Assembly (NCBI GenBank): GCA_950295325.1
Contig: OX485804.1
Location: 69,666,033-69,730,032, forward strand
Reading direction: 5' to 3'
DNA: 64,000 nt
Origin: Polytrichum commune
Lineage: Eukaryota; Streptophyta; Polytrichopsida; Polytrichales; Polytrichaceae
The position numbers and the translations under genes are program-made. The notes beneath the pieces were generated by a model that saw nothing but the letters and a program-made list of their open reading frames with translations, ran no database searches and had not been told where the DNA came from. This document shows positions 1 to 64,000 of this stretch, piece after piece (positions within the stretch are counted from its first letter, which is position 1; the number at the start of each line of letters is the position of its first letter).

Positions 1-565
1 TAAAGGGAGATTATTTAGTACCCTATGAACACATGTGGTATGAATAATCTGCAAAGAATACCTTTTTTAACTTAAGTATTATTTCAATTGCATTGTTTCC
101 ATTCGGACGAGTACATGTAGAGATGTGAGTTTGTACAAATGACCTAGATTTTTATACATACATACATGTATGTATGTATGTATGTATATGATCACCATTG
201 TCACATATAATCTTAGTTTCTCTTTCTCTTTCATAACATTACTCAACACTAGGGTGTTGCACCCTAGCATCAAAAAAATTGGGTGCATTATTGGCCCATT
301 GGACATTTGGATGATCTTCACACAATGAACAAAACTCAACATAAATATGATTAAATCAATGAAAGCAAACCGACAACATGGCCAAACCAAGGATTCGGTA
401 ACTTGTGCAATATTGAAAGTTTGTTCGTTAAAAAACGCAGGCCAACAATTGTTGTTTGTTGCATGGGGTTTGACATTAGTTGAGCGGGTGACAACAAAAT
501 ATCCAACCATGAAAGTGGGGCCAACTACTTAACCTAAAAGCCTTCCCTTTTATAAAAGCATACCT
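1..565. other. AT-rich intergenic DNA, no gene seen
   Basis: No open frame here resembles a known protein. The only structure I see is a short TGTA/CATA microsatellite near 158-188. The short opposing frames overlap one another and look like chance. Confidence 0.6.
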
Positions 566-576
566 CACAATATAGG

Positions 577-927
577 CCCCGGGCTAGATCACATCTTCAT
601 TCGGTTGGGCCCCACTCCTCCCACGCCTCCTTCACTGCCCGGTCTTCTTGCCGGCACATGCATGGGAACTCTGCCTCATTGGGAACCAATGTGACTATAA
701 CCAATCAAAATTACAAATAACCAAGTCGACATCACATCCATTATCCCCAAGTTAACTAACTTAACTAACTTAATGGAGTTCCTTCACATGCCAAAGGAGC
801 TCAATGGCTTAAGTGACCGGGTATTATCACGCCAACGGGCAAGAGTTCCCATGCAGGTGTGGGCACGAAGACCAGGCAATGAAGGAGGCGTGGGGCCCAA
901 CTAAATGAAGATGTGATCTAGCCCAGG
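577..927. mobile_element. Mutator-like MITE with long terminal inverted repeats
   Basis: The ends form an imperfect inverted repeat of about 95 bp: roughly 577-675 pairs with 830-927, sharing GGGCTAGATCACATCTTCAT. The left arm carries a small extra block near 616. Identical 11-bp direct repeats, CACAATATAGG, flank it at 566-576 and 928-938. Long inverted repeats plus a 9-11 bp target duplication are the signature of Mutator-like elements. At 351 bp without an open frame it is non-autonomous. Confidence 0.8.
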
Positions 928-938
928 CACAATATAGG

Positions 939-1899
939 ATGTGTAATATTTAAAATGTTTGCAAAATTGTTAAATACATCTTGAATCTAATAAGTAGCTT
1001 CGATACATTTGTAAGGAGCATGTACAAATGGTCATGTAGGCACAATGGTACCTTGAATCAAGGGCAAAATGCTTTATCTTACTATTTACCTAATTAATCT
1101 TTGACATTGTGTGACTTGTGCTTTGGGGGTTTTTTTAAAATTTCCCCTGTTATTTTAATAATGAAATTAGTGTACCTATTGCTAAAAACACTGGCTCGTA
1201 CAACCACGAGAAAGCACTTATTTCCCACATGAAGTTGGCTGCCCAATATGAGGTTTATTGTGTCTAGTATTATTGACAATAAACAAGCAATAATAATAGA
1301 ATGGATGAATGAATGAATGATTGAATGGTTTTTTTGTCCATTGAGTTGATACACACTAATAATAACACCAAATGTTGACCTCGGAAATAAAATGACATCG
1401 AAATTTTGGGTGCATTGTTGGTAATGAAATGAATTTGAGATTAAAGACCGTGAAGCCAAATGGCTCATAGGACTTAAAGTACATAAAGATGGTTTCAAAA
1501 TCACTAGTTCCCTAGAGTGTCGGAGTGCAATGGCCTTCGCAGGGAAGGGCGAACCACTGGAAGGGGGCAGCCTAGTCGCCCACCTCTTTGAGTTGGACTC
1601 CCACCATTATCACCGAAGGTGGAAAACGCTAAATAATTATAATATTGTGGGCTACATTGAGTTTTAATGGTCATGTTATTTCTCATAGTAAGAGTTAATG
1701 AGGGCGATTGATTTGTTTTGTGCTACTTTTGTTATGTTACCAATATGCAATGTTGTTAGTCGGACATCTTCACGAAGTCTTAGTGGAAGATTCAAGGTCT
1801 TGAACTCCACATTGTTTCCCACCTTTATCATAAAGTTAGCGTGGCCCACGCTAATAGGATTGTTTAGTGTAGACGATTTTGGTTGTTATCCGCATGTTT
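939..1899. other. Intergenic DNA, no gene seen
   Basis: Only short frames without recognisable domains. A few ATGA/ATTC short repeats lie near 1300-1320. Confidence 0.55.
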
Positions 1900-2131
1900 A
1901 CATTACTATATTGATCATCTCATTTAGTGTGTGTTACTATTCACAATTACACAATGAAATAACGTCTTCCTCAAGGGTTCAATTTTTACTAATGAAAGTT
2001 CAATAGGTTGTTCAAACATTACAAAACATACATGACTTTGCTGGGTAAAATACCACATCCTCGTTAAATAGTTATAGCATGATGCGTAACTCCACATAGT
2101 AACATACTCTTAAAGGGATAATCAATGTACA
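1900..2131. mobile_element. Palindromic MITE, family A, copy 1
   Basis: The left end (about 1900-1970, with GTGTTACTATTCACAATTACAC) folds on the right end (about 2080-2131, with GCGTAACTCCACATAGTAAC and GGGATAATCAATGTAC). The interior motif ACTTTGCTGGGTAAAAT recurs in the copies near 8.0 and 19.77 kb. Boundaries are approximate because the ends are diverged and no clean target duplication is visible. Confidence 0.5.
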
Positions 2132-2298
2132 CCATTTAAGGTACTTAGCGTCATTTACTATTTGAAAAACACACACAAGTCTATAACTTCTCGCCGTAGA
2201 TTCCATTTGCTACCAACAAAGATCAAATAAGTCACATAGACAAGATACAAGCCGTGTGCGAACTCCCAATGGTAAGTGACACTGAACACCATAAGGTA
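2131..2298. mobile_element. Palindromic MITE, family A, copy 2
   Basis: This copy abuts the previous one. The left end AAGGTACTTAGCGTCATTTA pairs with the right end around 2270-2298 (TAAGTGACACTGAACACC). The interior CTACCAACAAAGATC matches the ACCAACAAAGGTC core of the 7.4 and 7.97 kb copies. Confidence 0.45.
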
Positions 2299-3130
2299 GA
2301 AATACCATAACCCGATAACCACCCTCTAGCCGTGCACTAGACCGCCGTCGTAATGGTGAAGTGCCATTTCTAAAACCGATCATGGCTCGGCGGCAACTTC
2401 AACGCGTGTAAACTTAGCGTAGCCAACATAAGTCAAGTGTTAACGTACTCACGAGGTAACCGAGGCGATGTTCCGTATGGAAAATGCGGATTACCGTGTT
2501 CGGTGTAGGAAGAATCCAGTGAACGAGTAGGGGTTCAGACAACTTTCAAAAAATTGTAGCATTTTTTTTGTATAGGGCAGAAAAATATGAAACAACTTGA
2601 ATTCTTCATGAATCCTTCTCATCTATCTTGGAAAATTATTACATGATTGTCAGACCAAAACTTCAATGCAAATCACCTTACTTTCACGGGGTATGGTATT
2701 TCGAACTTTCTCGGTGTACCATGGAACTTACTTTACCCATCCACACACTCCGGAACGGAACCGGAAAGTGGCTGTGGAAGGGATTTTCCGCCTTTTGTAT
2801 GCATACCACGTAATAATATCCCCTTCTTTATTTTTATTTTTTATGTTTTATTTTTTTTGGGTATGTAATAAACACTAGCAAGCGACCACATGGCGACATT
2901 CGTGCCACATCGTCTGCTTGTGGGCTATGGAGATTCTCATCTCAGAATGGACGGCTGTGGTGGGCCAGTGACACAAGCATTGGGAGATAAGGAAGCATGG
3001 CCAAGCCTGGGGGAGGTGCTTCCCTGTCACCACCCTTTATACTCTTCCTTATTCCCAAGTCCTTGCTATTTATGACTCCTACCGCACAACACCTACAACA
3101 CCGATCCCGCTCTCGCTCTCTCTTTCTCTC
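2299..3130. other. Intergenic DNA, no gene seen
   Basis: Three overlapping frames near 2630-2880 are all short and unrelated to anything I know. A CT microsatellite lies near 3107-3140. Confidence 0.5.
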
Positions 3131-3139
3131 TCTCTCTAC

Positions 3140-4060
3140 AACCCTCCACTCCGTAATATCGACCTCCGTAATGTCACACACTCTCTAATGTCCCGAAACC
3201 CTAGGGAACGGATGTTCGTGCTTCAAATCTCACCCCACACTCTCACATTTCTCTCCCTTATATCACGGAATTTGTCGTCAGTGCAAACCACCCAAGAAGT
3301 CAACTCACACCCTTGTATTGCGCCGTGTGTCTACATGTGGAGTGGCATCTTCTTCTTCTTCTTTTGCCACTTGTTGAATGTTGGTGCATGCACCTGTTGC
3401 ATCGTCAGGGAAGGGCAAGTGGAGTGGGCCACGCTGACGTAGGTGACGGGGGAACGGATTCAAATTGCCCTCACATCTCCTTTGTGTTATTCCATGATGT
3501 CAAATGCTACACTAGTTCTATAGTATCATGCATCCATGTTGCCACTACAAAACTCCGTAATATCATGTGTACTTTGGTTGCCACAAGTGTGATACTACGG
3601 AGTTTAGAGTGTACATATATACACTCTATAAACTCCATAATATCAACCGCCTTGATTAGTGTCGCTCCTTCTCTTATGTCCTTAAACTCTAGGAAACGGA
3701 TGTCCTGTTTAAATTACAATCATTGTTATCACATTTCCCATGTCATGGGTTTCGACATTAGAGTAAACCATTGAAGAATTCAAACCACGTGTTTGCATGC
3801 GTAACATTGTGATCGTTATCGTTATCGCAATGTTGCCTTTGTGTTATGCCATGGTGTCACAAGCTACACAATATCACGCGTTCATGTTACCACTGCATTA
3901 GCCCTTGATATCACGTGCACTTTGGTTGCCATAAGCATGATATTAGGGAATTTAAAGTGTATATAGTTCATGCTTATGACTCCCGAAAGGACATGGGTGT
4001 CCGTAATCTCATTGCCTTTCAAATTGCCTATCTACGATGCGGCATGCAAGTGTTATTTGG
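3140..4060. repeat. Degenerate dispersed and tandem repeat block
   Basis: Several phrases recur in diverged form. AACCCTAGGGAACGGATGT near 3195 returns as AACTCTAGGAAACGGATGT near 3685. The TGTACTTTGGTTGCCA region near 3570 returns near 3920. An inverted pair AAACTCCGTA(A/G)TATCA lies at about 3548-3605. The block looks like old duplicated non-coding sequence. Frames of up to 153 aa inside it show no domain. Confidence 0.4.
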
Positions 4061-4695
4061 TTGTTTTTATTTGTTTATTTATTTATTGGAACACATATGT
4101 TTGATCAGTGTGTGGTTACATGACTATGGCATAATAGACACCAAAAAGATATGTATTTAACCCTTTATGGCCCCCGGTGCCTTGAGGGGTCATATGTTGC
4201 CAAGTGAGTGTTCTTAGTTTTGTAGGTGTTATTTGGATCGTTTTTTCATGTTCTCCAGCTTCTATTGGTTAGACTTACACAACAACTCTCGTGTTTCATT
4301 AGCTAATCTACGATGAAACATATGCCAAAACCATATTGAAAACCAGGCCACCCCTATTTTAGTTATGGTTATCATAAGTGTGTATTTGTTAATTTATTGA
4401 CTAGATACATAGGTCCTCCCAATTGTGTTCATTGTTGTGTGTAGAGTAGTTATTGATATTCGAAGACATAGTCCATTCTTTTTCAAACACGTGTCTTTAT
4501 GATGTTTTCTCTTTGATCCTCACCAAACCACTTACCGATGGAACATAGGGGTTTGATTAAGAAAACAAGCCACTTCAGACCCATCTACCTAAAATCATAA
4601 TCTTATGTCATCATCCCGGTCTCCTCCGTGGCATAGTGATTCTTATGTATTCAAGACAAGATAGGCGCAAATCATGTTAGACTTCGATTTGATAT
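4061..4695. other. Intergenic DNA, no gene seen
   Basis: No convincing frame, repeat or RNA gene was seen. Confidence 0.5.
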
Positions 4696-4698
4696 TAA

Positions 4699-5884
4699 GG
4701 GCCGGTTTACACTACGGTGGAGAAGTCCACCGGTCATGAAAAAAAGGGCGTTTCTCAATTGTGATTGGTCGAAAATGCAACTCTTGACCGGTGGGTGTTT
4801 ACACTAGGTGAAGAAAACAATGGTGGTGAACTTTTCTCATGGATGATAAAATGACATGGCCGCCTACATGGCGGCACTTTTTGGAGTTGGGCTTCTCCGG
4901 AGGAGGAGTTTCTTGTCCGGCCTCAAGAGGCCGGAGAAGCCCAACTCAATTAAAAATTAATTTTCAAAAACAGATATGGACCGTAGATTTCAGATCTGGT
5001 TTTTTTACAAACCTAAGGTGTTGGCAAGCTTCTCTCTCTCTCTCTCTCTCTCACTCTATTGGAATACAAAGTCTTAATTTTGTATCTTTCTTGCTCAACA
5101 TGGGTCCAAGCAAATGACATAAATAAATAAAAACATGCTTACTCATCCATACACGATCTTTGAACATTTTTGCATTATATGATCCAAGAAGAAATTGTGA
5201 CACATATCCACTTGGCCGGTCAAATTTCCACACCACCCTCTCCTTGCTCCCAAACCAAAAATATGCCATCATCATAATTGAAGCATTATGGTGATACATG
5301 ATGGTTTTTTGTATCGCCATAGTTGAAACGATAAAATACTTCAAAACCATAAAGATCATAAGAGAGCACAAAATCTCTCTTTTTCGATTATCCATGATTG
5401 AAGATCAAAGATAAGAAGAGAGAAATTGACGAGGATGATTAAGAGGAGAGCATGTCTTAAATAATACCAAAGAGTAGTGCTTTGTCCAATGTGTATGGGT
5501 TTTCCCCTCTTCATTCTTAAACACCCAAGGAGACATTTATTTCCTACATGGGCCAAACTTGACAATTGGCAATTTGGCAATTTTCATTATCTTTTGAATA
5601 AAATTGAACATTATATTACACAATTCTTATGAACACAATTCTTGTTGAAATCTTTTGATACAATGTGAATGTAGAGAATTATGGATTTTTATCACAAAAA
5701 AATCTCTTCACCGGTGGACTTCTCCTCTAGGTGTTTAGACTTCAACTGGTCAAGACTCCTTAAGAGATATTTTATTGCCTTTAATTCTTCTCCGGCACAT
5801 CCACCATTTGCCTCATATAACCATGTCTTGGCCAAGCATTCTTGACCGACCGGAGGCCTTCTCCACCGTAGTGTAAACCGGCCC
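4699..5884 (-). mobile_element. PIF/Harbinger DNA transposon, internally deleted
   Basis: Perfect 26-bp terminal inverted repeats beginning GGGCCGGTTTACACTACGG lie at 4699-4724 and 5859-5884. They are flanked by the 3-bp target duplication TAA at 4696-4698 and 5885-5887. The 3-bp TWA duplication and G/C-rich GGGCC end are typical of PIF/Harbinger. The interior carries the N-terminal part of a transposase on the minus strand. Total length is 1186 bp, too short for the two genes of an autonomous element. The identical ends suggest fairly recent movement. Confidence 0.88.
5051..5395 (-). pseudogene. Truncated PIF/Harbinger transposase (N-terminal fragment)
   Basis: The minus-strand frame of about 114 aa contains MSKHVFIYLCHLLGP followed by KKDTKLRLCIPIE. 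This is the conserved N-terminal block of plant HARBI1/ALP1-like transposases (pattern F-x-M-S-x3-F-x2-[IL]-C-x2-L-x-P, then D-T-x2-R-x2-IP). In intact proteins a 'xRVAxxLxxLATG' helix and the DDE nuclease follow. Here the frame stops immediately after IPIE and runs into a CT-repeat, so the whole catalytic domain is missing. It lies inside the Harbinger element, which fixes its origin. It cannot encode an active transposase. Confidence 0.7.
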
Positions 5885-5887
5885 TAA

Positions 5888-7325
5888 GGAGAACGATGGG
5901 CCGCTATGAATTTGATCCTCGTAGAAAGTCACCAAGACTTGAGCAAGGAGCCAAATTTTCTTGCCCATAAGTGTTCCCCTTGCAAGAATTATCTATGTTT
6001 AGCAATTTGGGCAACAACACAAAGCCAACATGCTCCAAAGATGGCATTCAAGTTCAATGAGTGAGTCACCTTCGTATGATCAATGAATGTTGACCACCTC
6101 TAGAAGAGACATATGATATTTAATTTCAATCTTCAAATTCTCACACGTAGGTTTCCCACTTTTGTACATGTATGTATATTTTAGTCCGTTATCTATATCC
6201 ATCCCATCATCCAAATTTAGAAAGAAGGTTTCACTTGTGGCCCAGCTTGACAACTTCAATTTTGTGACCATTGTAAATCTTCTGAAATTTGTTGGAATAA
6301 TGATATTTTTCTTCCCACACCTTCGTTACAAAGTTTGGCTTGTACATGCAAGTGGCCGATCCTAAACAAATGTTGATGACAATGAGCTTTAATGCCCTCA
6401 ACATCAAGGATGATATGAAAATTTGAAGTTCACTAGAATGCACCCATGAGCAATAGAGGGTTAAAAGAGACCGGACCTTGTCTTCGGATTATATTAACTA
6501 CTCCACACTCACCCATGAACACAATTTGCATTGGGAGGACCAATGCATTCAAAGAAGGAATCAACAATCATGCACTTCCAATAACCATGACTACCGTAAC
6601 ACCATAGCAGGTTCGTTCATAAATAATTCCCAAAAAAAAAAACGTAAAAAACAGAAATTACAGGCAAAGAGAAACGAATAACTCTCAAATTATACTGTGA
6701 TATAAACCAAAAGACAAAAAATCAGGATTAGGGTAATGACTTAGGTTTAAACAAGTTGGGCCGCCATAAATGGATGAAAAATACAATTAGGATGAAATTT
6801 CTGCACATCTTTCCCACCCTAAACACGAATGATTTTTAATCCAATAAATGAGAAGGCGAATTTCAAAAAAAACTATTTTTGGAACGTGAACGTTATTTTT
6901 TCAAAAAAAATAAATATTCGTGCGGCAGGTGGTGAACCTGCTATGGTGTTATGGTAATCAAGGGGAAATGAACTATTCAATTTGGTTTTCGTTGGTGTTT
7001 CATCATATGTTTGCTAAAGCAATACACCTCAAGGATGTAAATTTTATCAATAGAGGATGGAGAACAAGAAAATCAATGAGCCACTTAACACCTACACACC
7101 TCATGCATCTAGTTCTTATGAATTAGCGATGTCAATCCTTTTTTGTGTCAAAGTATAACATCAATAGATGAATCCTCACGAGTCCATATAGAGTGCCTTC
7201 AGTTTTTAACAAAATAATTAATAATAAAAATTAATAAATTATTATTCTAAATATGTAATAATACTATTTCAAAATTATGTGTAACAAGAAAGAAAAGGAA
7301 AACCCCTAAGTTTCATACGGAGTAC
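5888..7325. other. Intergenic DNA, no gene seen
   Basis: Several overlapping frames of 60-70 aa, none with a recognisable domain. An A-rich stretch lies near 6630-6660. Confidence 0.5.
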
Positions 7326-7533
7326 ACCGTTTATGGTATCGAAGGTCACTTAATATTCAGAGTTACGCATTGTTATAGCATTTTGTTCTTGATGTATCTT
7401 TTTATCAAGTAAAGATGTTAATGTTATGTAGTGCCAATTTGACCTTTGTTGGTAAAAAAAGTGAGATTCACAGTAAAACGTTGTATCATAGTGTAACTCC
7501 AAAATGTAAATGACACTAGATACCATAAACAAC
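7326..7533. mobile_element. Palindromic MITE, family A, copy 3
   Basis: The left end (GTTTATGGTATC, then GTCACTT and GAGTTACGCA) pairs with the right end (GTAACTCC, AAATGACACT, GATACCATAAAC). The interior GACCTTTGTTGGTAAAAAAA is the reverse complement of the ACCAACAAAGGTC core in copy 4. The element is about 208 bp and non-coding. Confidence 0.6.
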
Positions 7534-7887
7534 GTAGTTACATTCTTGTATAGCTTGCCTCTCCCGGGAGTAACCACATGTTGAAAGAGTCGCTTTGTTT
7601 ATTCTCAGCCCTACCGGGGTTTGGCCATGAGTGTTATCGTGTCTTTTGTTTTTGGAACATGGAAATCGGGCCTCGGAATTTTTCGGGAGCCACGAGGTTG
7701 GTGGACTTCACACGCCTAGGTCACGAGCATTTGTTGGCACCGTAGAACAACAACTGGTACGGTATCATACCAAAGACAAGATGCACCTCCTAACATGCCA
7801 TGGTTCGTCACATCACACCCACATTCCACACCCGAGTTTGAACCAACAGAAAAGGAATCGTCAAGTCACATTAAGTAAAGTGACACT
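7534..7887. other. Short spacer between MITE copies, no gene seen
   Basis: It contains the start of a 134-aa frame (from 7631) that runs on into the next MITE copy, so I treat it as chance. Confidence 0.45.
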
Positions 7888-8106
7888 AAACATGACGTTT
7901 AGTGTCATTTACTATACGGAATCACGCAACACTACAATTATTCATTATAGAACTGTTGTGTTTTTTTTACCAACAAAGGTCGGAATTGGTTGTTTGGATA
8001 TTACAGAACACCAACATCTTTACTGGGTAAAATAATACATGAATGCTAAATCGAGATATCGGACCGTGTAACTTCGAATAGCAAGTGACACCAAATACCG
8101 TATTTA
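7888..8106. mobile_element. Palindromic MITE, family A, copy 4
   Basis: Inverted ends: GTTTAGTGTCATTTACTATA at about 7896-7917 pairs with AGCAAGTGACACCAAATACC near 8080-8100. The interior holds TTTTTTTACCAACAAAGGTC and CTTTACTGGGTAAAATAA, shared with the other family members. Confidence 0.6.
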
Positions 8107-8628
8107 GTGTAGGACATACCTATTTATTTAGCGTAAAGTGTAGAACATAGTGTACGTTTAAGGGTACCGTCGTATGATATACCAAGTTGCATATTTAAGG
8201 TCGGGGGCTTGGGATGGTTATATATAGAGTAGGGGGTGTTTTGGCTCTTGCGGTGTGGAGGAAGCTTCCCTCTCATTATTGGGCATGCACCTGGCACACG
8301 CCTCTTGCGGTGGGGCCTTCACCCCCCCCCCCTCCCCCCCCTCGCCTTTTAACTTACGGGATAACTAGACCGGGCATTGGAGACCAAATATCTCATGCTG
8401 CGTGCATTGAACCCAAGGGGCCAAATTAAAGACCGACAAGCTATTCCCCCTTACGAGGAGAGGTTACGGTGTGTGTGATGTATGTGGGTCTTAAAACGGT
8501 TACTTTCTCCAACGAGCCCGCTTCTTTGAGGATATGAAACACACGGATAGTAGTACATGGTGGTAAGCGAATCCCAAATCGATGCAACATCCACTTTCCT
8601 TGTGGTTTTTGGAGCTCGTGTGAATGTC
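8107..8628. other. Intergenic DNA with a poly-C tract
   Basis: An interrupted C run (about 8322-8341) is the only notable structure. No convincing gene. Confidence 0.5.
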
Positions 8629-8631
8629 TTA

Positions 8632-9221
8632 GGGCCACTTCACACATGAGCCAAGAGCCGTGACCTTGTAATGGTGAGGACCCTTGACTCTCATCCAAAG
8701 GCCGTACCATGGGTGTTGGGAAAGTCATTTCATGTAGTCTTGGACCCTCAAGCATAGTGTGAAGTGAGAATGAACCATGTTGTGGGACCATTGCATATTT
8801 TGTTGGCGGAAAAAGAGGGTAGGATTTGGTTTAATATAATATGTCTCCAAGTTTATTAGTTTAAGATAATTACTTGGTGATGGTTGTCTGTCATGGAATC
8901 TGCCATGGAATCTGCCATGTAGTTTGTCCTGAAATGTGTCCTACTGGAAAACATATTATAAAAGTCATGGTCTCCCGGAATTTGCGTCAAGCCCACCTCT
9001 TGGAGGTGGGCCTGACGCAAATTCCGGTAGACCATGCACCCTTATCCACAACCAGCCATGTAGGACTCCATGTAGACTTTTCATCCACGAACTTTTCTTT
9101 GGACCTTTAGGCCTTCACCTCCTAGTGTGAAGTGAACTTGGACGGTCTCCGCCTTTTCGACTAATGAGAGCTCTTACATTGCCATGGTCAAGGGCCTTCA
9201 ACCTTGTGTGTGAAGTGGCCC
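8632..9221. mobile_element. Harbinger-type non-autonomous element with internal hairpin
   Basis: The ends share the 15-bp inverted repeat GGGCCACTTCACACA (8632-8646 and 9207-9221). They are flanked by direct TTA target duplications (8629-8631 and 9222-9224), as expected for PIF/Harbinger. The interior is non-coding. It contains a near-perfect inverted repeat with 34-bp arms (8966-8999 and 9003-9036) around a 3-nt loop. The terminus is related to the 4699 and 29614 elements (GGGCC plus TTYACAC). Confidence 0.72.
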
Positions 9222-9224
9222 TTA

Positions 9225-11348
9225 TTCATTTATCACATTGAAGATTCTCATGTTCATCCAATCATCACATGCTTGGAGACATTAGTTTACACTACGGCCT
9301 ATGTCCAGATGATGAGAAAACGAAGTGACATGGCACCACTTTCTTGCCAAATCATCAAGAAAATGCTCCACTCAATTTGAGGTTCCGAATTTTAAGCTCT
9401 GGTCCAATTTTGAACCCAAAACTAAGGACCAATTTGAGGTGTTTGGCAAGGTTTGGCCAAAGCTTGTATTTAAGAGCGGACACGAAAAACACACATGTTA
9501 CGATGAAATTGGAGTATGTGTTTGAATTGTAGACACCACGTGAAGTATCCTAGTTACCACAATGAAGGTCACTTCACACATGAGACTGAGGGCTCGTGAC
9601 CATCGCACTTCAAGCACTTTCATTGGTGGAAAAGGTGGCATTGGTCCAAGTTTGCTTCACACTATGCATGATGGACCATTGGAGTAAGTGAATGCAATAT
9701 GGATGTAAAGTTTGCATAGATTTCTACACTGAAATATTTTAAAAAACCACCTCTTAATGGTAGACCTAACACAAAACCGGGAGACCATGGCACTCCAAAA
9801 TCTCACCGCCGTTGATTTATTATATATTTTATCGTGTGTGAGGACCTGCATGAATAAGAATTCATTGAAATAGCATTTGGTCGAGGGCCTCATCACATGT
9901 GACTTCACACGACACTTGAGGGCATGTGACCACACTACATCATTTTTGGAAGTGTGTTGCGATAGCCTTTCTACACTTTCTTTTGGGCTCTCACAATTTC
10001 ACGGTCTCGGCGCTTGGCTTGTGTGATCGTTTCAAGAGGAGACAAAATGTTTGCGTTCACATATTATGAGTTTTGCTTTTCAACTATGTTTAGAAAATTG
10101 AACCAACAATCTTTGTGATCCGCCCTATCGTGACCGAACTAGGTGAGACAATTCCCAATCTGCATCAAGAACAAAATGTGTTGTAGAGTGGATTGATGTG
10201 AAGTTGGAAAGACTACATAGCTTACTTGATTATAAACCATCAATGGGATGAATAGACTTTGAATGCAAAATGGAGTTTTGCACTAGTTTTGACTATTGGA
10301 AACCCACATCAGAGTCTATAGTTAGTGGGGAACACATTAAAATCGAAGACTCCACAACAATATCCAAAACCTGGGTTTAATGTGGAGCACATCAAATGTT
10401 TATCCATAATAATCATATTCTAAAGTTTTAGCATATGCCAATCTAATTTCTCACTATTGAAGAGGGCTCCCTATTCTAGTACAAACTAATTAATTTCCCC
10501 TAAAAAAATTTCATGTGTCATGCTCACATTCACCACAACCCACTTGTATCCCCGTGTGGAAACTATATCTTAGCACATGTAAAGATGAAATAGGGAGCTT
10601 AGTATAATATTTGGCACTACCATCTATATAGTTGGATCCAACACGAAGGGCCTCGGTCTTATTTGAACATGCTTGGTTCCATGATTGTGTTGCGCACAAG
10701 ATGGAGATATTGAATACCAAGTTATTTATGATATGAAAACTTATAATACAAAAATTTAGTAAGGACACTATCCCCCTCACATTATGTGGGCCATGAAATT
10801 TAATTGTTGGCCCCTCTGGAAACGCCTTGCTTTACTCGTTTGCCATGACATTCTTTTCCTTATGGAGGCTTCCTCCTTGGCTTTCTTTCCCATGGTTTTT
10901 TTTTTTGGTTGTTGTTGTTGTTGTTTTGGAAGAAGGGGGGGGGGGGGGGGGGTTGGTTGGCCTCCCCATACCATGAATGACCCTTGTAACCTCCATAACC
11001 TTTCGTAGTTACGTGAGCCTATATGTAACCCATCACGCATGTTGGCTTCGAGCGCCAATTCATCCATTCTCACATCTACACTTGGTTACATGGAACCCCA
11101 TGTTTACAAACGTACCGTGATGCAATGTAAGGATACATCCTCCGCGGTTACGTCCATTTAAGGAGTAAGGTTGGAGCATGGTTACGATTACATTTCCTAG
11201 TTTAGGTCATGTGTTGCACCCCTTTCATGGTTTAGATGCTCCATCCAATGTTAAATAATCCAAGCTGCTTCCTTGGTATGTGTGCAATCAAGAGATTGAC
11301 AATATTAGGGAGGATTTGGTGATTTAGGGTTCATGGTCCTTCTTATGT
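9225..11348. other. Intergenic DNA with diverged Harbinger-like pieces and a poly-G tract
   Basis: A left-end-like AGTTTACACTACGG-type sequence occurs near 9283. GGTCACTTCACACATGAG near 9565 and a hairpin-derived copy near 9743-9790 repeat parts of the 8632 element. A G run lies at about 10935-10952 and a GTT/TTG repeat just before it. A minus-strand 98-aa frame at 10777-11073 is proline-rich only because it reads through the G run. No gene is supported. Confidence 0.45.
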
Positions 11349-11356
11349 AATCGGCA

Positions 11357-11704
11357 CTCGGGGGGGGGGGGGGGGGGGGGGCTAGTGTGTTAGAAAGTTA
11401 AGGATATAGGTGCGAACAACCACTATTTTATAGGGGGGTATTACTTTCAATTTTTTTTTTCACATGCTATCATTATGTAAATTTCTACTTTGGGTTAATA
11501 GAAAATTGGCTTGCATTACTTATAATTCCAAATTCCCTATTATTCCATACCCTATAGTACTTTAAAGATGTCCAGTGCCATTTTTGATACCCTATATTAC
11601 TTTTAAGTCCAATTATAAAAAATTTCCCCCATGTTTTTAAAATACCCTATCATTTGTCCGCACATATATTGCTACTCCAACCAATGACTACCCCCCCCCC
11701 CGAG
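11357..11704. mobile_element. hAT-like MITE with homopolymer G/C ends, copy 1
   Basis: It starts CTCG followed by a run of more than 20 G and ends with a C run followed by CGAG, so the ends are inverted repeats made largely of homopolymer. The 8-bp direct repeat AATCGGCA flanks it (11349-11356 and 11705-11712). An 8-bp duplication is the hAT signature. The 348-bp non-coding interior is about 95% identical by eye to the copy at 33742-34086, which sits in a different 8-bp duplication. Confidence 0.82.
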
Positions 11705-11712
11705 AATCGGCA

Positions 11713-12700
11713 TGAGTTCTTTTGAAAAAAAACCACAACCCCTTGATAATGTCTTGATGAGTTGATCAAGTTTGAAACAACACAATCTTCCATGTGTTCA
11801 TGGATGTCCTACAATGGTTACAAAACCTAAGCAAATAATTAAGGTTATGCCTTGCGTGGTTTTAGTGCCTATGGGAGCCTTCCTAGCCCCCCCCCACGGT
11901 TACATGGGTCACAACCTTTACTACAATTGTGACCATGATTGTAACGAACGACTCGAAGAAGTTACTCACCGCTCTTACTCGGGAAGGATTGGTGCAATAT
12001 TGTGTGAACATGGGCAATAACTTCTTTGTGGAGCAGTGGGTCATGCCACTTGTTTACATCCAACTTCTTGAGGAGGCAGTCAATGCGATAGTCTAGTGCA
12101 CAACTGATTCAAAGGAGGATCGCTTGGATGCATTGTACATATACCGTGGCAAAGAGTTCTCCAACAAACTTAAGCTTCTGGAGGAGCTATCTTCTAACAA
12201 TGATGACAATGTTGCAGCCATGGCAAATAAATGTTGGATGACCTTTTCAAAGGAGAAAACCAGTGGCAATGAGAATAGCAGGAAGAAATCTTCTTGCAAA
12301 ACATTGTCAACCTAGGTTGCTGCCGTCCAAACCAAAAATGCATTTGTGCCTGCAACAAATGTAACCCACGTAAGCATTGTGCCTATGATGATGGAAACAC
12401 AAACAACAATTGTCCATGTAACACAACATATCTAAATTGTAGGCACACTGTGGTTGTCTGTGAGCTCAAGACCACCACCCCCTTAAGCATCGGTGTCCGG
12501 GGTTGGCCTAGCCGCTCGCACAGTTATGTTAATCCGTCACATTCTTCCCCAATCACATTGGTAAACACGCGATTAAATAAGGTCAATGTGCACACACTTT
12601 TTATAATGGAATCACCACACCACACTATAGCATTCACCAATGCTTATGGTGTACAACAGTATCCTGTGCCGTACACCTAACTACCCCCTATCCTACACTA
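11713..12700. other. Intergenic DNA, possible decayed element
   Basis: Frames at 12124-12315 and 12294-12680 on the plus strand overlap and contain nothing I recognise. A 9-C run (11889-11897) is present. I do not call a gene. Confidence 0.4.
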
Positions 12701-12724
12701 CCCCTACATCCATCCCCTCCTCTA

Positions 12725-12900
12725 AGAATTCTGATTTTTCCTACAGAAATGAGTCGAGCCGATCCAGCCACCTCTCGGCTAGGGCCACTTCCCACTGTAT
12801 CAGCTATCCCTTCCTCTAAGAATGTTGGTCTCCTCTACAGAACTGAGTCAAGCCGATCCAGCCACCTCTCCGCCAGGGCCACTTCCCACTGTAGCAGCCC
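12725..12900. repeat. Tandem duplication, two copies of about 95 bp
   Basis: The phrase CCGATCCAGCCACCTCTC occurs at about 12759 and again about 94 bp later. Both copies are followed by GGCCACTTCCCACTGTA and preceded by CTCTAAGAAT and a CTACAGAA motif. Confidence 0.7.
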
Positions 12901-13930
12901 TCCCTTAGGCCTACATCCACCGAATTCCTCTGCTGGGTGCAGGCACGAAGGCTGCGGCTTCCCTTCCTCTGTCTCAGTTGAGAGGTCAGTCCCTTCCCCT
13001 AGAGCCTCTTAGGACTCGTGCCTCCGCAGCCCAGGCCTCGGTACTAGATTGAGGTGGCTCCTCTCTAACCTGCAATCCTCGGCCTCCAGTTGCCTCCCAG
13101 TTCGACATTGTCAGAGTGCTCCCTTCCGAGCCAACTTCAGCCTTCTTCCTCCTTTGCACAACCTCCCCCAGGGGTAGCACCTGACTGAATCCCTGCATTC
13201 GGTGGCTGTAGAAATCCCAAAGCCAGAGTAGCTCCGCCCCGTCCGAACTATTGGTAGCAGCTCCGCTCGTTGATCCCGTTCTGCATGGCAATTGTATGCC
13301 CTCACATTCCAAGAATTTACATTTGTCGGATTCACTCCCCCTTCAGTTCGCATGATCCAGCAGGTCTCCTGAGGCGGCCTCCTTCCCACTCCTTCGGAGC
13401 CTTACACCCAATTCAGTGGGTTCGGGGATCCAGTGAGGTTGGATTCCTCATTCTTCTCCCTTCTCCACATTGGCACTCTGCCTCACCTCCTAATTCCTGC
13501 CACCGAGAGCGCCCCGGTCTGCTCCGCCATTCGGGAGTCAGGATTCACCCGAAACCCATTTCAGTCAACCCCCCCTTATGGCATTGCATTGGAGATCTCT
13601 CTTCCCCTTATGTTGCCCTGCCGCTAATTAAATCTCAGTACCTCGGTGCTTAATCGCACTTCTCCTTTTTGGGAATTCATCCCCTCATCGCCCTTGCCCT
13701 GATCCCTCACATTACACCTTCTGCCTTCTTGCGGCCCCCCAAATCTCCGAGAGCGGCAGCCCTCCACCTGTGTCTCCCTTACCCCATGTCTCTGAATCCC
13801 GAGTTCCTCTGCTGGCCGAAAACATTCCCAGTCCCGAGCACTCCTGGCCCCCTGGCTGACCGGAAATCCAGGTCTCATCCTCTCCGAGGCGTCCCCTTGT
13901 TGTCTCCCTAAACCGACTAGCCATCATCCT
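12900..13930. other. GC-rich, pyrimidine-skewed block, no gene called
   Basis: This kilobase differs sharply in base composition from its AT-rich surroundings (CT-rich on the plus strand). It has many open frames on both strands (up to 127 aa), none with a clear domain. A minus-strand frame near 13300 contains NSWNVRAYN, which faintly recalls the start of a LINE endonuclease but is too weak to call. Confidence 0.4.
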
Positions 13931-15700
13931 AAATTGAACAATTACTTCCTGCCTAAACCTTAACCACAGTACTCACTACCTACTAGCTAATCTTCATACA
14001 TCTCCCAACTATTGGTAGATTCTACTGGATTTCACGAGTTCCTGTTAACTCGTACCTAAACAAGTGCATTAACTTAATTCCACACAACACGTAAGGACAA
14101 CACTCTTTTTATGTTTAAATAAAACCATATTTAAATCCCAACTCAAGCCCTAATCTATTCTAGTTTAAAACACATGTGGGCACATGCTTTTGGGCTCACA
14201 TTGTCCAAACCTAGACAATGCCCTAGCTATGACCTACACAACCGTAAACAACATGGATGGTGCAAACTTTACTACATTTAGTTGCAATACGTCCCCACAC
14301 CACTTGGTGGAATGACAACGTCAACCACCAATTTACACAGACAAAACCTCATGATCATGATTGTGGACCATGTAACCAACTTCCGGCCTGTTACTGATGT
14401 CATGGACATTGTGTTGGAAGATGAACTTGGAGAGGGAGGTTCTTGTGGACAAGTTTCATAAAAGGTTTGCAACAACCACCACCAAGGAACATGACCAAGA
14501 ACCAGACAAAAAACAAAGAATTGTCTCAAATTGAAGTGGAGCGTGCAACTCCCCAAATTTTGTTCACAACAAAAGTTGAGTCCATGGTTATTCAACAATT
14601 CATTGTGCCGAGTTACCCGCCTCCTCTCCCAATGGTTGGCCTTGTGGAGTGTATGCATTTCATGTTTTTTTGGTTACGATTGGGAATCTAACAACCTTGT
14701 AGGATTCAACAAGATGCTTGTAGAGTAGAGGGACATGTTACCGTTCAATGACAACTACACTATGTGGTTTGATAATGAGTTTTGTGTTGCATACGGAGTT
14801 TGAATTTTCTATGACAAAGTGGGTATTCCCTCCCCTGTTTATTAGTTACAATGTTAACAATCATTTTGGATGTACATCATTGTCATTGTGGTCACAAATT
14901 TCCAAGTTGATGTCAAAATTGGACATTAATCCTACTCTTTACATTGTCAATTGTGTTAGGACATATTAACTACTGTGAATGTACCACATTCTTTCCATTA
15001 TGTTGTCATTTTTTTCTTCTTTGGTATCCCATCCCTTCATTCTTCATGGTTACAATGATTTCTACATGCGGTCAAAAATTCATGGGCTATTGTCACAATG
15101 TGAGCATGGTTACTTCTTGTTGCTCTAACCAATAAGCAATTGAGAACTATTGCAATTGGATGCAATACTCGTCATGGGTCACATTGTCAATTTTGTCAAA
15201 ATTCTTTACCTTTACAGCTGATGAATTGCTCCTCAAAGGTTTTCATTCCTTGTCCCAACCATATAATTGTAACTAGTATAGATGTGCCATATTATTCCCA
15301 TCCCTTTCATTCCTTCTTTAGTTTCCCCTTAATCATCTTGGAATGTTAGCAATGATTCGTTGCTATACAACTGTCATTGCGGTTACAATTTCATATGGTT
15401 CCAATATGAGGATGATAACTTCATGCACCTATAACCAATAAGCATTCCCATCCGCTATTTTCTTTCTTTAGTATCCCATCCCATCCTTCTCCCCCGTTGC
15501 AATGTTTTCGGTTGCATATCATTGTCATTGTGTTCACTATTCATGGACTTTGGTTGAAATGTTTGCACAATTATATAATGGTCATGTATCCATTATGCAA
15601 ATACATGCATCCAAGGTGGGGTGTGCTATTTGACTTGGATATTGGTCTTTGCAGTGCCAATTGTGTCAAAACTCCCTACCTATATAGATAATGTGTGTGA
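13931..15700. other. Intergenic DNA with degenerate repeats
   Basis: From about 14850 to 15540 phrases such as TCATTGTCATTGTGG/TTCA, TTTCTTTCTTTRGTATCCCATCC and CAATGATTTC/TTCG recur every 200-300 bp in diverged form. This suggests an old tandemly repeated non-coding unit. Short frames here are not supported as genes. Confidence 0.4.
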
Positions 15701-15749
15701 AGTGTTGAGGTGATGATGAAAGACAAAAACAAAAGAATTTGTATCAACA

Positions 15750-16380
15750 ATGTCCTCCATGAGCTCAAGTTGCTATCAAATTTGCCCTTGGTCAACAAAC
15801 TTTTATCAAAGGGGTTTAGGGTGGATTTCAACCTAATGAATGCATTGTAAGAGTACGGATGAACATGTGATTTCAACGGGATTATGTAATGGAAATTTGT
15901 ACGAAACAAAGTTTACCAAGCTGCATGGAGCGGATGCGGCCGATTTTATACAATCATGGAGGAAAAACATTGCACCTGCGCTTCGGTATTGTGGGCTTGG
16001 TCATTTGAATGGAAAGGTATTCATGCACTTTAAAATATGGTGAATTTCACGATCCTCAATATTATTTCTTGTCCTACGTTTTCATTGATTTCTGAAGCAT
16101 GTATTGGATGTAAACAATATGGGGCAGTGTATCCTTATGATAACGAAAACGTGAATAAATAATCCGTTGGATATAGCACATTCAGATGTGTTTGGTCGTG
16201 TGCGAGATGTTATATTCATAGATGATAGAACAAGCAATGATTTAGAAAATGCGGTCAAAGTGGAAGAAATGAGGTGCCCATGGTGGTCGGGGTGGATGAA
16301 TCTTCTAGACCATTTTTGTTTGATCTTGATCAAGATATTGAGGGGTGTAAGGAACATGTGGGAGATAACGTAGTTGCATT
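15750..16380 (+). mobile_element. Ty1/Copia polyprotein fragment (pre-integrase to integrase N-terminus)
   Basis: Conceptual translation, with frameshifts and stops, shows the Copia GAG-pre-integrase block: VNKLLSKGFRVDF near 15790 and GLGHLNGK near 15995. The integrase zinc-finger cysteines CIGCKQYGAV follow near 16100, then IAHSDVFG near 16175, equivalent to the LVHSDVCGP start of the integrase core. No reverse transcriptase follows and no paired LTRs are obvious. It is a dead remnant on the plus strand, related to the one at 40.2 kb. Confidence 0.65.
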
Positions 16381-16639
16381 TTAAGAACCAAGAGGAGGAC
16401 CATGAAGCAAAATGTGTTCTTCAACATCATTGCCCCAAAACAATTGTATTGATGAAACGCAATAAAATTTAGGTGTTGATGGAGAGGATCAAAGTTTAGA
16501 TGAGTGAAATTACTTCACAAGGGTGTGCCGGGTGTTTGGAGCATGGTGGATGAAGTACGAATTGTCCCAACATCGTGAAGAAAATGCCAATGTGGCATAT
16601 TTTTCTAATTCATTGAAATTGTGTAAATCAATGTCATTT

Positions 16640-16975
16640 GAAAACATGACTTTTGCAATAGAAAGACAACAATCATTATTAAATTACAATTCTTTGACTA
16701 CTCTCAAAGTGAGAGTGTTGAAGGTAGAGCATTAGGTTGCTTGTAGATGATGATTGTTAGAGGTACAAGAATGAATAATGTTTGAATAAACCCATATGGT
16801 TTGTGGGAAGTGAGAGTTGAGATGTTCCATATGCATTGTATGAACCAAAAAGGAAAATTGCCATAAAGGGCAAGGCAAGGGGTGGATGTGACCATCTCAC
16901 TTCGAGCAATGTTCATATGTCATTGTGTATGTGTATTTGCTTGTGCAATCTAATCTCTAGTTCTATTATACTTCA
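16640..16975. repeat. Dispersed repeat, copy 1 (second copy near 38850-39135)
   Basis: GAAGGTAGAGCATTAGGTTGC here matches GAAGGTAAAGCATTAGATTGC near 38890. Both copies continue through TTGTATGAACCAA, GGCAAG/GACAAAGCAAG, GACCAT, TGTGTATGTGT and CTCTAGTYCTATT. One copy follows a Copia fragment and the other precedes one, so it may be LTR-derived. Confidence 0.5.
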
Positions 16976-17760
16976 ATATATTTGGAGTGGAAGATTATCA
17001 CTCCTTGTTAGTATATCCTATCCACACTAAAACAATAAATGGCCAGTTATTCACTCATTGTTTAATCAATGTCATTTGGTATTGTAATTCAATCAATACT
17101 AACATGTGATATTACTATGGTGGGTTTATTTTTGGTTCCCGTTAACTATCTAATTAATCCAATCTAATTAACTTAGTCTAAGTAGCTCAGTCTTTGTTTA
17201 CTAGCCTCACTACTTTGAAGTTGTGATCACCTCATCTACTTATCAACTAGTTGCTTCTCGCAGCTTTGGTTTTGTGGTTAGCTCTAAGACTTTCTATTAA
17301 CTCAATTTTCAGAAATTTTCTGTCTCAAGTTTTGGAGCAACAACGTGTGTTGATTTTGGTCTAAAACAGTAGGTTCTTGATGGATTAGGAACTCTCTCAA
17401 CTCAGATCATGCCTTCTATCATCTCAGCTTAGATTGAATCTTGGTTCTCAGACAGCAAACTCTAAATTATGAGCTGAAGACGCGTGCCTAATGAGTATTG
17501 CTCCTGCGATTCAAGCTGCCTGTGATTCAACTCAACTTCTTCTATCGACTTTCAATTGTAGATGTTTCTATCTCAATTTGTGGAGGAACAACTTGTGTTG
17601 ATTCAAGAGTGAGAGATGATGTGGTTGGAGACCGTAGGTTCTTAATGAATCCAACTCTCAACTTAATTCATGACTTCTATCAACTCCACTTGGAGACAAC
17701 AAAGTTTTAGATCATGGACTGCAGATGTTAGCCTCATTGAGAACGTGCCTTTTTTTTAGA
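16976..17760. repeat. Diverged two-copy repeat in intergenic DNA
   Basis: The segment around 17310-17390 (CTCAAGTTTTGGAGCAACAA, GTGTTGATT, GTAGGTTCTTGATG) is echoed at 17570-17660 (CTCAATTTGTGGAGGAACAA, GTGTTGATT, GTAGGTTCTTAATG). No gene seen. Confidence 0.45.
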
Positions 17761-18250
17761 CAGCTTCGAAGACGGCAGCTTGTTGAAGTTCCCATTGTCC
17801 AGGCCAAGACTCTCCTTCGGTTCCCTCTCTCCTGGTTCGGTGCTGCGACTCCCCTGTTATGTTCGGTGGTGCAGAGCAGGTGTCTGGAACAACTCCAAGT
17901 GCAAACAGTGCCGATCTTTCCTCCGAACTCTTCCACAGGCTCCTCTCCTCGATCCGGGTGTGGATTCTTCGAAAAACGACTCTCCGAATTGCAAAGCGTG
18001 CAGCAGTATGCTTGTCCAAACTTTGCCAGACTCCTCCCCTCCCTCCAGGTGCAATTCTTAGAAAATGACTCTTCCGAGTGTGAGGGATGTTGAATCTTCG
18101 GTCCAAGTACACAAGTGCATAGTTTCGTGCAAGATCCTTGGCTCCACGGGACACGGTCATATAAGAGGAGCCATACAAGTCAAAACTAGGAAATCCACGG
18201 AACAACAATGCACGTGCAATGCATGATTCACTAGCACATTCCAAATAATT
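17725..18250. other. GC-rich patch with overlapping frames, no gene called
   Basis: Frames of 122 aa (plus) and 162 aa (minus) overlap here. Neither has a recognisable motif, and both are explained by raised GC content lowering stop-codon frequency. Confidence 0.35.
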
Positions 18251-19634
18251 TACTCATGAATCAAATAATACGAAGATACTATCATTCTCATAATAATATT
18301 ACACATGCACATAATAGTGTGTAAAATATATAATTATGGTAGTGTTGACAAAATATTATGAAAACAATATATTACTTATGATTTATCAATAAAAATATGT
18401 ATCATATGAATATATTGTTGTATTATAATACATATATTACAACATTATAGCTTATATTGTATACAACACACTTTATTAAAGTGAGCATAGAATTCTACAT
18501 CCTCACATACACACACACATATATATGTTTCTGGTTAAATTAAGCATGCCACTATCCTAACTTCCCTCCCCATCTAATTTCTCCTTCGAGTGAGGCAACG
18601 GTCCCGTTTTGTTTCAGAGCTTAGACATGAAACAAACCGATATTTCAGTAGATTTGGATCAAGTCCCAGTCCATACTTCCAACATGCTAAATTTTATCAT
18701 ACAATCCTACAAGTAGGATTTGTTTGCTAAGATCTTCTAGTCGAATATGCAAAGTGGATTATGATAATACGTAGTAGTTGTTTTAATCGTATTTTCAAAT
18801 TTCAACACCTATTTATATAGATTTAACATCAAAAATTAGATATTTGATTTCCCTTCACATTTTAATAGCACTAAATTTAAGAAATGATCACTAGGGATTC
18901 ACATATCTCCCACAAAATTTAGGTATATTAGAAGTGTATTGACGGATCCACCCATAATATTGAAGCAACCAAAATGTCTAGATTTTGAGAATATGTCAAG
19001 ATTTACTTAAATGCTCATAATTATGCTATGATTGAGGAGAACCAGCAGTTAGTTAGAGATGAACCGGTTGAGTTTGCGAAATAACCGGTTGAAGTTCAAT
19101 ACTTTGAGAGAATTACTAATCACTTTAGAGGAGTTTATGGAATATACCTCAAATTAATATAGAAAAACCGGAGGATGTCGACATGTGACCGATTGGACTT
19201 GCAAACACTAGGATCTCAACCAATTATGCCCAAAAATTTCTCCGATCACTGTAATTAATTATGTCATCTTCAGTATAAAAATCCAGATCCACATAATCAA
19301 CACATTTACAATAAGGATATTATTGAAAATGGTTCCCTACAAAGAGTGAGTTGTAAAGTGGTTCTTCACCATGTTACCGTATGTTTCAAAGAAAAGTTCT
19401 GAAGAGTATTGTATCTATGACTTTCTTTGTGCTCAACATGCATCAATTTTCATATATTTTCTTTATAAAAATATAAATTGGATATGTTCTGAAGTAAAAT
19501 TAAAAAAAAATAAAGATGTCCCACATGGACATTTTTTTACATGATTTTCAATGTCATTAAGCAACCCAAATTCAATGTCTCCCTCCATTAGGTTCAAATA
19601 TCATTTGGATGCAATCCTCCTCACAAAGGCCAAT
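18251..19634. other. AT-rich intergenic DNA with one dispersed repeat
   Basis: About 19040-19275 is a diverged copy of 32310-32530. They share ACCGGTTGAAGTTCAA versus ACCAGTTGAAGTTCAA, GGAGTTTATGGAATATACCT and ACTAGGATCTCAA. Nothing coding. Confidence 0.5.
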
Positions 19635-19865
19635 TAACTACATTGATTATCCCAATCAGTGCATGTTACTATTTGGAGTTACGCAATGCAATAACATAAT
19701 ACTCATATGTTCAATTTCTACTAATAAAAGTTCAATAGGATATTCAAAAAAAATTATAACTTAAATGACTTTGCTTGGTAAAAGTATTTTATTCTCAATA
19801 CATAGTTTAGCATTGCATAACTCCAAATAATAACACACACTAGTTGGGATAATTAGTGTAGTATT
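19635..19865. mobile_element. Palindromic MITE, family A, copy 5
   Basis: The ends form an imperfect inverted repeat of about 55 bp: ACATTGATTATCCCAATCAG and GTTACTATTTGGAGTTACGC at the left pair with GCATAACTCCAAATAATAAC and GGGATAATTAGTGTAG at the right. The interior AAAAGTTCAATAGGATATTC and ACTTTGCTTGGTAAAAG match copy 1. This is the best preserved copy. Confidence 0.7.
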
Positions 19866-21724
19866 TAGATAAATCCAACTTTCGGCCAATTTCGGGCTAA
19901 ATTGTCTTTGGACGCCCACTTTAATATCTTCACTAGGATGCCAAATGTTTGCACACATCATCGCCATGGTGTTTCATATGTAATCACCTATATAATGGCT
20001 ACATGACGAGTGCAAATAACAACATTTGAAGCACAAATGTTCACATTTTGAACTTTCGCTTGCTTATTTCCGAACTCACCAAAACTCCATAATTACCTTA
20101 ATATCAACTTTTTCACCAGAATAGAGAATGCCCAAGGCCACACCCCCCCTTCCAAACAAGATCCCAACATGACAAGCAATTGATATGTCATGGACTAGAG
20201 GTCATGTGGGGATAATCATTAACACAAGTCAGTCTTCATCGAGGAGGGACCCTCACATTATATGAGCCAAGGCTAATAACTGGAAATGGCTAAGCTAACT
20301 AACCCTAGTTGTGCAGAGTGGTAGGCCTTGTGGGTGAAACAGGGGACGCAAACTAGTTCTTATGACAACAACGAACCGAGTTGTGCATCCCTCGTCCTCT
20401 CATCACTCACCAACGTTTCTTGTCTTGTGTCTTGGGCCTCAATGTAGACCATATCCCACATGCACTTGACCATACGACCAATGTCCCAAGGGCAATGACA
20501 TAACCATGTTCCAAAATTCATCCTTGATACACATGATATTGCATGTAAACATTATATTTGCACGGATTTGAGTAATTTCTTTTGGATATGGGGTGTCTAT
20601 TTGCAGCATAATATCCAAATCTTATGGTTTTTCCTTACTCATATAGGTGGTTTGATAGGTTTATGTTTGGAACCCTAAATCTCCAAATTTGTTGGACATA
20701 TCATCGGATAACCATCATTTTTCCTTATTACGTACCATGGTAATATGCCTCAACCTCTTATGAGGAATCTAGGAGCAAGGTACCTTAAACCCCATTGTAG
20801 GCCTTCAAAGAGAGATTTGGAGAAGTAGACCTAAAGTGAGTTGAGGCATGGTGGTCTCAGTGGAACCACAAACAAACATGTATGATTATGCTTGTTTTAT
20901 TCAAGTAGGTTTGAGTAATAAAATGAAATGTCATTGATTATAGAGTTCATGAGGTCAATTGCAACAGAAAGTAAATCAACTTGATGATTCGATTTAATAC
21001 TGCATTCTCAATTAATGTCAAAAACTTATCTCTAATGGGGTAAAATGCATGTAAATAATAATGCATATCTCGTATATCTTGTTAATAAAATACATCTTCA
21101 TGATACTAACGCCAATAATAGTATAACATGCTTTTCTCAAGTAAATATACATAGTATATGATTGAGAATGGCTTCCCAAACTTAGGTTGCCAACTCACAC
21201 ATGACTTCATTCCTCACTCCACACACAAATGTCGCTTCAAAAAATCACTCATGGTTTATAATAAGTGGACATGCCATTTCTATTTACATGGTTGTGGAAA
21301 GTCTGGTACTTGCATGCCACTAAATGCCATAAACAAGTTTGGATTAGGTATCCTCAAAGAGATTACTGGACATAACCTATCGTTCACAAGAGTAATAGAA
21401 GTTTGGGAACTCGTCATAATGTTGTATCCATGTAGGTGCAATATCACCTATAAATGCAAGGCTTTGTCCACGAGTGAATTGGTTATGTCTAATAACCATC
21501 TCGAGAAATAAACAAAGTGAGATCCAAGTCATCCCCATCCCATCTAAATAGTTTTTGGATTTAAACGTAAAATATTTATTATGTTTTCCAAAAAATCGGC
21601 TATGATCAAATTGAAATTAATAATTTTGTTAAAAAATTCTTGTAAGGTGTTGTCGTCTAAATATAGCAATCTTGTGTGGGCCGCACTATATTGTTGCAGA
21701 GGGTAAGTCACACTAATAGTAAGC
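19866..21724. other. Intergenic DNA, no gene called
   Basis: A plus-strand 117-aa frame at 21158-21511 has several Cys/His but no pattern I recognise. It has no visible exon partners or promoter, so I leave it uncalled. Confidence 0.45.
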
Positions 21725-22860
21725 CTAAAGTATATACCATGAACAATGTAGTCCATAACCAAATAACCATTCAATGGGTGCTATCTCACGCCCCCTAATC
21801 ATAGAGATCTCCATTGTGAATTGAGGACGAAGAGGACAAAAATTATGCTCTAGGGAAGTCATCCTTTTCTCCAAGCCTAAATTGCCACGTCAAGCACTAG
21901 TCGGTCGAGAAGAAGTCTATGGGCGATGAAAGCAGCTTCTGGCTTCTGGTGAGGCCACGTTGCCTGTGCTTTCTCGACCGTCGGATTTGACCGATGTAAC
22001 CCTCCTCCCCTGATCTCCTCCGTTCCTGCCACCACTAATCCACTACGTTATGGTTAAGCTTCAATGTCCACAATAACAATATGCCAAAAATATACACCAT
22101 AAACAATGTAGTCCATAATCATTCAATGGGCGCTTATTCGTGCCCTCCAATCATGCAACTGAATATTATGCTCTTGGGAATTCATCATTTTGTGCAATCT
22201 TGGAATGCCACGTCATGCATCAAGTGATTATGGTTAAGCTGCACTGTCCACATAAATAATATGCCCAAAGTATAAACCATAAACAATTTAGTTCATAACC
22301 ATTCAATGGGCACTATCTCTTGCCCTCCGATCATAGAGATCTACATCTTAGATTAAGGACGGAGGAGGATGAAGATTAACTCATGCTCGAGGGAAGTCAT
22401 CATCTTCTCCAATCTTGGAATGCAACTGAAGATTATGCTCTTGGGAAGTCATCATTTTCTCCAATCCTGGAATGCAACTGAAGACTGCTCTTGGGAAGTC
22501 TTCATTTTCTCCAATCTTGGAATACAATTGAAGATTATGCTCTTCGGAAGTCATCATTTTCTCCAATTTTGAAATGCCACGTCATGCATCAAGTGGTTAT
22601 GGTTAAGCTATATTGTCCACATAAGTAATATGTCCAAATTACAAACCATAAGGAGTGTAGTCCATAACCATTCAATGGGCACTATCTCTTGCCCTCCGAT
22701 CATGGACATCTACTTCTTAGAATGAGGACGAAGGAAGACGAAGATTAACTTAAGCTCTAGGGAAGTCATCCTTTTCTCCAATCCTGGAATGCCACGTCAG
22801 GCATCAGTTAGTTATGGTTAAGCTTCGGTGTCCACATTGACAAGCAAAGCCACAACGACA
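21725..22860. repeat. Nested tandem repeat block upstream of the 24-28 kb gene
   Basis: Four long units begin near 21728, 22088, 22268 and 22630, each with a variant of CATAAACAATGTAGTCCATAA. Each continues through CATTCAATGGGC, CCTCCRATCAT and GGAAGTCATC to GCCACGTCA and GTTATGGTTAAGC. The first unit carries an extra ~145-bp insert with CGGTCGAGAA/TTCTCGACCG inverted ends. The third is expanded by four sub-repeats of about 60 bp (22385-22570, CTTGGGAAGTCATCATTTTC). Confidence 0.75.
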
Positions 22861-23034
22861 CGATAACAATTGTTGCGCTTGCGCCGCCGCCACATTCTTC
22901 ACGTCTGCTCATCAGTGTCACCAGCCGATCGATCGTAGAAGGTGCAATGCGGTGAACCCGAAGAAGATTGAGTGAACTCCCGCCAGGACTCTTCCGCCGT
23001 CGGATGAAAGTCCCACCGAAGGTTCATCGCACTT

Positions 23035-23880
23035 CCGCAACTCCACAATTTCTTCAAGACTTGGAGTAATCAATTGATTGCAAGACGAGCGAGCAGCCAG
23101 TAGATTGCGTCTGATCGCATTGTCAAACCCTGCCGATCTCCAAGTGCACCGTGAAGAAATCCCCGAGAATTCCTGGACGTATCATGTCGAGAAATCCAGT
23201 CTGAAACTTCTTTGGTGAGGTGCTGCTGTGTGGATCAGAGGGAGGCAGCAGGCGACCTCTTGCTTAAAATACACGTTTGGTAAGACTCATCACAAGGGCC
23301 CTCAAGTTCACCATCTCTCTCGAGTATCTACGATTTTGGTAGATGTGAAAGCTGTACATCTACTTGATGCATAGATATTGGGACACAGGTGATCATCTTC
23401 GGGATCCCCGTGATTGCGGAAGCACATTCTTGATCTGCACTTCTAGAGATTTCATCACATTTTTCCGATACTCCGGAAGTTCTTGAGGACTTGGATTAAG
23501 TAATTGATTGCAAGACGAGCGAGCAGTCAGTAATTCTGCGTCTGATCACATTGTCGAGATCTGCTTATCTGCACGTGCATCTTGAACAATTCCTGGATGA
23601 TCATATCGATTAATTTAGATACTTCTTAGTTGAGCTGCGGTGTGAATCGGAGGAAAGCAGGAGGCGATGTCTTCCTTCAGAACAAAAAATTGGTAAGACC
23701 CGTCCCAAGGGCCTTCAAGTTCACCATCACCTATGGTCTTGGTAGATGTGAAAGTATCTTGGTAGATGTGAAAGTATCACATCTACTCAAATGAAAGATA
23801 ATTGGGACATAGGTTATCAATTTCGGGGGTCCCTGTGACTTGTGGAGGTAAATGCAGTGTGGTTCGAAGTCACGTGATTT
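23035..23880 (+). repeat. Direct duplication of about 420 bp in the leader of the predicted gene
   Basis: The segment from about 23040 to 23440 is repeated from about 23470 to 23880. Shared phrases include TTGATTGCAAGACGAGCGAG, GCGTCTGATC, AATTCCTGGA, TTGGTAAGAC and GTAGATGTGAAAG. The composition is less AT-rich than the surroundings, and each copy has a TTG|GTAAGA splice-donor-like site. This suggests a duplicated first non-coding exon and flanking intron. The second copy contains a further small TTGGTAGATGTGAAAGTATC duplication. Confidence 0.65.
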
Positions 23881-24654
23881 GCACTCATAGTGGTTTCATC
23901 AGCAGTTTGGGGTGTAAGTAACTTACTTTTGGAATGGAGAGGATGGAAAGCAAGGGGTGGAGTGGCCTCCACTCACCCGGTCGCCGTTCATTTCTTCTAT
24001 CTCCTCCTTCTTGCTCAGACTGCATTCTCCTCATTTTCTTCTGGTTGATTTCGTGGCTGCTCAGACTTGGAAGGTGAGGGACAGGTGCCAACTTTTTATG
24101 CTCTGGAATCTGCACGGAGAACAACCTATGCTTTGATTTGTGTCGGCCGAATTCGTTTGGTAACATAGGTTCAGCTTCCTCTGTGAAATGTTCCTCTGAA
24201 GCGTATTCATGTTGTACACCTTAGTTTCTTGACACATAAACCTCGTATCATTGTTTACATCCTACCACATGGAGGTTATGTCAAATTATTAGTGAGGAGT
24301 GGAGGAAAATTGCACAATTCTCCTCTGAGTATAAATGACTAGGCAGAATCGCCTTTTGTAATTAAATGTCCTCTCACTTGCTATATTGAATTCTAGAGGA
24401 AATCTCACACTTTGAAGGTGGATACCAGGTTCTTATTGACAGTTGCCAAAGATAAAGACATCCTGTGATTATACTCGGCAGACAAGGTCTTGGTGGCTTT
24501 GCTAACATAGCTTCTTCCTCCGTGAAATGTTCATCTGAAGCTTATAAATGTTGATCACTGAAGAGGTCTTCGTAACATAGCTCCATCTCCTTCATGAATC
24601 GTTCATCTAAAAGTTTGATTCCTCATTGTTTACATCCTATAATTGTCTTTCCAG
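23881..24654 (+). other. Probable leader/intron region of the predicted gene
   Basis: A motif built on CGTAACATAGCTYC, TTCATCTGAAGC and TTGATC/TTGATT recurs three times (about 24155, 24505 and 24570). I see no coding exon here. It ends at a good acceptor (TTGTCTTTCCAG, 24643-24654). Confidence 0.4.
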
Positions 24655-24782
24655 GTGATCGTTTCAAGGCGGTGTCGAATTATTCTTGCATTAGGAGAAG
24701 GTTTTATCATAGTAGTGAAATTAATTCTCAGCGGTTTCGTAGAGGAATTGAATTGTGTGAGTGCACAAAACTTCGGTACGAT

Positions 24783-27700
24783 ATGATTACTGCAACTCTG
24801 GCTCGCTTGATGAGGCATCCGCCTGGACCTCCTCTTTTGGAAGCAGCACCGCCAACTCAAGCAGATCAAAGAATGACATGCAACACTTGTAGCAGCACCT
24901 CATTCAGACCATTGTCGGCCTCTATAGAGTCTTGTAGCTGCAGCCAGGCTTTGGAGGTCTCTAACAACTCGCCTGCGACTCAGTCTGTGGTAAGGTCTTG
25001 TGATCATGTCATGGACCAGCTTCAAGATTGGGAGTTTGCTGGAGATGAGGAGATCAGAGACATTAACCATGAAGACGGTCATATGCAGGATTCCACTCTC
25101 CTTCGCCTGTAAGTTATGAACATCATCATTATTAATGCTTAACTCTTGAATAACTTTTAGCAAATCCTGAATATGATATTCTGGATGGACGTATAATACT
25201 GTCGATCCTTGGTTCAGTACTGTTCCAATCGTTGTTTGAGAGGGAGCTTTCTTTTTATAATTGAAGAAAATTGGATACAGACAAAAATTGTTACAGAACA
25301 AATAGACTTTGTATTTTTCCCAACGAGATGAAGAGGCAAAACCAACGACTCTAAGAAATCTTCAGATATATATCAACCAGGAAGGAGACGGGTCTATGTG
25401 TGCATCTCAGCATGTAATTGGAGATCAAAGATTTCCAAATGAAAGCCGAAGTGAGGTTACGAATTCAATGCTAAGCAGATCGTTGGGCAAGGATATCATC
25501 GTCGAGTAACATGGAAGTAACTTAAGCACCTCCGTCACCCGAACCTGTGAAAATAGCAACCTAACAAGAACAGACTAGGCCTTAAATGTATGGTGAAAGT
25601 TGGATCGACCTAAAATTCGATGATAATAAGCTGGCTCCTGGAGCGAAGGTGCTCGGAGAGGTGAGAGAAAGAGAGAAAACAGATGAGAGGCAGTTAATTT
25701 TGTGCACTATAAAACCAGAAATGATGATTTATGTACGAGACATCCCATGCCCTTTTGGCCATAGCCGTCGATCATCCCCAAGTAGTTTTGTCTAAGTAAA
25801 GGTTGATTTGCAACACTTCAGAAATAGATCATTCAAGAGATTCCTTCTGAAGTGAAAAGGTTATCAGGAGGATTTGGCGCCCTGGGAGTTTAGAAACTGA
25901 ATGCAGAGAAACTTACCCGGACTTGATTTGAGAGGGGAGGTTTGTTATGGACTATTTGGGAGAGTAAGGGTGATGGAAAATGCATTGGGACATCAAGTTT
26001 AGGGATACCGTGATTTGCATTGGTCTATCCTTAGACTCGATTGTTTAAAAAAAAGGTTGCACGCTTCAAAAATGTTTACTTTGAGGGATCTGATTACCTT
26101 CGTAAGATTTTCAACAACTTCCTAGCTGCATGTGACATGTAGTAAATCCTCACGAACTTCTGAATGACCAGGACTTCCTGGTGGGTCTGTACAGCCTAGG
26201 CACAAATTACACAGCTCCCAATCCTTCGCTGCATCTTTCTGAGCCCTCTTCATTAACCAGTCTACATCAAGATGGTGAACCCAATGCTTATTTCGGAATG
26301 GCAAATTCAGAGGTCGGTGCGTCACATTCTCAAAGAATGATGGTGTCGGCAACAGAGTTCGATTGGATGGAGCCACCACCGCCTCCGGAAACAACAGCAG
26401 AGTCAATATCGGGTGAAGGGGGTGACAGTATCATGCTGGAGGCTTTTCATCAATTTCAACACAATCCTCAAGTTCAAGTAAGTATGGCTATCTAGTTACC
26501 TCTTTTATACCCTACGTCCAGATCAGTTTGGAAATAACTGAGCACAAGTTTCGAAAGCATGTCAAAATTTTGATCAATATGGAGACCCACGTCCAAGAGG
26601 ATTTTTTTTTTTTTTTTTCCACCGTCTATTTAGCACTTTGTCAACTTTGGAGCTCAAAAATGACATTTCGTACTGTCTAAATTCCAACATTAAAGTATTT
26701 CGACATAGAAGTGTTGAAAGTGACCTAGGGTACGGTGTTGTCCAGATAGGTTCAGTGCGAAGGAAGGCTCAAAATTGTCTTTTACAAATGCAATCTTTTC
26801 TATTCTACAAAATCTCAAATCCTTAGCATTTTCTCACGGTTGAGTGGTCAACCTATCATCTGTACTCCCAAAACGGTAATTGAAGGCACCAGTTTTTTTG
26901 GTTTGTGTGGCAATTCCGAAGATAGAAGTGTAAGTTGTGGATTGGGGACCAATGTACTTAGAAATTTGGAAGAGTGGAAGATGTGTATGGCCGGGTGTGC
27001 ATTCACTCTGGATTTATTTTTATGACGGGAAATAGTTGATCATCGTATTAAAGTGAGAAAAAATCATTGGTTCATTTTATTGACAGAAAATGGTAGTTGC
27101 TCTGGCAACGGATGAGGAAGTATGGCGTGCACTCCTTGCGAACGAGAAGCTTCAAGAGTACAGCAGGCGCACTGCTTTCGATGGTAAGTTGAGTAATGTT
27201 TTCCACTTGCTCAACTGCAGCACGTGCACAGGATCAGAAATCGTTATAATTATGGATATCTGTCATTTTGGTTCCGTTTATGGAGTGGCAACTATCTGTA
27301 GCATCTGCAACGTCAATGTCCTTAAAACCTCGTTTGGAGCTGCTAAAACATTTTACGAATCAGTAATTTGCAGCTCCTTTTGTATTATAAGCTATTTTAA
27401 GATCATGAATTCTAAGAAATGGGGAGGGAAAAAAAAAAAAAAAAAAAAAAACACCACCTAGTTGTATGGATGATGACCACTGCTTTAGGAACATCACTTC
27501 TAATTAGGTCTAGGAACAACATTTGAAATGGCTAATCTTATAGTCACACACAAATGGAATTAGCAGGGCTGACCTCTCAATGCCCTCTTTCCAAGGTGCA
27601 TGTTGCTCTTCTTTTTGAAATAACCAATCATCAATCAACTAGAAGCAGCAGAAGTGATTTAGGAACATCACCTGTTCTAAAGAGGAGGATTGCCACCCCA

Positions 27701-28046
27701 GGCACACAATAATTCATTGACCTCCATGTTACCAACTGTAGGTGATTACGAGGCGGGTGTGGTTGTCAGTGATCACATGGACTGCGACAAATCTCATGCG
27801 CTTCACAAAAAGGACATAACTCAATTCATTCTTAACTCGCACAAGGCATTCCGGGAGCTGCGTGACAGAGTGCGAGAATGTGTACATCGAATGTTCGAGA
27901 TTACTGACAAGACAATAATTCCTGTGGAAGCTCGCCATACCTTGTTCAACCTGATGCTCAAGAGCTGTGTGATGCTCACTGTCATGACCTTCACCCTGGT
28001 CATATTTCTCTGCCTCCTTCCACTCCAAGCCTCTCAAGGGAGGTAA
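24783..28046 (+). CDS. Predicted plant protein with C-terminal membrane anchor, function unknown
   Basis: I infer four exons with GT-AG borders and matching phases: 24655-25108 (ATG at 24783), 26195-26477, 27087-27183 and 27742-28046. The product is about 336 aa. Exon 1 has the acidic stretch QDWEFAGDEE, and exon 2 has FDWMEPPPPPE. Exon 3 encodes DEEVWRALLANEKLQEY. Exon 4 holds an amphipathic segment (FRELRDRVRECVHRMFEI), then one hydrophobic helix of about 20 residues (VMLTVMTFTLVIFLCLL) nine residues before the stop. That architecture fits a tail-anchored or C-terminally anchored membrane protein. I recall small uncharacterised plant proteins with an EVW-type block and a terminal helix but cannot name the family. 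The frame is open upstream of the ATG to the acceptor at 24654, so the true start may lie in an earlier exon. Confidence 0.55.
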
Positions 28047-29610
28047 TGGCAATGCAATTACTCAGCAGCAAAGGCATGGTCTAAATTCATCTGAGCTATC
28101 CCTGTTGAGCAAAGTGTTTCAGAGGGGCCCAGTATCTCCTTGCCCTTAGTTTCTTGGAATGGATCGCTTGCATGCGACCAACCATAAGTTGTCCTTCAAG
28201 CAAGGGAAGTCAGGTTGGACTTGATCACATTGCCGTCACGCACTTCACATGCTCTACAACCTTTGGATGTTGCGTGCTTTAAGCCTATCAAATCAACTTT
28301 TAGAGCATGCAAACAAGCGCAACGGAACAAGTGAGTAAGGAAACAGAGCGAAGCGAGGAGGGTTCCAAAAGGTGAAGTGGCCACCGTGTTGTGCGGGCCG
28401 TCATGTTCTAATTTTTTTTGCGTGGAACTGCAAGGATTGTCCTCAAATGTTTGGGTTCTCCATCATAAACAATGGACAGGTTGAAGGTGAGCGGTAGGGA
28501 GGAAGTAAGATTGGAAGGTTGCATGAGGCGGGATACCCAAGGAAATGATGGGCAGAGAGGGATGGGGTCGCAATGTTAACCATCCCTACATGGAAGCGGG
28601 TCCATCTAATCGGTTCAGTTCAGTCCAAAGACATGAACTGCAGACAAAGGGCGTCTTCGAATTCAGGAACAGCAGAAAAAACGTTACTTAGATCATTTCA
28701 AGTGGAAGCTGAGACTTGCATTCTCTGACTTTCACAACCTATCCTCAAAGTGCACAGGATGACACAATTTGCATTCTCCTTGCTTTGGATTGTGGGTGCC
28801 AGAAAATGCATGGACGAACCCTGATTCTGGTATCCAACATCAGTGGAAACATCTCAGCAGCAGCTGGTGGAGCTTGGAACATTTGAAACGTCACGATTTA
28901 CAAGACAAACTGAATCTTACTTGGTGATCCAGAGGCATTAATTAATCCTGGCACAAATTTCATGACGACATCCATCCAAAGTCCAGTCAATTCAAACTGC
29001 CACAAGCTCCCCAACCCGATTCCTGAGGCCAGCCACTTCGCCACAATCTAGCACCTAAGTTGAGCGTCGTCACGGCGTCCAGCTGTAAGTTAATTTACTT
29101 ACTTAGTTGCATAAACTTAAACTTGGTCGAAAATTCATCACTCAGACGTAACTTAGAATTGTCGAGGTTGAGGTTAATGTCATGGCCCACCTGCACAAAT
29201 GTCAGACAGATTGCATCGTAAGTTACCGTGCATTTAAGGTAGAGTGTAAGTAACCAAACGGGAACCAAATGGGCATGAACACCTCACGTTATAGTGAACT
29301 CGTGTCAGTGCTTTTCTTCCTCAGTTCCCGACTTTCTATTGGCAAGCTTTCAGTAAATAGTGGAAATTTTTGCATTATGACTTTACATTCATCCCATGTT
29401 GAAATCGCAACCGAGGAGTAATTCGTTGTGTACATATGCATCATCATTGGTTTCAGAATCACCTGTGCCTCATGGTCGCCAGCTTGGCCGTTGACACCCA
29501 TAATACACCAACACTGACTCCTCACCAGCTTGCAATTTTCTGGGAGTGAGCAGTGGGTGTGAGAAGATGTCTTCAAAGTACCAAACTCAAAGTAAAACCC
29601 ATGGTGATAA
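28047..29610. other. Downstream/intergenic DNA, no gene seen
   Basis: Probably includes the 3' untranslated region of the preceding gene. Frames of 62 and 95 aa on the minus strand carry no recognisable motif. Confidence 0.5.
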
Positions 29611-29628
29611 TAAGGGCCGGTTCACACA

Positions 29629-30570
29629 GGATCCCAAGTCCTAAGCCCCAAATCACTTGAGGTCGATCTGTGCAATCTCAGCCGTTGAGAGCATGGAAGT
29701 TGGGACTTACCACTTCACACGGGTCCCAAGTCCTAAGCCCCAAGTCACTTGAGGTCGATATGTGCAATCTCAACTGTTGAGAGCATGGAAGTTGGGACTT
29801 ACCACTTCACACGGGTCCCAAGTCCTGAGCCCCAAGTCACTTGAGGTCGATCTGTGCAATCTCAGCCGTTGAGAGCATGGAAGTTGGGACTTACCACTTC
29901 ACACGGGTCCCAAGTCCTAAGCCCCAAGTCACTTGAGGTCGATATGTGCAATCTCAACTGTTGAGAGCATGGAAGTTGGGACTTACCACTTCACACGGGT
30001 CCCAAGTCCTAAGCCCCTAGTCACTTGAGGTCGATCTGTGCAATCTTAGCTGTTGAGAGCATGGAAGTTGGGACTTACCGCTTCACACGGGTCCCAAGTC
30101 CTAAGCCCCAAGTCACTTGAGGTCGATCTATGTAATCTCAGCCGTTGAGAGCATGGAAGTTGGGACTTACCGCTTCACACGGGTCCCAAGTCCTCAGCCC
30201 CAAGTCATTTGAGGTCGATTTGTGCAATCTCAGCCGTTGAGAGCATGGAAGTTGGGACTTACCACTTCACACGGGTCCCAAATCCTGAGCCCCAAGTCAT
30301 TTGAGGTCGATTTGTGCAATCTCAGCCGTTGAGAGCATGGAAGTTGGGACTTACCGCTTCACACGGGTCCCAAGTCCTGAGCCCCAAGTCACTTGATGTC
30401 GATATGTGCAATCTCAACCGTTGAGAGCATGGAAGTTGGGACTTACCACTTCACTCAGGTCCCAAGTCCTGAGTCCCAAGTCACTTGAGGTCGATCTGTG
30501 CAATCTCAGCCATTGAGAGCATGGAAGCTGGGACTTACCACTTCACTCGAGTCCCAAGTCTTAAGTCCCA
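29629..30570. repeat. 92-bp tandem array, ten full units plus a partial one
   Basis: Units begin at 29629, 29721, 29813, 29905, 29997, 30089, 30181, 30273, 30365, 30457 and 30549, exactly 92 bp apart with no indels. Each reads GGGTCCCAAGTCCTRAGCCC, then CACTTGAGGTCGAT, GTGCAATCTCARC, GAGAGCATGGAAGTTGGGAC and TTACCRCTTCACAC. Units 1-2 and 3-4 alternate the variants GATCTG/CAGCCG and GATATG/CAACTG, indicating duplication of a 184-bp dimer. Confidence 0.95.
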
Positions 30571-30814
30571 AGTATGACATGGATGCCTACATGGTGACAC
30601 TTTTTGGAGGTGAGATTTCGGACCGGTGTTGAGAGTTGGGTCGAGCAAAAAGTAGGACCCAACTCGCAACACAAGTCCCGTGTATCTTTTTGTCAAGATT
30701 TGCGTTTAATAAATAAAAACCCATATTTGAATGGTTTCTTGAGGTTTGAAAGTTGGGACTTTGTCTTCATGTTCGGACTTGCTAAAGTAGACGAGCCTAT
30801 AGTTGTTACTTCCA

Positions 30815-30996
30815 AACCTGAGGGGTGGACTCTTCATACCACATACAACCTAACATAAGTGGTAGAAGGGATACTATTTGAGGCAATAGTGTACATGGTA
30901 TACATGAGAGAGAGAGGTATTATTTTTCTATGTTGTGTACATTTAAAAAGTTCATTGATTTCTTTCAAGTAAAGGTAGATGTACAAAAGAAGGCCC
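30815..30996. repeat. Dispersed repeat shared with 44450-44650 (inverted)
   Basis: GGGTGGACTCTTCATACCAC, GTGTACATGGTATACA, AAAGTAAAGGTAGAT and a final GGGCC-type end are shared with the reverse complement of 44450-44650. Identity is roughly 75-80% by eye. Confidence 0.6.
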
Positions 30997-30999
30997 TAA

Positions 31000-33294
31000 G
31001 GTTTATCAACAAAAAAAAGTTGACACTATATGTGTGTAGGTCTCATTCAATTCGCATTTCTCATCCATCGTTGTCATATGGTGAAAGTCCTCAATGACTA
31101 CCTTGTTCATTCTTGTCAGGAATCATGGGCTCCGATGAGTTTTATTCTCCAAACCGTGGATAAGTTATTGGGCTTTTGTCTTCGTTTGTTTGATGCAATC
31201 CTTGAGCTACATGCTATGGATGAGAAAATATTCACTGACTTTCTCATCGGAAGTGAGTGAAATTTATATGCAAAAGGCCTATATAAATCATGATTTATAT
31301 TTTGTACATTCAACCACGTAGTTTGTTAAATGACCACAAAGATGTGTCACACGGTCACATGGCCTATTCAATTTCGACTTTTCACTGCGCACATGAAGAG
31401 GACAAGGTAACAACCAAGGTTAGAGTTGATAAACTTGGCAAACTAAATAGATTAACAACCTAGCCAACGCTTTTGCATGTATCCTTGTGGTCATTTTTAC
31501 TTGTGTGTGGTCAATTGAACAATCCCTTAACGTAAAAACTTTGTATAATTACATGAGTCCATTTTCTAGCATGCCAATAGTTTGTGTACAATTTTTCTCT
31601 ATATAAATTGCTCGTATACAGAAGTCTAACTTCATAGTGACCCATGCACATCATTGAAGTCCCTAACGAAGAGCCTACCTTCCAACTTCCAAATGGTTGC
31701 TTTCTAACCTTCAATGATCTATCTATCTATCTTAAAATGATAAAAGTAAAATCGACTAAATTACCCATTACTTTGATTGCACATCCTTCACATGATTTTG
31801 GAAGCTCAAACCCCAAGCATAGAACACCACGAATCCACCATGTATGTAGTCTCCACAATCAAAGAGTTTCAAATACGTCATAACTTTGAAAACGTTCATA
31901 TCGGAAGTGGCCCCTTCAGTCCCATAATGCAAACGCCGATTTTATAAATGCCAATTCACTACAATTATTTCCATCCTCCACGTTTCTTTACATACACTGC
32001 TTTGCAGTGCACCTTTGAAGCATTCAAGAACCCCCTCCCTGAAGCGGAGGATAACGTCTATGGCTTCCAACATCCATGTGGTCATTAAGTTTCTTTTTTC
32101 TTTCTCCCCCCAAGAGCTTCTCATTAGTTCGAATGCATCATAGTAAAGTGGATCAAAAAAGTGCTCCAGTATTCTATATTCATAGTTCTTCTGGTCAAAC
32201 ATCTGAAAGTAGTAGTCAAATGTTATTTAATTTAAGTATTTACTCATGGTATTCAAATGTAGATTATGAAAATAAGATCTTCAAAAACTATGAACAGGGA
32301 GAACTGATTGTTAGTTACAGATGCATCGGTTTAATTTGAGAATCAACCAGTTGAAGTTCAAGACTTGAAGGAAAATTACCAATTATTTCAAAGGAGTTTA
32401 TTGAATATACCTCAAACTAATAAAGAAAAACCAAAAGATTGTACCATGTGACTGGTTGGCCTTGAAAAGACTAGGATCTCAATTGATTATGCTAAAACAA
32501 TTCTCCAGACATTGTTGAATACGTATCATTAAAAGTAATGCTCAAAGCAAATGGCTAGATTTGGTTTTGGACATAAAGTTCATGGCCTTAACTTTAAAAA
32601 AATATCCATATCTCTCGAATTAAATATAGTCTTAAGGTCATCATCAATAATTTTGGCAGAAAAGCATCACTTCAATGTTATTTTATACTATTTTGAACAA
32701 AAATTTGAGAATTACTTGTTCAACATCAACACTTGCACACCACTTGCACCATCCTTTGGAATATGTAGACTTCTTGGACATTGTTTTTGTCAACACAAAT
32801 TACTTGACTTTGTAGATCAATATGTTTATAGAATGTTCATGATCATTGTTTTTAATAAAACTCAAAGTTCGCATATAGTTTTGAATCACTTTCACTTAAA
32901 CTTGTGCAAGGATCAAGAGTTGTCACTTTACCGTGCTTGCACCCATTCAAATGTGGATTTTTGCAACGATTGGACAAGAAAGTTACTAGCCAACCCAAAT
33001 TGCCCTTGGAGGATGTGGGTTGCAACATTAAAAAGTAAGAATATAAACGCCATGATACAACTTTTGTGGTAAAAGCATCTAATTTTTAACGCAACAAAAA
33101 AGAAATGCTATGCGTTTATTGTGTTGAGGTGAATGAAAGTTATGTTATTTATTGTGTTTTGCAGCCTACGTGGTAGTTTGCCTTGGCTAGAGCATGGATT
33201 TAGATGCACATTTTCGCCACCCAATTGGTTGCTTAGCCTCCCAAGTTGTTGTCTACAATTGAAGCTACCCAATTTTGCGTCACATGCCCAATCC
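31000..33294. other. Intergenic DNA, no gene called
   Basis: 32310-32530 is the second copy of the dispersed repeat also seen at 19040-19275. An uninterrupted plus-strand frame of 173 aa (32551-33072) follows it directly. It is Cys-, His- and Phe-rich, matches nothing I know and has no visible exon partners, so I treat it as an unassigned frame. Confidence 0.45.
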
Positions 33295-33298
33295 TTCA

Positions 33299-33687
33299 CG
33301 GTTGGTTCACACGGGGTCCCAAGTCCTAAGTCCCAATTCACTTGAGGTCAATCCTTGCAATCTTAGCCGTTGAGAGCATGGAAGTTGGGACTTCCCACTT
33401 CACACGTGGTCCTAAGTCAAAAGTCCCAAATATGACATAGGTGCCTACAGGGCAACATTTTTTGGAGGTGAGGCTTGGGACTTGTGTTGAGAGTTGGGTT
33501 GAGCGAAAAACTAGACTCAATTCTTAATACAAGTTCGACGAATTCTTTTGCACAAACTAATCAAGATTTGGTTTTAATAGACATAAATTATATTTATTGG
33601 TTTCTTGAGGTTCAAAAGTTGGGACCTTGCCTCCATGTTGGGACTTGTTGACATGAATAGCACTTGGAACCATATGTGAACCAACCT
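33299..33687. mobile_element. Harbinger-type MITE, single-unit relative of the 92-bp array
   Basis: The inverted ends GGTTGGTTCACA (33300-33311 and 33675-33686) are flanked by TCA/TTCAC direct repeats (33295-33299 and 33687-33691). The interior has one copy of the 92-bp unit (GGGTCCCAAGTCCTAAGTCC through GAAGTTGGGACTT) and the start of a second. It then has the same ATGACATAGGTGCCTACA, TTTTTTGGAGGTGAGG and GAGAGTTGGGT sequence seen at 30560-30785. It is therefore the unexpanded form of the 29.6 kb element. Confidence 0.72.
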
Positions 33688-33741
33688 TCACTTGCATTGT
33701 CTGCTTGGGTTCGTTTCTTATTTTAGTCACCAAAGTCCAAG

Positions 33742-34086
33742 CTCGGGGGGGGGGGGGGAAGTGTGTTAAAAAGTTAAGGATATAGGTGTGAACAACCACT
33801 ATTTAAAGGGGGGTATTACTTTCAATTCTCTTTATTTTTTTCACATGCTATCATTATGTAAATTTCTACTTTGGGTTAATAGAAAAATGGCTTGCATTAC
33901 TTATAATTCCAAATTACCTATTATTCCATACCCTATAGTACTTTAAAGATGTCCAGTGCCATTTTTGATACCCTATATTACTCTTAAGTCCATTTATAAT
34001 TTTTAGCCCTCATGTTTTTAAAATACCCTATCATTTGTTCGCACGTATATTGCTACTCCAACCAATGACTACCCCCCCCCCCCGAG
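33742..34086. mobile_element. hAT-like MITE with homopolymer G/C ends, copy 2
   Basis: It starts CTCG plus a G run and ends with a C run plus CGAG. It is flanked by the 8-bp duplication AGTCCAAG (33734-33741 and 34087-34094). The interior aligns with 11357-11704 throughout, for example AGTTAAGGATATAGGTG, TGGCTTGCATTACTTATAAT and ACTCCAACCAATGACTA. Confidence 0.85.
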
Positions 34087-34094
34087 AGTCCAAG

Positions 34095-35050
34095 GTTTGG
34101 GGTTCAAGGTCCTCTACCAAATGCGGCAAACCACACAAATGATGGAATATAGATAGAGAGAGAGAGACTCTAAAATACCAACTTCAATTATCCCATCGTG
34201 TTTGGAATTAGTCTAGTCAAATCAAAAAAATCCCAATTATCATTTTGTTTTATTGAAATTTCAAAATAAAACACCACTAGATCGCCCAATTGAATGGTAA
34301 ATCTACGTATTAATCATTACCTATATGTTTGTCTAGCCAAAATATAAAATGGCTCTCGTTTGGGCTTTCTCAAATGCCAACTAAGCATGCAAGGTGATGG
34401 GGTAGGTCCACACCTTGTGACAATACCAACAACACCAAGTTTCCCAACCTAGACCACACTTGCCTAAGTCCATGTTCCATGCACATCTTCAAATCTCCAT
34501 CATCCTCATCATCCTCCGCTTACAATGTTTGCCACGTGACATCACGACACTTAGTGCCACTTCTCGAAGACACACATTTGGCATTTTTGGCTTTCAAAGG
34601 TTGAAATTGGCCACAACTTTGTTACCGGAGCATATTTCATATGTCACATACATTTACTTGATCCTAGTATAGGTGTATTTGAGCCCTCCTCGTGAATCAA
34701 TTCCACCTCTTTGTGAAACAAAGCATGTCCATAAATCAAATTTTCAATAAAAATATTATTGAAAACATACGAATCAAAAAGAAACCAAATTGTATCAAAA
34801 CCTTGAACAATGAGAAAAAGAAACAAGGGTGGAGTTTTTCTTGCACATGTTCATGTGGGGGCTAGGTGTGGAGACCTTAGTAAAAACAAGTTCACAAACA
34901 CATACAAACTTCCTTGCATGGTTCACAAACCCAATTCGTCTGAGTCTGGCAATGCGCTCACTTATGTCTCAAGACCATTTGTGATGGTGCATGTAGAGTG
35001 GACCTGGTACTTGGTTTGAAAATGGACTACGAGGTCCGGACATGTGCTTG
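34095..35050. other. Intergenic DNA, no gene seen
   Basis: A short GA microsatellite lies near 34155. No supported frame. The left end of the piggyBac relic should lie in or near this interval, but I could not recognise its terminal repeat. Confidence 0.45.
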
Positions 35051-36330
35051 TTAATGCCTTTGCCATTCAATTTGGAATTGAAGGTGTGACAAGGTGTCCT
35101 TAGGCGTCCCTTGTTCTTTAATGATGTCTTTGTGGAGCAACCACATATTGACAATTGATGTATCCAAATCAAAGTAGGGAAACCCATGCCAAAACTTGTG
35201 TGACCTGACCCAACAAGAATATGTACCCTTAAGTTGGTATGCCACGTCAACACCTTGCATGAAGGTGGTGGATTGGAGGTGGATTGGAGTAGTGTATATG
35301 TTTTGTTGAACACCTCCACTCCTAGGCACATGGATTGCTTATACTTCTTTAAGCAAAGGATGTTGATGTGTGGAAATTAGCAACAATGGCTTTTTGTCCA
35401 TGAAAACAACCAAGCACATGCATCTAGAATCATGCATCCCCCAATCTAGCGCACCTTGTGGGTTCTTCCCAAATTTCTTAGTGTTTGTTATGGACTTAGG
35501 CATGCCTATCCTATTTGCTTAAACAATGTTTGTCTCATAGATACTCACTCACCTCATATTCTTTAGAAGCTCTATGCTTGGGGGGAATTCCCATTGCTAC
35601 TATGTGTCCTTTGTGCTCAAGGCCTTTCACCAAATTCATAACAACTATTTTACATTGTTTCATCTCCTTTTTTGGACCCCACTAAACCTGCTTTGTGCCA
35701 TTTACAATGCATACACATCAAACTTGTACACGTACTTTCTATTTGCATCATATAAAAATTATATCTACAAACCCACACCATTGTATATCATTGACCAAAA
35801 CCATGTTATAAAAACTACTCTCATCATGTTTGGGATATTATCAAAATAATTGAAATAAGACAAATGGTGTTGCACCTTCAATTCCCATTTCACCAATTTG
35901 TTGGGCAAGTATTGCCTTATGGGGCAATAATTGCCCTTGTAAATGCACCATCATTTCGTCCATTGCCAATATATTTCCCAAATTCCAATTCCATATAGCT
36001 TTAGCAAAAAAATCTAGAAACCTTTGACAATTATACAACTTGTCATATGATGGTGAATTGTGGTCTCTAGTAACATTAGTACCGTCAACAACATGCAAAC
36101 ATTCTTACATATCTAAAAACCTATCTCTAGTCATGACATTGGAAATGACTGGACACAAGAGTGGTTCACTCTTTGCCCAATAGAGCTTGACACTTGGGTT
36201 TTTTTCACTTCCATGTACAAATGAGCAGCTAATAACACTTTAAGATCTTGTACATCAAGAACAAACCAATCATCACTGCCACAACAATAGCCCTCTCTAA
36301 AATACTCCTTTGCATAGCTTTTAGTTTTTT
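35051..36330 (-). pseudogene. Degenerate piggyBac-family transposase (DDE_Tnp_1_7)
   Basis: Minus-strand pieces in correct order match the piggyBac transposase family. YWAKSEPLLCPVIS and MTRDRF lie near 36120-36190. KLYNCQRFLDFF and the first catalytic block AMDEMMVHLQG follow near 35950-36040 (family consensus S-x-DE-x-M-x-x-F-K-G), then NKLVKWELKV near 35880. DANRKYVYKFDVY lies near 35720 and VVMNLVKGLEHKGHIVAM near 35590-35640. FMQGVDVAYQLKGTYSCW and SIVNMWLLHKDI lie near 35150-35260 (consensus MGGVDxxDQLxxYYS). At least two frameshifts and several stops break it. The DNFFTS segment after GHxVxM is missing and GVDxxD has become GVDVAY, so it is inactive. No TTAA-flanked terminal repeats were identified. 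Confidence 0.82.
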
Positions 36331-38310
36331 GAGCTATGGCACATAAAGTTTCCTAAACCCAAACAAACTAAACAGTTGGTGGAAGGTGGAAGCCTTTTCC
36401 ACTCTTCCACATGTTTGACTATGAGTTCGGTGAACTAGAAAGGCATAGAGTCAAACGTGCACTCATGTTGGGACCCATGTCTCATCTTTATATTGGTGTT
36501 CCACATATATTGGCATTGTCTAGCTTAGAGTAGACAAGCTAGTATAATTACTTCCTCAAGGTATGGCCTCTTCTCTTGTGGAATAGATTATGAAGAAAGA
36601 ATCCCATTTGATTGACATATATAGTATGAATCCAATCATGCCATATAAGAATGAGATTAAGGTGACGAAATGTCAATTTTGTGATCAATTTTTAAAAAGT
36701 GGATGTGGGGTTTTCTTTTCTTTTCTTTTCTTTCCCAATGGTTATATAGGTGCACACAAGGTGGTCATCACATTATTCGATATTGAAGAGTTTTTTGGTT
36801 TCCTTGTCACCAAATACTACCTACATGTAGCACAATACATCTAAATATATTCAGTTCACCAAAGTCGTGGATATGTCCACATTTAATGCAAATATTTCAA
36901 CCTATCTCATATTCACATATTAACATGTCTAGCACTTGCGTGTTTATATTGGAACCACTTGAATGTCGTTAATAGGTGTTTAGAAATTTGGGCATATATG
37001 GTGCAACTCTCCGGGACCACTAAACATGGTCACATGGCTAAAGATTGCTATGGTTAGTGATGAGACGGTGTTTAGCATTGGTGTTATTTTGGCTAAGGCA
37101 AACTTGTGATACTTGGATACTTTTTCTCTCTACACCACATCTCGTAGAATACGAAACATGCAATTAGTGTGAGATGATTAGCAAATCCAAATTGTGCCCG
37201 TACCCGTATCCCTCATGATTCTTGGAGGTCATATGAATATCTTACTCATTAAGAAAGTGAGGATTCTTGTGCTCATTAAGTGGTCATATAAGCCCCCCCC
37301 CCCCCCCTTGATCATGCTGACTATTGAACTTAAAATAGTTAGCATGTTTTGAGCATGGAGTCCAGTCCCTCTTAAACCCATGTATTTTTGGTGTCCGTCT
37401 TAGATCCACACTTAACCACATACCACTCAAATGTAGGTGTCCATATTCTTGCTACCTTGGAATAAGGTACATCTATGTTCCAACCAACGAGACGTCGTAT
37501 TGAATCATTTTGCACCCAAAAGTATACTTATCATTATATTCATTAATTAGAGACTTTGGAAAGTCTCAAAAGAAATGCAAATGGTTTAATATCTTTCCCA
37601 ATTTCTTATTACGATGACATGTATTTGTGTCAAATCATTTAGTGTTGCCCACGCGAATCACTTTATGAAGTCACATCGAGTATATTTTGTGTTGTTCTTG
37701 TTCTTTATTTGAAAACCATGTCCTTAGATAATTTCAAAATCATGAAAAAAGTCTCCAATTACCGAATATAATGACAAGTGTTCGAATCAGTGTCCAAGGA
37801 GATTTTTGGGCATAATCAGTGAAGATCCTATGTTTCCAAGTCCAACCAAACATATGTTACGATCTTTTGGTTTCTCTTGATCAATATAAGGTATATTCCA
37901 TAGATTCCTCTCAAAAGATCCGTAATTTTCGTGAAGTATTTGAACCTCAACCAGTTCATTTGTAACTAGCGATCGGTTCTCCCCATTCATTGGTTTGAAT
38001 AGGACATGCCTGGACTCTAGCATATAATATGGACTCTTTTACCGTTGCCAAGTCAAAGTTCCAGCACGGAAGCAAATTTTGTACTGTTGATGGGGCTTTT
38101 ACATGGACATGGTACCCAAGTTTTGGTGTTGGGTATCATGCATACATGTGGATGAACATAAAGAATCAAACAATCTCACCATCGCCTCCCGGTAAGGAAA
38201 CTCATCCATATGGATGAAAACTCACCATCATGCAAAAATACTCATCCATGTGGATGAAAATTCGCCATCATGGGGGGGAACAACTCGTCCATAAGGATGA
38301 AAGGGTGTTA
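36331..38310. other. Intergenic DNA, no gene seen
   Basis: A C run lies at about 37291-37308. Short direct repeats of ACTCATCCATRTGGATGAAA and CACCATCATG lie at about 38160-38300. The frames at 36590-36844 (plus) and 37787-38023 (minus) are unassigned. Confidence 0.45.
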
Positions 38311-38319
38311 TTGGGGTGG

Positions 38320-38640
38320 GTGGTTTACACTAGGGTCCAAGGCCAAAGAAACTCCAATATTGAGACATCCTATTCATCGAGAGCAAACTTTTGGATCCAA
38401 GGAGTTTACACCATGGTCCAGGTTCAAGGTTTCCAAAAAATAAAGTGGTGTTGATGCGATGTCATTTTTTGGGGGTCAAATCTCAACAATCACCATTTTA
38501 CAAATTCATGTTCAATCTTGGGGTTAAAAAAAAAATCTTAGACCTGCACCCTAATGTACACCCACTGACAACAATATTGACAACTACGATGGTTCGCTCC
38601 CTTTGTTGTGGTGATCGATTGTTGGTGTGACTACATATAT
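38320..38640. mobile_element. Probable diverged Harbinger-type fragment
   Basis: GGTTTACACTAGGGTCCAAGG near 38322 resembles the GGTTTACACTA ends of the 4699 and 44911 elements. GATGCGATGTCATTTTTTGG near 38452 resembles their subterminal GACATGG...CACTTTTTGG block. The right end is not clear. Confidence 0.35.
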
Positions 38641-39270
38641 CTTAATGCACATGCAATCCAACAACTTCTTCAAGAACTCATTCCCACAATGTAAATGGAC
38701 TCAAGTAAGCATTGTAAAACAAACACATTCACATGGATGAAAAGCCCACTATATTTTATATAATAGCAAGTTGGAGGTGTTTGCATGTACTTAAGCACAA
38801 GTTGCCATCCAACCACATTTTCGTTGAAGGTGGAAAATTAGATTACTCGTAGTCAATCAAATGTAATACTAAAAGGAATTGTAGAAGGTAAAGCATTAGA
38901 TTGCTCGTAGTCAATATAAATATAATGGAAGAGGCATGAGAAACAATAAGGTTAGAATAAGGCTACAACGCTGGTCCGAGAGGGATTACAGTTATTCCTT
39001 ATTGTTTGTATGAACCAAGGAAAAATTAAAAGCAATAGAAGACAAAGCAAGAAGAGCATGAGACCATTTGACTTCAAGCATTATTCATGTCTTTGTGTAT
39101 GTGTTCATGCTTGTGCATTCTCATCTCTAGTCCTATTGATTTCCAATAGGTTATAAGCCGGTGCATGCAAGTGAAGTACTTAGAGATTTCATTGCTTTGA
39201 GATTGCGGAGTGGATCTTGAAGGGTTGGAGTTTTGGAGCTTCAGAGCCTTGGAGGTATCCGAGGGTGCAT
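38641..39270. repeat. Intergenic DNA containing dispersed repeat copy 2
   Basis: About 38850-39135 matches 16640-16975 (see that entry). It could be part of the 5' region of the Copia fragment that follows, but no second LTR was found. Confidence 0.4.
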
Positions 39271-39334
39271 TTGGTTGTTGTAAGTGTTACATTATCTTTT
39301 GTTTATGTTTGAATGCATGTTTGATGCAAGAGCA

Positions 39335-39600
39335 TGTGACTTGAGTGTTGAGAGGCTTATTTGAGAGGTTTGAAGGTGTTTAGACTTTTAAAACATTTGG
39401 CTTAAGTGTTTTGAGCGTTTAAGGGTTTATTTGAAAGTTTTGAAGGTGTTTAGACTCCAAGAGCACATGACTCAAGAGGCTCGAGCGTTGAAAAATTTAT
39501 TTGAAAAGATTGCAGGTGTTTAGACTTCAAAAACATATGACTTGAGTGTTTTCAGTATTTTAGGCTTATGTGAGGCATATTGACAGTCCAAAAGTGCATT
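39335..39600. repeat. Degenerate ~70-bp tandem repeats, about four copies
   Basis: The unit AGTGTTTTGAGCGTT, TTTATTTGAAAG(TTT)TGAAGG, TGTTTAGACTYCAAAAACAT and GACTTGAG repeats with substitutions. Weaker echoes of TTTGAGTRTTTTGAG continue to about 40130. It lies just upstream of the Copia gag. Confidence 0.6.
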
Positions 39601-40240
39601 TGATACCACGAAAATATTGTTGGGTTGAAATGGACCTTATTTAACTGGATTGTAATGGAAGCACAAAAATTGAAAGCATTGGAGATTGAAAGGGTGTTAT
39701 TCAAATGCATTAAACTGTAAGAATATATTTAAAGAATGAAGGGTGTATTTGAATTTGATTTGAATCCTTAAAGGTTTCTTTGAGGACATTGAACATTGGA
39801 ATTTTAAATGATCTGACCTTGGTTATTTCAATGTTGAAATGCTTACTTGTAATATAAGCTAATCATTTGAGTTCAAGATGAGCAAAATTCAGTGTTTTGA
39901 GGGATTTAAGTGTTTGAAAAGACATGTGAGAAATAAGCTAAATATTTGCATTTAAAACGAGCATACTTTAGTGTTTTGGGTAATTTGAATATTGGAAAAT
40001 ACATTGGAGGGATAATTCTAAGCATTTGAGGTTAAGAGGAGCATAATTGAGTATTTTGAGAGTTTCAAGTGCATTTTGAGAGAGGGACAACTTATCTAAT
40101 AGCATTAGGGTAGGGCTTGATTTGTAGGTTTTGAGCGTACAAACTCATTTTTGGAACGGAAGATGGCATATCTTGAGAGCAAAGGGATGAGAGTCACGAA
40201 AATATTCCATTAAGAAAGATTTAGCCTTTTGAAACTCAAA

Positions 40241-41790
40241 ATGGAGATGGTATTAGCGTCCATAGATCTTCAAGACATTGTAGACATATCCGAAAAGGGT
40301 CTACCTTCCAACGTTGATCCTAAAGTATTGAAGGAGTACCAAAGATGCGTCAAGAAAGTCATATCCATCATCGGCCTTAACTTGGTGGATAATTAACTTG
40401 TGCACATCAAGAGTTGCAATAGACCCACGCAGGTGTGAAATACCCTTTGTAACATTCATAAAATGAAGAGTATATCCAACATTATCTTTGTTCACTGCAA
40501 ATTCTTCACCTGCAAGATACAAGAGGACGGCGATTTGTTGGACCATGCCAACAAGATCAAAGCGCTTGCAGATTACTCACGTGTTTAGAAGTACCCGCGC
40601 GGGAGGAAGACATAATTATGATTTTTCTTGAGAGTTTGCCGACCTCGTATGAGTATTTGATCATCGCATTGGAGTCGATGTTGATGAAGCAGTTGACGAT
40701 GAAGTACGTGACAACACGTTTGATGCACATGATGTCAAAGTGCAAGGAGAAGAAACCCAAGATAAAGACGCGGGAATGGTGTCACGTCAAAGTAAAGTGG
40801 GCAATTCACTTTCACAATAAGACATATGGACATTTCTATTGCAACAAACCGGGCCACATTGCATGATTTTGCATCAAAGCAAAGAACACGAAGAAGAAGA
40901 ATGCCAAAAATGTGAAGGAGGAGGATGCATACGCATTTGCAACGCAACACAAAGTGCATTTGAAGAGCGTTTGCAAACGGATCAGGGATTCAGGAGCCAC
41001 AAAACACATGACTTTGCATAGGGCAACATTCAACACGTATGACGTAATTTGTCCACGAAATATGCGTTTGGGTGATGATAGCATGGCCGAAGCCATCGGA
41101 ATGGGGTCTATTGTCATTGGTGTTGAAATGAAAGATATAAGGAATATTGTTTGCATCACATATGTGCTTCACATGCTGAATTTGTAAGCCAACTTGCTCT
41201 CGGTGAGCAAGTTTTTATCGAACGGGTTGAAGGTGTAATTTCTTATAACCGAATGCATTGTGGGAATGCGAATGGCGATGTGGTTGCAATAGCTTGACGC
41301 AAAGGGAATTTGTATTGAATGACCTTCACAGAGGTATGCAGAGCGGATGCGGCCAACTTCATGCATTCACATGCGGGAGACGATCCAATAGAGCTTTGGC
41401 ATCGCCGTTTCAAACATTTGAATGTGAGGGGCGTTTATGCACTCCAAAGCACGGTGGGGGACATGAACCTAGGTACCTAGAACCTCTTGTCCGACCTCTA
41501 CATTGGTTTGCATAACATGCATTGAGAGTAAGCAATATGCGGCAATGTTGGGCAATGATGCGGAAAGGCAAACAACAAAATTCTCAAATATTGTGCATTT
41601 AGATGTGTGTGGCCCCATGAAAAACACATATGTGGAAGGGACAACGTATTTTGTTACTTTTGTTGGTGATTTTTCAACGAAGATGTGGGTTTACGTAATG
41701 AAATCCAAATGATAGTGGTTTGAGATATTTAAGGAATTTCGAGCATCTGTAGAAACGCAATCGGAGCAATCAAAACGTTTTGGTGGATGA
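40241..41790 (+). mobile_element. Ty1/Copia retrotransposon fragment: gag, protease, integrase start
   Basis: Plus-strand gag of the Copia UBN2 type starts MEMVLASIDLQDIVDISEKG at 40241. FLESLPTSYEYLI and AMESML-like ALESMLMKQLT follow near 40625, and the zinc knuckle HFYCNKPGHIA near 40830 (its first cysteine is lost). The aspartic protease DSGATKHMT lies near 40990. The integrase region has CITCIESKQYAAM near 41505, IVHLDVCGPMKN near 41597 and FVGDFSTKMWVYVMKSK near 41660. Stops and frameshifts interrupt every domain. Similarity ends near 41790 within the integrase core, with no reverse transcriptase or RNase H and no LTR pair found. It is a non-functional truncated copy. Confidence 0.85.
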
Positions 41791-42850
41791 GCAGAGGGAC
41801 TCCGCTTCAAAGAGTAACCACTAGGATGATTTGGATATGTTATTGCGTTGGGGTTAGGTGTAGGAGTGGTTGCGGCAATGTACCTCATAGTGAGTGCGAA
41901 GAACATTGTTGAATAGCTTCGGGAGTTTATTTATGGTTTGAAAGGATGCATAGTGGTTTAGACCCTTGTTGATAATTGGTGGTGGAGATTTTCTTGAGAT
42001 TATGGGGTTGGCGCTTGGCGGCAAAGAGATTGGTGGCAAGCTTGGTGGTGCAGTTTGGTGGAACGACTTTGGAGAAGGTTTTGTTTATGGCAACATTTAG
42101 GGTCAGGGAGAGGATGTCATGTACATCCGGTTTAAATGAGTAGGTATTCTTGTGTATTGATGGATGTGGACATAGATCGCGAAATGACAATGATGTGTGA
42201 AAACATATTTGTGTGAATATGGCGAGTGTTAAACAAACCCTATTGTAATGTAGTAAAATATATTTGTGCCCATAGTGTCGCAGACTTGGAGTCAACATGA
42301 AAAGTAAATGCCATAATATTCCTTGATCTTTTTCACATTCAGAAAAAATATCAAAAAATATCATGTGAAATATTGTGAGTCTCACATAACACTATTATGG
42401 ATCTAGATAATGTTATCTTCTTCTTCTTCTTCAGTGGCAACTCTGTTGCCATATTTGCTTTCATACATTTGCTTCACCAAATGGTGCTTGTAACCACAGT
42501 TTGGAAATAACCCAAGAAACTGTAGGTTGGAAACAACCTTGAAAGGATGTGGTTGGATAAGTATTCATGTTTTTGGGACTTTTGAGAACTTTTGCAGTCC
42601 TACTAATTAGGGTTACTTTCCGGTTCGATCCCAAAATTAAAAGGGTACTCTGGAACAATACACGCATGGAGTGCGAATTACTGTTGTGACTGTTTACTTG
42701 AGGTGCAGTATTTCTTGATTTCAAATCTGTGCTAAGCTTAGTGGGCTTCTGACGATACTTGTGTGGCTCCAAGTGTTTAAAGCTTGTGATCCTACTCTTG
42801 CTTGAAGGAGATGATTTATGGAATCATACACTACTGTGATATATGTATAA
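41791..42850. other. Intergenic DNA, no gene seen
   Basis: A CTT microsatellite lies near 42419-42435. Minus-strand frames of 103 and 152 aa have no recognisable motif. Confidence 0.45.
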
Positions 42851-42853
42851 CAT

Positions 42854-43020
42854 TTATTAAGCAGTATACATTCGTTCATGTAGGTCGTAAGAATATAACC
42901 ATGGGATGTCCCAACCTAATGTAAGGAAACTTAAATTCAATATGAATCCTTGCTTCAGGTTGAGGCGTCCCATGGTTGTATTCTCAGGGTCCACTTGAAT
43001 GAACGCACATTGCTTAATAA
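42854..43020. mobile_element. Foldback (palindromic) MITE, about 167 bp
   Basis: The two halves pair along nearly their whole length. TTATTAAGCA at 42854 pairs with TGCTTAATAA at 43011-43020, and ATAACCATGGGATGTCCCAA pairs with GCGTCCCATGGTTGTATTCT. The arms differ by scattered substitutions. No clear target duplication is seen, so the superfamily is undetermined. Confidence 0.65.
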
Positions 43021-44449
43021 TGATATAAGAACTCGATTGAGAAATGTGATGTATTCTATGTCTAAGTAATTTGGGAAGAGGTAAGGAGTAGTAATTGGAC
43101 TTCATTCATGTGAGGGGGTGGCTCCCATGTACCTTGCTTGACATGATAACTATAAGAGTTTGTTTCTTGACAAAGATCTCTACAACTTCTCTTTCTCTTT
43201 GTGTGTACAAAAAAATCTATCATTACATGTTTCAAAGTAGTATAATACAAATTAGTTTATATCTGACATATACAATCACTATTGAAATATAATTAATCCA
43301 TAATTGTTATTTATTATGTTAATGTAATTTAACATAAATTTGACGAAATGTTAATGTTGTTGTACTCACACATATATACATGTGTACTCTTGAGTACAGT
43401 GTTTGAATTAAAACATATTGGTTTTTGCATTGTGACGTCTCAGTAAAAACTCATCCATTGTGGATGATGGGTCTGACTCTAGTAAAGTGGATTCCCCTAT
43501 AGGTTGGGAGGCAATTCATAGCATTTGGTTTTCAAAGTCATTTTCAAAGCTCAAAGAAATAGAAATTATATAAATTCTCATACTCTCGAATTGCTCATTG
43601 GAAGTTGATATTCATAATCATCTTATGATACGGTTCATTCTTTCTGAGTGACATGGGATGCTTATGTGGACAACCCGTAGACCACTATGGATGAAAATGT
43701 GTCTAGCAAGATGGAAATGTAGGTGGTGGGAGGTGTTGACTTCCAACAATGACATCCATTGTTGTGTTTCAAACACATATGTTGTGCTTATCAACATAAT
43801 ACTTGCACATAAATTTGTGAGAATTTTTTTTAGGGTTTTTTTATTAAATTATGACACCACACACACCCTTCAAACATGCTATCTTGAATTTTATGTTTTA
43901 TTGTTCGAGTGTAATAATCTTGTACATTCTAGTTCTTATGCATTTTATTTCTCTTCCATTTCATACCTATGCATCTTAGTTCTATGCATTGAATACGAGT
44001 CCTGGAAGGGGGGGGGGGACCTCTTCATTGGAAACCTAAATGACATGTGTGGGTCACTATGAAATTAAACCCCCTATATAGAAGAAGTTTATAGAGAAAA
44101 AAGAATGTATACGTACTTACGGCATGCTTGAAAATAGACTCGTGCATTTGTACTAAGCTTTTCATGCCTCCACTATATATACAAAATATAAATCATGAAT
44201 TAAATAAGCCTTCATTACACATAAAATTCGTTGTCACTTTCTAATGAGAACTTAATCATTGAACTTTTTTCATTCATAGCATGTAACTCACAATTGTACC
44301 AAACAAACAAAGACAACATCATAATGAGTTAGCCACAATCTGGAGAGAAAAATTCAAGGAAGCCCATAAGCACTCCAAGAGCATTTTAGCTTGTAAAAAC
44401 CTAGAACCCAAATACAAACCCTAACAAGAACATACATGGAAGTCTTTTA
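43021..44449. other. Intergenic DNA, no gene called
   Basis: A G run lies near 44010. A plus-strand frame of 134 aa (43658-44062) has no recognisable domain and ends by reading through the G run. Confidence 0.45.
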
Positions 44450-44650
44450 GGGCCCTCCTTTGTATATCTACCTTTACTTTTAAAAAAATTAAAAAATATA
44501 GATGTACACGCTGGAGAATAAATAACATCTCTCCCTTGTGTATACCATGTACGCTATTACCGCAAATAATACCCCTTCTTACACTCGCATTAGTGCATAC
44601 GTGGTATGAAGAGTCCACCCTCATGATATATATTATGACTACTTTGTGGT
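44450..44650. repeat. Dispersed repeat, inverted copy of 30815-30996
   Basis: It starts TTA|GGGCCCTCCTTTGTATATC and carries TATACCATGTACGCTATTAC and GTGGTATGAAGAGTCCACCC, the reverse complement of the 30.8 kb sequence. The GGGCC end preceded by TTA again suggests a Harbinger-type terminus. Confidence 0.55.
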
Positions 44651-44910
44651 ATGAAGCATCTAGTGCATACAACCATGAATCAAATTGTTAGGTTGTGTTT
44701 AGAGTATCTTAGAATCAAACAACAGTAGAGGGATTATAGATAACATAGCACTTGAAGAATAAGTCCCCTTACAAGTTAGAATTACATGTAGGATTGCGGA
44801 AAGTTGACGTTGTTAAAAATTTAGGTTCCTATAGGCCCCAAATAATTCTAGAAATGTAAAGTAGTACTAAATGCCTAATTTTTGCATGTGCCCCCCCCCC
44901 CTCCCCCTTA

Positions 44911-45303
44911 AGTTTACATTAGGGTATGGGTGTGAGTCCAAGAGACTTGGATTCAAAACACGGCTTGATGAGCCTTAGTGAATCTGATTCCTTTGACAAA
45001 GGTGGGGAGTTTGAGCATTGCAAGCTTGTCTTTGGCTTGAGGGAGGTCGTGTGTGAGCAAGGGACTCTCTCAACCGACATAAATCTCCAACATTTGTAGA
45101 TTCAAGTGCTCCGTCTCGTGCAAAATCTACCATATAACTCAGTTATAGCCCGGGCTGAAGTTGGACCCAAGCTCAAAGATTGGTTTTTCATATTGAGAGG
45201 AGTGGCTTATGGAGGAGGGCTTGTCGAGAGTTGGCAGGATAGTGATGCCACATTAGTGCCACCTCATCTTTTCATACCTTGGACCCGAACCCTAGTGTAA
45301 ACT
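44911..45303. mobile_element. Harbinger-like MITE, about 393 bp
   Basis: The left end AGTTTACATTAGGGTATGGG pairs with the right end ACCCGAACCCTAGTGTAAACT. Both continue with GTCCAAG, giving imperfect inverted repeats of 25-30 bp. The interior ATTGGTTTTTCATATTGAG and GTCGAGAGTTGGCAGGATAG is echoed by the adjacent partial copy at 45363-45535. No clear target duplication. Confidence 0.5.
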
Positions 45304-45362
45304 CCTCAGGTCTAAAGCTTTGTTCTCGGTCAATAGGATCGTTTCAATTTCTTTTTCTTTTC

Positions 45363-45535
45363 TTTTTTTGAGTTAGTTTACACTAGGATCCATGTCCAAC
45401 AAACTTGACACCAAAGCATCTTAATTTTAGATTCAAAGTTAGACCCAAGTTTGAAGATTGATTTTGCAAAATAGAAAGAATATTTTGTCAAGCGGGGATT
45501 GTCGAGATTTGGCAGGACGATGGTGCCGCATGAAC
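45363..45535. mobile_element. Partial second copy of the 44911 MITE
   Basis: It begins AGTTTACACTAGGATCCATG and continues through TTGAAGATTGATTTTGCAAAA, then GTCGAGATTTGGCAGGACGA and GGTGCCGCAT, paralleling the neighbouring element. No right inverted repeat was recognised. Confidence 0.45.
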
Positions 45536-45799
45536 AAGGGAAGCTAAGACACGAGTGATGAGCGGTAAGCGGTATTACCTACCATATTTAGTAAATGGCC
45601 ATGGTTTTAGGGTACACATTCTCAAAATTGGTATTTGTTTCTTTTTCAAGTTATAAAGTACTCGCTTTTGATAGAACAAGAGTGAAGGGAGCCTATTACC
45701 ATGGATACTTTCAATAACTATCAATACATTGTTTATTTTTATTATAACAATCCACACCAATACATGTCACTTAATGAAATTCTCAAACATTTATTTGAA

Positions 45800-48137
45800 C
45801 ACAACACTTGGAATATTACTCGCACTCTATCACACTTGTAAGTTCAAGCACCTGCATGACCTCATTATAGGAGTATGTTGGAGCGTGAATGAACTTGTCA
45901 ATATTGTAATCCATCTTGCATAGAAATTTGAACACATAATAAAGATGCTTGCAATACACCCATGTTCCTTTCCTTCCTAATGACTAAGATGTTATTTTGT
46001 GAAGTCAGGGCATGTGCAAAGCAATATGTCACCACTTGTGACATGGTATGCAATGTCCTCTTTGGAGTTAATGTTGATCGACACTCCACATCCTAGATAT
46101 GAAATGGTACTTACTCCGACCATATAATAACCGTTCATGAGTCCAACGCTCTCCCATATTTTTTTTTTAATTGTCATCAGTGCTCCTAGATTGCGCCGCA
46201 TTGAACCTAGAATTTGGATGTGCATCTAGGTTTAGTGAAGCAAATTAATCCGTTTGGGAGATTAGGAGTGTTGCAATCGTGAATAGCATGCGGCGAGGAG
46301 AGCACCAATACCTCTTGCATTGAGAGATTGCTACACGTCTTCACCAACCATGTGTTGGGTATTACATGCAGATCCAACATGAATTTCTTTTTGCTATCAT
46401 TTACACAACACTTGATGTTGTGAGGGCTAAACCAAAACTCGTATTCCACATTGTTGGTGGAGCATTATTCATTCTTCAATCCTTTGTACATAGGAGTAGG
46501 GTTGCCATATTTGTCAGTTCCAACTTTGCCATTGCACAAAGCCCTAGTATTGGCTTGCAACGTCCAATATCTTTTTGTAAAGTTGGATGCAATATGCCAA
46601 TGGGAAGAAGGATAGCCAATCTCTAACACCAATGTGGTATGTACCACACCATGCTTTGCATAATTCCACATACTCCTCTATGCATATCATTTTAGCCCTA
46701 GTATTTGAGCGACGAAATGAGTAGATCACTTTGCTAGATTGATGTGAATCGCAGTCTGCATCTGGTAGCAGATTAATCTTCCATTTAGTAGATCCAAAAA
46801 GCTCAAACACCTCCAAAGTACAATCCTTAATGTTGAGATATTGCTTCCATGGGTAAGATGTCATGACATCTGCCAGTAGATTTGGATCTCCACACCTACC
46901 AACACACATCCAATTTTAAGGACGTGGAATCAAGGCCTTCACCAATAGAACCACCTTTCAATCACGACTTGTAATTTGCAATCTGCATGAATGCACGGAT
47001 CAAACCATCCACTATCGTTTCATACAAACAAGTCATTATGTTTCCGGATTGATGAAGTCACTTGTCATGCACAATCTTTGCAAGGGTATGTCTTGGCATT
47101 TCTGCATGTTCATCCATAGTTAGATACTGCAAACATTACATAAATTATAGTAGATCGTACGTATATTGGATACTTAAATGAGAGAATATTGCAAAATACA
47201 CAGTGATGATGTACTTACAAAAATCATATGATCATCCCATTGCTTATAACAAAAGTGCCAAAAGCCCAACGACTCGAAGAGCCCAATAATGCATCCTTTT
47301 GTGGCAGCTCCAAATGACAACTACCATGAACGAATGACATGATATTTAGTTTTCACTTCATATATAGTTTTTGCGTCCTTGTAGTCTTTGTATAGATATT
47401 TGTTTTGAATTTGTAAAGATGCCTTGATATACTTTTGCGTAACATTTTCCAAACTTGGTGACCAATGGAAAGACAAGTGCACTCGCGACCCACCATTGGC
47501 AGACTTGGGTCACCTTCACCATATATATTTTTGACCGCAATCCTATTGGCATGCGCATTGTTCGCCATGAAACCCCTTGAAATTTATGTTTGACACTCCA
47601 TTTTGCGGCTTGACATAATTCAAGTTTTTTTTTTCTTTCCAGAGGACAGTATGAGTTGCACAATCTTCGTATTCAAACTTCAAAATGTGGAAACCACATT
47701 CCTAGTCAATTGTCTGCACATGAACCTTAATGTGGTGGATAGAAGCGTGGATGATAGATTGGTAGTTATTAATTAGCCGATTTGGTGATGCCTCTACACC
47801 AAGCCCGAGCTTTGCAACCACACTTAAAGAGGACTTTCATTTTTTGGATATGTTGATATCGCTTTACAAAGTCCATATGTATTGTACCGGTGCCATTCAT
47901 TACAACCAAACTCCAACGTGATTGTGTCATGTATGCCATTACAATCATCGATGCACTACCGGTAAAAAACTTGAAATTTTTGTGCGCCCAATTATGTAGG
48001 CTACTAAAGCCTTCCTTGTTTGTGTCAATTGCTCCTACCATGTTATGGACATAGTGGGCATCAAGAATGTAATATTGTGAACTTCCTGATTTAGAGTATT
48101 TCAACCATATTGTATAGTACCCAAATACCCTTACCAA
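45800..48137 (-). pseudogene. Broken SWIM zinc-finger protein of probable transposon origin
   Basis: A series of minus-strand frames reads as one long degraded protein. In order they are 48137-47769 (YYILDAHYVHNMVGAIDTNK, HNWAHKNFKFFTGSAS, LFKCGCKARAWCRG), 47663-47358 (KKLELCQAAKWSVKHKFQG, MPIGLRSKIYMVKVTQV), 46909-46544, and 46225-45992 running on in another frame to about 45800. The last part has YHVTSGDILLCTCPDF, then in a shifted frame WVYCKHLYYVFKFLCK. This is a SWIM finger (C-x-C-x(n)-C-x-H), common at the C-terminus of MULE/FAR1-type transposases and related repeat proteins. I see no MULE DDE motifs, so the superfamily is uncertain. A fragment at 48539-48321 may be its N-terminal continuation. 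Confidence 0.6.
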
Positions 48138-48540
48138 TTGTTGCCTTCCATTTTTGTATGCCGAAAATGAATGTGTTGGGACGATGAGAGACCTTCGAGT
48201 TCACAATATTCTTTAGCAAACACATCTTATGGATACTATAATCTATTCATGCGGTTTGGTATGTGTTCACAGACGATTCTTTCATTTGTTGCACCCACTA
48301 GCTAGTCTTTGTAATTGTTTTTAACGAGGTTTTCTCGCATAGAGAGGAAGTAAAGTGTTGTTGTCATATGAGGATGGATTGGAAGCTTCATTTTGTTCCC
48401 ATGTTGGTTGGCATAACATGATGGACAGATCACCATATATTATGGCTCCAATTGTCACCACGTAACTTGTAATAAAACATGTCCCTTTGGTTACCTTGTT
48501 CTCACTCTCGTATGGTGGACAACTCCATTTCCAACTCAAC

Positions 48541-50307
48541 GTAGAGTCTTTGATAGATGACTTACTTCACAAAACCTCCATTCTCCATTGGTATCCATAA
48601 TGTAACATAATTATATCCTAGGCGACGCTTTGTGTTGGCAATATATTATATTTTATGCAACACTAAATTTACATATGTGGCTAGGAGGAAAGTTCTTCTT
48701 GGTTGCTCCAAATGTGCATTGGAGATATAATATCTACACTTAAGCAATTGTGCCACAATGACATGACTCCATGGAGTGTTACAAAACACTAGTTGGGCCT
48801 TCATTGCTCACCAACTGATACTACCAACCTCGTGTTCATTAACATTTATTTTTGAGAAAATTGGTGATCTTTAAGGCATGATGATTTAAGGACGTGAGGA
48901 TGCATGACAATTGTATTAGCAGGGGTTGTGGTGGTCCGAGAAGAAACAAACCCTTTACTAAAATGGTGGTTTCTACACATATATTGCAAAAACCACTATG
49001 AATTTACTCACAATGTAATTGCAATGTCTTATACTCCTATTTGTGATTTCTCCACAACCTTTGGGTGTAGTTGGTTCTCGCATAGCTTGAGAACGGATTT
49101 CATCCAAAGGTAGTGAAAAAATCATATTGGGTGTGACCACAATAATGTTGTGTGGAGGAGAGGGCCTAAACATTTGCACGAATAAACAATATTGAGTGTC
49201 ACCAGAAGACACCATGTGGAGCTTTAAACCTAAAACCTTCAAGAATAAAATAGTACCAAGTGTCACCCAAAAACGATGAGTGGATGGGAGGGTTTAAACA
49301 ATTTGTAGAAAGAAAAAAACACTCATGCATCGAACAATATACGGGGTCAACACATATGGTAAATGGTACAAGTGACTCGCTAAGAGCACCGAAGAGCTCA
49401 AAGTAGCTATTATGTCAAAACAACGATTGTTTTAAATGGTACTTCTCAAAGATTACGAGAGTCCCTTGTGGAATGCAAGTATTGAGCATCTAAATCTAAT
49501 GACCGAGCTAATGCGACAAGGAGGCATCTCAAGTTGTAGGAAGAACACAAGGGAAAGCCTAAAAGAACCATCTATCCACACTCTAAGAATGGCATGGATT
49601 CACATCCTAATGCCCATCCCCCAAAAGTGCTAGTGAAGAACAAAACATACTAAACTAATGGAGAGAAAAAAAAACCAAAAAATTGTAAATGAACACAATA
49701 GAATAGACAAAGACATAATAACTTAATCAATGAGTGCTCTAGTGGATGGAGCACAACACTCCAAATGCTTGTTTAGGATGCTACTAGGGTGTTATAACAC
49801 AAATCATTGTGGTGCCTCTGGGCGCAATGATCTGTACATGTGGTGAGATATTCTCCAACCCTAATGAAAACCCTCATGTACATGTGCATGAGCACTCCAA
49901 TCGCCTCTTTGCCGTGATACACTCAAACTCATGCGAAACCTCTTTGTACACCCTATGTGCATCCACACGACGTTAAAAAGGAAACACAACGAATGCAATC
50001 ATATGATGATGATGATGGGAATCACTGATAATTAGCACCTCTTATATGTGTCAAAGGTTGGTGCAATACATGACATCATGGTCATGGTGTTGACTATATC
50101 CCATGGTATGAACACGACGTGTTCGAAGTATGCTCATGTTCCAATTGGCTATGTCGCATGTTACATGACATGTCAAGTGTTATGCCCCATGTCTATGTGT
50201 CTAGGTCATAGGTGAGAGTCTTGAAGTCTGGTTCACACACGTCCTCGATTTGATTTGTTAGAATGACACCATGTTCTCTGCGGACACGCATGTTGGACCC
50301 CGCCATG
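48541..50307. other. Intergenic DNA with a short tandem repeat
   Basis: Three units of about 65 bp (49126-49320) share GTGTCACC/GTGTGACC, ATG(T)TGTGGA, TTTAAAC(CT) and TTTG(C/T)A(C/A)GAATAAA. No gene supported. Confidence 0.5.
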
Positions 50308-50680
50308 TGCCATAATTGGCAGCGATTGGTTTACCCTTCACCCTTTACAAACTTTGGCTTATATAATGTGAGGGGTGTAAACCCTAAACCCGTCCGTAGT
50401 TGGGGCTTGGGAGGCTTGTTCAGAATAGATTAAAATACGTAAGTGATGTACGCTGTAATAAACTGTAAACACGCCTAGGCAGTTGCACATCATTGTGCAT
50501 ATGCCATAGTTGGCAGCGACTGGTTTAGCCTTCCCCTTTTACAAACTTTGGCCCATATAATGTGAGGGATGTAAACCCACAACCCGCCCATAGTTGGGCT
50601 TGGGAGGCCCGTTCAAATACGTAAGTGGTGTACGCTGTAATAAACTGTAAACACACTCAGGCAGTTGCACATCATTGTGC
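50308..50680. repeat. Tandem duplication, two units of about 195 and 178 bp
   Basis: Unit 1 (50308-50502) and unit 2 (50503-50680) both contain CATARTTGGCAGCGAYTGGT, TTTACAAACTTTGGC, ATATAATGTGAGG, GTACGCTGTAATAAACTG and CAGTTGCACATCATTGTGC. Unit 2 has a small deletion. It lies about 1.3 kb upstream of the DUF4057 start codon. Confidence 0.85.
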
Positions 50681-50734
50681 GAAGTCATCCACATGGATGA
50701 GACCTGACAGGTCAGGACGAGAACCGTAGAACTT

Positions 50735-51931
50735 TCTAGTTGGCCCTGCCCCGTTGTCAGACAACGGGTCCCACCACCCCTGGTGACCTCCCCCCCACCG
50801 GATCGGGCCGGGTCAGTGTGGCTCGGCCGGGCCTCCCACAAGGCCCGGCCCGTGCAGGCGGTTCGGTCCCTGCTGCTGCCTTGCAGGAGCTCGGGCCTGA
50901 GCGATGGCGGACCTCCTCCTGCCTTGCAGGGCCATTCTCTCGCATTGCAGCGCACAACGAGGCACACATTTCGCTCTCTCCTTCCGCCATTGCTCTCGAT
51001 ATTCCCCTGCTTTCCGCACTCCCGGTGCTCCCTGTTTTGCGCTTTTCCGTGCCTCAAACGGCCGCCTGGTCGCTGTGGAACGTACGGGTTGTTTCAAGTT
51101 TGTCATCTCAACGAAGCCAGGGGAGACCGCTTACAAGTTCTGCCATTGCAGCCTGATTCCCTGCTTTTCGCGGCACTAACTTATTTCGCGCTTTTTCCTG
51201 CCTCAAACGGCCCGCTGTTTGCTGAGAACGGGCTGTGTTTTCAAGTTTTTGTCAAGTCTCGATTTCTAGGAAGGGGAGGCAACCGAGACTGCTCACTTGT
51301 GCCATTGCTCGCCTGATTCCCTGCGTTTCGCCTTTCCTGTTTCGCGCGTTTTCGTGCCTTAAACGGGCCCCGCTGGTCGCGGAGACCTGGTTGTTGTTTC
51401 AAGTTTCAACTTCGAGGAAGAGGAGACTCTGCTCCTCTCTCTGCCTGGTTTAAACTTCGCACGTGACGTGGTTGTTCGAGCGGGAGAGGCATTGCTTGCA
51501 GTGCGAGTTTTGAGTTTCAATTTGACTTATCATCACGAGTGGCGAGAGAGAGATAGAGAGAGAGAAAGAGAGAGCATAGTGGCGTGTGTCAGTTGTAGCT
51601 GTCAGACCTGAAGCTCGAAGACGAGCGAGCGGGCTGTGGGTTAGTTTTGTGCACGTAGCAGCGGCGGGCATGGTTGTTGTGGCTGCTTAACTTATTAAGA
51701 CGCGGCATTTGCTAGGACGGACGGATTAGAGGTATAATGACGTCGCGGTTGATCATGCGAAGGACGGTTGAGTAATATTTTGCGCGGGCGGGGAAATCGA
51801 GTTGAGGTGACGGAGAGGACTTGTGTGTGCTTCCACGCTTAGGGGAGAGTGAAGAGGAGGTGCAGTCACCATCGACATTCCTATCGACATCAGGATCGTT
51901 CGTGGAGTTTTGTTTGAAGCAAGCTATCGCA
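50735..51931 (+). promoter_or_regulatory. CpG- and GC-rich upstream/leader region of the DUF4057 gene
   Basis: Composition changes abruptly near 50740 from AT-rich to GC-rich with many CpG, and stays so up to the start codon. This is where promoter and 5' leader would be expected. It contains three ~150-bp repeats (51045-51440) and a GA microsatellite (51541-51575). Overlapping frames of up to 177 aa on both strands follow from the GC content. No TATA box stands out. Confidence 0.5.
51045..51440. repeat. Three degenerate ~150-bp tandem repeats
   Basis: Units begin at GCCTCAAACGGCC (51051), GCCTCAAACGGCC (51200) and GCCTTAAACGGGCC (about 51356). Each continues with GCTGKTYGCKG, GTTTCAAGTTT and, in the first two, TGCCATTGC and CTGATTCCCTGC. 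Confidence 0.75.
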
Positions 51932-54900
51932 ATGCCAGTCGATTACGCCAGCCCTGCTCCTAACAGGAGAGGTGCGACCCCTCCAGGGGGCGTTTCCACC
52001 ATCGACCTTTTCAGTTGGTCCGAAGGCCCGGACACCACTCGCTCCCCTGCTATCGTGCGGCATAATGCTTCCAACGACAGCAATCCTTTTCTACATGCTT
52101 CCGATCAGAGCAACTGCGAGAGTCCGGTCGGCCGTCCTACTATACGCATGCATCAGGTGTGCACCATGAACCACCGAGGGGGAGAGAGAGTGAGAGAGGC
52201 AGAGATCGTTGTTCGAATCACTAACATTGCTATATTGTAGTAAGTGTAATGCCTTGTTATAAACAAGTGTTGATGTCATTGTCTGTACCTCTCAGTGACC
52301 AGGCGTCTTACATAGTTAAATGATAGCAGAGTCCGCCAACGGTGAGTGGTGCAATTGAAGCCTGTTAAAAGTACACGGAGGGAGGAAGGGAGAGAGTGAG
52401 AGAGAGGTGGAGATCGAGGTTCGAATCATCAACATTGCTATCGTGTAGTAAGTGTGAGGCTCAATAGTACGAGAGACACTCTATCTTACGATTACCTTGT
52501 TAGAATGTCGATGTCATTTTATGTATCTCTGAGTGACCAGGCGTCCTGCATTATCTGAATGATAGCAAGAGTCCGTCAACGGTGTGTGTTGCAATTGTAG
52601 CCTCTTAAAACTTCACGGAGGGAGAGAAAGGAAGGGAGAGAGTGAAAGGTAGGGAGAGATCGTGGTTCGAATCAGCAGCATTGCTATCTTGTAGTAAGTA
52701 AGTGTGAGTCTCAACAGTGCGAGACACTATCTCTTACGTCTACCTTGTTACAATAAACAAGTGTTGATGTCATTGTATGTACCTATATCTGAGTGACGAG
52801 TCGTCCTACACTATCCAAATGATATGAAGTCCGTCAAAGGCGAGTGTTGCAGTTGAAGGCTGTTGAAAAGTATACATATCTTTCTGAGTGTGTGCCTCAT
52901 TCATGGACGAAAATCCTTGCCCGATGCCTTTGCACTACTTGCTGATTATTTTGTGCACGTTTCTCTCAGAATGCTTACCTTCGTAGAAAGCCTTGAAACA
53001 GTCTCAAAAGCAGCGTCCACCTTCATCACTGTTTATGCTCACCTATCACTCCTTTAGCCCTGCAGAGAATATTACTCTGCGCAGGTTTGCTAGATTTTCT
53101 GGAAGGTCCTTGAGCAATCGCCCGGAGTTCAAAAATCCTTCTGCGTTCGCTCCCCGGTTCAAAACTGAAGGGATCCAAGCAAGACACCCTTACTTGGAAG
53201 GACTAGAATGTTACTCATTGGTTTGAGCGGTTTAATAAAAGTGAGGTCAAAAACTCGTTGCACTAAGTTCAATAATCTAGTGATCATCAAACTATTCGTG
53301 GAGATAGTCTGTTTATTCAGCCACATTGTTGCTGGACAGATCTGTGCGTCCGGATCGTTTGGTTGCAGGTCTGCAGCTCGTCTAGTGTAAAGCTCTGATC
53401 TCTGCATTCGTTGGCTTGGATTCTGATAAAGCTTCCTAAGCTCTAATTTGACTTTGATGATATGTTGTCCCTTGCAGCCTGCAGGAGGTGTTAGCACAAT
53501 AACCTTTGGGGAGCAACTCTCATCCGAAGAAGCTGAAGCTCTGCTGAAGAAGTAAGCTACTTCTCTTTCCAGTCTAATTTAGCTACGATGTATTTCGGAG
53601 ACTTTTTTGTTCAATACAGGAAAGACGATAGCAAGTCAGCATTGAGGTTTCAATTTTTTTGCCAACCACTTTACTACATACCCAGTCTAGGTTTCACCTT
53701 GTTGATACAGCATGTGACTGGCACACAAGACTTTTTGGATAATTGTAGTGGTACATCAGAACACCTTTTCCTCGAGTCTTATACAAGTTTGGACGGAACA
53801 TAGTGAAGCAGAGGATGTGTTTGAGGACATTGAATGGGTCAATAAAAAAAAATTATAGTGATGGAAGTCATTCACTATTCAAGTCTATCAGGTGAAAATA
53901 GATCCAAGAGAAGTTAGGCTAATAAAATCCTGACTTCCCTTAGAAAGAATGGAAAGAAGATCTAGTTCAATGTAGTACGCCCTCAGAATATACTTCATCT
54001 AATAGTCTTCGCTGCTACATGGTGAGTTGTCAATGTTGAAGTTTGAAAAGTTTGCAATTTTTTGAAGAGCTTGATTTTCTAGGACCTGAGTGTATCACAT
54101 TTCGTGATACTTGACATTTCATTGGTTGAAAGCCTGTCATGTCATGTCATTCCACTCTTGTATCCAACTTGACAGCATCTCCTGGAATAAACTGCAAATA
54201 GTAACTTTCTGCATACTTGTCTGTAGACGGCCTGGGTCAGACTTCAAGAGGAGAGAAATGCATGGAAGTGGCATTTTCAATGGCAGTGGCTCAGGTCAGA
54301 GCGATGGAAATGGGGCACATGCAGATAGAACTACTGTGCGAATGCACCAGGTAATTATTGCTCTCTGTATGTCTCCTTCCTTGGTTATCAAGATTTACTT
54401 GGTTTTGAAATGTAAGGGCCATCACTGTATCCTACAGCATCATCTCCATCACTCATCAAAGACTTGATTTGAAAATTGTTCAGTCACTCTGCTTGTTTTT
54501 TGGTTGCCACTTTTTTCCTCATTTATGTCATTGTATGTGTTCCAGCTTATCATTAACATAGGTCTAAATGTTCAGCTCATTTGAACAACAGAAGAGTGAT
54601 ATTTGATCTCAGTAAATATTTATAGATCAGCCAGGTTTTGTTACAGGCTCTATTTAAATGATGATAACAACTGATGAACTTGAGGGTCAGGAGATGTTGC
54701 CGAATTACAGCAACTACAGCAACCAAGAGGGCGAACACAGTCAAATGCTAAACACAAGGAACTAAATGGAAGCAACGTATTTCCTGTAGGTTTGAAATTC
54801 ACCTGCTCAATACTAAATTTATACTCCTGACATGTGGCGGAGCAATTCATAATTGACCTATTAAATGCCAGAATTCAATTACCTACTGTATAGTGGTGAT

Positions 54901-56245
54901 GAGTACTAACAGTCAGTAGTTGCTGGGAATCACAGCAAGCAAGATGTCGGCCCACGTCAGATGCCAAAGCTAAGGAATTGAATGGAAGTAACATTTTTGG
55001 GTACCTTAACATTGATTGCTCTGACTCTTCACCACGAATTATGAAGGAGCATCAAGAATGCCGCTACCCTCCACATGACCTGCAACGAAATGTTTGTAAC
55101 GTTTCTAGCTTATAAATAAGTTATTCTTTAATATCAATACTCCTGAGTGTGGAAAAACCCTTGAAAGAGCTGATACAGCTGTGATATGTCTCAAAATGGA
55201 TACCACTTATCCTAGGAGAGAGGAATCAATGGTGTGCACTTGTACCAATCTTGGACTGGTCCTAGCACTTTCTAGGCCCTTATTTGTAGTTTCTATCTGA
55301 CAAGATATTAAAGTTAAAGAACCGAATCAAAGTGCAGTCCCTTGGCTGTGACCAATGGTGGTTAAGAGATTGTTGTTGATTTGCGAAAAAACAATCTTTG
55401 GATCTATTTCGAGTTGGGAAGTTTACTTTTTCTTAATTCAAAATCGCACAAGGAATCATGGACTCCACAAAATAATAACAATTGTGCTTATATTCTCTCA
55501 GCCTGCTGGTGGAGTTAGTCAAATTTCATTTGGTGGGGAGGAATGTGCTTCACCAAAGAAGCCAGTCACGATTCCTGAGGTGGCAAAGCAGAAGGAGCTT
55601 AGTGGTACAGTGGAGACTACTGATGACGCTACAGCAAGACGGTGCTTCTCAAATGCAAAAGCTAAGGAATTGGTTGGCAGCAACATCTTTGGGCCTGCTC
55701 CTGTAGAACCAAAGAAACATAATAGATCTTTGGAGATGAGGGAAGAGATAAAGGCTGCAGGGTCCGAAGCTGCACAACCCCGAAGTGTCCACACTTCAGT
55801 GAAAGTCTCCAATGTAAGTTGGAAAACTGGGCTTCTGCACGAGGATTTCAATAGAACAGGTTGAGAGTTCTAGTCTGATTTAACCAGTGTAACTGTTCAT
55901 CAGATATCTACAGATTAGACTACATTGATCACTGAATTATGATTCTTTTGAATGGTTCAGCCTGCAGGAGGGCGGAGTCAGATATCATTTAGCTCAAAAG
56001 AGGAGGCTGATGCTGTAACCCACAGCAAAAAGCATGAGATGAAGAGTGCAGAACTTTCAGGACACGATATATTCAGTGAAGGGAACAACTATGCAAACAA
56101 GAACCAGCAACATCATCTTAGCCAGGCGAAGCTCAAGGAGATGTCTGGCAGTGACATCTTCTCAGATGACAAACCTAGAGCCCGAGATATCATTGGTGGT
56201 ATCAGAAAACCACCTGGTGGAGGAAGCAGCATCTCCCTTAACTAG
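51932..56245 (+). CDS. DUF4057 family protein (HN1-like repeats), five exons
   Basis: Exons 51932-52156, 53478-53551, 54227-54350, 55502-55813 and 55961-56245 join in phase through GT-AG introns to give 339 aa. The N-terminus has the family signature STIDLFSWSE, then GRPTIRMHQ. The body is repeats that open with PAGG(V/R)SxI(T/S)FG and close with a (H/V)GSGIF or (L/M)xGS(N/D)IF motif, e.g. AKAKELVGSNIF and AKLKEMSGSDIF. EECASPKKPVTIPEVAKQKE and the end GGIRKPPGGGSSISLN are near-diagnostic for the plant DUF4057 family. Length agrees with family members I recall (about 300-350 aa). The repeats resemble animal HN1/Jupiter proteins, which are microtubule-associated, but the plant function is not established. 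The ATG is the first in frame before the conserved N-terminus. Confidence 0.93.
52170..52866. repeat. Three tandem ~230-bp units in DUF4057 intron 1
   Basis: Units start near 52172, 52380 and 52620. Each has a GAGAGAGTGAGAG-type stretch, GGTTCGAATCA, CATTGCTATC, TAGTAAGTGTGA, TGATGTCATT, GAGTGACCAGGCGTC and AGAGTCCGYCAACGGTG. The first unit starts within 20 bp of the exon 1 donor. Confidence 0.85.
54693..54788 (+). pseudogene. Exon 4-like relic 1 in DUF4057 intron 3
   Basis: The conceptual translation SNAKHKELNGSNVFP aligns with SNAKAKELVGSNIFG encoded by exon 4. Upstream similarity is weaker (QPRGRTQ versus ATARRCF). An in-frame stop lies just upstream and no in-phase acceptor is visible, so it is not part of the normal transcript. 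Confidence 0.7.
54920..55002 (+). pseudogene. Exon 4-like relic 2 in DUF4057 intron 3
   Basis: QARCRPTSDAKAKELNGSNI followed by FG aligns without gaps to the ATARRCFSNAKAKELVGSNI-FG part of exon 4. The DNA match is strong around GCCAAAGCTAAGGAATTG. Weak similarity may continue to about 55110. No PAGG start or usable splice acceptor was seen. Confidence 0.75.
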
Positions 56246-58847
56246 AAGTTGGCTTCCCATATGCATGTGTTTTTACAAGGCATTGTTTTCTTTTTTTTGG
56301 TCTGTGAGCTATCTCAGCTTGCACAGAGGAGGTGAAACATTGACCACATGTCTCGATGTTCTTCGAAGATTGTCAGGTTGTTGTGAACTGAAAAAGTCAA
56401 GGGAAACCCTCCAGTTTACAAGCTCATCACAGTATTGACTAGAGAGCTCACTCTGGCAGCTGACCGAAAATCCGTGAAGGGTGAGGATCGGTTTACTTGA
56501 TAGGGCCTGTTGTAAGCAAATCTCTCTTTTAGGGGTCCACCAATTCCCTGCAAAGGTCACCTGTCGTCCAACCAGTTGCGGCAATCGCTGCCATACTCTG
56601 GCATCCTGTCAACAGTCCTTGCTGTACAAGTTTTCAGTTGTAATGAAGCCTTGTGCCATGTGAACTTTACAGGTGAACCTTTGAGGTTGGTTGCTTCAAA
56701 TGCTTGTGTTATTTCCATCTTCCTTTAGAGTTTTTGAAATCCTTCCACATGTGTTTGGCAAAATGTGTCAGGCCTACAGCTGGGGCTGTGTCGCCGCAGG
56801 CCACACTAGGTATGGAGCTCAAGAGGTATTGACTCCACAGGTAGCTCTTGTTTGCTCTGTGTGTATCCTCTTCATTTCTTAATAGGGTTCTTTCTTTACA
56901 TTCTGAGGCTGATGCTGGATTTTACAATTGTCACCGAGGTCACTCCTGTACAGAATTATTAGATGGATGAAGCATTTTTGCTCTAATTGATGATCATGTT
57001 TGACTTGCAGAACGGAACTTTGCTAATCAATATTGAGTATGCTGTATTTTGTGTCCACATCTTGAGTGCACAAAATTAGAATTATATGCTCTTAATTTTC
57101 ACCATTACGAACTTTTTTCCCCTAAGTTGCATGAACTTTGTAATGTAGGCATCGATTTGAGTTAGCTATCTAAAACAAAGCTCCAAGAGCTCAAAATGGC
57201 TGCCTGAACATACATTTGTGTAATCTGAGCATCCTCATAGACACCAATAGATGTAATTGCACAAAATCCAGAAAAGAATTTATAGTTAAAGGAAAAACCT
57301 TACTGTAAACCTTCGTTTGTAACAGTTTCCTGTGACATGTACGCCATGGTGCACCACTCCTCGTTATAGGCTTGTCAATGCTAACAAGGAGAGTCTTCCA
57401 CTTAGGCCCAGAGATCCAAGAGACCTCATTCAGGAAACATTGGATATGGAAAATGTGTGTGAATGTTACATTTAACCCTGGCTCCTTGCTTCAGCTACAA
57501 CATTTTGTGACCATTTGCTTATGGGAATTTCTGAAGGGTGAAGATTTTCTGTGCAGCAAGAGAGACGAGACCATCAAGTCTGCTTAGAAGTGAGCTATTT
57601 TTCTGGAGAATATATGCTTGAGAAACATTATTCCAAACTTCCTTCTCAACTGAACTAATGATGTGCACTGTAGCGACTTCGGCAAGCTTGAAAAGCATTG
57701 GCATTACATTATTAGATGTCTTCATTGCACATTAACAACTGTGGCAATAAAACACCTGCCACATAAATTAGGCAAGCCCACCTGTTACTGCATCACATAA
57801 TAAATCCTGCCTCATCCATCCACATTTGGTGTTTGTGGATGTGGATACAGTGCATTCTCCCACTGATTGTTGTATCCAAATCCATATCCACATTCGAGGA
57901 AAAACTTTATTAAGCTCATGTTGTCTTGCAAAAAGATATGGTAATGAGCTCATCAATTTAAGCATCATGGACTATGGTATTTCAAGGCAATGACACACTT
58001 TAGGTGGAGATGAGTCACATTTAGGTAAATGAGTAACCCTAAGGTAAGAATTTGCAGGTAATTTAGGGAGCCAAAGTGAGGTTGTTTGCAGATGTGGATA
58101 TGGTGCAATCGCATTATGTTTGTGGTGAGTTTGCAGTGGTTGCAAATGGGGTCGTTTTGTCATTCTATTCTTATCATCAACCTTAGTTTTGACACTTACC
58201 TTTCCCCCAAAGTGGACAACTACATACTTTAACATGAACACTAATTTTAATATTCTAAGGACTATGAATGAATACAATGTCTTGTTGAAAGAGACAAAAT
58301 GTCAATGATTGGCGTTGTCCACTTTTGGGGTGCCTATGTGACTAAGAAGGGTCAAATGAAGGTTATGATTTATTTGGGATCATTTCTAAAAAAATTGGAT
58401 ATGATATGATCTCAATGCCATTAATTTTGCTCAAAGTAGAATTGTGAATCCAAAATAAAGAGAATTGGGTGATTTGTTTGGGTAAAGGTATAGGACCATA
58501 TCGCTCAAAGTGTCCGCAATAGGTGCTTCTACCTTGATCTCTTCCTAATGGACATTTTGCCACGCTATTGTGTTGGAGACACTTGGTATCATGACCAATG
58601 AGTATGAACCAAAAAACATGATATGTGTACACTACACATATGATTTAATGTGGCATTAAAACTAGTATGTTGTGTTAGTTATAGTAGTCTTCATGACTTG
58701 TCATATAGCACCGAATGCCATATGACTCCCTCTTTAGTTGTCACCTAATGACTACAAGACAATCAATGTGGATTGATGATGAACACATATTGTAGGCCAC
58801 AGTAAAACAAATGTTTAGTGCACCTATTTGAAATAAAAATAATTCAA
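56246..58847. other. 3' region of the DUF4057 gene and intergenic DNA
   Basis: Probably includes the 3' untranslated region just after 56245. Short frames only, with no conserved motif. Confidence 0.5.
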
Positions 58848-59699
58848 GGGCCATTTACACTAGGGGTGGTAGTGGCATGGCGGTGGTAGTGGTATACTTT
58901 CTTTGGTTCTATTTCCATGGAAAGGCATAATAAATGTTAGTTATCAACCTCCACGGTTGTCCCTTACCCCATCCCCCCCCCCCCCCCCCCCCCGCGTCCG
59001 TGTGGTTTACCACACTTGGGATGGTTGTTTATGCTCATTGAACATCACTATAAGCTTTGAGGCCAAGATCTAGGGAGAAAGTTGAAGATAATCATTTTAT
59101 GCTACCAATTTTAGTCAACATGGATAGTAATCACTTTAATTTCCTCTTGAGCCCATGACCTAAAGCAATGATAGATTGTGATTTAGAAAATTGATCCAAA
59201 CATGAACCACAACCATAAGAATATGCACAAGATAAGTGTGAATGAGAATGACCAAAGTAGAGGTGCCTATTCTTGATCATGACCTCATCGGGAACCTATA
59301 GGGTGCCATAATTTTGATAAAGTTGGAACAAATAGCACCATGACACATGTCCCTAGTTTGAGTGTTAAAGTAAGGAGGAATGAGTGATTAAAACGAGTAG
59401 TTATAATAGACTCTAAGCATTGGTATTATGTTCAGGCCTACTTTTGACTTCAAAAAAATCATAGAAGTTTCAATTTAAGAAATAAAATTACTAAATTTTT
59501 TACAGTCCTCCCTATTACTATCTTCCTTCACAAGAAAAAATTGCACTATGTTACACTTCTCCTAATCTGGCACAAAATATCTTAAGGTGATCGGTTATGG
59601 GCACCTCTACTCTAGTTGTGGTTGATTTTGGTGGTTAACCACAACCACGACCACTTAAAGTGGTAAACGACCCTTCACAGTGATTGTGTGAAATGGGCC
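58848..59699. mobile_element. Probable Harbinger-type element upstream of NUP188
   Basis: The left end GGGCCATTTACACTAGG pairs with the right end TTGTGTGAAATGGGCC (58848 and 59699), an imperfect inverted repeat of about 15 bp with one gap. The interior is non-coding and holds a C run (about 58974-58993). Its terminus fits the GGGCC-TTYACAC family, but I could not find a 3-bp target duplication. Confidence 0.5.
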
Positions 59700-60029
59700 T
59701 TTGAGAAGCCCCAACCCAAAGGCCACGTGGCAAAAAGCACGTGACTGGAGCGGGAACTGTCAGTTCAAATGTCCAGAAACCCGCTTGACGCCCTGGCTGA
59801 CCTATACCCGGAGGGTACCAATTCTTTACGCCGGGTATTCATACCTTGTGTGCGAGTCTGTCGCTGTATTAGGTTTGGCGATGGCGATGGCGATGGTGAT
59901 GGAAATGGCGATGGAAATGGCGACGGCGAGGGCGAGATTTGGAGCTCGGATGCAGTGAATGGCAGCTGGGTGGAGTGGATATTTTGAGGCCTCGGTGGTG
60001 GAGGAGGAGTTACAGGAGCAGCCGTTGCT
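59700..60029 (+). promoter_or_regulatory. NUP188 promoter-proximal/leader region
   Basis: A GC-richer stretch of 330 bp lies between the Harbinger-type element and the start codon. It contains CCACGTGG-like and GCACGTGAC G-box-type hexamers near 59722-59743 and a GCGATG/GAAATG hexamer repeat (59876-59935). The start of transcription cannot be placed. Confidence 0.4.
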
Positions 60030-61965
60030 ATGGCAAGTGTGGCGAGGGCAATCGAGCAAGCGGCTTCCAAATCCGTGGACGCAGAGCTCTGGTGGGATTC
60101 CCACACAGCTCTGTTCTATGCTCTGGACAAGTGCGGGACAGCGGAAGGGGAGAATCCAGAAGGCGAAGCTCGCTTGGTGAGTCCTTTTGCAGGGGTTCAA
60201 AGTCTTGGGGTTTAGGGTTTGTAGGGTTTTAAGAACTTCTTGGATGTCAATTGTGAGCTGTTAATCGATTTGGACACGACCAGGTGGTGGAATGGGATGG
60301 TGTATCAAATTTCATGAGATTGTGCCTCTGTTTGACGATTGGAACAGAGGATCGCAGTGATTTATGATTGAATTCACTACTCTTTATTTCTTCCAATGAA
60401 ATGCCGCAGACATGTATCTAAAGAGATTTAGCAAGCGCATGTACCTCTACTCATTGTGCAATTTATAACTCGACAATTGAACACCTTTTCAGAATTGAAA
60501 TTGAAATATCTCATTCGAATATCATAAAGCTTTTGGAGGCCTTCCATAGGGTTGCTATTAAAAACCTTGCTTTCATGATCCTTATCGTAGACTATGTAAA
60601 ATTAAACAACCAGTTTCTCTTCTCTAGTTTCTCAAATTTTCTTTCCTTTCTCTTGTTCTACATGGGCCTACGCACTTGAATTGGTTATTAATGGTGAACA
60701 GACTTCTTCACGATTGATACCTTGAAGCATTGTCGTTCTTTTCTCTTTCTTTGAAGCTCGTGGTGTTGAGGTTTCTCTTTGGTGGACATTCTTCGGATTT
60801 CTAAGTTGAGCTGAAAATCGAAGACTGGCGTCCTGTTTGAAAAAGAAAGTGATTAGTATGGACAACTACAATGAGAGAATCACGGATTGCAGGCAATTCA
60901 AAATAAAGCATTCGAATTGTGAGGCGAGCTGATCAACCTTATCTTACCTCGACGACTTCAGTAGTAAGATATTGCAATCATGAAACCTACAAATGGCAAA
61001 AGCATCCTTTAAAGCAAGGCTCATGTCCTGACTATATCTTTCTTCTTCTTAAGCTTCTGTTTTAATACAATCGTGTACTAAACTACTTTCTGCAAGGGAA
61101 AGTGCCACGCTTTGGTCGCGACGAATTTATGATACTGGATTCTGCTTCAGAGACCCCCTTTTTTCCACAGCAGGACCTTCAGGACTGAATAAGGATAGAT
61201 TAGGGGGATGATAGTCTAGTGGGATCATAGGTATGCTTGGAATGACAAATCCGCCCTAACCCACACAAACAATAGAATGTAGGGTTAGTGAGTATACAAC
61301 ATGTTTTTCCAGCTGGAGCCATCTGCTATTCAATGTCACATGACATATCAATCTCACTTAGAAAAATATCCAATCATATACGAATGACCAGTTTTCTAAG
61401 AAGTACCAATCCTGTTACCAGCGATCCTTTCAATATAAAGTTGTCCTCTAAACTTCCTTGACAGTAACTTCAGGCGTATTTTGTCTTTTTCTATGTACCC
61501 ATGTGCCATGAATCACAATACACCTTTCTGTTGGACCTTGGAAGTGGTTTGTTACATTGCTCATTTTTAGTAGGATTTCACTCCAAAATTAAGCACCTTC
61601 CTCCTCTAAATTATATGCAGTAGTAATGTAGTACTTAGTACGTTCACACTGCTGCACCTCATACCCTGGTCATTAAAATTACACCTGTTGAAGTAGGCAT
61701 TTCAACTCACGCATTAGGAGTCCATTGGGAAGGTGAAAACGTAATGACCATTTCTATAGTCTGAGATGATATATTCTAAGACAATTTGACTCCGGAAATG
61801 ATTTCAGAGACCTCAAATCAGTCTAGTGGACTTTACGTAGACTCCACGAAATGGAATACTTAATGAATACGTTTCATAAGATTCATATGGTATTCCTTGG
61901 ACATTTTACAGTTTATACTTTAAGGATGTGAAAATTTTGAATAGAGAAAGGAGGAGGAGGGCTTG

Positions 61966-61999
<34 letters not shown>

Positions 62000-63989
62000 A
62001 GGTAAGGGAATGACCTGACACCCGTTGTTAATAGGACGTGACATTGGGAAACTGATAGATTGTGTGTGTTGTGGCCCTATTCTCAATTTTTAGGTTGAAA
62101 ATTTGAAAGGTCATCATGGATGGCTACTCAACACACTGGCATTCTTCAAAGCACCAAATGCTACCTCTAAGGCTGCCTTGTCAACGTCTCGCGTTGATAT
62201 GGGCAGCCATTCTATGGAGATCAAGCTGGAGTTGAGAGATATTGCTCTGCAAGTCAGCGCCCACCTGGTCTGTTCCTGTTTCTTTCCAAGAAATTCTTAG
62301 CAATATTCTTAGACTAGTTTATTCAAATGATTCAAGCAGCTATTTAGCGTTTTGTGTTGCTGGAGTTCTGATCGTATTAAAGTGCTGGAAATACATCTAG
62401 GGCTAGTTGAGCATTGTCTTTCATGTTTTTTCTTAAATGTGGAAGTGGAATGTGACTTTGCCTGTGCCTTTGCATAGTATCTTAGGTTGATATTATGATA
62501 TCTCAGGTCCTGGATGAAGTGCAAGCTTACATATTGCTGAGCAGATACAGTGAAGCAGGTGCTCTGGTGCCATCCTCAGCTGATCGAGCATTCTTGCAAG
62601 CTGTAAGTATCCATTTTTTGTAGTTAGAAAACCATTAATGTGTTATGCGAAGGCTGGATCGTCATAAATGAGAAAGGAGAGATTTGAGCCTGGAACCACT
62701 CTTGAGGCAAAGAAAGCAACATTCGTTGCAATGTGCTCAAGAATGTCATGCAAACTCATTGGTCTTCACCTTTTTTTTTTTGCAGATAACAATGAATTAC
62801 TATTTGGAACGTCAGTGTCTGCTGAAGTGCACCCGCCTCTTGCTTACTTTTCAAAGTATGTGCAACTTGAAGCTTGTTGGAATTTGTCCATTCAATATGA
62901 GTTTTTTGCATTCCTATTAAAGAAATGTTTCATTATGTTGACAATAAGCTTTCAAGGCCCAATTTGTTGGACAATTGTATACTGGAATATTCATGTAGTG
63001 GTGTAAAGACATACATGCAAAGTTTTCCTATAATGGATCTCACTTTCTTACTTCAAGATTGATGTTAATTATTCACAGTGGCGGATGAACGGGATGTGCT
63101 GAGCTCTTATAAAGCCATGTGTTCGGAGGTCACGCAGCTTCTGAAAGAAGGACTTGAGGATAAAACTCTTTTGTCTCTCAAAGGTCGCCTTGCTGCGGTT
63201 CAGCCTCAGCATCTAGTGAGTCTTTTATTTCCTTTCCTATTCAGGTGTTGATGTTGTTTTGATATCACTTGGTTTCTGGTTCGAGATTACTTTTCTTCTG
63301 GATTGCAGAATGTCATAGAAAAATCAAGATGTGGAAATGTCATGAAGTTTGCTGAACAGAGAAGTTTGCAATACAGGATCGGGAATACACAGTCTTTTGG
63401 GCAGAAGAAACCGTGTTGGAACAAAGCCTCTTCCTTGACATCCTCTTTCTACTTTACTATGAACCCCTCTTATCCTGTAAGGCAACCCGATTAATGGAGT
63501 TGCTTCAATTATTTCAGGTAAATATAGTTGGCAAGTATTACTATTGCACTTCTGTTAAGAGGGTTTTGGACACATGCCTTTTTATGAGGGATCTACAAGG
63601 GGCACTTGTTTGTTAACTTTCCTTGCCATGAGGGTCTCTTCTCAAAGGAAGACTAGTCTTTGTTATCAGATTAGAACTTACACAATCAGCAGCTTCTGAT
63701 ACTAGGATGGCAGCCATTGGTCCTGTTGCATATCTAAATTTAGCCGTTCTTTGTATGGAGTTCTTTTCCGTATTGACCAGAGGGAGACCTAGAGAGCTAC
63801 TTGAGGTATCACATTGAGTCAATCTTTGCAGGACACAGTCTTTGTAAGCAGCCATGGTGAACGGCTTGCTTTTTCACCAGAAGCAGCAAAATCTGTGGTG
63901 CATGTGCGACAACAGGCAGTTCTCATCTTGATTGAAGCCTTGGATTTGGAAAATCTTCTGCTGATGGTCCACAATGCGACACCTTTCAG
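60030..63989 (+). CDS. NUP188: Nucleoporin NUP188 homologue, N-terminal part (runs off the window)
   Basis: Seven exons join in phase: 60030-60176, 62094-62267, 62507-62602, 62786-62855, 63079-63215, 63377-63517 and 63832-63989 (donor at 63990). They encode about 307 residues. Diagnostic blocks in order are SVDAELWWDSHTALFYALD, FFKAPNATSKAAL, LELRDIAL, HLVLDEVQAYILLSRYSE, MNYYLERQCLLKCTRLLL, FWAEETVLEQSLFLDILFL and ALDLENLLLMVHNATPF. These follow plant NUP188 closely in order and spacing. NUP188 is a large alpha-helical scaffold protein of the inner ring of the nuclear pore. Family members are far longer (well over 1500 aa), so most of the gene lies to the right. The start fits the family N-terminus, with the WW motif about 20 residues in. 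Exon 6 uses the acceptor ATACAG before 63377. An earlier AG (before 63309) would bring in stops. Confidence 0.92.
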
Positions 63990-64000
63990 GTTTATCTTAC

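Follow-up and report, generated by a model that had tools for sequence, protein, structure and literature searches.

Does the DNA around positions 35051-36330 of the window (the whole stretch of 64,000 nucleotides that was analysed) hold the remains of a piggyBac transposon, and what does such a relic indicate about piggyBac elements in the genome that carries it? The initial annotation pointed to seven peptide blocks arranged as in a piggyBac transposase. Each of them was recovered exactly once on the minus strand, in transposase order:

36117-36134, minus strand, peptide block MTRDRF
35934-35966, minus strand, peptide block AMDEMMVHLQG
35873-35902, minus strand, peptide block NKLVKWELKV
35711-35749, minus strand, peptide block DANRKYVYKFDVY
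35592-35624, minus strand, peptide block GLEHKGHIVAM
35210-35257, minus strand, peptide block QGVDVAYQLKGTYSCW
35126-35158, minus strand, peptide block SIVNMWLLHKD

The assignment of the blocks to the piggyBac domain DDE_Tnp_1_7 was borne out by alignment, profile search and tblastn. The reference for a frameshift-aware alignment was an intact transposase frame of 564 aa encoded in the same genome; the relic corresponds to residues 45-543 of this reference, and 205 of the 488 residues aligned are identical. The alignment score was 722, whereas the scores of 60 shuffled sequences averaged 41 and did not exceed 70. In addition, tblastn analysis of the window with an intact 564-aa frame as the query found a single match (36361-35066, 151 bits, E 6e-41); the best of 200 dinucleotide shuffles of the region 34901-36600 reached 26.9 bits. 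According to the genome-wide scan with the Pfam profile (PF13843), which reads through stops, positions 35910-36236 match the domain above the cut-off (42.6 bits, E 7.4e-9 for one genome) with one internal stop. When the eight stop-to-stop frames of the window copy were searched separately, one of them (36105-36239) matched the profile slightly below the threshold (21.0 bits, cut-off 22.4) and the seven others showed no match to DDE_Tnp_1_7.

The relic includes the region delimited initially, 35051-36330, and both of its ends lie further out. The following features were located:

34916..36492, minus strand, decayed piggyBac (DDE_Tnp_1_7) transposase coding region (frameshift-aware alignment and tblastn)
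36105..36239, minus strand, single open frame matching Pfam DDE_Tnp_1_7, profile positions 43-84 (21.0 bits, E 2.4e-4)
35958..35960, minus strand, conserved aspartate 1, kept (..MDEMM..) (frameshift-aware alignment)
35765..35875, minus strand, insert of 111 nt, GT...AG on the element strand (alignment and paralog comparison)
35590..35592, minus strand, site of conserved aspartate 2, lost, reads Gly adjoining a frameshift (frameshift-aware alignment)
35246..35248, minus strand, conserved aspartate 3, kept (GVD) (frameshift-aware alignment)
35237..35239, minus strand, conserved aspartate 4, lost, reads Tyr (frameshift-aware alignment)
34916..34963 (approximate limits), minus strand, remnant of the C-terminal Cys-rich region with one readable CxxC pair (alignment with the Cys-rich tail of an intact copy)

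The four aspartates of the relic and its relatives are presumably the catalytic residues known from piggyBac biochemistry. In the six intact relatives that were aligned, aspartates 1-3 are invariant, and the fourth position is Asp in five. Cys-rich tails are present in the translated intact frames of loci L001-L007. Since the window copy contains 13 frameshifts and 10 in-frame stops according to the frameshift-aware alignment, and has lost two of the conserved aspartates, it is dead. Its homology to piggyBac transposases, its decay, its placement in a subfamily, and the existence of relatives that have intact frames and both ends are direct observations. We therefore read this stretch as a dead, old copy of a cut-and-paste transposon of the piggyBac superfamily, belonging to subfamily W, in a moss-like nuclear genome, with a probability of about 0.96 (W, A, B, C, and D are group labels of this analysis). 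Taken alone, the relic is ordinary genomic debris.

In total, 407.8 Mb of the assembly were scanned, including seven large contigs, C1-C7, with the window located on C2 (70.3 Mb). At least 118 stretches matching DDE_Tnp_1_7 were found, and matches are present on all seven of these contigs. The five best of them are near-identical open frames of 564 aa, designated family A. In a comparison with transposases of solved structure, an intact relative showed similarity to piggyBat (E 5e-24) and to the piggyBac of T. ni (E 5.5e-23).

A DNA search with the window copy returned 41 rows, namely, one self-match, 11 rows (eight loci) on the transposase part, and 29 rows on a short repeat only. The longest DNA matches between the window copy and its paralogs are 66-70% identical. 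Two of the eight loci, L028 (7 frameshifts, 11 stops) and L029 (8 frameshifts, 6 stops), are broken as well, the Pfam scan reveals stops at another two (C2:28.22 and C1:25.92 Mb), and the matches at the four remaining loci are confined to pieces of 61-279 nt. An intact member of subfamily W was not found in the genome.

A protein tree was constructed from 36 rows comprising 34 moss copies, the T. ni piggyBac (PDB 6x67), and the Myotis piggyBat (PDB 9c0f); the two PDB entries are taken by us to come from Trichoplusia ni and Myotis, respectively. For the moss rows, mainly the highest-scoring stretches among the 118 were taken, with four relics added; L053, which spans a frameshift, was omitted. 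The window copy, L028, and L029 formed a separate branch with a support of 100/99. Another relic, L030, joined this branch at 93/87, which is below the star threshold of the tool, and family A joined the group of W and L030 at 97/88. All 34 moss copies were split from the two animal transposases with a support of 100/99. The sampled copies make up at least five deep groups, W, A, B, C, and D, and judging by sequence comparison the window copy is a member of the old subfamily W.

The insert of 111 nt in the window copy has a counterpart in the broken paralog L028, where an insert of 152 nt with GT-AG borders occupies the same codon boundary. The family-A frame of L019 is continuous across this site, and the aligned part of L029 begins at it. 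We take the insert to be a putative intron of the subfamily. As suggested by family membership, the living transposase would have had a DDE/DDD RNase-H-like core, a C-terminal Cys-rich region, and one short intron, and would have moved its element by a cut-and-paste mechanism, excising it at TTAA and reinserting it at new TTAA sites.

Full-length elements of family A have a length of 6 kb, TTAA target duplications, and CCCCTAA inverted repeats. Each of the four copies that were extended has TTAA-CCCCTAACTGCCCGAG at one end and the complement of TTAA-CCCCTAAATGCCCGAG at the other, and their flanks differ. Allowing up to two mismatches, 224 + 240 matches to this end pattern (464 in all) were detected in the genome, compared with 0 + 1 for the reversed control. 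Across 5982 bp, L019 and L020 share 99.85% identity; L022 matches L019 at 98% in two pieces (3.5 and 2.2 kb), and L019 and L021 show 99.1% identity across 2.9 kb but just 81% across another 1.8 kb. Because one pair of copies is 99.85% identical, family A appears to have moved recently. The dN/dS ratio is 0.04-0.43 in family A (6 of 8 copies) and is high among close copies. The initial annotation had proposed a full-length piggyBac element in the history of this lineage and had advised a search for intact copies with TTAA-flanked terminal repeats. Such copies were found in the genome, and intact transposase frames lie inside TTAA-flanked full-length elements today, which bears this proposal out.

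Six places with the end pattern of family A were picked from the matches listed and fetched (L054-L059). Three of them contain small elements of one size class:

L054, 101-933, small element with TTAA at both ends, 833-834 bp class
L055, 559-1392, small element with TTAA at both ends, 833-834 bp class
L058, 559-1391, small element with TTAA at both ends, 833-834 bp class

These three sequences are 97-99% identical, have a left end similar to the one in family A, and look like non-autonomous passengers. L059 is possibly an element of about 0.5 kb, and a single end was seen within the fetched pieces of L056 and L057.

Family B is represented by 13 copies. Nine of them contain open frames of 888-952 aa, and the DDE match is free of stops in ten. 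The three family-B frames that were scanned contain DDE_Tnp_1_7 and no other Pfam domain above the cut-off; three extra frames (two in family B, one in family A) gave no Pfam match. Across the 78 pairs of copies, compared in the DDE region with our own Nei-Gojobori script, the median dN is 0.048, the median dS 0.81, and the median dN/dS 0.059 (range 0.03-0.09). There are no near-identical twins among the 13 copies, the smallest dS being 0.23. The long frames, the low dN/dS, and the lack of nearby ends had led us to consider family B as domesticated genes; this reading was dropped when ends were found further out.

These ends carry the 15-mer TTAACCCTTAAAAGA, which has 28 and 31 exact matches in the genome (0 and 0 for the control). 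It faces inward at both ends of nine family-B copies, is present at one end of another, and was found at neither end of the three others (L006, L007, and L039). The same 15-mer brackets two further loci of the PF13843 scan, and 36 of its 59 matches are not explained by these elements. The 15-mers enclose 9.0-16.7 kb and, in one further case, 33 kb, where a nested insertion may be present. Three family-B elements were completed:

C7:41450456-41462023, family-B element of 11568 bp
C7:20353423-20362605, family-B element of 9183 bp
C4:27162229-27172795, family-B element of 10567 bp

Besides the transposase, these three have terminal blocks of 0.5-1.2 kb in common. TTAA together with terminal repeats was found in all three, and likewise in the three copies of family C that were extended. 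Large elements with TTAACCCTTAAAAGA ends are located on C1, C2, C3, C4, C6, and C7. A 3.9-kb inward-facing pair at C6:37908946-37912869, inside which no PF13843 match is listed, is perhaps a non-autonomous family-B element.

The conserved ends of family B favour selection acting by way of transposition and speak against domestication, an interpretation that does not account for the absence of young twins. In family C (four copies, six pairs), dN/dS is 0.07-0.13, and CCCCTAA ends are present in the three extended copies. Three of the five copies of family D show values of 0.38-0.67, indicating weaker constraint. Tentatively, and at slightly less than even odds, these data can be read as showing that at least five piggyBac lineages have long lived side by side in this moss. 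In this reading the giant family B, whose sampled copies are mutually old yet under strong purifying selection, has been kept mobile, and the window relic is the fossil of an extinct related lineage. If true, giant piggyBac elements would have retained their mobility in a land plant for a long time.

A competing explanation of this diversity is that the moss lineages arrived by horizontal transfer, perhaps repeatedly, and do not descend from early land plants. At least five deep groups side by side, one of them with near-identical young copies, would fit such arrivals, and horizontal transfer of piggyBac is known in animals. On the other hand, the 34 moss copies are separated from the animal transposases with a support of 100/99 (the outside sequences being only two), and no relative was confirmed in IMG/VR, where a search of viral contigs gave 77 pattern matches and confirmed none of them as a relative. 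We consider transfer less likely than not. For the relic itself, a domesticated, PGBD-like host gene derived from piggyBac is extremely improbable: almost all of the transposase can still be recognised, even part of its Cys-rich tail, but there is no intact frame, the 13 frameshifts, 10 stops, and two missing aspartates of four speak against function, and L028 and L029, its nearest relatives among the sampled copies, are likewise broken.

The placement of the relic in a plant genome, as the initial annotation had it, agrees with the surroundings of the window. Contig C8 carries chloroplast genes, and its PsaB has three equally good best matches in PDB (7ksq, 6l35, and 8htu, 1671.8 bits), followed by a match of 1634.3 bits (among the 60 listed of 84). 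Entries 7ksq and 8htu are presumably from the same species as 6L35. The latter is described as Physcomitrella patens in the consulted part of PMC7884438. The host is therefore most likely a moss, an assignment based mainly on this one chloroplast protein. Within the window, an open frame at 55352-55861 on the plus strand contains DUF4057 (Pfam PF13266, E 4.8e-32) and probably represents one exon of an unremarkable plant gene; we assume DUF4057 to be a plant-specific family. Fragments of rbcL and psaA/psaB type occur on nuclear contigs (C2:70106055-70106189, C3:14137891-14138196, C4:47707642-47707821, and C5:337267-337371) and are probably nuclear plastid DNA. Although the superfamily is best known from animals, contamination of the assembly with animal, fungal, or algal DNA has next to no probability as the source of the relic, which lies on a 70-Mb chromosome, in the same window as the DUF4057 stretch and 0.38 Mb from the chloroplast-type rbcL fragment at C2:70106055, while PF13843 matches occur on C1-C7 and, in the tree, the 34 sampled copies are all found on the same side.

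The dead copy of subfamily W and its moss relatives have the catalytic core in common with T. ni piggyBac (6x67) and piggyBat (9c0f). The intact moss relatives are also like these two in the aspartates, the Cys-rich C-terminus, the use of TTAA, and terminal repeats starting with CCC, whereas the window copy differs from them in being dead and in having an extra intron-like insert. With 6 kb in family A and 9.2-11.6 kb in the three family-B elements measured, full-length moss elements are larger than T. ni piggyBac, with 2472 bp, and the bee elements, with 2.23-3.52 kb, as given in the part of PMC10140906 consulted. Pokey of Daphnia, also a piggyBac element, has an average length of about 5.1 kb and inserts, among other places, at a specific rDNA site (PMC3849761, in part). 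Lengths of 9-17 kb are thus large for the superfamily, judging from these bee and Pokey values. According to the same portion of PMC3849761, Pokey resembles the moss elements in having two divergent lineages with differing terminal repeats in one genome, an intron in the transposase (putative in the moss), and miniature companions that use TTAA; it differs from them in its terminal repeats and in its host, which in the present case is a plant.

The hint in the initial annotation that piggyBac is seldom discussed in land plants proved weaker than it was worded. In the passages of the sources consulted, piggyBac-like elements are stated to occur in fungi, plants, and animals (PMC8086355, PMC10140906), piggyBac is among the superfamilies present in all taxonomic groups surveyed, land plants included (PMC4438587), and it is named among the superfamilies of angiosperm MITEs (PMC10004981). 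A repeat table for the fern Ceratopteris contains a piggyBac row (PMC6890710), and that for the grass Stipa gives one piggyBac element of 75 bp (PMC8319324); these are counts in repeat tables, whereas the moss has full-length elements with both ends. An earlier view is given by a paper of 2008 on grapevine, in which, in the portion consulted, five cut-and-paste superfamilies were counted in plants by then, piggyBac being absent from them (PMC2528002). Among the matches listed in the literature search, no title concerned piggyBac native to a moss genome. In the matched text, a paper on Physcomitrella mutagenesis names piggyBac six times (PMC5505980), and the two matches in a paper on the moss Niphotrichum are the word "piggybacking".

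Since piggyBac in plants has already been published, the moss elements add to the known presence of the superfamily. What they add is a land-plant genome with diverse piggyBac, including intact frames, elements with both ends, and similar ends in the hundreds, a part of them on copies that look non-autonomous. If the near-identical copies are mobile, this genome would offer a native plant piggyBac system for study. The diverged large elements raise the question of how cut-and-paste elements can survive intact over such long periods.

As for the ends of the window copy itself, the window contains no match to the family-A end pattern at up to three mismatches. Among 361 TTAA pairs around the relic, the best had 9 of 16 matching bases, compared with 15 of 16 in family A. 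No pair of inverted repeats flanked by TTAA was detected around the window copy or around its two relatives L028 and L029. By analogy with the other families, complete elements of subfamily W would once have existed.

An inverted pair of 128 nt (32341-32468 and 37833-37960) was considered as the terminal repeats of the relic and rejected, as it belongs to a common dispersed repeat. A query with this repeat (37800-37990) gave 3506 first-look candidates in the genome, and all 40 that were scored matched. The same repeat also occurs at window positions 19083-19205 and in the piggyBac loci L003/L021, L008, and L027. A second short dispersed repeat adjoins the relic at about 36530-36700 and is the source of the 29 repeat-only rows among the 41 of the DNA search. 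Elsewhere in the window, an array of 92-bp tandem repeats occupies 30000-30643, position 30000 being the edge of the stretch searched. About 2.86 kb downstream, at 33314-33647, part of this array occurs a second time in diverged form, together with its right-hand flank.
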